Translations under genes and position numbers: made by a program | In this document: one piece after another, positions 1 through 64,000 of the stretch | How positions within the stretch are numbered: the first letter of the stretch is position 1 | Layout of the letters: every line of letters begins with the position of its first letter | Assembly: GCF_041200145.1 (NCBI RefSeq) | Contig: NZ_CP165734.1 | Location: forward strand, 1,984,001-2,048,000 | DNA: 64,000 nt | Source of the DNA: Bradyrhizobium sp. LLZ17 | GTDB taxonomy: Bacteria > Pseudomonadota > Alphaproteobacteria > Rhizobiales > Xanthobacteraceae | Direction of reading: 5' to 3' | The notes under the pieces: model-generated | What the model was told of the DNA's origin: nothing | The model's database searches: none | The model's input: only the letters and a program-made list of their open reading frames with translations

Positions 1-811
1 GCGCGAGCAATTGCTCCAGGAGACGTTTCGTCCTGCGAATTCCCTGCTGGAGCACCGCGACGCGATCGCGCGCGGCCGCGGGCAGATCGACCGGGTCAAG
101 ATTCTCCGCTTGCAAGCTCAGCGCGGTGATCGGCGTACGCAATTCATGCGCCGCATCCGCAACGAAGCGCCGCTGCTGGTCCATCAAAAGGCGCACCCGT
201 TGCAACAGCCCGTTGATCGACGCAATAAACGGATGCAGCTCGCTGGGCATCTGCGCCGTCGGCAGTGGCGTCATGTCGTCGGCACGTCTTCTGTCGAGAC
301 TGCCGGCAAGGCGAACCATCGGCCGCAGCGAGCGCGCGATAACGATGGCGGTGACCAGCAGCAGGCAGGGAATGAGCGCCGCGATCGGCAGCACGGTGCG
401 GAATCCCATGTCGCTTGCGATCTCGTCGCGCACCGAGGTGCGTTGCGCCACCGCAAAGCGCGTGCCGTCCGGCCGCGTTCGCAGCAGCACGCGGATGGGC
501 TGTTCCCTTCGCGTTGCGAGCGCAAGACCGTCCTTGAGGCCCCAGAGCTTGAGCTCGCCATTGTCACTCGGCGGCGTGGCGGACTGTTCGATCAGCCACA
601 CTTCGGCGTCCTCATCAACGCCGTGCAGCTCGCGACCGCCGGTGAGGTTCGCCGACTGGACGAGAGCCGCGATCTGGATCAGGACGGAGTCCTGCATCTC
701 GATGGCCTCGTCGAAAGCCCAGTGATGAGCGAACAGGCCGCCGGCAATGCCGGTCAGCAGGATGATCGCGGTCAGGCCCGCGAAAAGACGCCCTCGCAAC
801 GACCTGATCAT
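1..811 (-). CDS. Sensor histidine kinase, OmpR-partner type (partial, C-terminus off the window)
   Basis: Inner-membrane sensor kinase, partner of the response regulator just upstream. Reading the minus strand from the ATG at 809-811 gives MIRSLRGRLFAGL, a first membrane segment, a periplasmic stretch of roughly 120 residues, a second membrane segment, a HAMP-like linker and the H-box FVADAAHELRTPITAL, whose His is the expected autophosphorylation site. The frame stays open to base 1, so the rest of the dimerisation domain and the whole ATP-binding domain lie outside. Its ATG overlaps the regulator stop (ATGA), implying translational coupling. The arrangement resembles the QseC/TctE type. The signal sensed is unknown. 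Confidence 0.9.
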   Translation of the reverse strand, partial: MIRSLRGRLFAGLTAIILLTGIAGGLFAHHWAFDEAIEMQDSVLIQIAALVQSANLTGGRELHGVDEDAEVWLIEQSATPPSDNGELKLWGLKDGLALATRREQPIRVLLRTRPDGTRFAVAQRTSVRDEIASDMGFRTVLPIAALIPCLLLVTAIVIARSLRPMVRLAGSLDRRRADDMTPLPTAQMPSELHPFIASINGLLQRVRLLMDQQRRFVADAAHELRTPITALSLQAENLDPVDLPAAARDRVAVLQQGIRRTKRLLEQLLA

Positions 812-1497
812 AGGCGCCGATCCACCATCCAGCCGACGCCACGCACGTTGCGGATCGCATCGGTGCCGAGCTTCTTGCGCACCGCATGGATTAGGAATTC
901 GATCGCGTTGCTCGCAACCTCCTCGTTCCAGCCATAGATCTGCCGTTCGAGCTCGCCCCGCGACAGGATCGCACCTGGGCGCGACAACAGCGCCTGGAGC
1001 AGTGCAAATTCGCGAGCGGTGAGCACCGCGGATTTCGTGAGATACGTGGCCTTCCGGCTCGCAGGGTCCAGGTTGAGCGTTCCATTGCCGAGCTGCGCCG
1101 GCGAGCCGCTGGCCTCGCGGCGGGTGACCGCACGCATCCGCGCCAGCAGTTCGCGGATCTCAAACGGCTTGACGAGATAATCGTCGGCACCGAGGTCGAG
1201 TCCCTCGATCCGGTCGTCGATCCCATCGCGCGCGGTCACAATGATGACGGGAAGCTTGCGGCCGCCCGCGCGCAACCGCCGCAAAATGTCCCGGCCGTCC
1301 ATATTCGGCAGGCCAAGATCGAGCAGCAGCACCTCATAGGCCTCGCTCGCGGCTGCAAGCAGCGCGGCCTCGCCGTCCCTGACCCAATCGACGGCATAAG
1401 CGGCGTCCTTCAGCGCCTGCTCGACGGCGGCCCCGACCATCCTGTCGTCCTCGATCAGCAGAACACGCAAAACCCGATCCTCAAAGTTCCCGGCCAT
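808..1497 (-). CDS. OmpR/PhoB-family response regulator
   Basis: Cytoplasmic DNA-binding regulator of 229 residues. It has a receiver domain (acidic pair in LLIEDD, phospho-acceptor Asp60 in LLLDLGLP, Thr88, Lys110) and a C-terminal winged helix ending in the family signature RNVRGVGWMVD. It is the first gene of a two-gene operon with the kinase, and divergent from the COG4705-like gene that starts about 160 bp away, which makes those genes the obvious candidate targets. The ATG used gives a slightly long N-terminus (MAGNFEDRV before LRVLLIEDD), so a start a few codons later is possible. Confidence 0.93.
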   Translation of the reverse strand: MAGNFEDRVLRVLLIEDDRMVGAAVEQALKDAAYAVDWVRDGEAALLAAASEAYEVLLLDLGLPNMDGRDILRRLRAGGRKLPVIIVTARDGIDDRIEGLDLGADDYLVKPFEIRELLARMRAVTRREASGSPAQLGNGTLNLDPASRKATYLTKSAVLTAREFALLQALLSRPGAILSRGELERQIYGWNEEVASNAIEFLIHAVRKKLGTDAIRNVRGVGWMVDRRL

Positions 1498-1658
1498 TCG
1501 GCCCTCAAATCATGACCCTTCCGACTTAGCCCGGAGTTAGGGAGCCTCAGCGGGCCCGAATTGCGGCGAAGGCCGCCCTGCGCCGAAAAATCCCTAAGCC
1601 GGGCCTAAGTTGCCTGCACCACAGTCCGGCATCGCTTCGGCTTTGGGAGATTTTGGGC

Positions 1659-2441
1659 GTGTCGCAATATTCGGTCTATGGCGCAAGACAGATGCTGAAC
1701 AAGGTTCCGGAGGTCACCGCGATCTTCTGGGCCATTAAGATTCTCTCGACGACGGTCGGCGAGACCGGCGCCGACTATCTTGCGGTGCATGTCGGCCTCG
1801 GCGCCAGCCTGACGGCCATCTGCATGAGCGCCCTGCTGGTTGCCGCGCTGCTCATGCAACTGAGCCGCCGCGCCTATGTGCCCTGGATCTACTGGCTCAC
1901 CGTCATCCTCGTCAGCATCGTCGGCACGCAGCTCACTGATCTCCTCACCGACAAACTCGAGATCAGCCTCTATGTCAGTACCGCCGCGTTCGCCTGCGCG
2001 CTCGCAGCGACCTTTGCGATCTGGCACGGCGCAGAGCGCACGCTGTCGATCCACACCATCGTGACGAGGCGGCGCGAATTGTTTTACTGGACCGCGATCC
2101 TGTTCACCTTCGCGCTCGGCACGGCCGCGGGCGATCTCGCGACCGAAGCGCTCGGCCTCGGCTTCCAGCTCGGCGTCGTCGCGTTTGCCTCGCTGATCGC
2201 CGCGGTAACGTTCGCCTTCTACTTCGGCGCCAACCCCGTCTTGACCTTCTGGCTCGCCTACATCCTCACCCGTCCGCTTGGCGCCTCGCTCGGCGATCTG
2301 CTGTCGCAGTCGCACGAGTATGGTGGCATGGGTCTCGGCACGGTCCACACCAGCATCGTCTTCCTGACCGTGATCGTCGGCCTCGTCGCCTGGGTGACGT
2401 TCGAAGGCGGTGGCGCGCGCCGTGCCGATCAGGCGCAATGA
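1659..2441 (+). CDS. COG4705-like multi-pass membrane protein, copy A
   Basis: Inner-membrane protein of about 260 residues and unknown function. It contains four repeats of one pattern: FWAIKILSTTVGETGADYL, YWLTVILVSIVGTQLTDLL, FYWTAILFTFALGTAAGDL and FWLAYILTRPLGASLGDLL. Each is an aromatic-Trp helix ending in a Gly plus an acidic residue. I chose GTG 1659 because GGGAG lies 9 bp upstream; TTG 1653 and ATG 1692 (MLNKVPEV) are alternatives. It is divergent from the two-component operon and shares a strand with the small secreted protein and copy B, so a regulated operon is likely. Four intramembrane acidic sites suggest cation handling, which is inference. Confidence 0.8.
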   Translation: MSQYSVYGARQMLNKVPEVTAIFWAIKILSTTVGETGADYLAVHVGLGASLTAICMSALLVAALLMQLSRRAYVPWIYWLTVILVSIVGTQLTDLLTDKLEISLYVSTAAFACALAATFAIWHGAERTLSIHTIVTRRRELFYWTAILFTFALGTAAGDLATEALGLGFQLGVVAFASLIAAVTFAFYFGANPVLTFWLAYILTRPLGASLGDLLSQSHEYGGMGLGTVHTSIVFLTVIVGLVAWVTFEGGGARRADQAQ

Positions 2442-2501
2442 CTCCAATCGGAACTTCAACGCTCCCTGCAGGAAAGCAGGAGCCGCAACAGGAGAAATCA
2501 C

Positions 2502-2903
2502 ATGATGAAACTCATTGCCGCCGTCGCCGTTTGCCTGGTGACAACCTTTTCCGGCGGGCCGTGGATGAATGCGAGTCAGCACATTACCTTCGTGCCGCTC
2601 GCGGAAGCCGCGACGACTAGGCTCGGCGACCTCACGCCGTTCCGAACCATCGCGGTCGAAGTTGCCGCGATCATCGACAAGGGCGACCTTCCTGGCGCCA
2701 AGACCCGGCTCAAGGATCTCGAGACCAAATGGGATGAAGCCGAGGCGGGACTAAAGCCGCGCGCGGCCGCCGACTGGCACTCCGTTGACAAAGCAATCGA
2801 CCGCGCGCTGGAGGCGCTGCGCGCGGGAACACCGGATGCCGCAAAGTGCAAGCAGGCTGTCACCGATCTGCTTTTGGTCATGGATCGCGTCGCCAAGGCG
2901 TGA
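2502..2903 (+). CDS. Small secreted helical protein between the two COG4705-like genes
   Basis: A 133-residue protein with an N-terminal hydrophobic signal segment ([19 protein letters not shown]) and a mature part rich in Lys, Asp and Ala helices (for example [17 protein letters not shown] and [16 protein letters not shown]). It probably acts in the periplasm. A good ribosome site (AGGAG) precedes ATG 2502. It sits 60 bp after copy A and 69 bp before copy B, so it is probably co-transcribed with them and may be an accessory subunit or chaperone. I do not recognise a named family. Confidence 0.7.
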
Positions 2904-2972
2904 CCCTGTCCGCGCGCCGTCATCCATCAGCCGCAGACCACGATTGGCGGCTGACGTAGCGAAGAGGATTCC

Positions 2973-3764
2973 ATGAAAGATCACACGAATATCCGCATCG
3001 TCAGCGAGAGCAAGGTCCCGGAAGTCACGCTCGGCTTCTGGATCATCAAGATCGCCGCCACGACGTTGGGCGAAACCGGTGGCGACACCGTCACGATGAC
3101 GTTGAACTGGGGCTATCTCGCGGGGACCGGCCTGTTCCTCGCCGCGATGGTCGTCCTGGTCGCAGCGCAAATCCGCGCGCGAAAATTCCATCCGGCGCTG
3201 TACTGGGCGACGATCGTGGCATCGACGACCTTCGGCACGACGATGGCCGACTTCGCCGACCGATCGCTCGGCATCGGCTACACCGGCGGCTCGACGCTGC
3301 TGCTGACCTGTCTCGTGCTGGTGCTCGGCCTTTGGTATCGCACCGAGGGAACCATTTCGGTCGACAGCGTCAGTACACCGCGCGTCGAAGCTTTCTACTG
3401 GGCCGCCATCACCTTTTCGCAGACGCTAGGCACTGCGCTCGGCGACTGGCTCGCCGATACCGGCGATATGGGTTACCGCGGTGGTGCGCTGATCTTCGCG
3501 GCGGCGCTCGCCGTTGTTGCCGCGCTGTATTTCTGGACGCGCGTCTCGCGCGTTACGCTGTTCTGGGCGGCCTTCATCCTGACGCGTCCACTGGGCGCGA
3601 CCGTCGGCGACTTTCTCGACAAGCCGCTCGACCACGGCGGCCTCGCCTTGAGCCGGCCGCTGGCCTCGGCCTTGATCGCGGCTTTCATGGTGACCTGCGT
3701 GTTGCTGTTGCCGCAACGCGCGGGACGGCATCCGGGTGAGAACCCGGCCGCGGAGCGAGCCTGA
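2973..3764 (+). CDS. COG4705-like multi-pass membrane protein, copy B
   Basis: 263-residue paralogue of copy A with the same fourfold pattern: KVPEVTLGFWIIKIAATT followed by GETGGD, YWATIVASTTFGTTMAD, FYWAAITFSQTLGTALGDW and FWAAFILTRPLGATVGD. The four helix hairpins with a conserved Gly-acidic pair are clear in both copies. ATG 2973 follows GAAGAGGATTCC. It is the last gene of the presumed operon and runs towards the minus-strand small gene at 3773. Two diverged paralogues in one operon suggest a hetero-oligomer; this is inference. Confidence 0.8.
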   Translation: MKDHTNIRIVSESKVPEVTLGFWIIKIAATTLGETGGDTVTMTLNWGYLAGTGLFLAAMVVLVAAQIRARKFHPALYWATIVASTTFGTTMADFADRSLGIGYTGGSTLLLTCLVLVLGLWYRTEGTISVDSVSTPRVEAFYWAAITFSQTLGTALGDWLADTGDMGYRGGALIFAAALAVVAALYFWTRVSRVTLFWAAFILTRPLGATVGDFLDKPLDHGGLALSRPLASALIAAFMVTCVLLLPQRAGRHPGENPAAERA

Positions 3765-3772
3765 AAAGCCGA

Positions 3773-4036
3773 CTAGCGGATGATCGTCGTCAGCGACGAG
3801 TAGCGCCTGTTCGACCTGGATTCAGCCGGCGAAAACTGCGCAAAGGCGGCGCTGACGCGCACCGCCGGCGGTGTGTCGCCTGCGAAGCGGAATTCCTTCG
3901 GGCGCGGCGCGTAGAAGCCGGCGCTGTAATAGGCGTCGTCGAAACGCGCCTCGCCGACGCCGAACACCGCGTCGCACGCGAACAGCAGCGCGTAGACACC
4001 CGCCACCGCAACGACGATCTCCCTGAGAACTGACAT
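3773..4036 (-). CDS. Hypothetical protein with N-terminal membrane anchor
   Basis: An 87-residue protein starting MSVLREIVVAVAGVYALL, giving one signal or anchor helix, followed by an Asp/Tyr/Phe-rich segment (FDDAYYSAGFYAPRPKEF) and an Arg/Ser-rich tail. ATG 4036 was chosen because an upstream in-frame start at 4081 adds 15 residues that do not fit in front of a signal helix. It is convergent with the COG4705-like operon. I do not recognise a family. Codon bias matches the neighbours, so it is probably a real lineage-specific gene. Confidence 0.5.
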   Translation of the reverse strand: MSVLREIVVAVAGVYALLFACDAVFGVGEARFDDAYYSAGFYAPRPKEFRFAGDTPPAVRVSAAFAQFSPAESRSNRRYSSLTTIIR

Positions 4037-4197
4037 GCTGATGCCCCACTCTTTGCCGGGAAGCATGCACGTCGGTTCCAAAACCGAGGTTTAAGGCTGG
4101 TTGAATCTTGTCCGCAGGGTTTGCTTGGGCTGAGCGGAATGCAGACAATTTTACCGATCTCGATAGTGAGAGGCGGCCTGAGCAGGCCTTCCTGATC

Positions 4198-4770
4198 TCA
4201 GATCGCCAGCTCGTCCTTGAGCGCGGAGATCACCTGCTCGCCTTGAGTGGTGAGCCGGTAGGTCACCAGCGGACGGCTCGAGGGCGGCTTGCGGTCGAGT
4301 TCGACGATGTAGCCGCGCACCATCAGGGCTTCAAAGCTTCCGTAATAGCCGAACATGCTGATCTGGTTCTGCTTGAGCACCTTGAACTCGCGCAGCAGGC
4401 TGATCTCGTTGCCTGAGAGCAGCGACCTGCGGACGCGCTGAACGAATCGCGCCCGTTGCTCGAACCAGGCCTGGTCGGGCAGCTCGCGCGACGCTGGCGC
4501 GGGGTCCCGTTCGCACGGACGCGCTTCGGCGACGGCAACAACCGGCGGCAGGCTTGGGATGCTGCTGCCGACCGTTGCTTTCGCGACGTCGAGCAAGGCA
4601 ACGGGCCAGCGCCGCTTGTTGTCCACCATCACCGGCGGGGGCACGACGCTGTCACGCACCAATTGCTCGAAGCGGCCGGCGGTCACGCCGACATAAGCCG
4701 CCGCGCGGCGACGGTCGACCAGAGCGGCGTCACGCCCGTGCTCCGGCTCGCAAGCGATAGTCTCGTCCAC
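4198..4770 (-). CDS. HTH-type (excisionase/AlpA-like) transcriptional regulator
   Basis: About 190 residues. The N-terminal part (DRRRAAAYVGVTAGRFEQLV, then PPPVMVDNKRRWPVALLDVA) has the layout of a helix-turn-helix excisionase-type DNA-binding domain. A linker leads to a C-terminal winged-helix-like part ending TYRLTTQGEQVISALKDELA. I prefer GTG 4770 (preceded by AGGGGATTTCGG) over the longer frame to 4905, whose extra residues look non-coding. It is divergent from the LysR gene at 4931, so one may control the other. Confidence 0.6.
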   Translation of the reverse strand: MDETIACEPEHGRDAALVDRRRAAAYVGVTAGRFEQLVRDSVVPPPVMVDNKRRWPVALLDVAKATVGSSIPSLPPVVAVAEARPCERDPAPASRELPDQAWFEQRARFVQRVRRSLLSGNEISLLREFKVLKQNQISMFGYYGSFEALMVRGYIVELDRKPPSSRPLVTYRLTTQGEQVISALKDELAI

Positions 4771-4930
4771 CCCGAAATCCCCTGCCGCATCGTTGCGGGC
4801 GCGCCATCGCGCGGGCCCGACAGGCCCGTCCCCGCATGACACTAGGGTGAAAACAGCGCTCTCAAAAGGCAGAGAATTTCGCACATATTGCTGCCGTTTC
4901 GGCAACAGCTATAGTCGGATCGGGGGTCCC

Positions 4931-5869
4931 ATGCGATTTCACTCACCGGCCATCCAGTACTTCCACGCCGTCCGCCGCACCGGCTCGATCCGGGCTGCGG
5001 CGCGGCTCCTGAACGTCGCCTCGTCCGCCGTCAGCCGTCAAATTCTCAAGCTGGAACAGGAGGTTGGATCACCATTGTTCGAGCGCAATGCGCGCGGCCT
5101 GACACTGACGACGGTCGGCGAGATGCTGGCCCGGCACGTGATGAACGTGCTGCAGGACCTCGATCGCTTCCGCTCGGATGTCGCGTCCCTGTCGGGCGCC
5201 TGGCACGGCACGGTCAGCATCGCCTGCATCGAGTCGCTCACAGAATCAGTGCTGCCAGACCTGATCGCCGCGCACCGCGGCCGCGCCCGGCGCGTCAGCT
5301 TCACCACGGAGGTGATGGGATCCTCGGGGGTGCTGGAAGCCCTCAGCCGTGGCGAGACCGATATCGGCATCGCGATCGCTCTCAGGCATCCGCCCGACCT
5401 GCGGCAGGTTGCGCTGAAACGGTTTCGCCTCGGCGCACTGGTCGCACGCGAGCATCCGCTGGCGCGCCGCAAGACGGTCACGCTGGAGCAATGCCTCGCC
5501 TTTCCCGTCATCAACGCGTTGCCGGAGCTGTCGATCTATCATTTGCTCCAGCCGCTGATCGCGCAGCTGTCGGAGACGCCTGAGCCTGCGATCCAGGCCA
5601 ACTCGATCGACCTGATGCGTGAGCTCGCCGCGCGCGGCGTCGGCGTCGCATTCCAGACCCAGCTTGGGATCGGCCGGCTGTCGCGCGAGGGCCAGCTCGT
5701 GTTCCTGACGCTGGACAATGCCGGCAGCCCGGTATGGTCGGATCTCGGCATTTATGTCCGCGCCGAGCGTACCCTGCCCGCCTACACCGAGTCCTTCCTT
5801 CAGGAGCTCGTGCGCGAGCTCGGCGAGCGCGAGCGTCAGGAGAACGCGGCCTATCCGCATGTTGCGTGA
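4931..5869 (+). CDS. LysR-family transcriptional regulator
   Basis: 312-residue regulator. An N-terminal HTH (residues about 1-60: MRFHSPAIQYFHAVRRTGS, then AARLLNVASSAVSRQILKLE) is followed by a two-lobed effector-binding domain. Length is normal. ATG 4931 begins exactly at the conserved family start; upstream in-frame starts add unrelated residues. The target is not evident, since the gene is divergent from an HTH gene and followed by a broken AraC gene. LysR proteins usually regulate a divergent gene, so the 4198-4770 gene is a candidate. Confidence 0.92.
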   Translation: MRFHSPAIQYFHAVRRTGSIRAAARLLNVASSAVSRQILKLEQEVGSPLFERNARGLTLTTVGEMLARHVMNVLQDLDRFRSDVASLSGAWHGTVSIACIESLTESVLPDLIAAHRGRARRVSFTTEVMGSSGVLEALSRGETDIGIAIALRHPPDLRQVALKRFRLGALVAREHPLARRKTVTLEQCLAFPVINALPELSIYHLLQPLIAQLSETPEPAIQANSIDLMRELAARGVGVAFQTQLGIGRLSREGQLVFLTLDNAGSPVWSDLGIYVRAERTLPAYTESFLQELVRELGERERQENAAYPHVA

Positions 5870-5979
5870 TGAAGCGTCGCCGAGCCCCAGTACTTATCCG
5901 GAATATGGCCGATGACAGGCTATCTGATACCTTTCCTGGATTGAGCCGCCATCTCAGACTACCCCTCGAGGATTCCAAG

Positions 5980-6949
5980 ATGCCGCTCCATCGGCTGAAG
6001 CCATCGCGCGTCCTCGCCATCGAGCGCTTCTCGGACTTCGGCCAATTTCGCGCCAACGAGGTGCTCGGTCTCGGCACCAGCACGCCGCTCCGCCCGCGCG
6101 ATTTCTCGCTGTCGCGCGCCATCCTGCCGCTTGAGGACGGGCTGTTCGTGCTTCAGCGCGCCTTCGCCCGCCAGCTCGACGTCGATGTCGGCACCGACCA
6201 TGGCGTCGGCCTCGTGGTCCCATTCTGCTTTCACTCGATCAGCAACGGCCGCGAGATCGACAATTCGACGGTGGGCGTCGTTCGCGGCAGGGTCCCCGTC
6301 AGATCCGTCGAGCAGAGATCCCAACACCTATCTGATGATGCGCTTCAACTCCGACATGCGCCATCGCGGCTGGGCGGATTACGACAGCGGGCTCGGATTC
6401 TTCCGGCCACATGACGCGACCATGGCAGGCCTGCGCGCCACGATCCTGAACATGTTCAGCCTGGCCGCCGAAGCCAACGATCCCCGGCAGTTCGAAGCGC
6501 TGAACCGGCCGATCCAGGAGACGCTGCTCGCCTGTCTCGACGCAACGCTGGTGACGGCCGACGCACTGGCCCCGCGACGCGGGTCGTTCGACAGGCACCG
6601 CAGGCTGATCGCGCGCCTCGACGAAGTGGCCGCGCTATGCGGCGGCAAACCGCTCTACAGCGACGATCTCGCGAGCGCGCTCGGCGTATCCGTGCGCACA
6701 CTGCAGACCGCGGCCCATGCAGTGCATGGCGTCAGCCTGCATCACTATCTGCGGCTCAAACGTCTATGGTCGGTTCGCATGCAGCTGATGTCCGCGGGCA
6801 ACGGAGCGACCATCAAGGCTGCGGCGCTCGCGAACGGGTTCTGGCACATGGGCGAATTTTCGAAGGTCTACAAGACGATGTTCGGCGAGATGCCGTCCGA
6901 GACGCTGGTAAACGCCCGCTCTTTTGCGGACGCCGCGCTTCGCTTCTGA
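5980..6949 (+). pseudogene. AraC-family transcriptional regulator, split by a single-base frameshift
   Basis: From ATG 5980 (GAGGA seven bases upstream) the frame encodes an AraC N-terminal sensing half up to about residue 105 (GREIDNSTVGVVRGRV). It then leaves the coding path. The rest (DPSSRDPNTYLMMRF to the end, with a typical two-HTH domain around TLQTAAHAVHGVSLHHYLRL and AALANGFWHMGEFSKVYKTM) continues in the next frame. Removing one C from the four-C run at 6294-6297 restores one reading frame of about 322 residues, a normal AraC length. Either the gene is inactivated or the base is an assembly error. Confidence 0.85.
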
Positions 6950-6993
6950 TCTGGGCGCGACAACAATTCCCACCGATCGCGCCGTGTTCAGCC

Positions 6994-7575
6994 TCAGCCG
7001 TGGCCGGCCTTGCGTTGCCCGCTCTCGCTGATGCGGTCGACCCAGGCGATACCGACTGCGGAGATGATGAAGGTCAGGTGAATCAGCACCTGCCACATCA
7101 CGCCGGTCTCGGTGAAATTGCTCCGTGTCGTGCCGAGATTGCCGGCCTCGATGAAGGTCCGCAGCAGCGAGATCGAGGAGATGCCGATGATCGCCATGGC
7201 AAGCTTGATCTTGAGCACGCTGGCATTGACGTGGCTCAGCCATTCCGGCTCGTCGGGATGACCGTTCAAGTTCAGTCGCGACACGAACGTCTCGTACCCG
7301 CCGACGATCACCATCACCAGCAGGTTCGAGATCATCACGACGTCGATCAGCCCGAGCACGATCAGCATGATTTGCTGCTCGCTGGCGTCGAACGAGTGCG
7401 CGACCAGGTGCCAGAGCTCCTTCAGGAACAGCAGCACATAGACTGCCTGCGCGATGATGAGGCCGACATAGAGCGGCACTTGCAGCCAGCGCGAGCCGAA
7501 GATGAGCTGGGCAAACGGCCCGATCTGCGGCGGTGGCGCGGACAGCGCCAAACGTGCTTTGGGTTCGGACATCAT
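6994..7575 (-). CDS. UPF0114 (YqhA-like) integral membrane protein
   Basis: 193 residues with about four membrane helices, starting MMSEPKARL; GGAGTGATCA precedes the start. The segments VPLYVGLIIAQAVYVLLFLK, LIDVVMISNLLVMVIVGGYE and WLSHVNASVLKIKLAMAIIG match the YqhA/UPF0114 family. Function is unknown. It is the last gene of a minus-strand cluster with TerB, a small membrane protein and TerC, suggesting a role in membrane or metal-oxyanion stress; that is a context inference. Confidence 0.88.
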   Translation of the reverse strand: MMSEPKARLALSAPPPQIGPFAQLIFGSRWLQVPLYVGLIIAQAVYVLLFLKELWHLVAHSFDASEQQIMLIVLGLIDVVMISNLLVMVIVGGYETFVSRLNLNGHPDEPEWLSHVNASVLKIKLAMAIIGISSISLLRTFIEAGNLGTTRSNFTETGVMWQVLIHLTFIISAVGIAWVDRISESGQRKAGHG

Positions 7576-7612
7576 TGATCACTCCGGATTGCGGACAGGG
7601 ACGCGCCTCTGC

Positions 7613-8251
7613 TCAGAGGCTCGCGATGACCGGCGCGAGCTCGAGCGAGCCGCGATAGATCATCTGGAAGGCGACGTAGACGATGATGGCGAGGCCGACA
7701 TAGGCGATCCAGCGCTGCTTCTGGAGCACGCGACCGAGCAGGTCCGCGGCGATGCCCATCAGCGCGACCGACAGCAGCAGGCCGAAGACGAGGATGTAGG
7801 GATGCTCGCGCGCGGCGCCTGCGACCGCCAGCACGTTGTCGAGCGACATCGAGACGTCCGCGGCGACGATCTGCGCCGCGGCTTGCCCGAACGTCTTGCG
7901 CGGCTCCGATGCCGTGCTTGCGCCGTTACCATGGCCGAACGCGAGCGCGCTCGAATGCGTAGCCTGCTCACGCAGCTCGCGCCACATCTTCCAGCAAACC
8001 CACAGAAGCAGGACGCCGCCGGCCAGCGGCAGACCGATGACCTGCAACAATTGGGTCGCAATGCCGGCGAAGACGATGCGCAAGCCAGTGGCGGCAACGA
8101 TGCCGACGACGATGGCGCGCCGGCGCTGCTCGGCGGGCAGGCCCGCCGCTGCAAGGCCGATGACGACGGCGTTGTCGCCGGCCAGCACGAGGTCGATCAG
8201 GACGACCTGGAGCAGCGCGGTCAGCGCGTCGGCGGCGATGAATTCAGTCAT
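7613..8251 (-). CDS. TerC-family (YjbE-type) integral membrane protein
   Basis: 212 residues, about seven membrane helices. The two pseudo-symmetric acidic motifs of the family are present: DLVLAGDNAVVIGLA near the N-terminus and SMSLDNVLAVAGAA in the second half. TerC relatives are linked to tellurite resistance and, in some bacteria, to metal-ion homeostasis; the substrate here is not known. It sits 6 bp downstream of the small membrane protein and 37 bp upstream of the UPF0114 gene in one operon. Confidence 0.9.
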   Translation of the reverse strand: MTEFIAADALTALLQVVLIDLVLAGDNAVVIGLAAAGLPAEQRRRAIVVGIVAATGLRIVFAGIATQLLQVIGLPLAGGVLLLWVCWKMWRELREQATHSSALAFGHGNGASTASEPRKTFGQAAAQIVAADVSMSLDNVLAVAGAAREHPYILVFGLLLSVALMGIAADLLGRVLQKQRWIAYVGLAIIVYVAFQMIYRGSLELAPVIASL

Positions 8252-8257
8252 GTTCGA

Positions 8258-8611
8258 TCATTTTTGAGATGCGGACGGATCGAGCCAATGCGGCTTGCGG
8301 CGCTCGATCCAGTCGAAGACCTTTGAACGGGACGAGCGCAGCGCCGGCACGTCCTCGGCGAGCAATGCAAGCCCAAGCGGCAGCATCCAGATGCCGAGCA
8401 CCGGCAGGAACGACAGCACGCCACCGACGACGAGCAGCGCGCCGGAGGGAATTCTGACCCAGCGACTGGATGGTTTCAGTAGATAGGTGACGGCGCCGGC
8501 AACGCGCGGCGGAAGCCGATGGACGAGCGCGTCGAGCCGCGGGTCACCGCCGGCTGTTTCGCCAGCGGCTTCCTCGGGTCTCGTCCTTTGCTCGTCGGAA
8601 GCGGCGCTCAT
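8258..8611 (-). CDS. Small membrane protein of the TerB/TerC cluster
   Basis: 117 residues. A polar N-terminus (SAASDEQRTRPEEAAGETAG) is followed by a hydrophobic hairpin (IPSGALLVVGGVLSFLPVLG, then IWMLPLGLALLAEDVPALR) and a basic tail ending in RRKPHWLDPSASQK. Its start overlaps the TerB stop (ATGA), implying coupled translation. I recognise it as a conserved rhizobial hypothetical but cannot name a function. Confidence 0.75.
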   Translation of the reverse strand: MSAASDEQRTRPEEAAGETAGGDPRLDALVHRLPPRVAGAVTYLLKPSSRWVRIPSGALLVVGGVLSFLPVLGIWMLPLGLALLAEDVPALRSSRSKVFDWIERRKPHWLDPSASQK

Positions 8612-9084
8612 GCTTCCTCCGCGGAGACGACGCGCTGTTTCGAATGCGCAGTCGAGACGACTGGCTTTGCGCGCGGCAACACCAGCGTCAGCAGGCGCAG
8701 CAGCTTGATCGCCTGTACCTCATGCGGATGCACGTCCTCGTCCGCGGCCGCGACGCGCTCCGACAGCTCGACGAGATGGGACGAGAGCGGCAGGTCCGCG
8801 ATCGGCCGCAGCTTCTCGATCACCACGTTGGCGAAGTCCGGCTCTTCGAGCCGCTCTGCGAGCTCGTCGAACATCGCGAACAGGCGCTCCTCAGCGAGGT
8901 GCGGCGCCAGTCCGCGCTCCCTGATGAAGCGGATCACCTCGTCGCGCTCGACCGGCGAAACGCGCCGGTCGGCAACCGCGACCAGTGCGCCGGCAATCAC
9001 CAGCGCCACCGCAGCCTGCTCATTGAGACCGGACGGTTCGGTGATATCGAGTTCGATTGGATTTGAGTATTTGGCGTCAGTCAT
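8608..9084 (-). CDS. TerB-family tellurite-resistance-like protein
   Basis: 158-residue soluble, all-helical protein. The central region (ALVAVADRRVSPVERDEVIR and later ELSERVAAADEDVHPHEVQA) shows the duplicated acidic patches typical of TerB folds, which bind divalent metals in characterised members. It is the first gene of the four-gene minus-strand cluster (TerB, membrane protein, TerC, UPF0114). A metal- or envelope-stress role is inferred from family and context. Confidence 0.82.
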   Translation of the reverse strand: MTDAKYSNPIELDITEPSGLNEQAAVALVIAGALVAVADRRVSPVERDEVIRFIRERGLAPHLAEERLFAMFDELAERLEEPDFANVVIEKLRPIADLPLSSHLVELSERVAAADEDVHPHEVQAIKLLRLLTLVLPRAKPVVSTAHSKQRVVSAEEA

Positions 9085-9462
9085 CGTTGCTCCTCAACTT
9101 TGCGAAATGGCCGCACGGAGCTGCGATGGGGACGATTGGGTCGGAGGCAACACAGAAGGCCCGACGATCGGCCGATCCATCGCATTCGCGCGGGACAGGT
9201 CATCCGACATCGCGAGGTTTGACCGACATTGTCGGCGTCCTCGCCAGAGGGGCCCGGATTCGTGTTGTCCTAGCAGATAAAGCCGAGACCATCGGAATCA
9301 AGACGGAACCGGTGCGACCAGCCGCCGCATCGGTTTCCTTGTGGCGGTGTATCCGCCGTGTGGAGTTGGGAATGAAACGTTAGATCGGTGCGCCAAAATG
9401 CAGTAAGCACGCCACTTCGCACCACGGATCATCGAGATGCGGCCAGAGCAACGCCTTCGCCC
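9085..9462. other. Intergenic region, no gene recognised
   Basis: A 378-bp divergent spacer between the TerB cluster (minus) and the cysteine-cluster gene (plus). Open frames crossing it give low-complexity Arg/Ser-rich products without family resemblance. It must hold promoters for both sides, but I see no convincing operator or terminator. Confidence 0.6.
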
Positions 9463-9930
9463 ATGAGCCCTCAGGTCGCGAGAACCTGCGGAAGCTGCAC
9501 GGCCTGCTGCGATGGCTGGCTCCGGATCGAAGTGCGTGGACACAAGGTGAGCAAGGGGCAACCCTGCCCGTTCAGCGTGGCGCAGCGATGCGCGATCTAT
9601 CCTGAGCGCCCACAACATCCCTGCCGCGAATTCGTCTGCGGCTGGCTGGTAGGGTCCAGCCCGCTGCCGGATTGGATGCGGCCGGACCGATCCGACATGA
9701 TCATGCTGGCTGCCAATTTCTTTTGGCGCGGCCTGCCTGTCGATGTCGTGGTGCCGGTCGGCAGGCAGCCGAAGCAGAAGGCGCTGGATTGGCTGACCGG
9801 GTTTTGCACCGAAAACAGGCGCCTCCTCGTCTACCAGATCGGTGAGGAATGGTTCGCGTTCGGCCCGACCGCCTTCCAGACCGACATCGCTGGCCGTCTC
9901 GGACGTGGCGAAACGCCGTGGGGCGATTGA
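9463..9930 (+). CDS. YkgJ-like cysteine-cluster protein
   Basis: About 155 residues. The N-terminal CGSCTACCDGW, followed by CPFSVAQRCAIYPERP and the Cys in REFVCGWL, is the Cys-rich metal or Fe-S binding signature of YkgJ/CxxCxxCC proteins. ATG 9463 places the motif at residue 8, as in relatives; a GTG at 9388 would add 25 unlikely residues. It stands alone with its own promoter region. Family function is poorly defined. Confidence 0.75.
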   Translation: MSPQVARTCGSCTACCDGWLRIEVRGHKVSKGQPCPFSVAQRCAIYPERPQHPCREFVCGWLVGSSPLPDWMRPDRSDMIMLAANFFWRGLPVDVVVPVGRQPKQKALDWLTGFCTENRRLLVYQIGEEWFAFGPTAFQTDIAGRLGRGETPWGD

Positions 9931-10077
9931 CGCAAGTCGCGGAAGCTATTCGCCTTTTCAGGCGGAGATCATTGGATGTGCTGCAATGCGACGCATCGCC
10001 GCGCGACACATTTTGTCAGGAATAGTTGCGATTTGGCCACACGCGCCAGGAAAGCGCGCGTGGCGCTGTCGCGAGCG

Positions 10078-10101
10078 TTGTATGTGGCATCTGGCATACA
10101 A
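10078..10101. promoter_or_regulatory. Inverted repeat TTGTATG-N10-CATACAA upstream of the porin gene
   Basis: Perfect 7-bp inverted repeat with a 10-bp spacer, 57 bp upstream of the porin ATG. Its spacing fits an operator for a dimeric repressor. It is seen in the sequence only; the binding protein is not known. Confidence 0.5.
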
Positions 10102-10158
10102 TAGGCTCCACTTTATCCCGGGCGGATCAGACGGCCCGCGGCATAAAGGGGAAACGAC

Positions 10159-11796
10159 ATGAGGAAGGCCTTCCTGCTTGGAACAGGCTTCGCGGCGCTG
10201 TGCGCAACGGCTCTCAATCAACCGCTGCGAGCTGCAACACTTGACGACGTCGTCGCGCGCCTCGATGCCCTCGAGCGCAACAACGCAAAGCTCGCGAAAG
10301 AGAACGCGCGACTTCGCGAACGCGTCAATCACGTGGGCGAGACGAAGTCAGCGGTAACCGCAGTCGCGCCGGCATCGCCCAAGGGCAATCCGGTGCTGCA
10401 TGCGGCGGTCGCGCCATCGCCGGCACCTGAGCACACCGTCGTCAGCGTCGGCGGTGCTCCGCTCTACAGCAAGGCGCCCGGCACGAATCCGTTCATCGAC
10501 AACACGACGGTCACGCTCTACGGGCACGTCGATCTCTCCGGCGACATCTTCAACGCCGGGGTTTACGACCAGGGCACCAAGTTCGGCGTTTCCTCTAACC
10601 TCACTTATTTCGGGGTCCGCGCGCGTCACAATCTGGATTCCTATGGCTATCCGGGATGGGCGGCAATCGCACAATTCGAGTCGCTGGTGGAGGTCGCAGC
10701 CGTTCCGACCGAACGCGCGGCATTCGGCACGCGCGACAGCTTCCTCGGCATGGAAAGTCCCTGGGGCACGATCAAGGCCGGCAAGGCGGACACGCCCTAC
10801 AAGAGGGCGACTGCGAAGTTCGATCCGTTCTCGGCGACGCTCGGCGATTACAATTCGATCATGGGCAACACCGGAGGCGATCTCCGCGCCGAGTTCGATT
10901 GGCGCGCGGCCCACGCGATCTGGTATGAATCGCCCGTGTGGAACGGCTTCCAGGCCACCTTCATGGTCTCGCCCGGGCAGAACACGGCAAAGGACAACAG
11001 TGACTTTGCGCTCGGCGATTTCAACTGCCCTGCTACCTCGTCGCGCGGCAGCGGCTCGGGCTTCCCGCTCACATCGGCGCCGGAGGGCTGCACCGACGGA
11101 TCATATGGCAATCTCTACAGCGCATCGCTGACCTACAACCAGGGTCCATTCACCGCAATCGCCGCCTACGAGCTTCACGAAGGCACCAACCGAACCGGCG
11201 ACGAGGCGGTGACCCCCTTGAGCAATGGCGGCGTTCTCACCGTGCCGCCGGGCGCCGTCGGCATCGCCAACGAATGGGCCGCGAAATTCGGCGCGGGCTA
11301 CCGGTTCAACGACATGATCGGCAGCCTCCAACTGTATGGCATTTACGAGATCATGCGCCGCCAAAATACGGTAGCCGATTTCAACGAACGTTCGCGCGAC
11401 GGCTACTTCCTGAGCGCGACCCAGACGGTCGAGAAATGGGACATCAGCGCCTCCTGGGCCCACGCCAACGCCTCGCCAGGCTCGCCCGGCACTGGCGTCC
11501 TCAACGCCTATCCCACCCCTGGGGTCCCGGTCTCGGCTCCGGCCGGTTCCGCCGACTTCGCGCTCAACAGCGTGGACTCCAGCGCCGACCAATACGCACT
11601 CGGCGTGAAGTATCACCTCAGCCCGTTCGTGAGCTGGTACCTCGTCGGCAGCTATCTGCGCAACGGGCCGGGCGCGCATTACTGCCTCGGCGTCAGCGGA
11701 CATGGCTACGGTGTCTGTGGACGCGACGCCAACAACAACGTTGTTGCGGGCAACAAGGCGGAAGCCGTGACCACCGGCATGACCTTCGACTTCTAA
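10159..11796 (+). CDS. Outer-membrane porin (Bradyrhizobium type)
   Basis: 545-residue trimeric-type general porin. It has a signal peptide (MRKAFLLGTGFAALCATALN), then a short coiled coil (LDDVVARLDALERNNAKLAK) as in rhizobial porins, a Pro/Ala linker, and a beta-barrel starting VTLYGHVDLSGDIF. It ends in the outer-membrane signature AVTTGMTFDF with terminal Phe. Several Cys residues in loops could form disulfides. AAAGGGGAAACGAC precedes the ATG. The gene is monocistronic, with a palindrome upstream and a strong hairpin downstream. It probably mediates passive uptake of small hydrophilic solutes. Confidence 0.93.
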   Translation: MRKAFLLGTGFAALCATALNQPLRAATLDDVVARLDALERNNAKLAKENARLRERVNHVGETKSAVTAVAPASPKGNPVLHAAVAPSPAPEHTVVSVGGAPLYSKAPGTNPFIDNTTVTLYGHVDLSGDIFNAGVYDQGTKFGVSSNLTYFGVRARHNLDSYGYPGWAAIAQFESLVEVAAVPTERAAFGTRDSFLGMESPWGTIKAGKADTPYKRATAKFDPFSATLGDYNSIMGNTGGDLRAEFDWRAAHAIWYESPVWNGFQATFMVSPGQNTAKDNSDFALGDFNCPATSSRGSGSGFPLTSAPEGCTDGSYGNLYSASLTYNQGPFTAIAAYELHEGTNRTGDEAVTPLSNGGVLTVPPGAVGIANEWAAKFGAGYRFNDMIGSLQLYGIYEIMRRQNTVADFNERSRDGYFLSATQTVEKWDISASWAHANASPGSPGTGVLNAYPTPGVPVSAPAGSADFALNSVDSSADQYALGVKYHLSPFVSWYLVGSYLRNGPGAHYCLGVSGHGYGVCGRDANNNVVAGNKAEAVTTGMTFDF

Positions 11797-11804
11797 AAGG
11801 AAAA

Positions 11805-11836
11805 ACTGCGGAGAGCCAGTCATGGCTCTCCGCAGT
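11805..11836 (-). terminator. Perfect 14-bp hairpin between porin and SnoaL-like gene
   Basis: Arms 11805-11818 (ACTGCGGAGAGCCA) and 11823-11836 are exact complements with a GTCA loop. The five A residues ending at 11805 become a T-run on the minus strand, so it is a textbook intrinsic terminator for the minus-strand gene at 11849. It can also stop porin transcripts. Confidence 0.85.
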
Positions 11837-11848
11837 CCCATGGGGTAC

Positions 11849-12229
11849 TCACCTCACCCGCTCGACAAGATGCGCGCGCGAAGGTGCCGGATCGAACCGG
11901 TCGCCGAAATACTGCGTCTCGTGAGCGACGAATTCTTCGCGAAACTCCATGATGCTCACGACGTAGGACGGCACGCCGTCATAGGTCAGAACGAATTCGC
12001 TCACCCAGAGATCGCCTCCGCCGACAATTCGCCGAACCGTGAACCGCTTCCTGTTGGGTTGCAGGAAGCGGCTCCCCTGAATGTTTCTGCGGCCGTGAAT
12101 CCGTTCGCCCGATTGCGGATAATCGAGCACGGCATCGTCGCAGTAGATGTCATGCTCGGCCTCGAAATCGTTCGCGTCCGAGGCATCCCAATGGCGCTGA
12201 AGCGCCGCCAGCCTGGCTTGATCGTCCAT
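11849..12229 (-). CDS. SnoaL/NTF2-like protein
   Basis: 126 residues from ATG 12229 (MDDQARLAALQRHWDASDAN). The pattern DFEAEHDIYCDDAVLDYPQS, then GRRNIQ, and FVLTYDGVPSYVVSIMEF is typical of the SnoaL-like cone-shaped fold, whose members are small enzymes or ligand-binding proteins. An upstream in-frame start at 12265 adds 12 residues and is less likely. It is convergent with the porin and separated by a terminator hairpin. Substrate unknown. Confidence 0.8.
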   Translation of the reverse strand: MDDQARLAALQRHWDASDANDFEAEHDIYCDDAVLDYPQSGERIHGRRNIQGSRFLQPNRKRFTVRRIVGGGDLWVSEFVLTYDGVPSYVVSIMEFREEFVAHETQYFGDRFDPAPSRAHLVERVR

Positions 12230-12346
12230 GCCGATCTCCGATGTTGGCTTCCCGCACCTTAGCATCGAAGTTCGTCCCGTGCCGTTCTCGGCGGCGCGCC
12301 GCCGTCGGACCCGTGCCTCAGTCCTTTGAGTGAGCTGTTCTCCGCA

Positions 12347-12655
12347 TCACGCTCTCGCCGCCAGCGTCGGACGGGAAACCGAACCATGCGTCAGGGGACG
12401 AGCAGCCACCGGTTTTCGTGTCGGCCGGCGCCGCGGAATGAAGAAGCTTTTCACGAGGATCGGCTCGTCGTCGCCGAGCGCAACACGCTCCTTCGCGAGC
12501 ACACTCATGACCGAGCGCATCTTGAGGATTTCCTGCGCCACGAAGCTACAGTCCTCGTCCCGTCTGATCTGCTCATGCATGATGGCTTCAGCCTCGAGCA
12601 TGCTGACGCGAAGGGCTCTGATGGTTCTGCGGATTTCGTTGACGCGGTTGTCCAT
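12347..12655 (-). CDS. Small helical hypothetical protein
   Basis: 102 residues from ATG 12655, which has a GGAGGC ribosome site five bases upstream; this decides it over in-frame starts at 12667 and 12841. The sequence is mostly helix (MDNRVNEIRRTIRALRVSML, then EAIMHEQIRRDEDCSF) with a basic Pro/Arg tail. It is probably a conserved rhizobial protein of unknown function. No membrane segment. Confidence 0.65.
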   Translation of the reverse strand: MDNRVNEIRRTIRALRVSMLEAEAIMHEQIRRDEDCSFVAQEILKMRSVMSVLAKERVALGDDEPILVKSFFIPRRRPTRKPVAARPLTHGSVSRPTLAARA

Positions 12656-13076
12656 GGCTGCCTCCATCTCGGTTACAGCATAAGAACAAAACATGAACAA
12701 AATGTCAATCGGCGTAGTGCTCGATCTCGCCCCGGCTTGCTCATGAGTCCGGGGTCGGCCTGACGTCGTGGCCGGTCCGCAGGCGTGGGTGTTGGTCTCC
12801 CGTCGGCGCAGTTGCACGCGCTTGCCATGACTTGCCGACAAACATGACTTGCCGACAAATTAGACAGCGTACGTCTCATTCCCGAATTCGCGAGCTTGTG
12901 CAGGCGGTCCGGCGTCGCGGACGAGCGGGCGATCTAACCTCTGGGGCAACCACCGGTTTTTTTGCCAACCGGGCTCAGCACTTCCGGACGAAGATCCGCT
13001 TGCTGCTCCGCAACCGAACTGGCCCAATATTCGCAAGTGACGTCCCGAGAGAGCAAAGCTCAGACCGGAGAACGTC
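12656..13076. other. Intergenic region with tandem repeat
   Basis: A 421-bp divergent spacer between the small helical gene (minus) and the cupin gene (plus). It is less GC-rich than the surroundings near 12680-12710 and 12840-12870 and contains the 17-bp tandem repeat listed separately. No gene recognised. Confidence 0.6.
12826..12859. repeat. Two perfect tandem copies of a 17-bp unit
   Basis: CATGACTTGCCGACAAA occurs at 12826-12842 and again, directly abutting, at 12843-12859. It lies about 220 bp upstream of the cupin ATG. Two adjacent identical sites could be a double operator or a small slippage duplication. Confidence 0.8.
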
Positions 13077-14217
13077 ATGAACGTGCATGCTGCGGGCGAT
13101 CTCAAAATCACCGGCCTCACCCATCCGAATGGCGCGCCGCTCCGCCTCAACACGCAGGATTTCGTCGCGATCGATCGCGACCGGAATGCGAAGTACGAGG
13201 CGACCTACCGTCCGCAGGCCCTCTACAACCGCGCCAACGAAGGCTTCCACGCCAACAACGAAACCTTCCTGCTGCACGAAGTCGCGACGAATCTGCCGAT
13301 CTACCTTCCCGACACCGGCCCGACCGATTTCCATCTTCATCTTCCGCCGGGCGGCTTTCAGCTCGTGCTGGTCACCTCGGGCGCGTTCACCTTCGACTAC
13401 GACGGCCGCTTTTACAATGTCGGCCCCGGCGCGGTGATGCTGCAAAGTGCGATCGTGCACCGCCAGCTGTTCTACACCTGGTCCGGCCTGTCGACCGAAG
13501 AGAACCTCAAGACGCCGCAGACGGTGGCGCCGGACCCGATCTCGATGGGCTATTCCGGAAAATTCCTCGAAGCTTTCATCACCGATCCGACGACCTTTCC
13601 GAACCCGACCATTGTCGGTCCGGATCAGATCAACGAAGACGAGACGCCACGGGTGGCCTGGAGCCACCCCTTGCATGACCGCCCTGCCAATGCAGGCTTC
13701 TGGCTTCAGGATCCCTTGGCGCTCGATGCGCTGTTCAAGCCGCTCGCCGAGTGTCCGATCAAATCGGCCATGCCGGTTTACGTGCGCGATATCGGCATCG
13801 AGATTCCGAGCGGCCATCTCGTCGCCGGCCACATCATCGCCACCGATCCGCGCGGCCACTCGTTGCTGCCGAAGAGCACGTCGGCAGCAGCGGACCCGAC
13901 CTGTTTTGCCAAGGGCGAGGTCGTTATCTATCGCGTCATTCGCGGCACGGCCGAATTCAAGAACAAGGCTGGCGAGACCTTCGAACTGGCGGCCGGCGAT
14001 GTCGTGACGGCAGGCAAGAGCTCGATCAGCCTCGTCGGACTGGGCGAGAATACCCAGGTGCTCCGGCTCGGCCTTCTGGAAAGGCATGAACGACCTTCGC
14101 AGCTGGACACCGACACAGCGCGACGAGATCGACGGCCTGGCTGGTCAGATCATCACGGGGAAAGACATCCGTCCGCTGCGCACCGAAGGCAGGCCGGTCG
14201 GGTATCTGTACGGCTAA
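13077..14217 (+). pseudogene. Cupin-domain protein, C-terminus displaced by a single-base frameshift
   Basis: From ATG 13077 (GGAG upstream) about 330 residues read as a two-cupin protein: a metal-site-like HLHLPPGGFQ segment in the first barrel, and GEVVIYRVIRGTAEFKNKAG in the second. Near 14070 the frame departs from sense and would overrun the convergent gor gene. One frame over, the sequence continues AFWKGMNDLRSWTPTQRDEI and ends VGYLYG at 14217, ten bases before gor. Removing one G at 14070-14071 restores a single frame. Because the last 43 codons begin with ATG 14086, a separate small ORF is possible but less likely. Sugar-phosphate- or dioxygenase-like function cannot be assigned. Confidence 0.75.
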
Positions 14218-14226
14218 GCGGTGTTC

Positions 14227-15615
14227 CTACTCCGCCGCCTGCCGGACGTGGCGCGCGGTCGGGGTGCGCATGGTGACGAGCTCTTCGGCGGCGGTCGGAT
14301 GCAGCGCGAAGGTGGCGTCGAAGTCGGCCTTTGTCGCCTTCATCTTCACGGCAATCGCGACCGCCTGGGTGATCTCGGCGGCGCCGTCACCGACGATGTG
14401 GCAGCCGAGCACGCGGTCGGATAAGCCGTCGACGACCAGCTTCATCAGCATGCGGGTGTCGCGGCCCGACATCGTCGCCTTGATCGGGCGGAACGTCGTC
14501 TTGTAGATGTCGACATGGCCATATTGTGCGCGCGCTTCGGTCTCGGTGAGACCGACGGTGCCGACTTCCGGCTGCGAGAACACGGCGGTCGGGATCGTGG
14601 AATGATCGACCTTCACCTCGCGCTTGCCGAACACGGTGTCGGCAAAGGCGTGTCCTTCGCGGATCGCGACCGGCGTCAGATTGTGGCGATGGGTGACGTC
14701 GCCGATAGCATAGATGCTGTCGACCGAGCTCTTCGAGAAATGATCGACCGCGATGCCGCCGTTGTTCGGATTGATGGCGACGCCGGCCTTTTCGAGACCG
14801 AGATTGGCCACCGCAGGATACCGGCCGATCGCGAACATCACCTGGTCGGAGGCGACGCTCGAGCCGTTCGAAAGATGCGTGGTGAATTCATCGCCGTGGC
14901 GGTCGACCTTCGCCACGGTGCACCCGGTGAGGATGGTGATCCCCTGCTTCTCCATCTCGCTGCGAACATGGGCGCGAACATCCTCGTCGAAGCCGCGCAA
15001 GATGTTGTCGCCGCGATAGATCACGGTCACGTCGGAGCCGAACCCTGCAAAGATGCCGGCGAATTCGAGCGCGATGTAGCCGCCGCCCTGGATCACGATG
15101 CGCTTCGGCTGCGTCTTCAGGTGAAAGGCCTCGTTGGAGGAGATCACGTGCTCGATGCCGGGGATCATGGCGCCGTGATTGGGCGCGCCGCCGGTGGCGA
15201 TCAGGATGTACCTGGCGGTGATCCTCCTGTCGTTCTCGAGCAGGCGAACGGTGTGCCTGTCCTCGATCACCGCGCGGGTCTTGACGATCTCGGCGCCGGA
15301 CTTCTCGACGTTCGTCGTGTAGGCCGCCTCCAGCCGCGCGATCTCCTTGTCCTTGTTGGCGATCAGCGTCGGCCAATCGAAGCTCGCGGGCGGAACGGTC
15401 CAGCCGAAACCGGCGGCGTCCTCGAGCTCGTGGCGAAAATGCGAGCCGATCACCAACAGCTTCTTTGGCACGCAGCCGCGGATCACGCAGGTGCCGCCCA
15501 TGCGGTACTCTTCCGCGATCATGACGCGGGCGCCGTGGCCGGCCGCGATGCGGGCGGCACGCACGCCGCCCGAGCCGCCACCGATGACAAAGAGGTCGAC
15601 GTCGAATTCAGTCAT
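14227..15615 (-). CDS. gor: Glutathione-disulfide reductase
   Basis: 462-residue FAD/NAD(P)H flavoenzyme that regenerates reduced glutathione in the cytosol. It shows the FAD-binding GGGSGG near residue 13, the redox-active pair Cys43/Cys48 in GGTCVIRGCVPKK, the NAD(P)-binding GGGYIALEFAGIFAGFG, and the C-terminal catalytic His in FALHPTAAEE. Length is normal. It is followed on the same strand by nothing close, and preceded by the DUF2059 gene and rpiA; rpiA feeds the pentose-phosphate pathway, the main NADPH source for this enzyme. Confidence 0.95.
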   Translation of the reverse strand: MTEFDVDLFVIGGGSGGVRAARIAAGHGARVMIAEEYRMGGTCVIRGCVPKKLLVIGSHFRHELEDAAGFGWTVPPASFDWPTLIANKDKEIARLEAAYTTNVEKSGAEIVKTRAVIEDRHTVRLLENDRRITARYILIATGGAPNHGAMIPGIEHVISSNEAFHLKTQPKRIVIQGGGYIALEFAGIFAGFGSDVTVIYRGDNILRGFDEDVRAHVRSEMEKQGITILTGCTVAKVDRHGDEFTTHLSNGSSVASDQVMFAIGRYPAVANLGLEKAGVAINPNNGGIAVDHFSKSSVDSIYAIGDVTHRHNLTPVAIREGHAFADTVFGKREVKVDHSTIPTAVFSQPEVGTVGLTETEARAQYGHVDIYKTTFRPIKATMSGRDTRMLMKLVVDGLSDRVLGCHIVGDGAAEITQAVAIAVKMKATKADFDATFALHPTAAEELVTMRTPTARHVRQAAE

Positions 15616-15675
15616 TGTCCTCTCCGACCTCTTTCAGGGATTTCCGATCAACTATTCCCTGTCAGATAGGTGCTG

Positions 15676-16194
15676 TCAGATTTCCTTGCCACGCTTGCGC
15701 ATCTCTGCCCGGAAGGCGCTCATGACGGTCTCGGAGAAGTTCTGGGCCCAGGTGTTCATGAAGGTCATGCTCTCACCGATGGCTTTCGGTTCGGCGCTGA
15801 GCAGCTTCTGTCCGAGCGGCGACTTGTAGAAAGTGACGAGATCCTTGAGCTCCTGCTCCGTGAACTCGCTGGCATAGATCTGCGCCATGCCCTCGCCGAT
15901 TTCGTTCTGACGGCCGGCGAGCTGCTGGGCGACGATCGGCGCAACCTCGTTGAGGTCCTTCTGGTAGTTGAGGTTCTGCTGCGTCAGCGCGATCTTGGTC
16001 TTCTCGACCATGCCGGGCACGGCACCGGCATACATCCCGGAAGCGTTCTTGATCGTCAGGATCTCCTTGGCCGCCGCGATGGCCGCGGGCGAAGCTTTCG
16101 GCGCGGCAGGCTTTTGCGCCATAGCCGGGGCGGCCGAAAGGGCCAGTCCCACAGCGAGGGTCGCGGCCGGCAACAATTTCAACAGGCTCTTCAT
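15676..16194 (-). CDS. DUF2059 periplasmic protein
   Basis: 172 residues with a clear signal peptide (MKSLLKLLPAATLAVGLALS, then AAPAMAQ). The mature helical domain contains EFTEQELKDLVTFYKSPLGQ, the DUF2059 hallmark. Function is unknown in the family. It starts 2 bp after the rpiA stop codon, so the two are co-transcribed. Confidence 0.9.
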   Translation of the reverse strand: MKSLLKLLPAATLAVGLALSAAPAMAQKPAAPKASPAAIAAAKEILTIKNASGMYAGAVPGMVEKTKIALTQQNLNYQKDLNEVAPIVAQQLAGRQNEIGEGMAQIYASEFTEQELKDLVTFYKSPLGQKLLSAEPKAIGESMTFMNTWAQNFSETVMSAFRAEMRKRGKEI

Positions 16195-16196
16195 TC

Positions 16197-16940
16197 CTAG
16201 TCTCCTTTCGGCTTTCGCCGTTCAATCACGCGAATTCCCTCGCCACCCGCCAAAACGGCCGAGCTGGCCAAGCCGATGAACAACCCATGCTCGACCACGC
16301 CCGGGATCGCGCTCAGCGCCGTGGCGAGATGAGCCGGATCCGCAATCCGTCCGAGCTGGGCATCGACGATCCAGTGGCCGCCATCGGTGACGAAAACGTG
16401 GCCGTCCTCGTCCGCACCCTTCGCTCCATCCTTGACCCTATCCTTGGCCTTGCGGACCGCCATTTGCCCGGAAACGCCGCATTGCGCAAATGCCTTCTCG
16501 ATCGCCCGGCGTGTCGCCTCTAACCCGAACGGAATGACCTCGATCGGCAGCGGAAACCGGCCGAGCGTCGGCACCCATTTGCTCTCGTCGGCAATCACGA
16601 TCATGCGATCCGAGGCCGCGGCCACGATCTTCTCGCGCAGCAGCGCGCCGCCGCCGCCCTTGATCAAATTGAGCTCGGGATCGATCTCGTCGGCGCCGTC
16701 GATTGTGATGTCGAGATGGTCGATCTCGTCGAGCGTGGTCAGCGGCACGCCGCAACGCATCGCATCAAGGCGCGTCGCCTCCGACGTCGGAACGCCGATC
16801 ACCTTGAGACCGGTCCGCACCCGCTCTCCGAGCAGCTCGACGAAGTGCTTTGCGGTCGAGCCGGTGCCAAGCCCGAGCTGCATGCCGTCACGGACGTCCT
16901 CAAGGGCGCGCGCCGCAGCCTGCCGCTTCAACTGGTCCAT
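16197..16940 (-). CDS. rpiA: Ribose-5-phosphate isomerase A
   Basis: Interconverts ribose-5-phosphate and ribulose-5-phosphate. Motifs: [14 protein letters not shown] (phosphate site), [10 protein letters not shown] with the catalytic Asp region, and [19 protein letters not shown] 16940 gives 247 residues; the longer frame would start with TTG. It is longer than most RpiA proteins because of a Lys/Asp-rich insert ([18 protein letters not shown]) before [12 protein letters not shown]. It heads a two-gene unit with the DUF2059 gene. Confidence 0.95.
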
Positions 16941-17110
16941 ATCCAAATTGCGCCCGCCTCAGTTTAAGGATGTGCCGCCAATACCGGCACTTGCGGCGGC
17001 CTGTGTAGCCTCGTTTTCTCTTCGAGAACAGGGTCTGGGAGCAGGCCTATAAGGTGATCTTATACGCTCGCCCCTTGCGCGGCCCGGGCCGGACCGATAG
17101 CGCTTGAGGA

Positions 17111-17785
17111 ATGACCTCCCCCTACACCCTCGTCTTCGATCTCGACGGCACGCTCGTGGATACGGCGCCCGACCTCATCACCGCGCTGAATTATGTGCTC
17201 GACCGCGAAGGCCTGCCGCCGGTGCCGATGGCCTCGGCCCGCAACATGATCGGTGCCGGCGCCCGCAAGCTGATCGAGCGGGGGCTGGAGGCCGAGGGAC
17301 GCATGGTCAGCATTGCGGAGATGAACCGGATGACGGCGGATTTCATCGGCTATTATGCCGACAATATCGCCGTGGAATCCCGGCCGTTCGAGGGGCTCGA
17401 GGCAGCGCTCGAGGTTTTTGCGGCGCAGGGCCATCGGCTGGCGGTCTGCACCAACAAGCTGGAATGGCTGTCGAAGCGGCTCTTGGACCAGCTCGACCTG
17501 AGCCGCCGGTTCGCGGCGATCTGCGGTGCGGATACCTTTGGGGTCCAGAAGCCCGATCCGACCATTTTCCGCGAGACCGTGGCCCGGGCCGGCGGCGAGG
17601 TTAAGGCCAGCATCATGGTCGGGGATGCCGGACCCGATATCGGGGTCGCCCGGCGCGCCGGGGTACCCGTGATCGGGGTCAGCTTTGGCTATACGGACGT
17701 GCCGATCGCCGAACTCAAACCGGACCGGCTGATCCATCACATGCGCGACCTGCCGGCCGCCGCAAGCAGCCTGATGACGGTTTAA
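17111..17785 (+). CDS. gph: Phosphoglycolate phosphatase, HAD superfamily
   Basis: 224 residues. HAD motif I DLDGTLVDTAPD near residue 10 (nucleophile Asp), motif II Thr in CTNK, motif III Lys in GVQKPDPTIF, motif IV GDAGPDIGVA. It removes phosphate from 2-phosphoglycolate arising from oxygenation or DNA repair. It is divergent from rpiA by about 170 bp. Assignment to Gph rather than another HAD phosphatase rests on overall similarity. Confidence 0.88.
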   Translation: MTSPYTLVFDLDGTLVDTAPDLITALNYVLDREGLPPVPMASARNMIGAGARKLIERGLEAEGRMVSIAEMNRMTADFIGYYADNIAVESRPFEGLEAALEVFAAQGHRLAVCTNKLEWLSKRLLDQLDLSRRFAAICGADTFGVQKPDPTIFRETVARAGGEVKASIMVGDAGPDIGVARRAGVPVIGVSFGYTDVPIAELKPDRLIHHMRDLPAAASSLMTV

Positions 17786-17833
17786 GGCTCGTCAAGCTAC
17801 TGAATCTCCTGCATAATTCGTGCGGACCCCGCG

Positions 17834-17849
17834 TTAACCATCTATTAAC
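17834..17849 (+). promoter_or_regulatory. CtrA-type box TTAA-N7-TTAAC
   Basis: TTAACCATCTATTAAC matches the alphaproteobacterial CtrA consensus exactly. It lies about 92 bp upstream of the lipoprotein ATG 17941, in an AT-rich patch within a GC-rich context. CtrA is the cell-cycle master regulator; direct control is inference. Confidence 0.7.
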
Positions 17850-17940
17850 TATGCGCGGCCCGCCGGTTGCCTGCGGAAAACGACGCTCCTAAGGTCTCCT
17901 TGGGGAATGTGGCGGTTCGTCGCAGTAGAAGTGGATGGTC

Positions 17941-18443
17941 ATGCGTCGTGTCATAGCTATCGCGTTAGCCGGAGCGAGCGCCCTGGCGGCAACAAGTCTG
18001 GGTGGCTGCTCCTCACTCTCCTGGAACATGTTCCAATCAGCCCCACCGACCGTGCAGGTCCGGCTTGAATCCAATCCTCCGGGCGCCGACGCGAACACCT
18101 CGCTCGGCCCGGGCTGCAAGACCCCTGCTCGGTCTCGGTTCCCGCCCCCGACAGTCCCTTCACGGTCAACTACGCCCTCAATAAATACCAGCCGGTCAGC
18201 GTGCCGGTGAACCTGATCAAGAATCCCGGCGATTTCACCACGCCCGCCTCCGTCACCACCGACCCGAACCCCGTGTTTGCGGAGCTCCAGCCGGCAGTGC
18301 CCCTCAAGCCCGTGAAGAAGCCGCACCGGCCGAAGCCGAAGAAGCCGAAGCCGGCCGCGGCAGCACCTGCCGCAGCACCGGCCGACGCCGCAGCACCCGC
18401 CGCGGGTTCGCCGTTCCCTGAACCGACCGCGGGCAAGCGCTGA
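17941..18443 (+). pseudogene. Lipoprotein with Pro/Ala/Lys tail, split by a single-base frameshift
   Basis: MRRVIAIALAGASALAATS, then LGGCSS, is a lipoprotein signal with a lipobox Cys. The mature start (PPTVQVRLESNPPGADANTS) resembles PEGA-like surface domains. At 18122-18125 a run of four C should be five: the added base joins it to CSVSVPAPDSPFTVNYALNK and then to an Ala/Pro/Lys-rich tail ending PTAGKR at 18443, about 168 residues in all. An in-frame ATG at 17935 is an alternative start. Downstream of a CtrA box. Function unknown. Confidence 0.8.
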
Positions 18444-18560
18444 CATCCGTCAACGGCCGTCAACGGCGCGATTGTCCTTACCGTTTCTGATGCTTAGATT
18501 GCTCTGACGGCACCCCTGAAGCAAAGGTGCGCCGTCGCCGTCAGTGACAAGGCATTTCGA

Positions 18561-19595
18561 ATGAACGGATCCTCTGCCAGTTCCCGAGCCGCGCTGTCGA
18601 GCGCCATGACCGATCCGTTCGGGCGGACCATCAGCTATCTGCGCGTCTCCGTCACCGACCGCTGCGACCTGCGCTGCTTCTACTGCATGTCGGAAGACAT
18701 GACGTTCCTGCCCAAGGCCGACCTCTTGACGCTCGAGGAGCTCGACCGTCTGTGCTCGGCCTTCATCGCCAAAGGCGTCAAGAAGCTGCGGCTCACCGGC
18801 GGCGAGCCTCTTGTCCGCCGCAACGTGATGTCGCTGGTGCGCTCGCTGTCGCGGCATTTGACGAGCGGCGCCCTCGGTGAGTTGACGCTCACCACCAACG
18901 GCACGCAGCTCGCAAAGCATGCGCAGGAACTCGCCGATTGCGGCGTCCGCCGCATCAACGTCTCACTCGATACGCTCGATCCCCGAAAATTCCGCGAGAT
19001 CACCCGCTGGGGCGAGATCGACAAGGTGCTGGAAGGCATCGAGGCCGCGCGTGCCGCGGGGCTCGCCGTGAAGATCAACGCGGTGGCGCTGAAGAACCTC
19101 AACGAGGACGAGCTCCCCGACCTGATGCGCTGGGCCCATGGCAAGAGCATGGGGCTGACGCTGATCGAGGTGATGCCGATGGGCGAGATCGGCTCCGGGC
19201 GGATCGACCAATATCTGCCGCTGTCGCTGGTGCGCGCGCGGCTCGCCCAGCAATTCACGCTGACGGATCTTGCCGAGACCACCGGCGGGCCGGCGCGCTA
19301 TGTCAGCGTCGCCGAGACCGGCGGCAAGCTCGGCCTCATCACGCCGATGACCCATAATTTCTGTGAATCCTGCAACCGGGTGCGGGTCACCTGCACGGGC
19401 ACGCTGCACACCTGTCTCGGCCACGAGGATGCCTCCGATTTGCGCAAACCTCTGCGCGCGTCGACCGACGACACGCTGCTGGCCGCTGCGATCGACCGCG
19501 CCATCGGGCTCAAGCCCAAGGGCCACGATTTCATCATCGACCGCCGCCACGACCGCCCCAGCGTCTCCAGGCACATGAGCGTCACCGGCGGCTAG
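18561..19595 (+). CDS. moaA: GTP 3',8-cyclase MoaA (molybdenum cofactor biosynthesis)
   Basis: 344-residue radical-SAM enzyme for the first step of molybdopterin synthesis. N-terminal Fe-S cysteines 35, 39 and 42 (CDLRCFYC), GG motif in [12 protein letters not shown]-terminal second cluster [11 protein letters not shown] plus Cys in LHTCLG, and the conserved terminal Gly-Gly. ATG 18561 is used; ATG 18606 ([14 protein letters not shown]) is equally plausible and closer to family starts. No other moa gene is adjacent. Confidence 0.96.
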
Positions 19596-19769
19596 CGTTA
19601 CCTGCCCTGCCCGGGGCGATTTCCCATAAGTATCAACAAACTTCCGATTGACGGACGGCACGCCCGCTGATTTTGTGCGGCGGCCTCATGCCTGCGCGGC
19701 GAGATAAGCCGAACGCGCCCGAGTCGGTGCAGTCAAGATGGCTGGGGCACAAGCGGGGAGGACCTATCA

Positions 19770-20351
19770 TTGACAGCGCTCCTGAAATTGAGCGGCGGGA
19801 TTGACGCGTTTACACGCTGGACCGGCAAACGGCTGGCCTGGCTGATTCTGGTCGCCGTGATCATCTCGGCGGCGAATGCGATCGTGCGCAAGGCCTTCGA
19901 CACCTCGTCCAATTCCTGGCTCGAGCTACAATGGGTGCTGTTCAGCATCGTGTTCCTGCTGTGCTCGTCCTGGACGCTGCTCGATAACGAGCACATCCGG
20001 ATCGACATCGTTAACGCCATGCTGCCGAAGCCGGCTCGCAACATCATCGACGTGATCGGCCACCTTTTCTTCCTGATCCCGCTGACGGTCGTCATGCTCG
20101 TCACCGGCGTGCCCTTCTTCCTGCGTTCGTTCCAGATCAACGAGCAATCCGGCAATGCCGGCGGCTTGCCGCAATGGCCCGCCAAGTCACTCATCATGAT
20201 CGGCTTCGCGATGCTGCTCGTGCAGGGAATCTCCGAGTTGATCAAACGGATCGCCATCATGCGCGGCATGATTCCGGATCCTCACGAGTCGCAGATTTCG
20301 GCGCTGGAGGCCGAAGTCGAGCACCTCGTCGAAGCGATCGAACAGAAGTAG
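19770..20351 (+). CDS. TRAP transporter small permease (DctQ)
   Basis: 193 residues, four membrane helices, starting at TTG 19770 with GGGGAGGACC at good spacing. Hallmarks are NSWLELQWVLFSIVFLLCSS and LDNEHIRIDIVNAMLPKPAR. The C-terminus adds a short coiled coil (SALEAEVEHLVEAIEQK). With DctM it forms the membrane part of a sodium-driven solute importer. No binding protein is next to it; two orphan ones lie 10-15 kb away. Confidence 0.92.
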   Translation: MTALLKLSGGIDAFTRWTGKRLAWLILVAVIISAANAIVRKAFDTSSNSWLELQWVLFSIVFLLCSSWTLLDNEHIRIDIVNAMLPKPARNIIDVIGHLFFLIPLTVVMLVTGVPFFLRSFQINEQSGNAGGLPQWPAKSLIMIGFAMLLVQGISELIKRIAIMRGMIPDPHESQISALEAEVEHLVEAIEQK

Positions 20352-20377
20352 TCGGCGAGCGGCCTCAGGGGGATTCA

Positions 20378-22033
20378 ATGACCGCGTTTATTATCGCCAA
20401 TATGGCGCCGATCATGTTCGCGTCGCTGGTGGTCGTGCTGCTGCTCGGCTACCCGGCGGCGTTTTCGCTCGGCGCCGTAGGCCTGTTCTTCGCCGTGATC
20501 GGCATCCAGCTCGGTCAATTCCACCCGGACTTCCTGCAGGCTCTGCCTGAGCGCGTCTACGGCGTGATGAACAACGACACCTTGCTCGCTATTCCGTTCT
20601 TCACGTTCATGGGATTGGTGCTCGAGCGCTCCGGCATGGCCGAAGATCTGCTCGATACGATCGGCCAATTGTTCGGCACGATCCGCGGCGGCCTCGCCTA
20701 TGCCGTCGTCTTCGTCGGCGCCCTGCTCGCGGCGACCACGGGCGTCGTCGCCGCATCGGTGATCTCGATGGGCCTGATCTCGCTGCCGATCATGCTGCGC
20801 TACGGATACGATCGCCGTGTCGCGACAGGTATCATTGCAGCGTCCGGCACGCTGGCGCAGATCATTCCGCCTTCTCTCGTCCTGATCGTGATGGCCGACC
20901 AGCTCGGCAAGTCGGTCGGCGACATGTACGAGGGCGCCTTCATTCCGGGCCTCGTGCTCGCGGGCCTTTACGCCGGCTACGCCTTTCTGGTCAGCCTGAT
21001 CTTCCCGAAGGCCGTGCCGGGCCTCCCGAAGGAAGCAATCGGCTTCCGCGAGGAAAGCGGCAGCCGTGGTCTGCCTTCGCTCGGCGTGCTGTTCCTGGCA
21101 AGCTGCGTGTTCGGCTGGTTCATGATGCGGAATTCCGAGACGCATGGCGCCGATTTCGTCGTGCTGAGCATGTTCTTCGGCATCGTGTTTGCGTTCGCCG
21201 TCGCCGTCGTGAACTGGATCGTCGAGAAGCTCACGGGCTTCCGCTTCCTCTCGAAGATGGCACAGCAGACCACCTTCGTAATGGTGCCGCCGCTGTTCCT
21301 GATCTTCCTGGTGCTCGGCACCATCTTCATCGGCATCGCCACTCCGACCGAAGGCGGCGCGATGGGTGCCGCCGGCGCCCTGATTCTCGGCGCCGCGAAG
21401 GGCCGGCTGAGCTGGGACCTCGTTCGCCAGGCCACAGAATCGACGGCCAAGCTTTCCGCTTTCGTCGTTTTCATTCTGGTCGGCGCGCGCGTGTTCTCGC
21501 TGACCTTCTACGGCGTCAGCGGGCATGTCTGGGTCGAGCATCTGCTGACCTCGCTGCCCGGCGGCCAGGTCGGCTTCCTGCTCTTCGTCAACGCGTTCGT
21601 ATTCGTGCTGGCCTTCTTCCTCGACTTCTTCGAGCTCGCCTTCATCGTCATCCCGCTGCTCGGACCTGCCGCCGAACATCTCGGCATCGACCTGATCTGG
21701 TTCGGCGTGATCCTCGGCGTGAACATGCAGACCTCGTTCATGCACCCGCCATTCGGCTTCGCATTGTTTTATCTGCGATCGGTCGCACCCAAGGAGCGCT
21801 ACACCGACCGCGTCACCGGCAAGCGCATGGAGCCGGTGACGACCGGCCAGATCTATTGGGGCGCGGTGCCGTTCGTCGTGATCCAGGTCATCATGGTGGT
21901 GCTCGTGATCACGTTCCCGTCGATGGTCATGCACTACAAGGGCGTGCAGTCCACCATCGATCCCAACACCATCAAGATCGAGATCCCGCAGATCGATCTG
22001 CCGCCGCTGGATTTCGGCCAGCCGAAGCAATAA
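20378..22033 (+). CDS. TRAP transporter large permease (DctM)
   Basis: 551 residues with about 12-14 membrane helices, larger than typical DctM because of an extended central loop and C-terminus. ATG 20378 follows CAGGGGGATTC; an upstream in-frame extension overlaps DctQ and is not coding. Conserved stretches include GIIAASGTLAQIIPPSLVLI, TPTEGGAMGAAGALILGA and MQTSFMHPPFGFALFYLR, as in the mannitol/chloroaromatic-type branch. Translated 26 bp after DctQ. Confidence 0.93.
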   Translation: MTAFIIANMAPIMFASLVVVLLLGYPAAFSLGAVGLFFAVIGIQLGQFHPDFLQALPERVYGVMNNDTLLAIPFFTFMGLVLERSGMAEDLLDTIGQLFGTIRGGLAYAVVFVGALLAATTGVVAASVISMGLISLPIMLRYGYDRRVATGIIAASGTLAQIIPPSLVLIVMADQLGKSVGDMYEGAFIPGLVLAGLYAGYAFLVSLIFPKAVPGLPKEAIGFREESGSRGLPSLGVLFLASCVFGWFMMRNSETHGADFVVLSMFFGIVFAFAVAVVNWIVEKLTGFRFLSKMAQQTTFVMVPPLFLIFLVLGTIFIGIATPTEGGAMGAAGALILGAAKGRLSWDLVRQATESTAKLSAFVVFILVGARVFSLTFYGVSGHVWVEHLLTSLPGGQVGFLLFVNAFVFVLAFFLDFFELAFIVIPLLGPAAEHLGIDLIWFGVILGVNMQTSFMHPPFGFALFYLRSVAPKERYTDRVTGKRMEPVTTGQIYWGAVPFVVIQVIMVVLVITFPSMVMHYKGVQSTIDPNTIKIEIPQIDLPPLDFGQPKQ

Positions 22034-22205
22034 GGCGCGCTTTCCTTCTCCCCCCATGTCTGCCGAAGCCAGGGCGAAGGCGGATCCAGGGAGAAGGCGC
22101 AGCGCCAATGCCGTGGCGCCGCGCACGATCGCGAAGCCGTCCCACGTGACAAGCGCCGGAAAGGCGGGCATACCGGGCCATCCTTCAACCTATGGTTCGC
22201 CGCAC

Positions 22206-23507
22206 ATGTCTCGATCGCATTCCGCTCCATCGCTTGTTGCTCCGTTGATCGCGTGCCTCTCGCTGGCATGTGCCGCAAACGCTGTGCGCGCCGAGCCCAT
22301 TGCGAATGTCGTGGCCGATGTTCACGCGCTGGCCCAAAAGGAGCAGCAGCCGCTGCTCGACACCCTGCACGATCTCGTCAGCATCGAATCCGGCAGCAAG
22401 GACGTCGAAGGCCTGAACCAGATCGCCGAGCGCGTGGCCGGTCAGCTCAGGCAGCTCGGCGGTACGGTTGAGATCCTGCAGCCCAGCGACATCTATCGCC
22501 TCGACGACACGCCGGAGAAGATCGGCCCGGCCGTGCACGCCGTCTTCAACGGTACCGGCAGCAAGAAGATCATGCTGATCGCCCACATGGACACGGTCTA
22601 CCTCAAGGGCATGCTGAAGGACCAGCCGTTCCGGATCGACGGCGACAAGGCCTACGGGCTCGGCATTGCCGACGACAAGCAGGGCGTCGCGCTCATTCTC
22701 CATTCGGTAGCGTTGCTTCAGAAGCTGAATTTCAAGGACTACGGCACCCTCACTGTGCTCACCAATGGCGATGAGGAGATTTCCTCGCCGGGCTGGCGCA
22801 GCACCATCACCAAATTTGCGTCGGATCAGGATGCGGTGTTCTCGTTTGAAGGCGGCGGCACCGACGGCACGCTGCGGCTCGCCACCAGCGGCATCGGCTC
22901 GGCCTATCTCACCGTGACCGGCAAATCCTCGCACGCGGGCGCGCGGCCCGAGGGCGGCGTCAATGCGCTCTACGAGCTCTCGCACCAGGTGCTCCAGATG
23001 AAGGACCTGTCAAAGCCCGAGCTGGGCCTGAAGCTGAACTGGACCGTCTCCAAGGCCGGCACCAACCGCAACGTGATCCCGGCCGAGGCCACGGCCCAGG
23101 CCGATGCGCGCGCGCTCAAGGTGTCGGATTTCGACGAGCTGGAGAAGGCACTGCAGGACAAGATCAAGAATCGCCTGCTGCCCGAGTCCAGGGTTGCGCT
23201 GAAATTCGAGGTGCGCCGTCCTCCGCTCGAGGCCAACGACGCCTCGCGCCGCATCGCGGCCTACGGCAAGACGATCTACGGAGAGATCGGACTCCCGCTC
23301 AAGGTCGACGAGAAAGCGACCGGCGGCGGCACCGACGCGGCCTTTGCCGCGCTCAAGACCAGGGGCGCGGTGGTGGAAGGCATGGGCCTGTCGGGCTTCG
23401 GCGCACACTCCAACGATGCCGAATATGTAAAGCTCGACAGCATCGTGCCGCGGCTTTATCTGACCACACGCATGATCATGGACCTGTCCACCGGCAAGCT
23501 GAACTAG
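22206..23507 (+). CDS. Secreted M20-family glutamate carboxypeptidase-like metallopeptidase
   Basis: 433 residues with a signal peptide (SLVAPLIACLSLACAANAVR). Zinc ligands are seen in LIAHMDTVY (His), GIADDKQG (bridging Asp), NGDEEISSPG (catalytic and ligand Glu) and the C-terminal GFGAHSNDAEYV (His); the dimerisation domain is present. It is close to the carboxypeptidase G2 type that removes C-terminal glutamate. ATG 22206 starts directly at the signal peptide. It may recover amino acids in the periplasm; substrate is inferred. Confidence 0.9.
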   Translation: MSRSHSAPSLVAPLIACLSLACAANAVRAEPIANVVADVHALAQKEQQPLLDTLHDLVSIESGSKDVEGLNQIAERVAGQLRQLGGTVEILQPSDIYRLDDTPEKIGPAVHAVFNGTGSKKIMLIAHMDTVYLKGMLKDQPFRIDGDKAYGLGIADDKQGVALILHSVALLQKLNFKDYGTLTVLTNGDEEISSPGWRSTITKFASDQDAVFSFEGGGTDGTLRLATSGIGSAYLTVTGKSSHAGARPEGGVNALYELSHQVLQMKDLSKPELGLKLNWTVSKAGTNRNVIPAEATAQADARALKVSDFDELEKALQDKIKNRLLPESRVALKFEVRRPPLEANDASRRIAAYGKTIYGEIGLPLKVDEKATGGGTDAAFAALKTRGAVVEGMGLSGFGAHSNDAEYVKLDSIVPRLYLTTRMIMDLSTGKLN

Positions 23508-23520
23508 CAGCGCACCTTCC

Positions 23521-23568
23521 CTCCCCCGCACACGTCCGCCGAAGCCTTCGACGGCGGATGTGGGGAGA
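23521..23568. repeat. GC-rich palindromic intergenic element
   Basis: CTCCCCC, then ACGTCCGCCG, an 11-base loop, then CGGCGGATGTGGGGAG form an imperfect long hairpin just after the M20 peptidase stop. A diverged relative (CCCCCCATGTCTGCCG, then GGCGGATCCAGGGAG) lies before the same gene at about 22050-22096. It may be a transcription terminator without T-run, or a REP-like element. Confidence 0.5.
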
Positions 23569-23626
23569 AGCTGAATCAACGCGCGCTGCGCTCGGATCGT
23601 CTCCTCTCCGAACAGGGAGCCAGTGA

Positions 23627-25378
23627 TCAGGGCCCGTACTGCGGAGCCGGCTTCTGGTTGAAGTCATGCTCGTCGGAAATGCAAGTGAAGCTCGCCGCGT
23701 CGTTCGTGCTGCCGCTTCCATTGTATCTCGCGATTTTCGGAAACACGCAAAGCGGCCGCGTCATCTGCACATTGGGCGGAGTGTCGTTGACATATTTGGT
23801 CGCGGTGACCGCATCCGGCGCCGTGCCGTTCTCGACCCAGTTCACGAGCGAGGGCAGCAGAGCAAAGGAGTTGGGACCGGGTCCGCCGGTGCAGTGATGC
23901 ATGCCGGGAACCATGTAAAGCCGGGCATAGCTCTGGGTCCTCTCCAGCGCCGATCGCCTGCCGCCCCTGCGATCGAACAGCGCCTCCTCGACATGAGGCC
24001 GAGAGGGCTCGAAATCGCGCCTGTCGTGCTCCACGAGCGCATTGAAATAGTTGATGCTGACTTGCGACGGAACACCCTGATCGGCCCAACCATGATACAT
24101 GATCAGCTTGCCACCATGCGCGCGGAACGCGCTGAGATCGGTGCTGTTGGCATTCAGCGGCTCGGCGAGTTGGTCGTCCACGGCCTTGAGATCGCGGTGA
24201 ATGTCGAAATTCGTGTAGTTGATGACACTGCCCGGCTGGCCGAAGCCTGGACCGAACACCCAATATAAGGGGCCGTCAGAGAGCGGCTCCGGAAGCTGCT
24301 GCTTTGCCATGATGCCGAGAGCGCTGACGTCTTCAATCTCGGTGCCGCGCGAATAGGCGGGAAAGACCACATCGCCGTTCACGGGATCGATAGCGCCGGC
24401 GTAGTAACTCTGCATCCGCGTGACCTGCTCGGCGGTAAGGCACGCCGGCGGAAGGTTACCGCCCGTACATTGCAGAACCTTTGGATCGAAATGGCAGTCG
24501 CGCGGATCCGACAAGAATTGGTCGGTGTTGACCCCGCCATCCCGGCCGGCGCAGTGCGCCAGCACCGCCTTGTTGATCAATGACATCTGGCCGCTCTGCA
24601 TGAGCCTTCCAGGAGTTGCGTGCGCGATCTGCCACCCATAAGGCGTTGATCCATACGACCGTGAGCGGTTGAAGGGCGCTGCGCCGGCCACGATGCCGTC
24701 GTAGTCATCAGGATAGCGCTGCGCCTCCATCAACGCGTTCTGGCCGCCGGTCGAGCAACCGAAGAAATAGCTCTTGTCCGCGTTCCGCTGATAGAACGCC
24801 GCGGTGATCGCCTTGCCCTGCACTGTCATCAGGTGAATCGCCCGATGGCCGAAATCCGTGATCCGTTCCGGGTGCCCATAGAGACCGGCGGTCGGATGGG
24901 CCGGCTCCCCTAACGCAATTGCGAGCGTGTTGCCCTGATTGCCGTTGGAACCGCAGAAATAATTGGTGCACCCCGAGACGCCGGTGCCGAGACCGGTGTT
25001 GGCGACCGCATATCCGGCTTTGAGGCGAAAGGCGAGAGAGCCGTAGTCGATGAAGCCGCCGAACCCGCCACTTCCGAGACCGAGAAATCGTCCGCCCCAT
25101 GTGCTTTCCGGCAGCCAGACCTCGATCTTGATCGAGGAGTCGGCCGTGGGCGCGATCGTCGCCGTGACGCGACAAAACGTTGGTAACCCCGTGATGTACT
25201 GCGCCGGGTTGGTGCCTGGAATGGCGAACACGCCGGAGATGACATCACTCGCCGACGTGATGGTCGTCTGCTCCAGAGCGAGCGTTTGCAAGCTTGTGCA
25301 CTGCGTTGCCATGGCGGGCGTGGCAGCAGCCGCGACAGCAACCCTTGCGGCCGCGCTGATGAAACATAGACGATGCAT
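23627..25378 (-). CDS. Tannase/feruloyl esterase family protein
   Basis: 583-residue secreted esterase. Signal peptide (MHRLCFISAAARVAVAAAAT), nucleophile Ser in YFFGCSTGGQNALME, Asp in GWADQGVP and His in MVPGMHHCTGG. The Cys next to the Ser and the Cys after the His are spaced as in tannases, where they form a disulfide that joins the triad. Likely hydrolyses plant phenolic esters (tannins, feruloylated compounds) in the periplasm or outside. It lies downstream of a two-component pair on the same strand with a 206-bp gap. Confidence 0.9.
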   Translation of the reverse strand: MHRLCFISAAARVAVAAAATPAMATQCTSLQTLALEQTTITSASDVISGVFAIPGTNPAQYITGLPTFCRVTATIAPTADSSIKIEVWLPESTWGGRFLGLGSGGFGGFIDYGSLAFRLKAGYAVANTGLGTGVSGCTNYFCGSNGNQGNTLAIALGEPAHPTAGLYGHPERITDFGHRAIHLMTVQGKAITAAFYQRNADKSYFFGCSTGGQNALMEAQRYPDDYDGIVAGAAPFNRSRSYGSTPYGWQIAHATPGRLMQSGQMSLINKAVLAHCAGRDGGVNTDQFLSDPRDCHFDPKVLQCTGGNLPPACLTAEQVTRMQSYYAGAIDPVNGDVVFPAYSRGTEIEDVSALGIMAKQQLPEPLSDGPLYWVFGPGFGQPGSVINYTNFDIHRDLKAVDDQLAEPLNANSTDLSAFRAHGGKLIMYHGWADQGVPSQVSINYFNALVEHDRRDFEPSRPHVEEALFDRRGGRRSALERTQSYARLYMVPGMHHCTGGPGPNSFALLPSLVNWVENGTAPDAVTATKYVNDTPPNVQMTRPLCVFPKIARYNGSGSTNDAASFTCISDEHDFNQKPAPQYGP

Positions 25379-25584
25379 GATTTGTGTTCCCGGTCGTTTT
25401 CATTCCAGTTGCGCAAAACCAACGAACAATTTAAAATAGCACGCCATCGCGATGGCCGGAAGAGGCGAGCGCGGGCGCTCATCGCACTTCTCTCAAAATG
25501 TTTGGCAGGATCGAACGGAGCGGCGACTTCCGATTACGGAACTGGTGCGTGCGCACGCGTGCGTGTCGAATGAGACGATCCGCT

Positions 25585-26949
25585 CTAGGCGGGTGCTGAG
25601 AAGACCTTGTCGGCCAGCCTGAACCGCAGCGTGAACTCCGCGCCGCCGGTGGGGAGGTTTTCCACCGCAACCGTCGCAGCGTGGTCGTCGGCGACGGCGC
25701 GCACGATCGAGAGCCCCAGGCCTGCGCCGTCGCTGCGCTGGCGGTCGCGGCGCCAGAAGCGCTGGAAGATCAGCTCGCGCTCGCCCTCCGCGACGCCGGG
25801 ACCGCAATCGCGCACCCGCACCACACCGTCGTCACTCACGACGACATCGACCGACGTGTTCTGCGCAGTAAACTTGACGGCGTTTTCGGCGAGGTTGTAG
25901 ATCGCGCGCTGCAACATCTCGCAATTGCCGAGGATCATCACCGGCGTGTCGCTCCCCCTCAGCGCGATGTCCTTGCGCTGGGCGATCGCGAACGGCGCGA
26001 TTGCGCCGACGACTTCGGCGCAGACGTCGCGCAGATCCGCGGTCTCGCCGGGATCGAGCACGAGCGTGTCGAGCTCGGCGATCTCGAGGAGCTGGGCGAC
26101 GATGCGGCTCATGCCATCGACGTCGGCATGCAGCGCCTGCCGCGCGGCGCCGTCGCCAAGCGTCTCGATCCGCGTGCGCAGGATCGCGAGCGGCGTGCGC
26201 AATTGATGGGCGGCGTCGGCGGTAAACTGGCGTTGCACGCGAAAACCGTCCTCGAGACGATCCAACGCCTGGTTGACGGCGGTGACCAGCGGCATGATCT
26301 CGCGCGGGATCTGCTCGGTCGGCAGGCGGATGTCGGTACGCGCCGGGCCGATATTGCTGGCCTCCTCCGAAGCCTTCCACAACGGCGCGATCGCGCGGCG
26401 GAAGATGACGATGTCGGCGGCGAGCAGGATCAAGAGGATCGGAATGGTGATCCATCCCACCCGCCGGAAAAAATTCGAGATGATGTCGTCGATGATGACG
26501 TCGCGATGCGCCAGATCCTCGGCGACCGCGACACGCACGGTCTGGCCATCGACGGTCCGGGTGACGGCGCCTCCGGAAATGGTGTCCGATAGTCGCGGCG
26601 CCGACGCTGCGGCGTCACGCCTGTGCGAGGAAAACAGCAACCTACCCTCGCCATCGCGAATGTCGTACTGGTAGCGGCCGTAGGCATCCGAATAGAGCCC
26701 GCGCAGGCTGTCCGGCAGATGGAACGCCAGCGTGCCGTCCGGTTGCCGGACGATGCGCTCCGCGAGCGCTTCGGCCTGGGCCCGCATGGCCTCGCGATGC
26801 AGCTGGTCGACCTCCGAATTCAGCAACCAGAACAGCACCAGCGGCAGAAAGATCGCGACCACCGCGACCGCGACGATGTGCATAAACACGATGCGCGAGA
26901 TCAGCGATTTGAACGTCGGCGACCTGGCAAAGAAGCCGGCGGCGCTCAC
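25585..26949 (-). CDS. Sensor histidine kinase, TctE/QseC-like
   Basis: 454 residues. First membrane helix at IVFMHIVAVAVVAIFLPLVL, a periplasmic domain of about 120 residues, second helix at ITIPILLILLAADIVIF, HAMP, H-box FTADAAHQLRTPLAILRTRI, N-box NLAENAVKFT, and G-boxes DCGPGV and GAGLGLSIVRAV. It starts one base after the stop of its regulator. The signal is unknown; the downstream tannase-family gene suggests an aromatic or organic-acid cue (inference). Confidence 0.93.
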   Translation of the reverse strand: MSAAGFFARSPTFKSLISRIVFMHIVAVAVVAIFLPLVLFWLLNSEVDQLHREAMRAQAEALAERIVRQPDGTLAFHLPDSLRGLYSDAYGRYQYDIRDGEGRLLFSSHRRDAAASAPRLSDTISGGAVTRTVDGQTVRVAVAEDLAHRDVIIDDIISNFFRRVGWITIPILLILLAADIVIFRRAIAPLWKASEEASNIGPARTDIRLPTEQIPREIMPLVTAVNQALDRLEDGFRVQRQFTADAAHQLRTPLAILRTRIETLGDGAARQALHADVDGMSRIVAQLLEIAELDTLVLDPGETADLRDVCAEVVGAIAPFAIAQRKDIALRGSDTPVMILGNCEMLQRAIYNLAENAVKFTAQNTSVDVVVSDDGVVRVRDCGPGVAEGERELIFQRFWRRDRQRSDGAGLGLSIVRAVADDHAATVAVENLPTGGAEFTLRFRLADKVFSAPA

Positions 26950-26950
26950 G

Positions 26951-27625
26951 CTATTTCTCCTCGGACATCATGTAGCCCACGCCGCGGATGGTGTAGATCA
27001 CGACCTTGGCCCCGTGCTCGGTGAGCTGCTTGCGGAGCCGCGAGACGTAGACCTCGACTGCGTTGGAGGCGACCTCGCCGTCGAGCCCGAAGATGTGGTC
27101 CTCAACGTTCTTTTTCGGCACCACCCGCCCCTGCCGCCGCAGCAGGATCTCCAGCACCGAGGTCTCGCGCGACGAGATGATCCGTGGCTGGTCGTCGACG
27201 AAGATCTGGCGGCTCTCGGTGTCGTAGACGAGATTGGCCAGGCGCAGCGAACGGCCGAGCAACTGGCCCGGACGGCGCAGGATCGCCTCCAGCCGCGCCA
27301 CCAGTTCCTCCATCGCGAACGGCTTTGCGAGATAGTCGTCGGCCCCGCTGCGCAGTCCGCTGACGCGGTCCTGCAGGCCGCCGCGCGCGGTCAGCACCAT
27401 CACCGGCAGCGGTTCCATCTGGCGGCGCAGCTCGCGCAGCACCGACAGGCCGTCGCCGTCGGGCAGGCCAAGGTCGAGGATCATGGCGGCATAGCTGACA
27501 TTGTGCACCGCCTCGCGCGCGTCCCCCACGCTGCCGACGATATCGCTCTCATAGCCCGCCGCCGCCAGTCCGGCCGCGACCAGCCGCGACAGCTCGGCAT
27601 TGTCCTCGACGATCAAAAGACGCAT
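26951..27625 (-). CDS. OmpR-family response regulator, TctD-like
   Basis: 225 residues from ATG 27625 (MRLLIVEDNAELSRLVAAGL); longer in-frame starts add Arg-rich non-coding residues. Receiver with Asp51 in MILDLGLPDGDG, Thr in VLTARGG, Lys in DDYLAKPF. C-terminal winged helix with SSRETSVLEILLRR and the ending TIRGVGYMMSEEK. First gene of a kinase operon that may extend to the tannase-family gene. Confidence 0.94.
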   Translation of the reverse strand: MRLLIVEDNAELSRLVAAGLAAAGYESDIVGSVGDAREAVHNVSYAAMILDLGLPDGDGLSVLRELRRQMEPLPVMVLTARGGLQDRVSGLRSGADDYLAKPFAMEELVARLEAILRRPGQLLGRSLRLANLVYDTESRQIFVDDQPRIISSRETSVLEILLRRQGRVVPKKNVEDHIFGLDGEVASNAVEVYVSRLRKQLTEHGAKVVIYTIRGVGYMMSEEK

Positions 27626-27936
27626 CGCATTCCCGCCGGACGTTCTGGTGTCACTGCGCCGCTGCCGCCGCAGCTTCGCTCTCTTCCACCATTCGAGGCG
27701 CCTCGGCCAGCGAAAAAACACGCGGCGGCCTGGCGCGCGCGTTTGTCAGGTTGGCGTAAGCCGCGCCGGTGCTCGCAACCCGCCAGTTCAAACATTCCGC
27801 TGCCGACCCGGGGCGGTCACTCAGCCTGGGATGGTGAGATTCTAGCAAGACAGCTTGTGAGCTACAATCACAGCTCGCGACCACCAAGGCGTTTTCAAAC
27901 TCTGCTACGGTGCTCCCAAGCCGAAGGAGGTTTAGC
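27626..27936. other. Intergenic region, no gene recognised
   Basis: 311 bp between the divergent regulator (minus) and GNAT (plus) genes. Contains a TGTGA-N7-TCACA near-palindrome at 27856-27872, whose spacer is one base longer than a CRP-type site. No coding potential seen. Confidence 0.55.
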
Positions 27937-28403
27937 GTGCCTCTGACAATCCGTCCCGCGACGATCGATGAGCTAGCCGGACTTTCCGATCTGTGTTTCA
28001 GGTCAAAAGCCCTCTGGGGCTACGACGAGGCGTTCATGAAAGCCTGTCGCGGCGAGCTGTCTTTTGAGACGCGCGATCTGGAGGCGACGCGCATCGCGGT
28101 TGCCGAACATAACGGCAAGACAATGGGCGTCGCACAGCTAAGAGTCAGCCATGATGAAGCTCATCTGCTGAAACTATTCGTCGAGCCCAACGCGCTCCGC
28201 AGCGGCACCGGTCAGGCTCTGCTCGCCTGGGCCATCGACGGCGCAAGACAAGTTGGTGCAAAGCGGCTGACCATCGAGGCGGATCCCGATGCGGCTCCCT
28301 TTACCGTCGCATGGGAGCCTATGATATCGGCCTGGCACCGTCTGGCTCCGTGCCCGGAAGGCTGCTGCCGAAACTGGCGATGAACCTTTGCCCGACGGGG
28401 TGA
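27937..28403 (+). pseudogene. GNAT-family N-acetyltransferase, C-terminus displaced by a single-base frameshift
   Basis: GTG 27937 has a perfect AGGAGG six bases upstream. The frame reads VPLTIRPATIDELAGLSDLC through the acetyl-CoA-binding region (LLKLFVEPNALRSGTGQALL). After DPDAAPF it loses sense, but adding one T to the TTT at 28300-28302 gives YRRMGAYDIGLAPSGSVPGR, a standard GNAT C-terminus, ending at 28403. As written the protein would end in a shuffled tail at 28383. Substrate unknown. Confidence 0.8.
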
Positions 28404-28668
28404 TTTCAGGTGCCGCAATGACCCTGGGCTGACCTATCCCGTGATGGCGAGATCGAGGTCGCCGGCACGCGCGCGCGGATTTGAAGCACGAATTTTTGCT
28501 GTTGCCATAGAGTGCACTCTAGATCGTAGACAGAGGTCACGGACGGCCGGTGCGAGGCCTGGCTTCTGCGCGGCGAACTCGCCAAGTTGACTGAAAGAAC
28601 GGAATCGAACAGCTCTGCTCAAAACCGCGGTGCAATCCCTGAGCACCGCCCGATCTCCGAGGCGCCAC

Positions 28669-29097
28669 ATGTCAAATGATTTGCATATCGGCGATATCGC
28701 AGGCCGCACCGGCCGCAGCGTCCACACCATCCGGTGGTACGAAGCGCAAGGCTTGATGCCGGGTGTCACCCGCGATCATGCCAGGCGCCGCGTCTACACC
28801 GCGCAGCACATCGGGTGGCTCGACCTGATGGAGCGGTTGCGCTGCACCGGCATGTCGATCGCGCAAATGCGCGCTTACACGGACCTCGTCAAGCAGGGCT
28901 CAGCCACATTGAACCAGCGACGCGAGCTTCTTCGCGGTCATCGCACCCGCGTTCAAGAAACGATCGCGCGCTGGCGCGACGCACTGGCGCTGATCGAGGC
29001 CAAGATCGAGTTCTATGACGAATGGGTGGCCAGAGGCGAGCGTCCCGCAGTCTCGCCTCATCGCCGCATGCGCCGCAAAAAGCGAACGCGCACCTAG
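28669..29097 (+). CDS. MerR-family transcriptional regulator
   Basis: 142 residues. The N-terminal winged HTH (IGDIAGRTGRSVHTIRWYEA, then VYTAQHIGWLDLMERLRCTG) is followed by a dimerisation coiled coil (ETIARWRDALALIEAKIEFY) and an Arg/Lys-rich tail. No Cys cluster for metals is present in the effector region, so a small organic effector is likelier. It lies 78 bp upstream of an SDR gene on the same strand, its probable target. Confidence 0.92.
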   Translation: MSNDLHIGDIAGRTGRSVHTIRWYEAQGLMPGVTRDHARRRVYTAQHIGWLDLMERLRCTGMSIAQMRAYTDLVKQGSATLNQRRELLRGHRTRVQETIARWRDALALIEAKIEFYDEWVARGERPAVSPHRRMRRKKRTRT

Positions 29098-29175
29098 CCG
29101 CACGGATGACAGCTGTGAACCGTCCTCCGGAGCATCGACTGCGTTCAGCCGTCAAGGCAACATAGGATCAGAGAC

Positions 29176-30048
29176 ATGACAAAAGTTGCACTAATTACCG
29201 GCGCCACCCGGAATTTGGGATTCTTTCTTGCGAAAGGTCTCGGTGCGCGCCTGGGCGCTGGCGACGTCGTTTATCTGACGGGCCGCGACCCCGCCCGTGT
29301 CCAGGAGTCCGCCGAGCTTGCACGCGGCGGCCGCGCGGAAATCAGAGGCGAAGTTCTCGACGTAGCGGATCGGCCGAGCGTGGAGCGCCTCGCACGCGCG
29401 ATTCATCAAGCCCATGGCGGTATCGATCTCGTCCTGTCGAACCACTATCGGCGCGTGACGCCGGCCGACGACCCTGCCAACGTCATCGACGCCTATGTCG
29501 CAGCCAACAATCTCGGCACGACGAATATCCTGCGGAATTTCGCGCCATTGCTGCTCGATCGTGGCCGGCTCCTCGTTATCGCCAGTCGTGCCGGCTCACT
29601 TCGGGCGCTTGCGCCGGCGCTTCATCCACGATTCGAGAACCGCGCCACATTGGATGATGTCGATGCCGCCGTCCTCGCCTGGCGCGACGCCGTTCGCGAA
29701 GGCCGAGCCGGAGGCGAAGCCTGGCCCGGCTGGATCAACATTCCGTCGAAGATCGGTCAGGTCGCGGCAGTCCGCGCCCTGGCGCAGCAACGGCGCACGG
29801 CCGATCTCGCCCGAGGAATCATGCTTTGCGCGATCTCGCCCGGTCTGATCGACACAGGCGCCTCTCGGCCGTACTTCTCCGACATGAGCCGCGCCAAGTC
29901 GCCGGAAGCAGCCGCCGAATTGCTGCTGGACTTCGCTCTGGCCGACCAACTGGACACCAGGTATTACGGCGAGCTCGTCCACCTGGGAAAAGATCGCGGC
30001 CTCTTCGGTTCAAACGCAGGGTTCGGCGAGATATTGCCGTGGAAATAA
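29176..30048 (+). CDS. Carbonyl-reductase-like SDR protein lacking the catalytic Tyr
   Basis: 290 residues with a Rossmann fold: cofactor motif TGATRNLG (residues 8-15), DVADRPSV, and the NN-type segment AANNLGTTNILRNF. It resembles CBR1-like reductases, including the insert before the active site. In those the motif is WPxxxYxxxK; here it is WPGWINIPSK, with Asn188 where Tyr is expected and Lys192 kept. Ser candidates are 137 and 141. Activity may be lost or altered. It follows a MerR regulator. Confidence 0.88.
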   Translation: MTKVALITGATRNLGFFLAKGLGARLGAGDVVYLTGRDPARVQESAELARGGRAEIRGEVLDVADRPSVERLARAIHQAHGGIDLVLSNHYRRVTPADDPANVIDAYVAANNLGTTNILRNFAPLLLDRGRLLVIASRAGSLRALAPALHPRFENRATLDDVDAAVLAWRDAVREGRAGGEAWPGWINIPSKIGQVAAVRALAQQRRTADLARGIMLCAISPGLIDTGASRPYFSDMSRAKSPEAAAELLLDFALADQLDTRYYGELVHLGKDRGLFGSNAGFGEILPWK

Positions 30049-30237
30049 ATAATGACAACTGAACCGGCATCCCGACCACGGGCAGACTGGTCGAGAACAT
30101 CGCCACCGCGTACTTCGGCTCGGGGCCCAATGGGCATCCATGAGAGCAGCAGGACAATGTCGGACCCATCACCGACGTTTGAATCCCAGAACTCCACGTC
30201 TTGCGTATATAGGACGATCCGAGCAGTGAGTTAATCG

Positions 30238-30486
30238 ATGAGCCGCCGCCCGACAACATGGATCATCTTCTTGGGCTTTCTCGCTCTGATCGGGGTGAGC
30301 GCCGCTTCGGACCTTTGGAACCGTCCGGTCCAATATGGAGTTTGGGGCTTCTGGCTTTTGCTTTCGGCGATCTTTGTGTGGCGATACGCGCACACCGGAT
30401 CATCTGCCGATCGGTTTCGCCTGATCGATACGCGTGGTATCTATCTGCTGCCGCAGCCTTTGCGTCGATGGCTGTTTGGTGAATGA
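30238..30486 (+). CDS. Small two-helix membrane protein
   Basis: 82 residues. Two hydrophobic segments (TWIIFLGFLALIGVSAAS and GVWGFWLLLSAIFVWRYA) are followed by a polar tail ending PQPLRRWLFGE. ATG 30238 has a weak GTGAG site. It is isolated between the SDR gene and a TRAP binding-protein gene. I do not recognise a family; coding status rests on the clean hydrophobic pattern. Confidence 0.5.
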   Translation: MSRRPTTWIIFLGFLALIGVSAASDLWNRPVQYGVWGFWLLLSAIFVWRYAHTGSSADRFRLIDTRGIYLLPQPLRRWLFGE

Positions 30487-30618
30487 CGGCTGAGGGCTCG
30501 TCCCCAAGTTTGATCGGCATCCGACAAGTCGCCTGCAAGCGGCTCCGCGGCAACCTCTTGGCAGAGCCCCGAGGCCGTAGCCCCGGGGCGCTGTTCGTCA
30601 ACTCGGAACGCGCAAGCG

Positions 30619-31707
30619 TCAGCTTTGCGAGTTGCGCGCCATGAAATTGTCGTAGCCGACTTCGGCCACCTGGAACCACTGATAGCCGTTGTTCGAGAAG
30701 GCGGTCAGCGAATCGTACACCTTCTTGAAGTCCGCATTCGTGGCCGAAACTTCGGCGTGCAGTTCCTTTGCCGCCTTGAAGCAGGCCTGCATGACCTCGG
30801 GCGAGAACGGATGCAGCTTGGCGCCCGCCGCGAGCAAGCGCCGCAACGCCGGCGGATTGGACTGGTCGTACTTCGCCATCATCCAGTTGTTGGAAGCGTG
30901 CCCTGCCTGCTCGAGAATGCTCTGGTAGTATTTCGGCAGCGCATTCCACTTGTCCTGGTTGACGAAGGCGAGCAGGATCGGTCCGCCTTCCCACCAACCC
31001 GGGAAGTAATAGTGCGGCGCGACCTTGACGAAGCCGAGCTTCTCGTCGTCATACGGGCCAACCCATTCGGCGGCGTCGATGGTGCCCTTCTCCAGCGCGG
31101 GATAGATGTCGCCTCCGGCGATCTGCTGCGGCACTGCGCCGAGCTTCTGCAACACCCGACCGGCAAATCCGCCGATGCGGAATTTGAGCCCGTTGAAGTC
31201 CTGGGGCGTCTTCACTTCCTTGCGGAACCAGCCGCCCATCTGGCAGCCGGTGTTGCCGGCGAGCAGCGAGACGACGTTGTACTTCTTGTAGAACTCGTTG
31301 AGGATCTCCCGGCCGCCGCCCAGCATGTACCAGGCCTGGTTGATGCGCATGTTCGGCCCGAACGGCACGGACGAACCGAAGGTGAAGGTCGGGTCCTTGC
31401 CGAAATAGTAGTAAGACGCCGTGTGACCGATTTCACAGGTGCCGTTCTGCACGGCGTCGAGCACCTGGAGCCCAGGCACGATTTCGCCGCCCGCGAACGT
31501 CTGGATTTGAAATTTGTTGTCGGTCGCTTCCGCCACCATCTTGGCCATCATCTCGGCACCGCCATAAAGCGTGTCGAGCGATTTCGGCCAACTCGTCGGC
31601 ATGCGCCATTTGATCTCCGGCATCGACTGCGCAATCGCCGGAGCGGCAAGCGTCGCGGCGCCGGCCGCACCAAGTCCGGTGACCTTGATGAAGTCTCTTC
31701 TCTTCAT
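30619..31707 (-). CDS. Orphan TRAP solute-binding protein (DctP-like), copy 1
   Basis: 362 residues. Twin-arginine-type signal MKRRDFIKVTGLGAAGAATL, AxA-like cleavage after AIA. The mature part shows the DctP features [40 protein letters not shown] and [20 protein letters not shown], the last containing the region that binds the substrate carboxylate. It has no permease neighbours and resembles copy 2 (36169-37260). The mannitol/chloroaromatic-type label describes the branch only; the ligand is unknown. Confidence 0.92.
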   Translation of the reverse strand: MKRRDFIKVTGLGAAGAATLAAPAIAQSMPEIKWRMPTSWPKSLDTLYGGAEMMAKMVAEATDNKFQIQTFAGGEIVPGLQVLDAVQNGTCEIGHTASYYYFGKDPTFTFGSSVPFGPNMRINQAWYMLGGGREILNEFYKKYNVVSLLAGNTGCQMGGWFRKEVKTPQDFNGLKFRIGGFAGRVLQKLGAVPQQIAGGDIYPALEKGTIDAAEWVGPYDDEKLGFVKVAPHYYFPGWWEGGPILLAFVNQDKWNALPKYYQSILEQAGHASNNWMMAKYDQSNPPALRRLLAAGAKLHPFSPEVMQACFKAAKELHAEVSATNADFKKVYDSLTAFSNNGYQWFQVAEVGYDNFMARNSQS

Positions 31708-31818
31708 GATTTCCTACCCTGATGGATTGTGATTGTGGGCCTTCTTGCCGAGGCTTGGGGAACAGCATGGCGCAAGGCCCGGCCGAATGCCACCGTGATC
31801 GCACTGCGGCAAACAAAA

Positions 31819-31845
31819 AGCCCGGCCTCGGTGGGCGGCCGGGCT
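31819..31845 (-). terminator. Intrinsic terminator for the DUF3551 gene
   Basis: AGCCCGGCC (31819-31827) and GGCCGGGCT (31837-31845) pair around a 9-base loop, with five A residues ending at 31819 forming the T-run on the minus strand. It closely resembles the hairpin at 36114-36141. Confidence 0.75.
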
Positions 31846-31941
31846 CTGTGGGCTTGCGGTTTTTTCGAAGGATCAGGGGCGTCGGCGCAAACGGACTCGG
31901 GCCTGCTCTCTGCGAGTTCGAGGCTCAATGAAGTGCTACCG

Positions 31942-32376
31942 CTACAGGTTAGATCTCACACTCTGGACAAAAAGTTCTTTTTCGCCGGGCGCGTAACCCA
32001 GGCAAGCCCCGTAATAGCATTCGATGCCATGATTGCATGATCCAGCCCGGCCGTGGATAGGCAGCTCAGCTCGCGCGTGGTATCCGGCAGCAGCAGGCAC
32101 GGGAAAGCTTGATCCGACTTGGCGATGATATCGCGGATTAATCCGTTTCGCCGCGCCCTTGGTACCGGCATAATATGGGTTGAGGTCGCAGGTCTGACCG
32201 TTAGCCGTTGCCCTGCATTGATCGATCGTATGGTAGGCGCATCGATAATAAGAACCGCCTCCCCGACGGACGACGTGCAGGCAAACGGGAAAAGCCGGAT
32301 CATAGGTCTGAGCCTGAGCGTGCCCCGCTGCGAAAACGATTCCCAACGTCAAGATCGTTAGAACCAAGGTGCGCAT
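31942..32376 (-). CDS. DUF3551 secreted protein
   Basis: 144 residues from ATG 32376 (MRTLVLTILTLGIVFAAGHA, signal peptide). The mature N-terminus YDPAFPVCLHVV, then YYRCAYHTIDQCRATANG and NPYYAG, is the DUF3551 pattern with paired Cys, common and multi-copy in Bradyrhizobium. The C-terminal part is longer than in most members and carries three further Cys, so it may be an extension. Function unknown. Confidence 0.8.
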   Translation of the reverse strand: MRTLVLTILTLGIVFAAGHAQAQTYDPAFPVCLHVVRRGGGSYYRCAYHTIDQCRATANGQTCDLNPYYAGTKGAAKRINPRYHRQVGSSFPVPAAAGYHARAELPIHGRAGSCNHGIECYYGACLGYAPGEKELFVQSVRSNL

Positions 32377-32527
32377 TGGACAGTTCCTCGAAGGCACAAG
32401 GCTCGTGTCTTTGACCGGAGGCAGTCTTGATCCAAGTCAATGTTCTCGAAACAGGTGCCCACGCGCACTGTGGGCGAAGTCGCCGCGCAAGCCAACAAGC
32501 GGACTCATGCCCCGGCGCGCAAACTCG

Positions 32528-33508
32528 TTATTCAATCACCTCGTCGGCACGGGCGAGCAAAGCCTGTGGCACCGCGAGGCCGAGCGCCTTGGCGGCTTTG
32601 GTATTGATGATCAGTTCGAAATTCGTCGGCTGAAGCACCGGCAGATCGGCGGGCTTGGTGCCGCCGAGGACCTTTCCGGCGTAAATGCCAGCCTGACGAT
32701 ACGCCGCAGCAAAGCTCGGCCCATAGCTGATCAGGCCCCCCGCCGCGACGAATTCACGCCGGTAGTAGATCGCCGGAACGGAGTGCCGTGCGGCCAAGGC
32801 TCCGATCTGCGCGCGCTGGCCAAAAAGGAAAAGGTCGGTGTCGATGATGAGTGCGCGTGCCTGCAATTCGGCCAGGCTGGCAAAGGCGGCGTCGATCTCG
32901 CTCTCGGAAGTGGCATTCACGATACGAAGCTGTACTGCTTTAGAGCGCGCCGCTTGCTGCATGTCGGCGGATTTGGCGGAAACCGCACGTGATGGGTTGT
33001 TGGGGTTGATGAGCAGCGCAATGACTTTCGCGTCCGGAACCAGCTCACACGCCAGCTCCAACCGTTTGGGATTGAGCTCGTCTCCGAACACGGTGACGCC
33101 GGTGAGATTTGCGCCCGGGCGCGCCAGGCTCGCGACGAGGCCATTTGCAACGGGATCGCCGCCGATGAAGAAAACGATTGGGGTCGTCGAAGAAGCGGTT
33201 TGCGTGCTTCGCGCAACGGGATCGGTGATGGCAACTATCAGATCGACCTTGCGGCCGACGAGGTCACCAGCCGTTGCTGCAAGCCGCTCATTGGCTTCGA
33301 CCCAATGATATTCGATGGCGACGGTTTGTCCTTCGGTATAACCGGCTTCGCTCAGTCCCAGACGGAACCCGCCCAGGAGCGGTCCACCTGCTTCCGGCGG
33401 GCCGGGACTTAGGAACCCGATCACCGGCATCGACTTTTGCTGCGCTGCCGCCGCGAGCGGCGATGCGGCCGCTCCGCCGATGAGCCCGATGAACTCGCGT
33501 CTTTGCAT
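32528..33508 (-). CDS. Orphan ABC-type substrate-binding protein (TrpX-like family)
   Basis: 326 residues from ATG 33508 (MQRREFIGLIGGAAASPLAA), a Tat-type signal. The mature part (IGFLSPGPPEAGG, FRLGLSEAGYTEGQTVAIEY, IVFFIGGDPVANGLVASLAR, PGANLTGVT) is the ABC_sub_bind/TrpX fold. No permease or ATPase is adjacent, as is usual for the many copies in Bradyrhizobium genomes. Ligand unknown. Confidence 0.9.
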   Translation of the reverse strand: MQRREFIGLIGGAAASPLAAAAQQKSMPVIGFLSPGPPEAGGPLLGGFRLGLSEAGYTEGQTVAIEYHWVEANERLAATAGDLVGRKVDLIVAITDPVARSTQTASSTTPIVFFIGGDPVANGLVASLARPGANLTGVTVFGDELNPKRLELACELVPDAKVIALLINPNNPSRAVSAKSADMQQAARSKAVQLRIVNATSESEIDAAFASLAELQARALIIDTDLFLFGQRAQIGALAARHSVPAIYYRREFVAAGGLISYGPSFAAAYRQAGIYAGKVLGGTKPADLPVLQPTNFELIINTKAAKALGLAVPQALLARADEVIE

Positions 33509-33885
33509 GACTGCTCCCGAGGGTCGGAACATCGTCGCAGTCTAGCCGTCTAAATCGAAGGTCTGGAAGGCCTTGGAGAACATTCCGCCGAATATGTTTG
33601 CGATCGCTCCTGTCCGAGAACATTCGTGAGCGATCGTTCCGGCCGCCGTCCGTTCGCTTCCGGCGCACCCCCGATGAGCCGAAGAGAAGGGGCTCGGCGT
33701 GACTTCGCGTTCGGGCCAATAGCGCCCATTGCCGCTTTTTGGCGGTGCAGTCATATTGGTGAGACGAGCGTAGTCGTTGTCCCCTATAATCCCGATTGGG
33801 AAATAGCTTTTGGGCGAGAAGCAAAGGTCATTCGCGTTAGCCTACCTGATACGAAGCAAGGGGGCCGAGGCCAGCTCCATCCCCT

Positions 33886-33965
33886 CGTCATTGCGAGCGG
33901 AGCGAAGCAATCCAGAGTGCCTCCGCGGAAAGATTCTGGATTGCTTCGCTCCGCTCGCAATGACG
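33886..33965. repeat. Interspersed palindrome, perfect 31-bp arms
   Basis: Arms 33886-33916 and 33935-33965 are exact reverse complements with an 18-base loop. They begin CGTCATTGCGAGCGG and contain AGCGAAGCAATCCAGA. A second, imperfect copy lies at 35799-35877. The two flank the lolC-like gene. The rest of 33509-34196 holds a second palindrome and no recognised gene. Confidence 0.9.
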
Positions 33966-33981
33966 ATGTGGGCGCAGCACA

Positions 33982-34093
33982 CGTAGGACGGGTAGAGCGA
34001 AGCGAAACCCATCGGCAAATCAACTCGAGACGACAACGACGGCAGTCACCCGGGACTGGATGATGGGTTTCGCTTCGCTCTACCCATCCTACG
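33982..34093. repeat. Inverted repeat with 32-bp arms (GTAGGAYGGGTAGAGCGAAG type)
   Basis: Arms 33982-34013 and 34062-34093 differ at one base and enclose 48 bp. The unit is different from the neighbouring palindrome but shares the GAGCGAAGCGAA core. Such elements are frequent in Bradyrhizobium intergenic DNA. Confidence 0.85.
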
Positions 34094-34196
34094 GTCTTCC
34101 CGAGGAGAATTCGCTTTTGAGCCGCAAGCCTACTATGGAGCCACAAGCCACGGTAGCGAATCCGACCACAACAGGACAGAATGGCGGTCTTCTCGC

Positions 34197-35481
34197 ATGA
34201 CGGAAGAGACCGTGACGGAGCCGCCGCAAACCCGACCCTTTGCACCGTTTGAATGGATGCTCTCTGCACGTTATCTGAAGGCGCGCCGTAAGGAAGGCTT
34301 CATCTCGGTCATCGCCGGGTTTTCGTTTCTGGGTATCTTGCTTGGGGTCGCCACGCTGATCATCGTCATGGCAGTGATGAACGGCTTCCGCAAAGAGCTC
34401 CTCGGCAAGATTCTCCGGAATCAACGGACATATTCTGATCCAGCCGCTGGAAGCCCCATTGACCGATTGGAAAGACGTGACCGACCGCATCAATCAGGTG
34501 CAGGGCGTTCGCTTTGCAGTGCCCGTCGTTGACGGCCCGGCATTGGCATCGTCGTCCAACGCCTCCGGCATCCTGGTGCGCGGCATTCGCGCCCTCGATC
34601 TGCAGCAGCTTCCTTCGTTCGCCAGCAACATCAAACGCGGGACAATCGCGGGCTTTGACGAGGGCCAGGGTCTCGCGATTGGCCAGGGACTGGCCGACCA
34701 ACTCTCGGTTCATCTCGGCGACAGCATCACACTCGTTGCGCAGCACGGCGCGGTCACGCCAATGGGCGTCATGCCGCGTATCAAGAAATACCAGGTCACG
34801 GCCGTGTTCGAGATCGGCATGTCCGAATATGACGCAGGCATCATTTTCATGCCGATCACGGAGGCACAGGCCTTTTTCAACCGCGATCATGACGTGACGG
34901 CAATCGAGGTTTTCACGGCCAATCCCGATCGCATCGATCTGTTTCGCAAGACGGTGGCCGACGCTGCCGGCCGGCCGATCCTCCTGGTCGACTGGCGGCA
35001 GCGCAATTCCACGTTCTTCAGCGCGCTTGAAGTTGAGCGCAACGTGATGTTCCTGATCCTGAGCCTGATCGTTCTCGTGGCCGCGCTGAATATCGTGTCG
35101 GGCCTGATCATGCTGGTGAAGGACAAGACCATCGATATCGCAATCCTCAGGACCATGGGAGCATCGCGAGGAGCGATCATGCGGACTTTCATGATCGCCG
35201 GTGCTTCGATTGGCGTGACGGGGACGCTCGTCGGCTTCGTCGTCGGGCTTCTCGTTTGCGTCAACATCGAATCGATCCGCAAATTCATGTCCTGGCTGAC
35301 GAGCACCGACTTGTTCCCGCCGAAGCTCTATTTTCTGTCCAAGCTGCCCGCGGAGATCGATCTCACAGAGAGCGCCGCGGTGGTGATCATGGCGTTGATC
35401 CTGTCGTTCCTTGCGACCCTCTATCCATCATGGCGCGCCGCGCGGCTTGATCCCGTAGAGGCTCTACGGCAGGGACGCTAG
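34197..35481 (+). pseudogene. LolC/LolE-like lipoprotein-releasing permease, frameshifted
   Basis: ATG 34197 starts an N-terminus typical of LolC (PFEWMLSARYLKARRKEGFI, then LLGVATLIIVMAVMNGFRKE). After GKIL it leaves frame; deleting one C at 34415-34416 restores GINGHILIQPLEAPLTDW and the remaining frame runs to 35481, ending TLYPSWRAARLDPVEALRQG. The full length would be about 427 residues, as in LolC/E. No lolD ATPase follows. It is flanked by palindromes. The housekeeping copy is presumably elsewhere; either a decayed paralogue or an indel error. Confidence 0.85.
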
Positions 35482-35798
35482 TCATGGCGACCGGGGAACG
35501 TCGGCTGATCAACCTGACCTGGTACGGTGCCGCTGAAAAGCAGCCGTCAGTTCATGGAATTGGTCGTCTGTTGCTCATCGCGCCGCATCGCGCCGATTTG
35601 CCGGCAAGTCCGTCTCAACGATAAGCTAATCGAACTGGCTAGCCTTGAAGTCGTACCTCATCGCCAGCTCCAAGCATCCGCTGCGCCAATTTCGGAATAT
35701 GCGATGATAGCTTCATGCCACTGTTTTGCCCGACGAGTCAAACGGGTTCGCGACTCGCTCGCAAACGAAGCAACGGGCCCGAGCCCAGTTCCATCCCC

Positions 35799-35877
35799 CG
35801 TCATTGCGAGCGCAGCGAAGCAATTCAGACTCGCTTCGCGGAAAGATTCTGGATTGCTTCGCTCCGCTCGAATGACG
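35799..35877. repeat. Second copy of the 33886-type palindrome
   Basis: Arms 35799-35829 and 35848-35877 match the first copy with several substitutions and one deletion in the right arm. The same GGAAAGATTCTGGATTGC segment is present. It is older or less constrained than the perfect copy. Confidence 0.85.
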
Positions 35878-36113
35878 ATGTGGCAGCAGACGCGCGCCAA
35901 ACACCGATGTCATTGCGGACAGCTCGCGATCAGGCAAATCGTCGCGCCGGCCAATGCTGCACGGCCATTGCCGCTTCTCGTTGATTTTGCTCGACGGCTC
36001 AAGCTGTGGCATGCCCCACAGCGCAACGCGCCCTCGCCCCATTTCTACTGTGCATGGGGTTGTTTTCGATGTTTTTTGTTCGGCACCATGCGGATGCACC
36101 GCCGCAAAGAAAA

Positions 36114-36141
36114 AGCCCGGCCTCGCGAAGGAGGCCGGGCT
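36114..36141 (-). terminator. Intrinsic terminator of the TRAP binding-protein gene, copy 2
   Basis: AGCCCGGCCTC (36114-36124) and GAGGCCGGGCT (36131-36141) form an 11-bp stem with a 6-base loop, followed on the minus strand by TTTTTCTTT. It lies 28 bp after the stop codon. Confidence 0.9.
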
Positions 36142-36168
36142 CTGTTCTGTTGCGACCTGCTCGAACGA

Positions 36169-37314
<1,146 letters not shown>

Positions 37315-37454
37315 TCATTTCGGCGACGCGTTCAAAGCCGCGTCGCACCGAAGAGGCTTGACTGCCGTGGCCTTTAACACGGAAGCCGCCATTGCGGAAC
37401 GCGACAATGGCATGACGGGACCGTACGAAAGTCGCATGTCCCGGGAAGACCGGC

Positions 37455-38591
37455 TCAGGCCGCGGCGATGACGCCCTTGAGCTGGTCCCGGACCTGCCCC
37501 GCAATGGCGCGGTAGATCGCCGCATGGGGGCCGTCCGGCTCGCTGTCGACGACCGGACTACCGGCATCCGAGCTGGCGCAAATCGCCATGTGCAGCGGGA
37601 CTTCGCCCAGGAACGGTACTCCCAGCTTCTCGGCCTCGTGGCGCGCGCCGCCATGGCCAAAGATGTCCGATTTCGTGCCGCAATGCGGGCACTGGAAATA
37701 GCTCATGTTCTCGACGATGCCGAGCACGGGCACGTTGACCTTCCTGAACATGGCAAGCCCGCGCCGCGCATCGATCAAAGAGAGATCCTGCGGGGTCGAG
37801 ATGATGACGGCGCCCTTCAGCGGCACGTTCTGCGCCAGCGTGAGCTGGGCGTCGCCGGTGCCCGGCGGCATGTCGACGACGAGCACGTCGAGCTCGCCCC
37901 ATTGGACATCGCGCAGCATCTGCGTCACCGCCGACATCACCATCGGCCCGCGCCAGATCATCGCGGTCTCTTCCTCGACCAGGAAGCCGATCGACATGAT
38001 CGCGAGGCCGAAACGCCTGAGCGGAATCATCTTGCGATCACTGTCCAGCTCCGGCTTCTCGTGCAGCCCCGTCAGCCGCGGCACCGAGGGGCCGTAGATG
38101 TCGGCATCGAGCAGCCCGACCTTGAGGCCGAGGTCGCGCAGCCCCAGCGCCAGGTTGAGCGCCGTGGTCGACTTGCCGACGCCGCCCTTGCCCGAAGCGA
38201 CCGCGATCACGGCGGCGACGCCCGGAATCTCCGACTGCCGCGCCATCGGCGACCCGCCGCCCTGCGGCGGCTTATGGGCGTGGACCGGCTGCACGCCCGG
38301 CGTGCCGCGGCTCGGCGTTGGTGGCGGCGGCGGTGTAGCGCCCGCCTTGCGCTCGGCGGTGAGCGCCACCATCACGGTGGTGACGCCGGGAATGGCGCGC
38401 ACGGCGGCCTCGGCTTCGGCCCGGACGGATTCCCAGGCCCGCGCCTCGGCGGCATCGACATTGATCGAGAAGAACACCTTGCCGTCAGCGGCGCTGATCG
38501 CGCTCAGCACATTGGCGTTGGTGAGCGCGACCCCGCGCGGCGACTTGATCCGGCCGAGGCTGTCGAGAACCTGTTGCTGCGTCACGCTCAA
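37455..38591 (-). CDS. Mrp/ApbC-family Fe-S cluster carrier ATPase
   Basis: 378 residues. The N-terminal DUF59/MIP18-like domain (residues about 5-80) is joined by a Pro-rich linker to a P-loop domain with SGKGGVGKST (about residue 134), a switch DADIYGPSVP and the cluster-binding CPHC. It assembles or carries Fe-S clusters to apoproteins in the cytosol. Length and domain order are normal for alphaproteobacteria. Independent transcription unit. Confidence 0.94.
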   Translation of the reverse strand: MSVTQQQVLDSLGRIKSPRGVALTNANVLSAISAADGKVFFSINVDAAEARAWESVRAEAEAAVRAIPGVTTVMVALTAERKAGATPPPPPTPSRGTPGVQPVHAHKPPQGGGSPMARQSEIPGVAAVIAVASGKGGVGKSTTALNLALGLRDLGLKVGLLDADIYGPSVPRLTGLHEKPELDSDRKMIPLRRFGLAIMSIGFLVEEETAMIWRGPMVMSAVTQMLRDVQWGELDVLVVDMPPGTGDAQLTLAQNVPLKGAVIISTPQDLSLIDARRGLAMFRKVNVPVLGIVENMSYFQCPHCGTKSDIFGHGGARHEAEKLGVPFLGEVPLHMAICASSDAGSPVVDSEPDGPHAAIYRAIAGQVRDQLKGVIAAA

Positions 38592-38645
38592 AGCGCATCT
38601 CCTGCATTCAAGATGTGCCCCATTAGAGCGGAAACGCTCAAAAGG

Positions 38646-39095
38646 CTACTGCCTGCCGATATCGTCAGCCATCTCGGCGGGCGCCGCCCCCTGCTCCTTC
38701 GCCGCCTCATAATTGAGCTCGATCATCACCCCGTTGGGGTCGTGGACGAAGATCTGCCAGAGGTCGCCGCCGGGCACCTGGCGGGACTCGAATTTCATCC
38801 CCTTGGACGCCAGCCGCTGCTTCATGCCGTCAAAGCCACGGCTGACAAAGGCGACGTGGTGGACAACGCCGGAATCCGGCTTTTGTGGCTCCGAGGTCGG
38901 CGAAATATCGACGAGGTGCACCACCGGCTTGTCCTCGCTGTACATCCAGGCGCCGGGGAAGGCGAAATTCGGCCGGGCGCCGTTTTCCAGGCCCAGCACG
39001 TCCTCGTAGAAGCGGACCGTCTCGGCCAGATTCCGGGTCCGGATGTTGAAATGATCGAGGACGCCAACACTCACGCCGCCGAAACCCACACCCAT
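38646..39095 (-). CDS. VOC-superfamily (glyoxalase-like) protein
   Basis: 149 residues from ATG 39095 (GGGAGCGAAGC upstream). DHFNIRTRNLAETVRFYEDV starts the first beta-alpha-beta unit (metal His), VVHHVAFVSRGFDGM the second, and FVHDPNGVMIELNYE carries the terminal metal Glu. This fits a metal-dependent lyase, isomerase or dioxygenase; the reaction cannot be assigned. Upstream in-frame starts would add 20 residues without family match. Confidence 0.88.
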   Translation of the reverse strand: MGVGFGGVSVGVLDHFNIRTRNLAETVRFYEDVLGLENGARPNFAFPGAWMYSEDKPVVHLVDISPTSEPQKPDSGVVHHVAFVSRGFDGMKQRLASKGMKFESRQVPGGDLWQIFVHDPNGVMIELNYEAAKEQGAAPAEMADDIGRQ

Positions 39096-39280
39096 GCTTC
39101 GCTCCCTAGTTTTGAAGTCCTTGAGGTTCGCCATCCTAGCACAACAGGCCGCCAAACGAAGCCGTTGCCCTCTCGCCTCAAGGGTTTATGGTGCGCCCCT
39201 AATCCGCCCTCATAGCGGAACCGGGCCCCCCTCGCCCCGGCAAGAACCGTAAAACCCAAACTACGGACAAGGTATTACAC

Positions 39281-40150
39281 ATGGCTAAAGTCGCTTTCCT
39301 CGGTCTCGGCGTGATGGGCTTCCCCATGGCCGGATACCTCGTGAAAAAAGGGGGCCATGAGGTCACCGTCTATAACCGTACCGCCGCCAAGGCGAAGGAG
39401 TGGGCGGACAAGTTCGGCGGCAAGACCGCGGCGACCCCGAAGGCGGCTGCCGAGGGCCAGGATTTCGTGATGTGCTGCGTCGGCAACGACAACGATCTGC
39501 GCGCGGTCACGATCGGCCCCGATGGCGCCTTTGCCGGGATGAAGAAGGGCGCGACCTTCGTCGACCACACCACCGCCTCCGCCGAAGTCGCGCGCGAGCT
39601 CGATGCCGCCGCGGCCAAAGCCGGCTTCAAGTTCATCGACGCGCCTGTGTCCGGCGGCCAGGCCGGGGCCGAAAACGGCGTGCTGACGGTGATGTGCGGC
39701 GGTACCGCGGACGCTTATGCCGGCGCCGAACCGGTGATCGCGGCCTATGCGCGGATGTGCAAGCTGCTGGGACCCGCCGGCTCCGGCCAACTGACGAAAA
39801 TGGTCAATCAGATCTGCATCGCAGGCCTGGTGCAGGGCCTCTCCGAGGGCATTCATTTCGCCAAGAAATCGGGTCTTGATGTCGCGGCCGTCATCGACAC
39901 CATCTCCAAGGGCGCGGCGCAGTCCTGGCAAATGGAGAACCGCTACAAGACCATGAACGACGACAAGTACGATTTCGGCTTTGCGGTGGAATGGATGCGC
40001 AAGGACCTCTCGATCTGCATCGCGGAAGCCCGCCGCAACGGCGCCAATCTGCCGGTCACCGCGCTGGTCGACCAGTTCTATGCCGAGGTCGAGAAGATGG
40101 GCGGCAAGCGGTGGGACACGTCCAGCCTGCTCGCGCGCCTTAATCGCTGA
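39281..40150 (+). CDS. Beta-hydroxyacid dehydrogenase (3-hydroxyisobutyrate/tartronate semialdehyde type)
   Basis: 289 residues. Rossmann motif FLGLGVMGFPMAGYL, substrate motif DAPVSGGQAGAENGVLTVMC, catalytic Lys in GSGQLTKMVNQICIAG and cofactor Lys in VEWMRKDLSICIAEA. Oxidises or reduces a short beta-hydroxy acid with NAD(P). Which of the subfamily substrates is used cannot be told. The nhaD gene follows at 21 bp, so they may share a transcript. Confidence 0.92.
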   Translation: MAKVAFLGLGVMGFPMAGYLVKKGGHEVTVYNRTAAKAKEWADKFGGKTAATPKAAAEGQDFVMCCVGNDNDLRAVTIGPDGAFAGMKKGATFVDHTTASAEVARELDAAAAKAGFKFIDAPVSGGQAGAENGVLTVMCGGTADAYAGAEPVIAAYARMCKLLGPAGSGQLTKMVNQICIAGLVQGLSEGIHFAKKSGLDVAAVIDTISKGAAQSWQMENRYKTMNDDKYDFGFAVEWMRKDLSICIAEARRNGANLPVTALVDQFYAEVEKMGGKRWDTSSLLARLNR

Positions 40151-40171
40151 CACTGACAGACTGACCCCGCC

Positions 40172-41449
40172 TTGCTGATCGCGCTCGCCGTCATCTTCGT
40201 CCTCGCTTATGCGGCGATCGCGCTCGAGCATCCGATCGGGATCAACAAGAGCGCGTCTGCGCTGCTCGGCGCGGGCCTGCTCTGGACAATCTACGCGACT
40301 GCGACCGGCGATCACGTACTGGTCGGCCGTCAGCTCGACGAGTCCGTCGCCTCCACCGCACAGATCGTGTTCTTCCTGATCGGGGCGATGACCATCGTCG
40401 AGGTGATCGACGCCCATGACGGCTTCGAGGTCATCACCTCCCGCATCGGCACCACCAGCCAGGCCAAGCTGATGTGGCTGGTCGGCTTCGTGGCGTTCTT
40501 CCTGAGTTCGATCCTTGACAATCTGACGACGACCATCGTCATGATCTCGCTGATCCAGCGGCTGATCGCGCGGCGCGAGGACCGGCTGTTGTTCGCCTCC
40601 CTCGTCGTCATCGCCGCCAATGCCGGCGGTGCGTGGACCGTGATCGGCGACGTCACCACGACCATGCTGTGGATCGGCGGGCAGATCTCGCCGCTCAAGA
40701 TCATGGGCGCGGTGCTGCTGCCCTCGCTGATCAATCTGCTCGTGCCGCTCGCCTTCATCAGCCTTTCGCTGAAGGGCAAGACCATCTCGGCGCCGCCCAA
40801 AGACAACGGATTGCTCGCGGTAAACCGGTTCGAGCGAAACCTGATGTTCTGTCTCGGACTCGGCGTACTGATCGCGGTGCCCGCCTTCAAGACCGTCACG
40901 CATCTGCCGCCATTCATGGGCGTCCTGCTCGGGCTTGGCATCGTCTGGCTGGTCGGCGAGATCGTGCATCGCGACAAGGACGAGCATGTGCGCCGTCCGC
41001 TCTCGCTCGCGCATGCGCTGACGCGGATCGACATGGGCTCGATCGTGTTCTTCGTCGGGATTCTGCTCGCGGTCGCCAGTCTCGAACATACCGGCTTGCT
41101 GTCGATGCTGGCCAAATGGCTGGACGCCACGCTCGGCCGCCAGGACGTCATCGTGGTCGTGCTTGGCTTGCTCAGCGCCGTCATCGACAACGTGCCGCTG
41201 GTGGCCGCGACCATGGGCATGTACGACCTCGCACATTATCCGCCCGACAGCTTCCTCTGGGAGTTCATCGCCTATTGCGCCGGCACCGGCGGCTCGATCC
41301 TGATCATCGGCTCGGCCGCAGGCGTCGCTGCGATGGGCCTCGAGAAGATCGAGTTCTTCTGGTACGCACGCCGCATCGCGGTGCCGGCGCTGGCGGGATA
41401 TCTGGCAGGCGCGGTGGTCTACGTCGCGCAGCATGCTTGGCTGCACTGA
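40172..41449 (+). CDS. nhaD: NhaD-type sodium/proton antiporter
   Basis: 425 residues with about 11-12 membrane helices, starting at TTG 40172. Motifs SSILDNLTTTIVMISLIQ, NAGGAWTVIGDVTTTMLW and SAVIDNVPLVAATMG are the acidic and Thr-rich sites of the NhaD ion-transporter branch. It exports sodium in exchange for protons. Downstream of the dehydrogenase gene. Confidence 0.93.
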   Translation: MLIALAVIFVLAYAAIALEHPIGINKSASALLGAGLLWTIYATATGDHVLVGRQLDESVASTAQIVFFLIGAMTIVEVIDAHDGFEVITSRIGTTSQAKLMWLVGFVAFFLSSILDNLTTTIVMISLIQRLIARREDRLLFASLVVIAANAGGAWTVIGDVTTTMLWIGGQISPLKIMGAVLLPSLINLLVPLAFISLSLKGKTISAPPKDNGLLAVNRFERNLMFCLGLGVLIAVPAFKTVTHLPPFMGVLLGLGIVWLVGEIVHRDKDEHVRRPLSLAHALTRIDMGSIVFFVGILLAVASLEHTGLLSMLAKWLDATLGRQDVIVVVLGLLSAVIDNVPLVAATMGMYDLAHYPPDSFLWEFIAYCAGTGGSILIIGSAAGVAAMGLEKIEFFWYARRIAVPALAGYLAGAVVYVAQHAWLH

Positions 41450-41469
41450 AGGCACTCGCCAGTTCAAAA

Positions 41470-41485
41470 TTAACACCCCGTTAAC
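41470..41485 (+). promoter_or_regulatory. CtrA-type box TTAA-N7-TTAAC upstream of a PdhS/DivJ/PleC-like kinase gene
   Basis: TTAACACCCCGTTAAC is an exact match to the CtrA full site, 100 bp upstream of ATG 41586. A second pair of half-sites, TTAA-N8-TTAAC, follows at 41502-41518 with one base extra spacing. The region is strikingly AT-rich for this window. Confidence 0.75.
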
Positions 41486-41585
41486 GTAATTCTTTAGCTC
41501 CTTAAGTCAGCTCTTAACGATTTCTTGCCAGAGATAGACAATGCAGAAGGCCCGCGTCCAACGCGGGCAGGAATCGTGTTGCTTG

Positions 41586-43181
41586 ATGAGTAACCCCGCT
41601 GAAAAGCCTGAGGTTGTGCAGCTTCCGGCCGAGCCAGTCAGCGCTCCGTCAGCGAGCAGCCGAAGGGCTGCGGCGCAGCGGGTGCGCGAGGCGCGCGATA
41701 AGTTAACGTCGACCAGCGGAACCCGGCCGGCCTTCGACGCCGAGCTGCTGCGCCAATATGCGCAGACGCGGCTCTCGGCCTCTTATGTCGTGATGCTGCT
41801 GGTGGTGGCCACCGGCGTGCTGTTCGGGCTGTGGATGCAGCCCATTCCGGCCGCGGCCTGGACTGCCGGCATGTTCTGTATCCACGTCGCGATGATCCGC
41901 AGCTGCCGGCGCTTTCTGACCGAGCCTGCCTCGCCCGCGGCCACGCGCGCCTGGCGCACACGCTTCGTCGTGCTCGACCTGCTCTACGGCCTGTGCTGGA
42001 TGGCGATCCTGATCCATCCCGTGCTCGACACGGTCACGGAAACGCTGATGATGTTCCTGATGCTGCTGGTGATCGCAGTATCGAGCATGCTCGCCGCCAA
42101 TTTGCCGATCGCGGCCCTCGCCGCCACCGCGCCTGTTGCGGTCGCGATGGCGCTGAGCTTTGCGATGAGCGGTTCGCTGGACAATTACATCCTGGCCGCG
42201 CTGGCGCTCGCGGCTGAAGGCTATTTCATACTGCTGGCACACCAGCTGCACTCCTCGACGTTCGCAACGCTCGAAGCGCGCGCCGAGAAGGACGCGCTGA
42301 TCGGCGAGCTCGAGCAGGCCAAGGCGATCTCGGACGAGGCGCGGCACCGCGCCGAATCCGCCAACGTCGCCAAATCGCGCTTCCTGGCACAGATGAGCCA
42401 CGAGCTGCGCACGCCGCTGAACGCCATCCTCGGCTTCTCCGAAGTGATGAAGAGCGAGATTTTTGGCGCGCATGCAGTGCCGGTCTACAAGGAATATTCC
42501 GGCGACATCCATAGTTCCGGCGTGCACCTGCTCAACCTCATCAACGAGATCCTCGACCTGTCGCGGATCGAAGCCGGCCGCTACGAGTTGAACGAGGAAG
42601 CGGTGTCGCTGGTCGGCATCGTTGCCGACTGTCACCACCTGATGAAGCTGCGCGCTTCGAGCCGCGGCATCACCATTCACGAGGTGTTCGAGCAGGCTAT
42701 GCCGCGGCTCTGGGCCGACGAGCGCGCGATCCGTCAGGTCGTGCTCAATCTGCTCTCAAACGCGATCAAGTTCACCCCGCAGGGCGGCGAGATCTGGCTC
42801 AAGGCGGGCTGGACTGCCTCGGGCGGGCAATATCTCTCCGTCAAGGATACCGGCTCCGGAATTCCCGAGGACGAGATTCCGGTCGTGCTCGCCTCGTTCG
42901 GCCAGGGCTCCAACTCGATCAAATCGGCCGAACAGGGCGCAGGGCTCGGCCTGCCCATCGCGAAGAACCTGATCGACCTGCATGGCGGCACGTTCACGCT
43001 GAAGTCCAAGCTGCGCATCGGCACCGAGGTGATCGTCACCTTCCCGCCGGAGCGCGTGATGAGCGCGCTGGCGCCGCTGTCGGAGGATTCTCCGCCGCTC
43101 CAGCCGGACAGTTCCGTCGTTCCCGACGAGAAACGAAGGCCACGCCACAAGCCGATCATGAGCGCCGGCACGGGCTCCTAA
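41586..43181 (+). CDS. PdhS/DivJ/PleC-type sensor histidine kinase
   Basis: 531 residues from ATG 41586; an in-frame ATG at 41541 adds 15. A basic N-terminus is followed by about five or six membrane helices (residues 70-225), a coiled coil (EKDALIGELEQAKAISDEAR), the H-box FLAQMSHELRTPLNAILGFS with LLNLINEILDLSRIEAGRYE, as in the cell-cycle kinases that act on DivK, and an ATPase domain (NLLSNAIKFTP, DTGSGIP, GAGLGLPIAKNLI). A CtrA box upstream supports a cell-cycle role. Which family member it is cannot be decided. Confidence 0.9.
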   Translation: MSNPAEKPEVVQLPAEPVSAPSASSRRAAAQRVREARDKLTSTSGTRPAFDAELLRQYAQTRLSASYVVMLLVVATGVLFGLWMQPIPAAAWTAGMFCIHVAMIRSCRRFLTEPASPAATRAWRTRFVVLDLLYGLCWMAILIHPVLDTVTETLMMFLMLLVIAVSSMLAANLPIAALAATAPVAVAMALSFAMSGSLDNYILAALALAAEGYFILLAHQLHSSTFATLEARAEKDALIGELEQAKAISDEARHRAESANVAKSRFLAQMSHELRTPLNAILGFSEVMKSEIFGAHAVPVYKEYSGDIHSSGVHLLNLINEILDLSRIEAGRYELNEEAVSLVGIVADCHHLMKLRASSRGITIHEVFEQAMPRLWADERAIRQVVLNLLSNAIKFTPQGGEIWLKAGWTASGGQYLSVKDTGSGIPEDEIPVVLASFGQGSNSIKSAEQGAGLGLPIAKNLIDLHGGTFTLKSKLRIGTEVIVTFPPERVMSALAPLSEDSPPLQPDSSVVPDEKRRPRHKPIMSAGTGS

Positions 43182-43225
43182 ACACATGCTTGCAGACATG
43201 CCCAACAATCCCTCAAAATGCCAGG

Positions 43226-43429
43226 ATGAGCAGAGAAACCCCGTGCATCGCCGTCTGTATGATCGATCCCCAGACCAAGCTGTGCTTCGGCTGCGGCCGC
43301 ACCTTGCCGGAGATAGCGCGCTGGCATGCGATGGAGAGTGCGGAACGGCTCGCAGTGATGGCGCTGCTGCCGACGCGCATGACGGAAGCCGGATTGCAAC
43401 CGATCGCCGGATCGACACGGCGCACCTGA
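43226..43429 (+). CDS. DUF1289 small cysteine protein
   Basis: 67 residues from ATG 43226. CIAVCMIDPQTKLCFGCGRT carries the DUF1289 pattern CxxxC...CxGCxR, a probable Zn or Fe-S site, followed by the typical EIARWHAMESAER. It lies between the kinase and protease genes on the same strand. Function unknown. Confidence 0.85.
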   Translation: MSRETPCIAVCMIDPQTKLCFGCGRTLPEIARWHAMESAERLAVMALLPTRMTEAGLQPIAGSTRRT

Positions 43430-43457
43430 CTAGGCTGCGCGGCTTCGGGAGCATGCG

Positions 43458-44012
43458 ATGATCCGCTTCCTGCTCGTTCTCATCATGCTGGCCGCCACCG
43501 CCGGTGCCGTCGTCGCCTATGGCGATCCTGACCAGATCGCGCGCGCCAGCCACACAGTCTCGCATATGTTTCGCGGACAGACCGCGTCCCCAGTCCCTGC
43601 CGTGCAAATTCAGCGCGGCCAGGGCGGCGAGTTCGCGCTCCGCGCCAAGATCAACGGCGTCGCCGCACCGATGGTGATCGACACCGGCGCCACCTCGGTG
43701 GTGCTCACCTGGGAGACCGCGAAGGCGATCGGGCTGCCGCTCGAGATGCTCGAATATGACGTCGATCTCGAGACCGCGGGCGGCCACACCAAGGCGGCCC
43801 GGCTCACGATCGACCGTCTTGCCGTCGGACACCTCGTCGAAAAGTCAGTGCCGGCCCTCGTCGTGCAGCGCGGGCAGATGAAGACCAATCTGCTCGGCAT
43901 GAGCTTCCTTGATCGTCTGGAGAGCTGGGGCGTGCATTCCGATACACTGATGCTCACTGGCTATCCCGAGCTGCAGGGCAGCCACCGACGCGCGCGCACG
44001 GCAGTCGATTGA
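43458..44012 (+). CDS. Membrane-anchored retropepsin-like aspartic protease
   Basis: 184 residues. One N-terminal membrane helix (FLLVLIMLAATAGAVVA), then a periplasmic domain with the catalytic VIDTGATSVVLTW (Asp75) and the flap and closing segments LLGMSFLDRLESW, matching the TIGR02281-type clan AA proteases common in rhizobia. Active as a dimer in known relatives. Substrate unknown. 28 bp after the DUF1289 gene. Confidence 0.9.
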   Translation: MIRFLLVLIMLAATAGAVVAYGDPDQIARASHTVSHMFRGQTASPVPAVQIQRGQGGEFALRAKINGVAAPMVIDTGATSVVLTWETAKAIGLPLEMLEYDVDLETAGGHTKAARLTIDRLAVGHLVEKSVPALVVQRGQMKTNLLGMSFLDRLESWGVHSDTLMLTGYPELQGSHRRARTAVD

Positions 44013-44066
44013 GGATCGGCCGACGAAGGGCCGGACTCGCGTTCCAGCTCTTCCGGGCGGCTACGG

Positions 44067-45059
44067 CTAGGCAGCCTCTGCCGGTGCACGGGCGCCAACG
44101 CGCGCGATCGCCTCGCGCAGCACCTCAACACCAGCCCCCTGCTTGGTACCGTGCTCGGCGAGATGGCGTCGAAAGGCGCGCGCGCCGGGCACGGCGTGGA
44201 ATGCGCCGACGAAGTGGCGCGTGATGGCGTGCAGCCGCGTGCCCCGCGCGAGCTGCGCCTCGATATAGGGCATCATCGCCTCGAGCGCGTCCTGCATCGT
44301 CGCATGCGGCGCCGCCTCGTCAAAAATATCCGGATCGACAGAGAGGAGTCGCCACGGCTCCTGATAGGCGGCCCGGCCAAGCATCGCGCCGTCGACATGC
44401 GCGAGATGCGCCTTCGCCTCGTCGATGCTCAGGATGCCGCCGTTGATGATGATGGGCACATCGGGCACCGCGCGTTTGAGGCGATAGACACGATCATAAT
44501 CGAGCGGCGGGATGTCCCGGTTCTCCTTCGGCGACAAACCGTTGAGCCAGGCTTTCCGGGCATGCACGATGAGTGCGTCGCAGCCCGCGGCGATAACTGC
44601 GCGCGCAAGCGCATCGAGAGCCTCTTCCGGATCCTGGTCATCGATGCCAATGCGACACTTCACGGTGACGGGCACGGCAACGGCGGCCTTCATCGCATCG
44701 ACGCACCTGGCCACAAGCTGCGGCTCCGCCATCAGGCACGCGCCAAAGCGGCCGTCTTTCACGCGATCCGACGGGCAGCCGACATTGAGATTGATCTCGT
44801 CATAACCAAAGTCTTCGCCGATCCGTGCCGCCAGCGCGAGCTCGTGCGGATCCGAGCCACCCAGCTGAAGCGCCACCGGATGCTCGACCGCATCGAACCC
44901 GAGCAGCCGCCTCCGATCGCCATGAATCACGGCGCCGGTGGTCAGCATCTCCGTATAGAGCAGCGCCCGCCGCGTCAGCTGACGGTGGAACACCCGGCAA
45001 TGCCGGTCGGTCCAATCCATCATGGGGGCCACGGAAAAGCGATAGTATTGCGATTTCAA
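44067..45059 (-). CDS. dusA: tRNA-dihydrouridine(20/20a) synthase DusA
   Basis: 330-residue FMN enzyme that reduces uridine 20/20a in the tRNA D-loop. SVAPMMDWTDRHCRVFHRQL is the FMN-binding start, NLNVGCPSDRVKDGRFGACL holds the catalytic Cys, and VPVTVKCRIG, DALIVHARKAWLNGL, and IIINGGILSIDEA complete the barrel. ATG 45059. The 5' part of dusA is a known attachment site for a family of tyrosine integrases, and an integrase remnant starts 79 bp upstream. Confidence 0.95.
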   Translation of the reverse strand: MKSQYYRFSVAPMMDWTDRHCRVFHRQLTRRALLYTEMLTTGAVIHGDRRRLLGFDAVEHPVALQLGGSDPHELALAARIGEDFGYDEINLNVGCPSDRVKDGRFGACLMAEPQLVARCVDAMKAAVAVPVTVKCRIGIDDQDPEEALDALARAVIAAGCDALIVHARKAWLNGLSPKENRDIPPLDYDRVYRLKRAVPDVPIIINGGILSIDEAKAHLAHVDGAMLGRAAYQEPWRLLSVDPDIFDEAAPHATMQDALEAMMPYIEAQLARGTRLHAITRHFVGAFHAVPGARAFRRHLAEHGTKQGAGVEVLREAIARVGARAPAEAA

Positions 45060-45138
45060 TGATTTACCTTATGCTCTCAACAGCTTGAAGCATGACGTGC
45101 GCACGCCAAACTAGCACACGTTTGTACCCCTATTTACC

Positions 45139-45496
45139 ATGGCCAGCCCCACTCACTTGTCCTCCGGGAACTGGAGCGTCCAGGTCCGCCGTAAGAACCG
45201 CTATGTGTCAGAGACCTTCCGCCGTCGCAAGGACGGGAGCGCAGTATTGACCGCAGAGGGTCACCAAAACCCTCTCGACTGAAGAGGTCCGGGTAGCGCG
45301 CTTTGCAACGAAGCATTCGGGTCTTGTCGGCAATTCGGTCGAGCGAGACCGCCCAACCGAAGATGAGCTCGACGAATTGATCGAATACCTCGAACCCAAT
45401 CGTCGGCGATTCAAGTCGATCGTCGCATCCTTGTACGCGGTGGCGACCACGATGCGACGAGAGGAGATATGCGGTCCTGACCTGACGTGGGTATGA
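45139..45496 (+). pseudogene. Tyrosine-integrase remnant next to dusA
   Basis: ATG 45139 reads MASPTHLSSGNWSVQVRRKN, then RYVSETFRRRKDG, the arm-type DNA-binding N-terminus of phage/island integrases, and stops. A shifted frame resumes with STEEVRVARF, NSVERDRPTEDELDELIEYL and AVATTMRREEICG, the linker and start of the catalytic domain with its first Arg, ending at 45496. Most of the core-binding domain and everything after the first catalytic box is missing. It is a decayed integrase with internal deletion, marking an old insertion at dusA. Confidence 0.8.
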
Positions 45497-45522
45497 AAAC
45501 CCAGATCTTCATCGGCCAGTGC

Positions 45523-45999
45523 TCATTGACGTAGCTGATCCACCAGCTCCGCCACACGCTCATCCGCGCGACGGAGGCGGCGACAGAGCTCGCGGTTAAC
45601 ATTTTGAAGCACTATGACATAGGCGCGCGTGTCAGCCTTATAGTAAGTATACAGATTTTGAGCTGTAAGTTCGTAAAGCACGGCTGCAGTCGCTGCCACC
45701 ACCGTTGCCGATCGATTTTGCATTTCGATCAGGGTCATCTCGCCAAAGAAATCCCCTGGCCCGAGATCAGCCGTGTGAATGAGCCCGCCCGAATTGCCTT
45801 GCCTGCGTACCTCAAGCTCTCCTGAATGGACGACGAACATCGACCGACCGGGATCGCCTTGAGCTATAACGATGTGACCTGCTTGGACTCTGCGCTCAAC
45901 CAACATGGGGAGCAAAACGTCGAGACTGGCATCTGAAAGGCCACCGAAGAACGGTGTCGCGAGCAAGAACGCTTTCAGATCGGGAGAGCTGACAGCCAT
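45523..45999 (-). CDS. Cyclic-nucleotide-binding-domain protein without DNA-binding domain
   Basis: 158 residues from ATG 45999 (MAVSSPDLKAFLLATPFFGG). One cNMP-binding-like beta barrel: AGHIVIAQGDPGRSMFVVHS, LGPGDFFGEMTLIEMQNRSA, and VVAATAAVLYELTAQNL, the Gly-Glu and Arg positions of the phosphate-binding cassette (FGEMTLIEMQNRSA) being close to consensus. A C-terminal helix (NRELCRRLRRADERVAELVD) follows and no HTH. It is the last gene on the same strand after the two left peptide genes, 130 bp on, so it likely belongs to the bacteriocin operon. Role unknown: sensor, regulator or self-protection are open. Confidence 0.85.
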   Translation of the reverse strand: MAVSSPDLKAFLLATPFFGGLSDASLDVLLPMLVERRVQAGHIVIAQGDPGRSMFVVHSGELEVRRQGNSGGLIHTADLGPGDFFGEMTLIEMQNRSATVVAATAAVLYELTAQNLYTYYKADTRAYVIVLQNVNRELCRRLRRADERVAELVDQLRQ

Positions 46000-46129
46000 C
46001 GGAATATTATACGCCGCGGCTTCAACGGCAGGCAAGGCGCCCTTCCGGCACGGCTGCACGTAGTCGCAAACGAACGAGGCCGCCGACCGAGGCGACCTCC
46101 AATTCGCGAGCAGCTCCGGGAAAACGAGC

Positions 46130-46357
46130 TCAGAAGGGTGGCTGCCCCGGGCCCGATCCCGGGCCAAACGGACCGCGCTGGTTGCCGGGGCCCTGCAAGC
46201 CGCCAAAGATAAGGCCGCCGACCCATTCGGCAGCGTCTCTGATGGCGCCGCCGATGGCACGGAAGGCGTCGCCGAGCCAGTTGCCGCCGACGACCATTTC
46301 AAGTTCCGCATCGTTCAGTTCGATGATTTCCGATTTTCCATGTTCCAGGTTCAGCAT
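46130..46357 (-). CDS. Double-glycine-leader bacteriocin-like peptide B, left copy
   Basis: 75 residues from ATG 46357 (AGGAG eight bases upstream). The leader of 25 residues ends ELNDAELEMVVGG, a double-Gly leader as cut by C39 peptidases. The 50-residue core starts NWLGDAFRAIGGAIRDAAEW, an amphipathic helix with repeated Gly-Gly pairs, and ends in a Gly/Pro/Gln tail (GPFGPGSGPGQPPF). No Cys. It fits an unmodified membrane-active class II microcin or bacteriocin. It lies 55 bp after peptide A. Confidence 0.85.
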   Translation of the reverse strand: MLNLEHGKSEIIELNDAELEMVVGGNWLGDAFRAIGGAIRDAAEWVGGLIFGGLQGPGNQRGPFGPGSGPGQPPF

Positions 46358-46412
46358 TTCAGTCACTCCTGTTGAGCTGATGTGTGATGAAAAACGTTTG
46401 GACGTGTGGTTC

Positions 46413-46592
46413 TCAGCGGTGGAAGATGCCACCAGGCAACCAGGGGTTCGGGCCCAGGGGCGGTTGCGTCGTGATCTTGCCATTCACGATCCACGGGCCG
46501 ATGCAGCCTCCGTCATTGATGAAGCCACCGCACACGGAGCCCAATTCGCGCTCGTCCAGCTCTCTACGGTCTCGATTGCTGCGCTCAGTCAT
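46413..46592 (-). CDS. Double-glycine-leader bacteriocin-like peptide A, left copy
   Basis: 59 residues from ATG 46592 (GGGAG upstream). A charged leader of 23 residues (MTERSNRDRRELDERELGSV, then CGG) is followed by a 36-residue core starting FINDGGCIGPWIVNGKITTQ and ending in a Pro/Gly/Trp part (NPWLPGGIFHR) with one Cys. Being directly before peptide B, it suggests a two-peptide bacteriocin. Protein sequence identical to the right copy. No homologue is recognised by eye. Confidence 0.82.
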   Translation of the reverse strand: MTERSNRDRRELDERELGSVCGGFINDGGCIGPWIVNGKITTQPPLGPNPWLPGGIFHR

Positions 46593-46672
46593 ATGTGTCT
46601 CCCGCTGTCGAGGAGGGGGACATCCCCTCTCATCTGGTGGTCGCAGGAGTAGCGCGGGCTGCTTCGCTAGGC

Positions 46673-46688
46673 TGTGATGCTTGTCACA
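46673..46688 (-). promoter_or_regulatory. CRP-type palindrome TGTGA-N6-TCACA, left cassette
   Basis: Perfect two-fold site at the outer edge of the left arm, centred 88 bp upstream of the peptide A start. The half-sites match the right-copy box while the spacer differs. Consistent with activator binding; which Crp/Fnr protein binds is unknown. Confidence 0.7.
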
Positions 46689-46811
46689 GAGGCAAGCGAC
46701 TGGCTTTTTTCCGGGAAATGCTCGTCAGCTTCGCACCTGCACTGCAGTTTCGGGAGGCTTGCAAAGATGAAGATTGTTTTCTGGAGGGAATGGACCGTGG
46801 GTTACGGCGGA

Positions 46812-49700
46812 TCAAAGCATCTGCCGCTGCGCGAACGCGGCAAAAGCGCCAGCAGCGGCGGTCAACTCCTCAAAGGTTCCGGCTTCGACGATCTTGCCGT
46901 CGACCAGCACGATGATCCGATCCGCAGTCCTGACGGTGCTCAGCCGGTGAGCGATGACGATCCGGGTGACGTTCAAATTCTCCAACGCATCACTGACGAT
47001 GGCCTGGGATCGATTGTCGAGCGAGCTCGTTGCCTCGTCGAACAGCAAGACGCGCGGACGTCGCGCGATGGCGCGCGCGATCATGACGCGCTGCCGTTGT
47101 CCTCCGGAAAGCGTACTGACGCCTTCGGACACCTGGGTCAGCATGCCCATCGGCATCGCCTTGATGTCTTCTTCAATTCCGGCGAGCCGGGCGGCTTCCC
47201 ATACCTGGTCGAGCGAAAGCCGAACTCCACCGCAGATATTCTCGTAGATGTTCCCGTTCGCGAGCCGAGCACTTTGCAAGACAACGCCGAGCTGGCGCCG
47301 CAAAGCACTTACGTCGAGCGTCTCAATTGATTTTCCGTCGTAGAACACCGCGCCCGACTCCGGTCGCTCGAACCCCAGCAAGAGCCGGAACAAGGACGAC
47401 TTTCCGCCGCCGGATGGACCGACGATCGCGACGTATTCTCCCGGCGCGATCTTCAAGGTGACGTTGTCGAGCACCAGAGGGCCACTCGACAGATACCGGA
47501 AGGACACGCGCGCAAGCTCGATCGAACCGGACAGCTCTCCCGGCGCCTTGCGGTCGTCTGAAATCTCAGTCGGGCTCGCGATCAGAGGCCGCAACCGGAG
47601 CAGCGGGGGTATCGCAATGAGCGCCTCACTGACACCGCCGGCCCAGGAGCCGACCGCACCCATCGATTGCCCGAAGGCGGAAAAGAACGCGAAGAACGTG
47701 CCGAGATCCGTGAGCAGCTTGCTGTTCGAATAGGATGCATAGGCAAAGATGATCAGCGTCGCGATCGTCGGAAATGCCGTCTCGAACGCGCCGAGGCCGT
47801 TGCTGGCAAGTTGCGAGGACACGAAATACTGCTTTTGCGTCGCGAACTGCTTCGACCAGATTCCGAGCGCGCGCCCGGTCGCCCCCGACACCCGCAACTT
47901 GCCGACACCCGTCAGCAACTGGAGAACGAACCCGCTGACCTTGCCCTGCTGGTTGAAGTGCTTGTTCTCGAAATACAGCCGCAGCAGGTTGGTGGAGATG
48001 ATGGCTGCCGCCCTGACGAATGTCAGCCCAATCGCGAGCAACGCCAGCTTCGGGCTGTAGTAGACCATCAAGCCGAGGCTGAAGATGCAGAACAGGCCTG
48101 CGATCATGCCGCGCAATGCGTGGCCCGTCAGCGCACGCCGCGCGGCGTCGATGCCCATCGCGCGGTCGACCAGTTCGCCCGCCGTGAATTCCCGAAAGAT
48201 GGCCGTCGGCAGCCTTAGCAGGCGATCGATCATCGCCGACTGCAATCGCCAGTCGATCGTCGCTTCCATGCGAAGCATGACGAGGCCCTGCATAACCTGA
48301 ACGCCGGCTACCGCCAGAGCCGTCAGGCCCAGCGCGAGCGCGCAGAAGACGAGCTGGTCAAGCTCCGATCTCGGGATGATCGAGCTGATCAGCAGATTGG
48401 TGACAAGGGGCGTCACCAGCGACAGAAGCCCGATGATTACGACCGCCAATGCGATGCGCAGACCGCTACCTCGCGCATAGCGAAGGGCAAATTGAAGAAG
48501 GTCCCTGAACTTCAGGGAGCGTGAGGGCAGCGGCGGATAGAACATCGCCGCTTCCGGAGCGATCTGTGCCGCCACGGCGCGATTGACGGCCGAACGCGCT
48601 TTCGTCAGCGGATCGACCATGATATAGCCGCGGCGCGGCTCGTGGACCAGAGCGACCGGCTCGCGCTTCTCGCCGAACCAGCCGACCAGCGGGCCGGCAT
48701 CGGTTCGCCACCAGTCCGACCGGAGCAGGACCTGCCTTAGCCGCAGACGGGCATCCAGCGCGATTTGCGTCAGGCCAGTGAATTCCTGCCGGCTGCCCTC
48801 GACCCGGCCTGAGATCGCAATTGGTGTGCGCATCGCGCTTCCGACGAGTTGGCAGGCGCCGGCCAGACGGTCGGAATATGATGCATCGACCGCGTCATGA
48901 TCGAAGCGCCGCACGATGATGCCGGACAGGCGGTCGAAGGCTTCGATGGACTGCGACGCCGCGAGAGTGGTCCGGCTGACCAGGCGCTCGCTCTCGCCCA
49001 CCCTCTCATTGGCCAGAATGCGTTGGACGCAGGCCACGAAGCTCTGGTGGAACTGATCGATTGCCGGCCAGATCGAGGCCGGCATTACGCCGGCTGCGAC
49101 TACGCCACACCCTTCCTCGCCCGCCTCGACCCACAAGCCAGAGGTGAGCGGCAGCGGCTGGCTTCCAGCGGCGCAAGAAACGGCAACGCCCATCAGCCTG
49201 AGGACGCCGCGCTCCACCGTCAGCCAGAGCAGTCCACGCATGGGTCCCCGGCCGCATTCGTTCGGGAGCAGTTGGGCTTCGCCCACCGGCAACTCCGTCA
49301 TTTGCCACAACGGCGCAGGTCCAGCGACGAAGCGCGCCAGCCGCTCGATCCAGCGGGTGGCCTGAGCTGCCGATGTGCGATCAGACCGGGCGTGCGCAGA
49401 CGCGCGCGTGCTGTCGGTGCCGACCGCGATGAAGCTCACGCCGCGTCCTGCCGAGACCGCGAGCGCCGGGAGATCGGGGACGACATCGCCGCTTTCGATC
49501 CGAAACAGATGGTGTCTGCTCCCGTATTCCCCATCCTCGACATCCACGGCGAAGATGTCCAGATGACCGGCGACGACCTCCAACACATGGCCGTGGTGAT
49601 CGAGCCGGATAGGCCTGCGACCATCGAGCGTCATGTCGATCGGAAGCTCCGCCGAGACGAGGCTCGCGCAGGACACGATGTTTTCAGCCGAATGGATCAT
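46812..49700 (-). CDS. NHLM-type ABC exporter without peptidase domain (ABC2-like)
   Basis: 962 residues from ATG 49700, which overlaps the ABC1 stop (ATGA). The first about 430 residues are unusual: a beta-rich, cupin/cNMP-like part (HGHVLEVVAGHLDIFAV, then FRIESGDVVPDLPALAV) and a helical section. They are followed by six transmembrane helices and a nucleotide-binding domain with Walker A GPSGGGKSSL, signature STLSGGQRQRVMIARAI and Walker B LLFDEATSSLD. The layout fits the second ABC component of NHLM bacteriocin export systems. Together with ABC1 and HlyD it should export the peptides. Confidence 0.9.
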   Translation of the reverse strand: MIHSAENIVSCASLVSAELPIDMTLDGRRPIRLDHHGHVLEVVAGHLDIFAVDVEDGEYGSRHHLFRIESGDVVPDLPALAVSAGRGVSFIAVGTDSTRASAHARSDRTSAAQATRWIERLARFVAGPAPLWQMTELPVGEAQLLPNECGRGPMRGLLWLTVERGVLRLMGVAVSCAAGSQPLPLTSGLWVEAGEEGCGVVAAGVMPASIWPAIDQFHQSFVACVQRILANERVGESERLVSRTTLAASQSIEAFDRLSGIIVRRFDHDAVDASYSDRLAGACQLVGSAMRTPIAISGRVEGSRQEFTGLTQIALDARLRLRQVLLRSDWWRTDAGPLVGWFGEKREPVALVHEPRRGYIMVDPLTKARSAVNRAVAAQIAPEAAMFYPPLPSRSLKFRDLLQFALRYARGSGLRIALAVVIIGLLSLVTPLVTNLLISSIIPRSELDQLVFCALALGLTALAVAGVQVMQGLVMLRMEATIDWRLQSAMIDRLLRLPTAIFREFTAGELVDRAMGIDAARRALTGHALRGMIAGLFCIFSLGLMVYYSPKLALLAIGLTFVRAAAIISTNLLRLYFENKHFNQQGKVSGFVLQLLTGVGKLRVSGATGRALGIWSKQFATQKQYFVSSQLASNGLGAFETAFPTIATLIIFAYASYSNSKLLTDLGTFFAFFSAFGQSMGAVGSWAGGVSEALIAIPPLLRLRPLIASPTEISDDRKAPGELSGSIELARVSFRYLSSGPLVLDNVTLKIAPGEYVAIVGPSGGGKSSLFRLLLGFERPESGAVFYDGKSIETLDVSALRRQLGVVLQSARLANGNIYENICGGVRLSLDQVWEAARLAGIEEDIKAMPMGMLTQVSEGVSTLSGGQRQRVMIARAIARRPRVLLFDEATSSLDNRSQAIVSDALENLNVTRIVIAHRLSTVRTADRIIVLVDGKIVEAGTFEELTAAAGAFAAFAQRQML

Positions 49701-51856
49701 TCCTGCGACACCAGCCTTGCATATTCGCCGTCGAGGGCCAGCAGGCTCTCGTGCGTCCCGCGCTCGACGACCTTGCCCTGTTGCAACACGACGATCTCGT
49801 CGCAATCCCTGATCGTGCTCAGACGATGTGCGATGATGATGCAGGTGCAGCCGGTTCGGCGCAGATTGTCGTCGATCGCCTTCTCCGTGACCGGATCGAG
49901 CGCGGCCGTGGCTTCATCGAGAACGATGACGGAGGGGCGGCCGACGAGAGCACGCGCGATCTCGATGCGCTGACGCTGCCCTCCGCTGAAATTCGTTCCA
50001 CCCTCGCTGACGTAAGTATCGTAACTGCCGGTCCTGATGGCGATCTCGTCCTGGATCTGCCCGTCTTTCAGTGCCCTGGTCAGATCGAGGTCCGGCGTCG
50101 TCCGGTCCCAAAGCGTGAGATTGTCCCGCACCGTGCCCTCGAACAGGAAAATATCCTGGTCCACGTAGGCGATCGAGTTGGCGAGGATCTCGGGCGGGAC
50201 GTCCCCAAGCGGGACCCCGTCGATCAGGATCTCGCCGACCCACGGCTTGTTGAGGCCGCAAATCAGGCGGCCCAGCGTCGATTTACCGCTTCCGGATGCG
50301 CCGACAAGCGCGACGCGCGATCCCGGACTGACGGCAATCGAAAGGTCTGCGATCAGCGGAGGTTCGAGCAGCGAATAGCCGAACTGCACGTTTCTCAGTT
50401 CGACGCGTCCGGCGAGCTTTGCGGGGAAACGCCTTTCGGATCCGCCCTCCTTCGGCTTGTCGCCGAGCGGATAGTTGTAGACGTCTTCAAGGCGATCGAG
50501 CGCACCCCGGATCAATTGAAAGCCGCTGGCCTGGTTGACCAGCATTGCGACGGGGTCCGAGAAGCTTGCCATCAGGGACTGGAATGCGACGAGGCTGCCG
50601 AGCGTCAGCGACCCTTCAGTCACCCGCAAACCTCCAAGGATGAGGATCGCCGTCACGGTCAGTCCGGAAATCAGGGTCGGGATCATGTCGAGCATGATCG
50701 ACGACGAGGCGAGCTCGCGCTCGGCGTTGAGAAGCTTGGCCTGAACGCCGGACCATTGTCCGAACGCCTCGTCCTCGAGCCCGCTTGCCTTGATCGTCTC
50801 GATGGTCCTGACGATGCTGACCACCGCCCCGAGCGACTTTCCTCGCTCTTGTGAGAGCCCGCGACTGAGGTCCTCGCGACGCCGGTGCGAAAGCCGCAGG
50901 AACAAAACGTTGAGCAGCGACAAGGCAATGCAAATCGCGGCAAGCCAGAGATCATAGACCGCCATCGCGAACGCAAAGAACACGACCGAGGTAAGATTGA
51001 GCACGTTCGCCGCAATTCCGCCCGCAAGCAGCCGCGCGATCTGCTCGTTGGCCAGGACGCGCGTCGCGATGTCTCCGGCGTGGCGTTGAGTGAAGAACTC
51101 CATCGGCAATGCCATCACCCGCCAGAGAAACCGGCTGATCATCACAACCGATAGCTTCGTCTGCAGTCTCAGCAGCAGGGATTGCTGGAGCAGCGTCAGG
51201 ACCGTACGGATCAGTGCGGTGATGGCCATCCCGACAAGAAGGGGACGCAACCACCCGTCCAAATGCTGGATCAGGACGTCGTCGATGAAGATCTTCGAGA
51301 AGCTCGCAGCGACAAGGCCCGGAACAACCGTGACGAAGCTGAGCAGGACGAGAAGTCCGACGGCAGATTTCGAGCCGCGCAGCTCGCGGACGAGGAGGCG
51401 CAGTCCGCCGGGCTTGCTTCCTTGCGCGACGAACCCGGCCGCGGGCTCCATGGTGAGCACGACACCGGTGAAACTCCTGTCGAGTTCATCGATGCCGATT
51501 CGCCTTCGCCCAAAGGCGGGGTCGTTGATATAGGCGAACTTGCCGTCAATTCCGTCGAGAACGACGAAGTGATTAAAGTTCCAGTGAATGATGCAAGGCG
51601 TCGGCGTTGTGCGAAGTGTTGCGACCTCCTGCCGAAATCCCTTGGCAGACAGGCCGAAGCGCCGTGCGGCCCTGACGACGTTGCTCGCCTTGCTGCCATC
51701 GCGTGACACGCCGCATTCGACACGCAACTGCTCGAGCGGCACCCAGCGGCCATAGTGCGCCAGCACCATGGCAAGACAGGCCGCGCCGCATTCCGCCGCC
51801 TCCATCTGCAGGACGGTCGGCGTTTTCTTCACTCCTGGAGTTGGAGACCTATCCAT
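49697..51856 (-). CDS. C39-peptidase ABC exporter for bacteriocin (NHLM ABC1-like)
   Basis: 719 residues. N-terminal C39 peptidase domain with Cys23 (LQMEAAECGAACLAMVLAHY), His96 (HFVVLDG) and Asp112 (INDPAFG), all three catalytic residues present. Six membrane helices follow, then an ATPase with GASGSGKSTL, FSGGQRQRIEIARAL and IVLDEATAALD. It should cut double-Gly leaders and export the cores across the inner membrane. ATG 51856 overlaps the HlyD stop by 8 bp. Confidence 0.95.
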   Translation of the reverse strand: MDRSPTPGVKKTPTVLQMEAAECGAACLAMVLAHYGRWVPLEQLRVECGVSRDGSKASNVVRAARRFGLSAKGFRQEVATLRTTPTPCIIHWNFNHFVVLDGIDGKFAYINDPAFGRRRIGIDELDRSFTGVVLTMEPAAGFVAQGSKPGGLRLLVRELRGSKSAVGLLVLLSFVTVVPGLVAASFSKIFIDDVLIQHLDGWLRPLLVGMAITALIRTVLTLLQQSLLLRLQTKLSVVMISRFLWRVMALPMEFFTQRHAGDIATRVLANEQIARLLAGGIAANVLNLTSVVFFAFAMAVYDLWLAAICIALSLLNVLFLRLSHRRREDLSRGLSQERGKSLGAVVSIVRTIETIKASGLEDEAFGQWSGVQAKLLNAERELASSSIMLDMIPTLISGLTVTAILILGGLRVTEGSLTLGSLVAFQSLMASFSDPVAMLVNQASGFQLIRGALDRLEDVYNYPLGDKPKEGGSERRFPAKLAGRVELRNVQFGYSLLEPPLIADLSIAVSPGSRVALVGASGSGKSTLGRLICGLNKPWVGEILIDGVPLGDVPPEILANSIAYVDQDIFLFEGTVRDNLTLWDRTTPDLDLTRALKDGQIQDEIAIRTGSYDTYVSEGGTNFSGGQRQRIEIARALVGRPSVIVLDEATAALDPVTEKAIDDNLRRTGCTCIIIAHRLSTIRDCDEIVVLQQGKVVERGTHESLLALDGEYARLVSQE

Positions 51857-53114
51857 CGATCCCGGTCAGCTTCCTGAGGAGAGGAATAACGAGATCCAGC
51901 GGGCGCCGGTTTCGGGTGGTGATTTCGGCTTGGGCGAGCGTTCCGCTGGTCAGGTGAACCTGCGGTCCCTTGCCAACGGCCCATCGATAGCCGCTCGTCG
52001 TCGAGTCGTCCCGCTCCAGGGACACGGCGACGGCATAGGGCGCGCCGTCGTGGGAGAACACCTTAACCAGCTGGTCATTGTGGAGCACCGCAGTCATGCC
52101 TTGCGGAGTCACGGGAAACTCCGACACGCTCGAGACGGTCCCGATCATCGTGCCGAACTCCTCGCGCTTCACGGTGCTGGGTGCGATGCGGACCTGGGAG
52201 CCCGGCTTGACGCTCTTGCCCTGCTCGGCGGGGACATAGATCACCGCCTCGAGCTTCGAGCCCTCGTCTTCAATCAGGACGACCGGCGTACCGACGGCGA
52301 GCACCGAACCAGTCGATATCTTGGTTTCGAGCACGCGCCCCGTAATCGGACTGAGAACCTGAGAATTGCGCCCCAGGGTTCCAGCCAGCGCCTGCATCTC
52401 TCGGCGCGCATTATTGGCCGCGAACTCGGCCTGCTGCAATTCATGCTCGCGCTGCGTTTCGAGATCGGATTGCTGGGCGTGCAGCTTGAGAATCTCGTTT
52501 TGCGAATCCGTCCGGCGCTGCTGCGCCTCGGTCAACTCAAGACGGCGATCTTCCAGCGTCTTCCGCGTGGTCAGCCCTTTGGCCATAAGCTGCTCGAGAT
52601 TCTTCACGTCGAGGTCCAGCGACTGAACGCGCTGCCCGGTCGCCTCGATGACCTTGTTGAAGGCGGCTTCCAGCTTTTGGAGATTGGAGACCTTGACCGA
52701 GAGTTCCGACCTGACCTTTGCGGCCATTTCGTCGTGCTCGCGCTGGCGTTCCTTGTAGGTCTCCACCGCATCTGCGTACTTCTGCTCGATGTCGGTTTGC
52801 GAAATCTGGGCAATCAACTGGCCCCGTTCGACATGGTCGCCAACGGAAATGCTGAGCGAAGCGAGCCGTCCTTCCGCGGCAGAGACTGCATCGACGACGC
52901 GGCCGCTGCCGACCAGAATTCCCTGTCCCGATACACGCGAGGGAATCCGGCCGTAGATTCCCCAGACGAGCGCCGCCACCAGTGCGGCCGTCACGACAAG
53001 CGCCAGGATCCAGTCGGCCGGCTTGGTGATAGAGACGAGATGGTCGAGTTCGTCGGGCGACGCCGCGCGTTGCAACGCGCTGGCACGGAAAATACGTTCG
53101 GGGCCATCATTCAC
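51849..53114 (-). CDS. HlyD-family periplasmic adaptor (NHLM HlyD-like)
   Basis: 421 residues. One membrane helix (WILALVVTAALVAALVWGIY), lipoyl halves around GRVVDAVSAAEGRLASLSIS and NSQVLSPITGRVLETKIS, a long coiled coil between (about residues 115-245), and a beta-barrel C-terminus. It connects the ABC exporters to the outer membrane. No TolC-like gene is present, so a housekeeping outer-membrane channel is probably used. First gene of the exporter operon. Confidence 0.93.
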   Translation of the reverse strand: MNDGPERIFRASALQRAASPDELDHLVSITKPADWILALVVTAALVAALVWGIYGRIPSRVSGQGILVGSGRVVDAVSAAEGRLASLSISVGDHVERGQLIAQISQTDIEQKYADAVETYKERQREHDEMAAKVRSELSVKVSNLQKLEAAFNKVIEATGQRVQSLDLDVKNLEQLMAKGLTTRKTLEDRRLELTEAQQRRTDSQNEILKLHAQQSDLETQREHELQQAEFAANNARREMQALAGTLGRNSQVLSPITGRVLETKISTGSVLAVGTPVVLIEDEGSKLEAVIYVPAEQGKSVKPGSQVRIAPSTVKREEFGTMIGTVSSVSEFPVTPQGMTAVLHNDQLVKVFSHDGAPYAVAVSLERDDSTTSGYRWAVGKGPQVHLTSGTLAQAEITTRNRRPLDLVIPLLRKLTGIDG

Positions 53115-53359
53115 GGCTCAATCCCCCGCAAATCATCTGGGCGCAACCGCTTGTCGTTGGTCAAATCGGCGTTAAACGCCCGGAGTATGCTCCGATGATA
53201 CATAGGAGCCGTTAGTGGCACAACGGGTCGCGACGAGCCTTGCCGGCCAAGACGCGCGCGGCTTTGCGGAAAATACGATTGAGCGATCGGTTGTGCGGCG
53301 CTAAGCTCACGCGGAGAATTTCACGGATTTGTCGGGGCAAAGGACGTCGAGCGCCTCAA

Positions 53360-53887
53360 ATGAGATGGCAAGCGGATAGCGTCCCACTTACCGCAACGGC
53401 GCGTGTGGTCGTCACTCGACTAGTGTGGCAATGCCTTGGATTGCTGGTCGCAACGAAAGTATGCCTGGCCGGAGTCCTGAGCCCGGCTGAATTGAAGAGA
53501 GTCGAAGATCTGAGGCCGATGTTTGCCGGCTTGATGGCAGACCTCGTCCAGACCTCGAAGCGGACCGACATACCCGCCGTCGAAGCAGATTGCGTCAAGT
53601 CCACCGTTCAAAATCTTGTCGAGATTTCCCAAGAGCTGTCCAGTTTCGAATATCTGATTACGATCGAGAAGGAACTAACGAGCGTCAGCGAGAATGACCC
53701 GACCCGCGGCGTGGTGAAATTTGCCATCGACCAGTCGACCAATATTCTTACCAGCCAGCGCAGAAAGATTGCGCAACTTCCCGATCAATGCGCCAGGTCG
53801 GCTTTTGCGTTGGCCAAATCCCAGCAGGCCCTGCAGGTTGTCGACGCGGCGACCGGAGTTTTGAATTCCATTCGCTCCCGGCTTTGA
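53360..53887 (+). CDS. Secreted helical protein next to the right peptide cassette
   Basis: 175 residues from ATG 53360, with a signal-like helix (VVVTRLVWQCLGLLVATKVC) and a helical mature part (SPAELKRVEDLRPMFAGLMA, IPAVEADCVKSTVQNLVEIS, IEKELTSVSENDPTRGVVKF) with two Cys that could pair. Start choice is uncertain. It reads away from hlyD towards the right cassette, about 250 bp before the right peptide A gene. Periplasmic immunity or accessory factor is a context guess. No family recognised. Confidence 0.65.
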   Translation: MRWQADSVPLTATARVVVTRLVWQCLGLLVATKVCLAGVLSPAELKRVEDLRPMFAGLMADLVQTSKRTDIPAVEADCVKSTVQNLVEISQELSSFEYLITIEKELTSVSENDPTRGVVKFAIDQSTNILTSQRRKIAQLPDQCARSAFALAKSQQALQVVDAATGVLNSIRSRL

Positions 53888-54045
53888 GGCATGTGCGCGC
53901 TGGTCGCGATTCCTGAGCGCAACCGCTCGGCGCTTCGGGTCAAAACCTGCAGTTAGGAAGCTCCGGTAACTCGGCGAAAGCTACCACTCCTCCGACGCAC
54001 CCGCCGCGAGGCCAATTCGTTCCCCCTCCTGCTTGAGAGCGCTCC

Positions 54046-54061
54046 TGTGACCCGCCTCACA
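54046..54061 (+). promoter_or_regulatory. CRP-type palindrome TGTGA-N6-TCACA, right cassette
   Basis: TGTGACCCGCCTCACA at the outer edge of the right arm, centred 88 bp upstream of ATG 54142, same spacing as on the left. Spacer differs from the left box (CCCGCC against CAAGCA) but both half-sites are exact. Confidence 0.7.
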
Positions 54062-54141
54062 GTCTAAAGAAACCGCCCGCGGTACTCCTGCGATCACCAG
54101 ATGAGAGGGGATGTCCCCCTCCTCGACAGCGGGAGACACAT

Positions 54142-54321
54142 ATGACTGAGCGCAGCAATCGAGACCGTAGAGAGCTGGACGAGCGCGAATTGGGCTCCGT
54201 GTGCGGTGGCTTCATCAATGACGGAGGCTGCATCGGCCCGTGGATCGTGAATGGCAAGATCACGACGCAACCGCCCCTGGGCCCGAACCCCTGGTTGCCT
54301 GGTGGCATCTTCCACCGCTGA
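54142..54321 (+). CDS. Double-glycine-leader bacteriocin-like peptide A, right copy
   Basis: 59 residues from ATG 54142, protein identical to the left copy. Leader ends ELDERELGSVCGG; core has a single Cys and Trp/Pro/Gly-rich end. The gene follows its own CRP-type box and is divergent from the exporter operon, so it must be served in trans by the exporter. Confidence 0.82.
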   Translation: MTERSNRDRRELDERELGSVCGGFINDGGCIGPWIVNGKITTQPPLGPNPWLPGGIFHR

Positions 54322-54376
54322 GAACCACACGTCCAAACGTTTTTCATCACACATCACCTCAACAGGAGTGACTGAA

Positions 54377-54604
54377 ATGCTGAACCTGGAACATGCAAAA
54401 TCGGAAATCATCGAACTGAACGATGCGGAACTTGAAATGGTCGTCGGCGGCAACTGGCTCGGCGACGCCTTCCGTGCCATCGGCGGCGCCATCAGAGACG
54501 CTGCCGAATGGGTCGGCGGCCTTATCTTTGGCGGCTTGCAGGGCCCCGGCAACCAGCGCGGTCCGTTTGGCCCGGGATCGGGCCCGGGGCAGCCGCCCTT
54601 CTGA
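54377..54604 (+). CDS. Double-glycine-leader bacteriocin-like peptide B, right copy
   Basis: 75 residues from ATG 54377 (AGGAG eight bases upstream). Same as the left copy except Ala for Gly at leader position 7 and a silent change near the end. The core (NWLGDAFRAIGGAIRDAAEW and Gly/Pro tail) is identical, so the mature product should be the same. Confidence 0.85.
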   Translation: MLNLEHAKSEIIELNDAELEMVVGGNWLGDAFRAIGGAIRDAAEWVGGLIFGGLQGPGNQRGPFGPGSGPGQPPF

Positions 54605-54790
54605 GCTCGTTTTCCCGGAGCTGCTCGCGAATTGGAGGTCGCCTCAGTCGGCGGCCTCTTTCGTTTTGGGCTCTAACAGCACGGTTGACCATTGCGAGCT
54701 TGCGATCGGGATGAAGTTCATTGGCCGCAGTACCCAAACGATCTAAGGTGCGTCGCGTAGTTGCCCGTAGATCGGAATGGCCAGGGTGTG

Positions 54791-55683
54791 ATGAGCAAGC
54801 CTAGAACGAGTGGCGGAAAAGGCTTATTGGCGGCAACCGCCGTGAGCGCAAGCCTGCTCCTGAACACCTATGCAGCGACAGCTCAGAACAGTCAGCCAGC
54901 GCTTTCTTCGGAGCAAATCGGCCAGATCGTGAAGAGCGCTGATCGCACTGCAGCAGATCGAACCAACGATCAACGGCGCAAGCCTGAGCAGATGCTTGCG
55001 TTCATCGGCATTCGTCCGGTATCGTCGCACTCGATCTCAGCGCGGGCGGAGGCTACACCACCGAGCTGCTTGCTCGGGCAATCGGGCCCTCGGGTAAAGT
55101 TTACGGTCAGAGCCGGCCGCGTGACCCCAATCAGGCCCCGACGCCCCGCGTCGCACCAGAGGGCAACAGTAACCCGACCACCACGCCGAGCGCGGCGCCT
55201 GCAGCGCCAGCAAGCACACCACGCCCGTCCCCTGTCGCCCTCGCCGAACGTGATAACAATCTCCGAAGCAACGGCGTCCCGGCCGCACCCATCGTTGCGC
55301 TCTCCCGACCGTTTGAAGACCCCGTTCCATCCGAGCTTGCGCCAGAACGCCTCGATCTCGTGACCCTGATGTTCAACTACCACGACCTGGGACACCTCGG
55401 CGTCGATCGCGCGGCCATGAACAAAGCAGTCTTTCGCGCGCTCAGGCCGGGAGGCCTTTACGTCATTGCTGACCATTCGGGTCGATCTGGTACCGGCATC
55501 TCCGAATCCGGCACTTTGCATCGGATCGAACAAGCGTTTCTTCAGCAGGAAGTCGAAGCGGCCGGATTCAAGCTGATCGAACAAGGCGATTTCCTGCGCA
55601 ATCCGAACGATCCCAGAGATAAAAATACACCCGATCCGCCCCAACCCAAGGACGAATTCGTGCTCAAATTCATGAAGCCTTGA
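54791..55683 (+). pseudogene. COG4798-like secreted SAM-dependent methyltransferase, split by a single-base frameshift
   Basis: ATG 54791 reads a signal segment (GLLAATAVSASLLLNTYAAT) and DRTAADRTNDQRRKPEQMLA, then FIGIRP. Adding one G to the GG at 55018-55019 joins it to GIVALDLSAGGGYTTELLAR (SAM-binding motif) and a frame running to 55683 through DLVTLMFNYHDLGHLGVDRA and LRPGGLYVIADHSGRSGTGI. About 297 residues. Substrate unknown. It lies just outside the bacteriocin cassette. Decay or assembly error. Confidence 0.83.
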
Positions 55684-55864
55684 GTCCGACCGGAGCGACA
55701 TTCGGAGTGGTGGAAACGCGTCGCGACGGTTGTCGCTTCAACTGCGGCGGGCGGCAAACCAGCTTGTCGAACCGGCATCGCGACGATATCGTTCTCAAGG
55801 ACTCCGGCGAAAATTCAAATGTTCGGAGCCGTGCAAGACCAAACGCTCGGGGAGGAGCATTACC

Positions 55865-56887
55865 ATGAAATCCGCCATCGCAATCCTGGCTTGCTGCGCG
55901 GTCGGCAGCACGATCCTCGCTGGATCGGCTTTTGCCGGCACGAGTGACAAGAAAATCGCATTTTCCAACAACTACGCCGGCAATTCGTGGCGGCAGGCGA
56001 TGCTCAAGAGCTACGATATCGTCACTAAGAAGGCGGTCGCGGACAAGTTGGTCGGAGCGGCGGATGTTTTCACCACTGCGGACAAGGACGTGCCTACCCA
56101 GGCCGCGCAGATCCAGAACCTGATCCTGCAGGGCTACAACGCCATTGTCATCAACGCGTCCTCTCCCGATGCCCTGAATGGTTCGATCAAACAGGCCTGC
56201 GATGCCGGCGTGGTCGTGGTGTCCTTCGACGGCATCGTCACCGAACCCTGCGCTTATCGCGTGGTCGTCGACTTCAAGGCCATGGGCAAAGAGGAAGTCG
56301 AGCAGATGGTCAAATTCCAGCCCGCCGGCGGCAATTTGCTCGAAATTCGCGGCCTCGCCGGGACCTCGATCGACGACGCCATCCATGCGGGCATCCTCGA
56401 AGGGGTCAAGGCCCATCCCGAGTTCAAGATTGTCGGGTCGGTAACCGGCGATTGGGACCAGACCACGGCGCAGAAGGCGGTCGCGACAGTCCTGCCGTCG
56501 CTGCCCGCCGTTGTCGGCGTGGTCGATCAGGGCGGCGACGGCTATGGCGCGGCCCAGGCGTTCGCCGCTGCGGGCAAGCCGCGGCCCACTATCATCATGG
56601 GCAACCGGCAGGACGAACTGGAATGGTGGAAGGAGCAAAAGGCCAAGGACGGCTATCGCACCTGGTCGGCCTCGATCGCGCCCGGTGTATCGACGCTCGC
56701 TTTCTGGGTCGCTCAACAGGTGCTGGACGGCAAGAAGGACATGCCGCACGACCTGCTGGTGCCTTACCTTGCCTTCACGCAGGACAATTTCGAGGCCGAA
56801 TTGCCCAACATCCCGAAGGGCAGCGTCGCCACGCATGAGTATACGCAACAGGACGCCATCGCTGCGATCAAAGCCAACATGAAGTAA
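55865..56887 (+). CDS. Periplasmic sugar-type ABC binding protein (importer 1)
   Basis: 340 residues, ATG 55865 after GGGGAGGAGC. Signal peptide [20 protein letters not shown]. The mature part follows the periplasmic binding protein I fold: [51 protein letters not shown], and [20 protein letters not shown]. First gene of a four-gene importer. Ligand is probably a sugar or polyol but not assignable. Confidence 0.92.
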
Positions 56888-56933
56888 TGGCTCGAAACGG
56901 ACGAGGTCTCGCAGTCACCAGGTGCACGACGTA

Positions 56934-58400
56934 ATGGTCGTTGCGAGCCCGGTTGTCGTCAAGCTGGACGGCGTCGAAAAGCGTTTCGGCGCCGTCCGCG
57001 CGCTGGGCGGTGTCGATTTGCGCGTCGAACAAGGTGAATGCCTCGGGTTGGTTGGGCATAACGGAGCCGGCAAATCAACGCTGATGCATATCCTGGCGGG
57101 GACCTCAGTCCCCGATCGCGGGCGCATCGTGCTTTGCGGCGATGAGCAGGCGCGCTATTCGCCGGCTCACGCCAAGAGGCTTGGTGTCCGGTGCGTCTTC
57201 CAGGAGCTCTCCCTGTGTCCCAATCTGACGGTTGCTGAGAACGCCCGCGTATTTCATCCCGCACTCCGCGGCTTCAACTGGCGACGAAGGGCCGGCGCGC
57301 TGATCGTCGACAAACTTGACGAAATCTTCCCCGGTCATGGAGTCGGCGCCTCCGACCTGGTTCAGGACCTCGCGATCGGGCGACGCCAGATGGTTGAGGT
57401 GGCGCGTGCCTTCACCGCCACGGATGAGCCGGTCCGCCTCGTCATTCTGGACGAGCCGACCTCCTCGCTCGATGCTCACACCGCCGGGCAGCTGCTCTCC
57501 TATATGCGACGCGCCGTCGCCGAAGGCATCAGCTGCATCTTCATCTCGCATCTTTTAGGTGAAGTGCTGCAAAACTGCGATCGCATCGTTGTGATGCGCG
57601 ACGGCAAGACGGTTGCCGCCGATCGCGCCGAAGCCTTCGATCGCGACAAGCTGGTGACGGTCATGGGCGGCGAGGCGCAGGAACGCGAAGCGCGCGTCGG
57701 CGACCGCCTTTCACGGACGCATTCGCCACTTCGTGTTCGCGCTCGGCCCGACCGCCAGACTGGCATTGCAGAACTGGTCGCGCATGAGGGAGAGATCATT
57801 GGGCTGGCCGGCCTCGCAGGTCACGGCCAGACCGAGCTGTTGCGTGCGATCTTTTCGGCGGCGACTCGTGCTCGCGCGGGCATCGAGGTTACCGCAACAG
57901 TTGCGCTCGTCGCGGGCGACCGCCAGGCCGAGGGTGTTTTCCCGGACTGGTCGATTTCGGAAAACATCGGCATCTGCTCGATCGGAAAGCTCAGCCGTGG
58001 CCTGCTGATTTCGCGTCAACGTGAGGAGGCACTGGCTAATTTCTGGCGTGACAAGATCGGGATACGAACTCCCGATGTCCGCAACAACATCCTTACGCTC
58101 TCGGGCGGCAACCAACAAAAAGCATTGTTCGCCCGCGCGCTTGGTTCGGATGCCCGCATCGTGCTGATGGATGATCCCATGCGCGGCGTCGATGTCGCCA
58201 CCAAGCTCGAGGTCTATGACCTGATCGGCGAGGAGGCGCAGACCGGCCGGACTTTCCTTTGGTACACGACTGAAACCGACGAGTTGAGGAAATGCGATCA
58301 CGTTTATGTTTTTCGCAACGGCGCCATCGTCGCCGATCTGACCCGCGACGAACTCACCGAGGAGAGGGTCATCCAGTCATCATTCACGGAGCCGAACTGA
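56934..58400 (+). CDS. Sugar-type ABC importer ATPase with tandem domains (importer 1)
   Basis: 488 residues from ATG 56934 (GTG 56922 possible). Two fused nucleotide-binding halves, as in RbsA/XylG. The first has Walker [11 protein letters not shown] and DEPTSSLD; the second has [15 protein letters not shown] and [13 protein letters not shown] but a degenerate Walker A, as is usual for the second half. Its N-terminal half looks a little shortened in the signature region ([15 protein letters not shown]). 46 bp after the binding protein. Confidence 0.93.
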
Positions 58401-58401
58401 G

Positions 58402-59388
58402 ATGACGGCCGTAACGACCGCGGCAGCGCCGTCGAAGTCGCGCGCGACGGGCAGGCTCAAGGTGCCGCGCTTGTTGCGCGCGCTGCTGCCGGCTCTGTCG
58501 CTTGCGCTGGTGCTCGCGGCAATCGCCACTCTCAATCCGCGCGCGATCAGCTATTTCGGCTTCACGCTGATGCTCAACCTTGCGATTCCGATCGCGCTGG
58601 CCACCATCGCGCAGATGTTCGTCATCGCCGGGAACGACCTCGATCTGTCGATCGGTGCCTTCGTCGGGTTTGTCGGCTGTGTCACCGCGACCTATTTGCG
58701 CGATGCGCCGCTGTTCGGAATCGTGGTGCTGCTGGGCTGCGTCGGTAGCTACGCGGCCGTTGGCGCCTTGATCCATCTGCGCAATCTGCCCTCGATCGTG
58801 GTGACGCTCGGCATGAGCTTCGTCTGGCAAGGGCTTGCCATCCTGCTGTTGCCGAAACCCGGGGGCCGAGCGCCGGACTGGCTGCTGGCGGTGATGGGCC
58901 TGAAGCCACCGCTGGTCCCCTTTCCCATCTTGGCCGCGCTCGTGATCGCGGTGGTCGCCCATCTCGGCCTGATGCGGACATCCTATGGCGCCATTCTGCG
59001 CGGCTCGGGGGGCAACGGGATCGCCATCAGCCGTGCCGGCTGGTCCTTGCTCAAGGCGAAAATGGCATTGTTCGCATTCACCGGCCTGTTCGGCGTGCTG
59101 TCGGGTCTGGCTCTGATCGGCATCACCACCTCCGCCGACGCCAATATCGGCAATGGCTACACCTTGCTCTCGATCGCCGGCGTCATCCTGGGCGGCGGCG
59201 AATTTGTCGGTGGCCGCGTCTCGCCAATAGGCGCGGTGATCGGGGCACTGACGCTGGCGCTCGCCGCTTCACCGCTCCTCACCTTCATGCATATTCCTCC
59301 CGATTGGCAAGTCGCAGCGAATGGTGCGATTCTCATCGTGGTGCTCGCTGCGCGGGTGCTGCTCAGTCCATCGGGAGCCGAGCGATGA
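58402..59388 (+). CDS. Sugar-type ABC importer permease (importer 1, first)
   Basis: 328 residues, about ten membrane helices of the RbsC/BPD_transp_2 family. QMFVIAGNDLDLSIGAFVGF is the family motif, and LLSIAGVILGGGEFVGGRVS the second. ATG 58402 is two bases after the ATPase stop, and its stop overlaps the next start (ATGA). Confidence 0.93.
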   Translation: MTAVTTAAAPSKSRATGRLKVPRLLRALLPALSLALVLAAIATLNPRAISYFGFTLMLNLAIPIALATIAQMFVIAGNDLDLSIGAFVGFVGCVTATYLRDAPLFGIVVLLGCVGSYAAVGALIHLRNLPSIVVTLGMSFVWQGLAILLLPKPGGRAPDWLLAVMGLKPPLVPFPILAALVIAVVAHLGLMRTSYGAILRGSGGNGIAISRAGWSLLKAKMALFAFTGLFGVLSGLALIGITTSADANIGNGYTLLSIAGVILGGGEFVGGRVSPIGAVIGALTLALAASPLLTFMHIPPDWQVAANGAILIVVLAARVLLSPSGAER

Positions 59389-60335
59389 CGGACGTGGTCC
59401 GCAAGCTTCTGGCCAAGCCGTGGATTTGGTCTTACGCAGGCGCTTTGCTGGTCTGGTTGGCGGCGATTTTCTTCACACGCGGCTATGGCGCTGGCGGCAT
59501 GATTACAGCCGCACTTTCGCTTGCGGTGTTTACCGTGGTGGTCGGCATCGCGCAGATGTTCGTCATCTCGCTCGGGCCGGGCAACGTCGATTTGTCGCTG
59601 CCGGCCAACATCGGGCTCGCCAGCGCGGTGGCCATGACAGTCATGTCCGGCGACGACGGTCTCGTCGCGATCGGCATGCTCGCCGCGCTCGCTTGCGGCC
59701 TCGCCATCGGAACGGTCAACTACCTGTTGATCTGGACGCTTCGCATTCCGCCGATCATCGCGACACTTTCCGCCAGCTTTGTCATCCAGTCGATCGACAT
59801 CAGTTATGGTCGCGGCCTTCAGATCAAGCCGCCGCCGGGCTTTGCGGATTTCACCAACATTCAGATTCTCGGCATTCCCCTTCTCGCTATTCTCACCGTG
59901 GTTTTCACGGTCGCTGCCAACATTGCGTTGCAGCGCACCCTGTATGGCCGCTCGGTGCTCGCCATCGGCCAGAACATGAGGGCGGCGCGACTAGCCGGAA
60001 TCAGGGTGGGGGTGGTCCGCTTTGCCACCTACGCGCTGTCGGGCACGCTCGGCGGTCTGGATGGCGCACTGCTGGCCGGCTATTTCCGCGGTGCCAATGT
60101 CGACATCGGCAACGAATATCTGCTGGCGTCTATCGCCGTCGTGGTGATTGGCGGCACATCGGTCGCCGGCGGCAAGGCGAATATTCCCGGCATCTGGGGC
60201 GCGTCGTTGTTTCTAGTGCTGCTGCTGACGATGCTCAATACCTTCGGCGTCAGCGCCGGGGTTCGGCTGTTGCTGACCGGTCTCATTATTGTCGGCGTAA
60301 TTACTGCGGCCGGTGGCAAAAAAGCATTGGATTAG
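59385..60335 (+). CDS. Sugar-type ABC importer permease (importer 1, second)
   Basis: 316 residues, same family as its upstream neighbour (QMFVISLGPGNVDLSLPANI, then LLASIAVVVIGGTSVAGGKA). Two different permeases imply a heterodimeric channel. ATG 59385 overlaps the previous stop. Last gene of importer 1; a 260-bp gap follows, in which no gene or clear terminator is seen. Confidence 0.92.
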   Translation: MTDVVRKLLAKPWIWSYAGALLVWLAAIFFTRGYGAGGMITAALSLAVFTVVVGIAQMFVISLGPGNVDLSLPANIGLASAVAMTVMSGDDGLVAIGMLAALACGLAIGTVNYLLIWTLRIPPIIATLSASFVIQSIDISYGRGLQIKPPPGFADFTNIQILGIPLLAILTVVFTVAANIALQRTLYGRSVLAIGQNMRAARLAGIRVGVVRFATYALSGTLGGLDGALLAGYFRGANVDIGNEYLLASIAVVVIGGTSVAGGKANIPGIWGASLFLVLLLTMLNTFGVSAGVRLLLTGLIIVGVITAAGGKKALD

Positions 60336-60595
60336 GCGCAGCGTACCTCCGTCCTGGAGCTTCGCGCGCACTCCAGCACCAACAACATCACGAACTCCCA
60401 CGCTTTGCCGCAGTGCGAACGTGGTTGGCGAACCTGTCAGTTGCTTGACACGTTCTGGAGCGCTGGTCTCTAATCCGGCAAGGTCCTGCGGTTGGACAGG
60501 CACACTTTGCCCCCAAGCAAGAACAGGCTCGACTGCCCCGCGCGGCGACTGCCGGGTCAGGTGCAAAATGTAAAGTAGCTTCCTGGGAGGGAACA

Positions 60596-61597
60596 ATGGA
60601 CAGACGCCAGACGCTCAAGCTGATCGGTGGTACGGCCGCATTGGCCGGTGCGGGTTTTCCAGGCCTTGCCTTTGCGGAAGCCCAAAAGGAAATGGTCACG
60701 GTCGTGAAGATTGCGGGAATTCCGTGGTTCAACGCCCTTGAAAAGGGAATTCAGAAAGGAGCCAAGGACTTCAGCATCAACGCCACGATGGTTGGCCCGG
60801 CGAACGTCGATCCGGCACAGCAAGTCAAGCTGCTTGAGGATCTGATTGCCAAGAAAGTCAACGTGATCGGCTTGGTCCCGCTCGATGTGAAAGTCTGCGA
60901 GCCGGTGCTGAAGCGTGCCCAGGCCGCCGGAATCAAGGTCATCACGCATGAGGGTCCGGAACAGGAAGGCCGTGACTGGAATGTGGAATTGATCGACTCC
61001 GTTCGGTTTGGTGAGGTGCAAATGGAGCGCCTTGCCAAGGATATGGGCGGCGAAGGCGATTACGTGGTCTATGTCGGGACCCTCACGACGCCGCTTCACA
61101 ACAAATGGGCAGATGCCGCGATTGCCTACCAGCAGAAGAACTTTCCGAAAATGAAGCTCGTCGCCGACCGCTTCCCCGGCGCCGACGAGATCGACACCAG
61201 CCAACGCACGACGCTGGACGTGATCAAGGCCTATCCGAACCTGCGTGGGATTCTGGGCTTCGGCTCGAACGGACCGATCGGCGCGGGCAATGCGGTGCGC
61301 CAGCAGCGCCTTGGCAAGAAGATTGCCGTGGTCGGCACCGTTCTGCCGAGCCAGGCGAAGTCGCTGATTGCGGATGATACGATCCGCGAAGGTTTCCTGT
61401 GGAATCCCACCGATGCCGGTTACGCCATGGTCGCGGTCGCCAAGCTCGTGCTCGATGGCAAGCCGATCACGGATGGCGTCGATATACCCGGGCTTGGCAA
61501 GGCAGCGGTCGATGTCGCCGGTAAGCAGATCAAGGTCGACAAGATCATGCGCATCAACAAGGAGACCATCGATGGGCTGATCGCCGGAGGACTCTAG
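60596..61597 (+). CDS. Periplasmic sugar-type ABC binding protein (importer 2)
   Basis: 333 residues with a Tat-like signal (MDRRQTLKLIGGTAALAGAG). GIPWFNALEKGIQKGAKDFS, QVKLLEDLIAKKVNVIGLVP and TTLDVIKAYPNLRGILGFGS resemble the LsrB/RhaS group of binding proteins. Ribosome site GGGAGGG precedes the ATG. First gene of a second importer operon. Ligand cannot be fixed; rhamnose-like sugars or AI-2 are possibilities by family only. Confidence 0.92.
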   Translation: MDRRQTLKLIGGTAALAGAGFPGLAFAEAQKEMVTVVKIAGIPWFNALEKGIQKGAKDFSINATMVGPANVDPAQQVKLLEDLIAKKVNVIGLVPLDVKVCEPVLKRAQAAGIKVITHEGPEQEGRDWNVELIDSVRFGEVQMERLAKDMGGEGDYVVYVGTLTTPLHNKWADAAIAYQQKNFPKMKLVADRFPGADEIDTSQRTTLDVIKAYPNLRGILGFGSNGPIGAGNAVRQQRLGKKIAVVGTVLPSQAKSLIADDTIREGFLWNPTDAGYAMVAVAKLVLDGKPITDGVDIPGLGKAAVDVAGKQIKVDKIMRINKETIDGLIAGGL

Positions 61598-61705
61598 GCC
61601 TATACCGGCTCAGCCGCCTCATTGCGCTGCATTCCCGGCCTGCCGGTCGGGAATGCGGTCCCACTCGACTGATCGCACGATCGAACGATCCATTGCAGGC
61701 GAACT

Positions 61706-63190
61706 TTGGCGACTTTCCTGGAAATGTCAGGCATATCGAAGCGCTTCGGCGGCGTGCACGCGCTCCGCGACGTCGATCTGACTCTGGAAGTCGGCGAGGT
61801 GCATTGCCTTGTCGGTGAGAACGGCTCCGGCAAGTCCACCCTGATCAAGATCATTTCGGGCGTCGAAGCCCCGGAGCCTGGCGGCCGGATCGTGATATCC
61901 GGCAAGGAATATCCCAAATTAAACCCGGTCTACTCCACGCATTGCGGCATTCAGGTCATCTATCAAGATCTGTCACTATTCCCCAACCTCACCGTCGCGG
62001 AGAATATCGCGATGGCGCACCATCTTGGCGGCATTCACTCGGTGAACTGGGAGTCGATGCGCGCGACCGCGAAAGCCACAATGGCAAAGATCGGGGTCGG
62101 GTTCGACCCGGACGCGAAAGTGTCCGAGCTCAGCATTGCCGGACGCCAGCTGGTCGCGATCTGCAGGGCCCTGGCTGCGGATGCCAAACTCCTGATCATG
62201 GATGAGCCGACGGCATCGTTGACACGCCACGAGGTGAACGCTCTCATCAAGCTCGTCAGCGAGCTGAAGCGCGCTGGGATCTGCGTCGTCTTCGTCAGCC
62301 ACCGTCTCGACGAGGTGCTTGAAATCGCCGAGCGCGTGACAGTGCTGCGGGATGGCGTCAAGGTCGGTACTTTTGCCGCCGACACAATCGACGGGCGCAA
62401 ACTCAGCCACCTGATGACCGGCAAGTCCTTCGACTACCAGGTACAGGCGCCAGAGATTGCTGCCGGCCCGGTCGTACTGGAGGTCGAGGGCTTGGGCCGT
62501 GACGGTGAGTATGAGGATGTAAGCTTGCAGTTGCGCGCAGGGGAAGTGGTGGGCCTCACCGGTCTGCTCGGCTCAGGTCGAACCGAACTTGCGTTATCGC
62601 TATTCGGCATGAAGCCGCCCGATCGCGGTAGCATCGCGCTTGACGGGCACCGGATCGCGCTCCGCACAAATGCAGAGGCGATCCGTCGAGGGATCGCCTA
62701 TGTGTCCGAGGATAGGCTTACGCTTGGTCTCATCCTGAATCAGTCCGTCACGGCGAACCTCACACTGACTGTGCTGGAACGTCTGGCAGGCGCATTTGGC
62801 CTGATCGCCGCCCGAGCGCGTCAGAGCCACGTTGCGCGCTGGGTTACTGAACTCGGGATCAAAATCTCCAACCCGGCCAACGCGGTGAAAACGCTCTCCG
62901 GGGGCAATCAGCAGCGTGTCGTGCTCGGCAAATGGATGGCGACCAACCCGCGGGTGCTTATCCTCGATAGTCCGACCGTGGGTGTCGACATCAGCGCCAA
63001 GGACGGAATTTATGAAATCGTCCGACGGTTGGCCCGCGACGGCGTCGCAGTGCTGATGATATCCGACGAAATCCCCGAGGTCCTTTATCATAGTCATCGC
63101 GTGCTGGTGATGCGCGACGGGCGTTTGACAACCAATGTGGCTGCTGCAGCCATTTCCGAAGATGCGCTTCGGCAGGCGGTCAATGCCTGA
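61706..63190 (+). CDS. Sugar-type ABC importer ATPase with tandem domains (importer 2)
   Basis: 494 residues from TTG 61706 (ATG 61724 possible). Walker A GENGSGKSTLIKIISG, DEPTASLTRHE in the first half; LLGSGRTELALSLFG, LSGGNQQRVVLGKWMA and ILDSPTVGVDISAK in the second. The second-half Walker B has Ser-Pro in place of Glu-Pro, typical for degenerate halves. Overlaps the permease start by 8 bp. Confidence 0.93.
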   Translation: MATFLEMSGISKRFGGVHALRDVDLTLEVGEVHCLVGENGSGKSTLIKIISGVEAPEPGGRIVISGKEYPKLNPVYSTHCGIQVIYQDLSLFPNLTVAENIAMAHHLGGIHSVNWESMRATAKATMAKIGVGFDPDAKVSELSIAGRQLVAICRALAADAKLLIMDEPTASLTRHEVNALIKLVSELKRAGICVVFVSHRLDEVLEIAERVTVLRDGVKVGTFAADTIDGRKLSHLMTGKSFDYQVQAPEIAAGPVVLEVEGLGRDGEYEDVSLQLRAGEVVGLTGLLGSGRTELALSLFGMKPPDRGSIALDGHRIALRTNAEAIRRGIAYVSEDRLTLGLILNQSVTANLTLTVLERLAGAFGLIAARARQSHVARWVTELGIKISNPANAVKTLSGGNQQRVVLGKWMATNPRVLILDSPTVGVDISAKDGIYEIVRRLARDGVAVLMISDEIPEVLYHSHRVLVMRDGRLTTNVAAAAISEDALRQAVNA

Positions 63191-64000
63191 ATCCCACATT
63201 GCATCATTCAGCAGGTTTCGTCGCAGTCACGAGTTTTGGCTGCTGATCGTCATTCTCGGGCTTTGCTCCGGCCTGGGCTTCGCGAATGCCCAGTTCCTGA
63301 CCATGCAGAATCTGTTTGACCTGCTGACCTCCTACGCCTTCGTCGGAATCTTGGCGCTCGGATTGCTGGTCGTGCTGATCGCCGGCGGGATCGACATCTC
63401 CTTCACCGCGACGGCGTCGGTAGCGCAATATGTCACACTCTCCATTGCCAATGCTTACGGCGCGAACTGGATCAGCGTCTTCGCCATCGCGATCGGGATT
63501 GGAGGTGCGCTCGGTGCCCTCAATGCGATCTTCATCCAGAAACTTCGAATACCATCGATCATCGTTTCGGTCGCAACACTGAACATTTTCTATGGGCTTC
63601 TGATCTTCTTCACCGGTGGCAAATACATCTATTCGCTGCCGGACTGGTTTGCGACGGGGATATTCTGGTTCGAATTCGAATGGGGCAAGGATAGCTCGTA
63701 CGGGGTCAACTTGCAGATCCTCGCGCTTGCGCTGGCCTTTCTCGTCACCTGGCTCCTGCTCAACCGAACCAATATCGGCCGGCAAATATATGCCATGGGA
63801 GGCAATACCGATGCCGCGCAGCGGCTCGGCTTCCACATTTTCGGCCTCAACATACTGGTCTATTCTTACATGGGTGTCATGGCTGGAATCGCCTCCCTGG
63901 TCCAGGCACAACTGGCGCAATCGGTTGCTCCGACCGTTTTGGTAGGCAAGGAACTCGACGTGGTCGCCGCGGTCGTACTCGGCGGCGCCAGCTTGATGGG
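63183..64000 (+). CDS. Sugar-type ABC importer permease (importer 2, partial, runs off the window)
   Basis: From ATG 63183 the frame is open to the window end, 272 residues. ALGLLVVLIAGGIDISFTAT is the BPD_transp_2 motif and AAVVLGGASLMG marks the second conserved region at the edge. Probably followed by a second permease outside the window, as in importer 1. Confidence 0.9.
   Translation, partial: MPESHIASFSRFRRSHEFWLLIVILGLCSGLGFANAQFLTMQNLFDLLTSYAFVGILALGLLVVLIAGGIDISFTATASVAQYVTLSIANAYGANWISVFAIAIGIGGALGALNAIFIQKLRIPSIIVSVATLNIFYGLLIFFTGGKYIYSLPDWFATGIFWFEFEWGKDSSYGVNLQILALALAFLVTWLLLNRTNIGRQIYAMGGNTDAAQRLGFHIFGLNILVYSYMGVMAGIASLVQAQLAQSVAPTVLVGKELDVVAAVVLGGASLM

Follow-up and report, generated by a model that had tools for sequence, protein, structure and literature searches.

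The genome of Bradyrhizobium sp. LLZ17 encodes an exporter of the NHLM type that is flanked by two mirror-image copies of a small cassette, each carrying a CRP-type box, genes for two short double-glycine peptides and a terminator-like hairpin. We consider it reasonably likely, judging from the sequences, that the module produces an unmodified, class II-like pair of secreted peptides, and that it forms part of a regulon of the CRP type, whose cargo cassettes are scattered and are served by the NHLM-type exporter. The window analysed is a stretch of 64,000 nt (GCF_041200145.1, NZ_CP165734.1 positions 1,984,001-2,048,000, forward strand), in which the module has the following features.

45523..45999, minus strand: cyclic-nucleotide-binding-domain (cNMP) protein, outside the repeat and past the hairpin (PF00027, 75.1 bits)
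46068..46689, minus strand: left arm of the inverted repeat, lying on the ABC2 side and holding an entire pepA-pepB cassette (622 nt; 98% complementarity with 54045-54666)
46076..46099, minus strand: terminator-like hairpin that closes the left cassette on its outer side (stem of 9 bp; fold z -2.7)
46130..46357, minus strand: pepB, 75 aa, leader ending in MVVGG, 50-aa core with a Gly/Pro-rich tail (ATG 46357-46355)
46413..46592, minus strand: pepA, 59 aa, leader ending in SVCGG, 36-aa core containing a single invariant Cys
46673..46688, no strand: CRP-type palindrome TGTGACAAGCATCACA, 80 bp before pepA, with exact half-sites
46812..49700, minus strand: ABC2, exporter permease/ATPase without peptidase, with a long N-terminal extension (TIGR03797, 846.8 bits, cut-off 709.4)
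49697..51856, minus strand: ABC1, C39 peptidase/permease/ATPase (PCAT) (TIGR03796, 1034 bits, cut-off 853.3; PF03412)
51849..53114, minus strand: HlyD-type membrane fusion protein (TIGR03794, 306.4 bits, cut-off 156.2)
53360..53887, plus strand: orf215, apparently secreted, helical protein in which two Cys are invariant; gene divergent from that of HlyD (AlphaFold2 model; genus survey)
54045..54666, plus strand: right arm, lying on the orf215 side and holding an entire pepA'-pepB' cassette, counterpart of 46068-46689
54046..54061, no strand: CRP-type palindrome TGTGACCCGCCTCACA, 80 bp before pepA', with the half-sites of the left copy and a different spacer
54142..54321, plus strand: pepA', protein identical to pepA
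54377..54604, plus strand: pepB', differing from pepB by one leader residue
54634..54659, plus strand: terminator-like hairpin that closes the right cassette on its outer side (stem of 10 bp; fold z -2.3)

The original prediction described a minus-strand series of HlyD, C39-ABC, ABC without peptidase, pepA, pepB and the cNMP protein, with overlaps among the exporter genes. The coordinates agree with this order, and the overlaps amount to 8 bp between HlyD and ABC1 and an ATGA at 49700-49697 between ABC1 and ABC2; ATG 49700 fits as the start of ABC2, the program-made start at 49805 being overlong. The predicted exporter type is borne out by all three proteins, which exceed the NCBIfam cut-offs of TIGR03794, TIGR03796 and TIGR03797. 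The expected C39 residues of ABC1, Cys23, His96 and Asp112, are present at these positions and align with their counterparts in 4ry2, a C39 exporter of solved structure. The exporter alone is called NHLM-type here, because the peptide leaders are not NHLP leaders: the NCBIfam matches of pepA and pepB up to E 0.1 include no nitrile-hydratase-like or Nif11-like (NHLP/N11P) leader, which rules the peptides out as NHLP precursors.

Each peptide gene encodes a short leader that ends in a double glycine and lies beside a C39 exporter, as would be expected of a PCAT substrate. The core lengths proposed earlier follow from the leaders (59-23 = 36 aa for pepA, 75-25 = 50 aa for pepB), and the predicted double glycine is invariant, in 36 pepB rows and, as G22-G23, in 11 pepA rows. 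Conservation elsewhere had been proposed as a check, and database searches with the precursors (the pepB references starting one codon after ATG 46357-46355) returned 9 homologue clusters for pepA and 41 for pepB, with other genomes carrying both. The ratio of medians of dN/dS for the cores is 0.11 in pepA and 0.15 in pepB; on this sequence measure, purifying selection acts on both cores. Because the exporter scores above its cut-offs, the peptides have homologue clusters and core dN/dS is low, the module is not a chance assembly. That the peptides resemble no recognised family was also correct, as Pfam and NCBIfam scans gave nothing above any cut-off; for the known class IIb family TIGR03949 they score 12.9 and 13.5 bits against a cut-off of 21.5. 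By eye, both cores contain GxxxG (GLIFG in pepB, GGCIG in pepA), though both are Gly-rich, and they are nearly neutral, with net charges of about 0 and +1.

Both peptide genes lie within the 622-bp inverted repeat, and mirror-image cassette copies therefore flank the exporter. The arms are separated by 7355 nt, and a whole-genome search recovered both of them and no third place. Within each cassette the order is CRP-type box, pepA, pepB and hairpin. Thus the exporter type, C39 residues and leaders of the original prediction stand, but its inventory was incomplete: it counted one peptide A and one peptide B, overlooking the plus-strand copies at 54142-54321 and 54377-54604, and it also missed the divergent secreted-protein gene at 53360-53887 (orf215), the CRP-type box and the exporters with other cargo. 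The mirror-image layout occurs in nine genomes (6/46 loci in one set and 7/28 in another, with the overlap removed). Wherever pepA adjoins the exporter it does so on both sides, and a one-sided pepA was found in no genome.

In six genomes with two copies, within-genome identity is 98-100% for pepA, 98-100% for the spacer and 93-100% for the pepB leader, against between-species means of 87%, 69% and 87-88%, respectively. (The 68% identity of the box segment in genome G110 is low because the contig ends there.) In a tree of pepA, spacer and leader, the two copies of one genome are sisters in 5/6 genomes, and constraining the ABC2-side copies together is rejected for this region (p-AU 1e-6); for the cores, tree tests against within-genome pairing are not significant (p-AU 0.078 and 0.144). 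At the level of sequence, these comparisons demonstrate concerted evolution of the two cassettes. Strain cir1 and B. iriomotense carry the exporter segment in opposite orientations, as read from the flanks: both outer flanks are swapped, one matching over 677 bp at 93.5% and the second over just 142 bp at 88.7%, and the unswapped pairing gives no match. A further comparison, G061/G063, covers one flank only, and the sacchari flank on the orf215 side, whose locus begins too close by, is excluded.

We propose that, ahead of the divergence of these species, an inverse duplication gave the exporter a second cassette on its opposite side. Recombination between the homologous copies would then have kept their 5′ two thirds identical by gene conversion and, at times, would have inverted the exporter segment. 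As promoter and end come with every cassette, peptide expression should be unaffected by inversion. The same facts could be read as an old gene-dosage duplication in which inversion arises rarely, as a neutral side effect, and plays no part today, and we give this an even chance: a promoter-like box and a hairpin accompany each cassette, so flipping alters nothing obvious, and all inversions found are between species. This reading is compatible with our preferred explanation and denies just a role for flipping, although the two-sided layout in nine genomes, with pepA never one-sided, is more regular than loose dosage needs. It is rather doubtful, conversely, that the exporter segment still flips in living populations, the cargo genes providing the arms for recombination, and that a single CRP-type operator labels scattered, interchangeable cassettes that share one exporter.

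The box (TGTGA-N6-TCACA, at most one mismatch) lies 93-98 bp before pepA in 18/19 rows, the remaining row being cut by a contig end; its position relative to pepA is constant in every row with enough upstream sequence, and it is present at 7/7 lone pepB loci. A fixed distance from the start with a spacer free to vary is the pattern that a CRP-type regulon would be predicted to leave. Among the double-glycine ORFs in the fetched loci, 52/112 are preceded by the box, as compared with at most one for any of 29 permuted control palindromes. By eye, 28 of these 52 are neither pepA nor pepB, and many of the 60/112 that lack one across the span tested occupy the second place in a gene pair or array. 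Across 31 genomes there are 11-27 box sites per genome versus 0-2 for a reversed-pattern control. The LLZ17 genome contains 38 boxes, a leader-bearing ORF following only 3/38; the box is a general operator. Scanning these boxes led to one further leader-bearing ORF, as predicted (G000:C1:1277488-1277664), which begins 80 bp after its box and is followed by a similar hairpin-forming sequence. Since it is present in its own genome alone (1/195 genus genomes), conservation lends it no support. At loci L083, L086 and L088, boxes lie beside exporters and no double-glycine peptide was found adjoining.

Expression of pepA and pepB is probably turned on via a control site of the cyclic-AMP type, presumably by a CRP-like protein. 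In the mechanism that we favour, the two genes would be co-transcribed from the CRP-type promoter as unmodified double-glycine precursors, with termination at the hairpin. The C39 domain of ABC1 would cleave after the double Gly, and the cores would be exported by ABC1, ABC2 and HlyD with a TolC-type outer channel encoded elsewhere, perhaps together with orf215. The same kind of exporter is found in many genomes without the pepA/pepB pair, there with other double-glycine peptides, and may serve other CRP-boxed peptide cassettes, nearby or elsewhere in the genome.

The peptides resemble antimicrobials or signals. Once exported, the cores would most likely function extracellularly as a class II-like pair, with a bacteriocin, as in the two-peptide microcin or bacteriocin of the original prediction, being our first choice and a signal the second. 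That they are pheromones of a cyclic-nucleotide circuit rather than antimicrobials, with the box tying production to cAMP and the cNMP protein taking part, is a tentative possibility. Besides the box itself, it draws on the cNMP protein adjoining several of these exporters, on locus L093, where the box lies between a double-glycine peptide and a divergent cNMP gene, on the near neutrality of the cores and on the finding that no immunity gene was recognised next to the peptides (ORF list by inspection; Pfam and NCBIfam scans). However, no receptor candidate was identified, no cNMP match lies near the exporter at 3/9 inverted-repeat loci (L024, L025 and L026; also L143 and L144 in the second set), and variation is low in the cores of pepA and pepB but high among those of other cargo, a pattern that a mixed arsenal fits equally well. 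For the cNMP gene of LLZ17, ATG 45999 is the more plausible start, as 46311 falls within pepB. Its product scores 30.5 bits for TIGR03896 (bacteriocin-type transport-associated cNMP protein; cut-off 161.05). PADLOC speaks against an anti-phage system: its matches to this protein do not extend beyond the cNMP domain (47.5 bits at best, to TIR effector models), and it gave no match for orf215 or the peptides.

The orf215 gene occurs in 47/195 genus genomes, divergent from HlyD at 87-478 bp in 47/47, and adjoins the exporter in 47/57 exporter-bearing genomes. Its presence in 2/297 genomes across the order, both Bradyrhizobium, speaks against a wider spread. Pfam and NCBIfam scans gave no family match; the AlphaFold2 model is of moderate quality (mean pLDDT 73.4, pTM 0.65) and has no PDB match at E ≤0.001 (best 0.2, to generic helical bundles). 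As orf215 also lies beside exporters with other cargo, it should not be an immunity protein specific to pepA and pepB; an accessory secreted function is conceivable.

It is most improbable that the repeats are the ends of a composite mobile element carrying the exporter: module flanks do differ between species on both sides and pepA-pepB cassettes stand alone at many places, but the arms hold the peptide genes themselves, bounded by control box and hairpin, related exporters with orf215 and without arms are common, no transposase or integrase was noticed by eye among the listed window ORFs, and pepB has no match among 72,556 plasmids, which also weakens the case for a plasmid-borne system. Equally improbable is modification by a maturase encoded elsewhere (RiPP), for although the pepA core has an invariant Cys, maturases can be unlinked and a YcaO gene lies elsewhere in the LLZ17 genome, the cores are poor in Ser, Thr and Cys, and the predicted absence of a maturase held when the nine module ORFs were scanned against Pfam and NCBIfam.

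Class II microcins and bacteriocins with PCAT export have a short double-glycine leader, C39 cleavage and an unmodified small core, with two adjacent peptides. The module shares leader, C39 exporter, small core and adjacent peptides with them (compare PMC10233263), and differs in having no recognised immunity gene, nearly neutral cores and a TIGR03949 score below cut-off. ABC1 aligns full-length with the solved exporters PCAT1 and ComA (4ry2, 8hf4), keeping the C39 Cys, His and Asp; those are single-polypeptide exporters, whereas ABC1 presumably partners ABC2 and HlyD. According to Haft et al. 2010 (PMC2887384), the NHLM/NHLP exporter is the three-gene set TIGR03794-TIGR03796-TIGR03797, all above cut-offs here; ours differs in that its precursors have leaders that are neither NHLP nor Nif11-like, no enzyme for their modification is encoded, orf215 is conserved as an additional gene and mirror-image cargo lies on two sides. 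A literature search covering few subscription papers found no description of such mirror-image cassettes.

The module would give a soil and root-nodule genus a testable cargo system of exporter, precursor leader and accessory secreted protein, with a control element by which further cargo peptides can be found from sequence, and would offer an example from nature in which cargo genes drive both concerted evolution and the inversion of a segment. Should the peptides serve in killing or signalling among rhizobia, it would bear on root and nodule competition. Cyanobacterial bacteriocin clusters likewise combine a C39-ABC, an ABC protein without peptidase and HlyD with short double-glycine precursors around them (Wang et al. 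2011, PMC3140520); their precursor families differ, and the part of that paper available to us describes no inverted flanking pair or CRP-type box. It used Bradyrhizobium japonicum USDA 110 as a tree outgroup.

The exporter genes in the window are enclosed by a 622-nt inverted repeat whose arms are 98% complementary and contain both peptide genes, and of which the earlier reading from sequence alone made no mention. As a consequence of this repeat, the double-glycine (GG) precursor genes pepA and pepB lie downstream of ABC2, and a second pair, pepA′ and pepB′, lies across the exporter, pointing outward. The whole genome (one contig of 7,803,520 bases) holds two copies only, with no third. The repeat unit is a cassette with a CRP-type palindrome (TGTGA-N6-TCACA, hereafter the box) at its inner edge and a hairpin at its outer edge.

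Features of the exporter region
45523–45999, minus strand: gene for a protein with a cyclic-nucleotide-binding (cNMP) domain
46068–46689: left arm of the inverted repeat
46673–46688: left box, inner edge of the arm
46812–49700, minus strand: ABC2, ABC protein without peptidase
49697–51856, minus strand: ABC1, C39-ABC exporter
51849–53114, minus strand: HlyD
53360–53887, divergent: orf215, secreted-looking protein gene between HlyD and the right cassette
54045–54666: right arm of the inverted repeat
54046–54061: right box, inner edge of the arm

The half-sites of the two boxes are identical, and the six spacer bases differ. Each hairpin is followed by T-rich sequence, and 3 of 200 shuffled sequences fold equally well for either copy. 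Since it is located past the hairpin, the cNMP gene falls outside the repeat. To the right of the right cassette (54761–55683), visual inspection of the ORF list alone points to a change of reading frame inside an apparent methyltransferase remnant.

The original reading of an NHLM-type exporter, and of six genes in unbroken order, was borne out. The genes from HlyD to the cNMP gene follow one another on the minus strand exactly as claimed, and in an NCBIfam scan HlyD (TIGR03794), ABC1 (TIGR03796) and ABC2 (TIGR03797) all exceed their cut-offs. The proposed C39 residues of ABC1, Cys23, His96 and Asp112, line up with their equivalents in the solved C39 exporter 4ry2. From knowledge of C39 peptidase-containing ABC exporters, ABC1, ABC2 and HlyD would be expected to cleave the precursors after the GG and export them. 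Maturase-free NHLM-type exporters with GG peptides are already known from two publications (PMC2887384, PMC3140520).

The two cassette copies resemble each other within a genome more than between species, as in concerted evolution. In a comparison of six genomes, pepA is 98–100% identical within a genome versus a mean of 87% between species, and the spacer 98–100% versus 69%. The pepB leader is 93–100% identical (93% in genome G083) versus means of 87–88%, whereas the pepB core reaches 90–93% in four genomes and 99% in two (LLZ17 and G034) versus 88–90%. In a tree of pepA, spacer and leader, the copies pair by genome in five of the six, the exception being G083, placed beside G110. Grouping of the copies by exporter side was rejected in this tree, with one set of identical rows left free (p-AU 1e-6 for all six, 3e-9 for four). 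The core tree clusters the ABC2-side cores from four species (91/83), but tests against within-genome pairing were not significant (p 0.078 and 0.144). Overall, the pattern fits gene conversion acting mainly on the 5′-most two thirds of the cassette, with the part concerning the core no more than suggestive.

Comparison of flanking sequences indicates that the exporter segment has been inverted between species. The cNMP-bearing flank lies on opposite sides (ABC2 versus orf215) in Bradyrhizobium sp. cir1 and B. iriomotense (677 bp, 93.5%), the other flank is also swapped (142 bp, 88.7%), and the unswapped flank pairings gave no match. In cir1, the FIAGG variant of the pepB core keeps the same outer flank. 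Between genomes G061 and G063, one flank is swapped likewise (about 4.25 kb in three pieces); no match was obtained for the opposite flank, and the G063 contig stops 1 kb away.

All nine genomes with pepA beside the exporter carry it on both sides (6 of 46 loci in one set and 7 of 28 in another; nine genomes once overlap is removed). Named carriers are B. iriomotense SZCCT0346, B. sacchari p9-20, B. manausense BR 3351, B. zhengyangense WYCCWR 12774, sp. CCBAU 51627, sp. cir1 and an uncultured Bradyrhizobium bin. In other genomes pepA-pepB, or pepB by itself, is located apart from the exporter. Among 195 genus genomes, pepB occurs in 12 (one, G190, a weak match), HlyD in 57 and orf215 in 47, always divergent from a HlyD gene at 87–478 bp; the remaining ten HlyD genomes are without orf215. 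Of 297 genomes scanned across the order, two have orf215, both Bradyrhizobium; metagenome bins whose labels stand above genus rank are also among the named records. A more distant exporter branch (loci L111–L119, HlyD 51–53%) has no orf215, no box at up to one mismatch within the fetched stretch, and a cNMP-domain match (28–31%) immediately after ABC2.

Since both cores are under purifying selection (dN/dS 0.11 and 0.15; ratio of medians, 145 pairs), pepA and pepB are real genes. Both cores are nearly neutral. In appearance pepB is an amphipathic helix followed by a Gly/Pro tail, and pepA is rich in Gly/Pro, with one invariant Cys. The peptides had been said to resemble nothing recognised, and indeed no family model scored above its cut-off. 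Our first choice is a putative class II-like peptide pair, against which stand the near-neutral cores, the lack of a family match above cut-off and the failure to recognise an immunity gene beside the peptides. The orf215 product is predicted to be secreted and to fold as a helical bundle; it has two invariant Cys, and no significant structural match was found for it. Specific immunity is a less likely role for it than one in export or the envelope, because orf215 accompanies the exporter whatever the cargo.

The box lies 93–98 bp upstream of the pepA start in 18 of 19 rows (8 exact, the others with one mismatch); the sole boxless row is at a contig end and is a duplicate cassette of another row. 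It is also present at all seven lone pepB loci, and 55–125 bp upstream of 52 of 112 GG-leader ORFs (60 loci), among which 29 control palindromes from a permuted half-site give 0 or 1. Counted by eye, more than half of these boxed ORFs (28) are genes other than pepA and pepB, with at least ten dissimilar cores among them. Some of the 60 boxless ORFs are second genes or array members, and others have no such explanation. Because the exact pattern occurs 11–27 times per genome versus 0–2 for the reversed pattern (31 genus genomes), the box is a real but general operator, and we infer that a CRP-like protein binds it. Our literature search found no description of such an operator common to unrelated cargo, of flanking mirror-image cassettes showing conversion and inversion, or of orf215.

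Of the 18 exact and 20 one-off boxes in the LLZ17 genome, three have a leader-bearing ORF in range: both pepA genes and a new 59-aa GG peptide (C1:1277488–1277664) exactly 80 bp past its box. A hairpin-forming sequence resembling the cassette hairpins comes after this ORF, and the peptide has no match in any other of the 195 genus genomes. In line with a cAMP regulon, one further box stands before a cyclase-domain ORF.

Further boxes were seen elsewhere. In three exporter loci of other species (L095, L099, L100), nearly identical GG peptides (core FFDLSNLSNNIV...) form tandem arrays, and a box precedes the first copy of each array. At locus L093, a single box (−1117 from HlyD) lies between a GG peptide and a divergent cNMP gene, both of which may use it. 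In LLZ17, a YcaO gene (PF02624, 302 bits) has a box at its start (C1:1285861–1285876). Finally, the related window stretches 30619–31844 and 36044–37260 both match the same places in loci L030 and L032 at 72–88%, suggesting paralogous genes, and a box (31422–31437) lies beside one of them.
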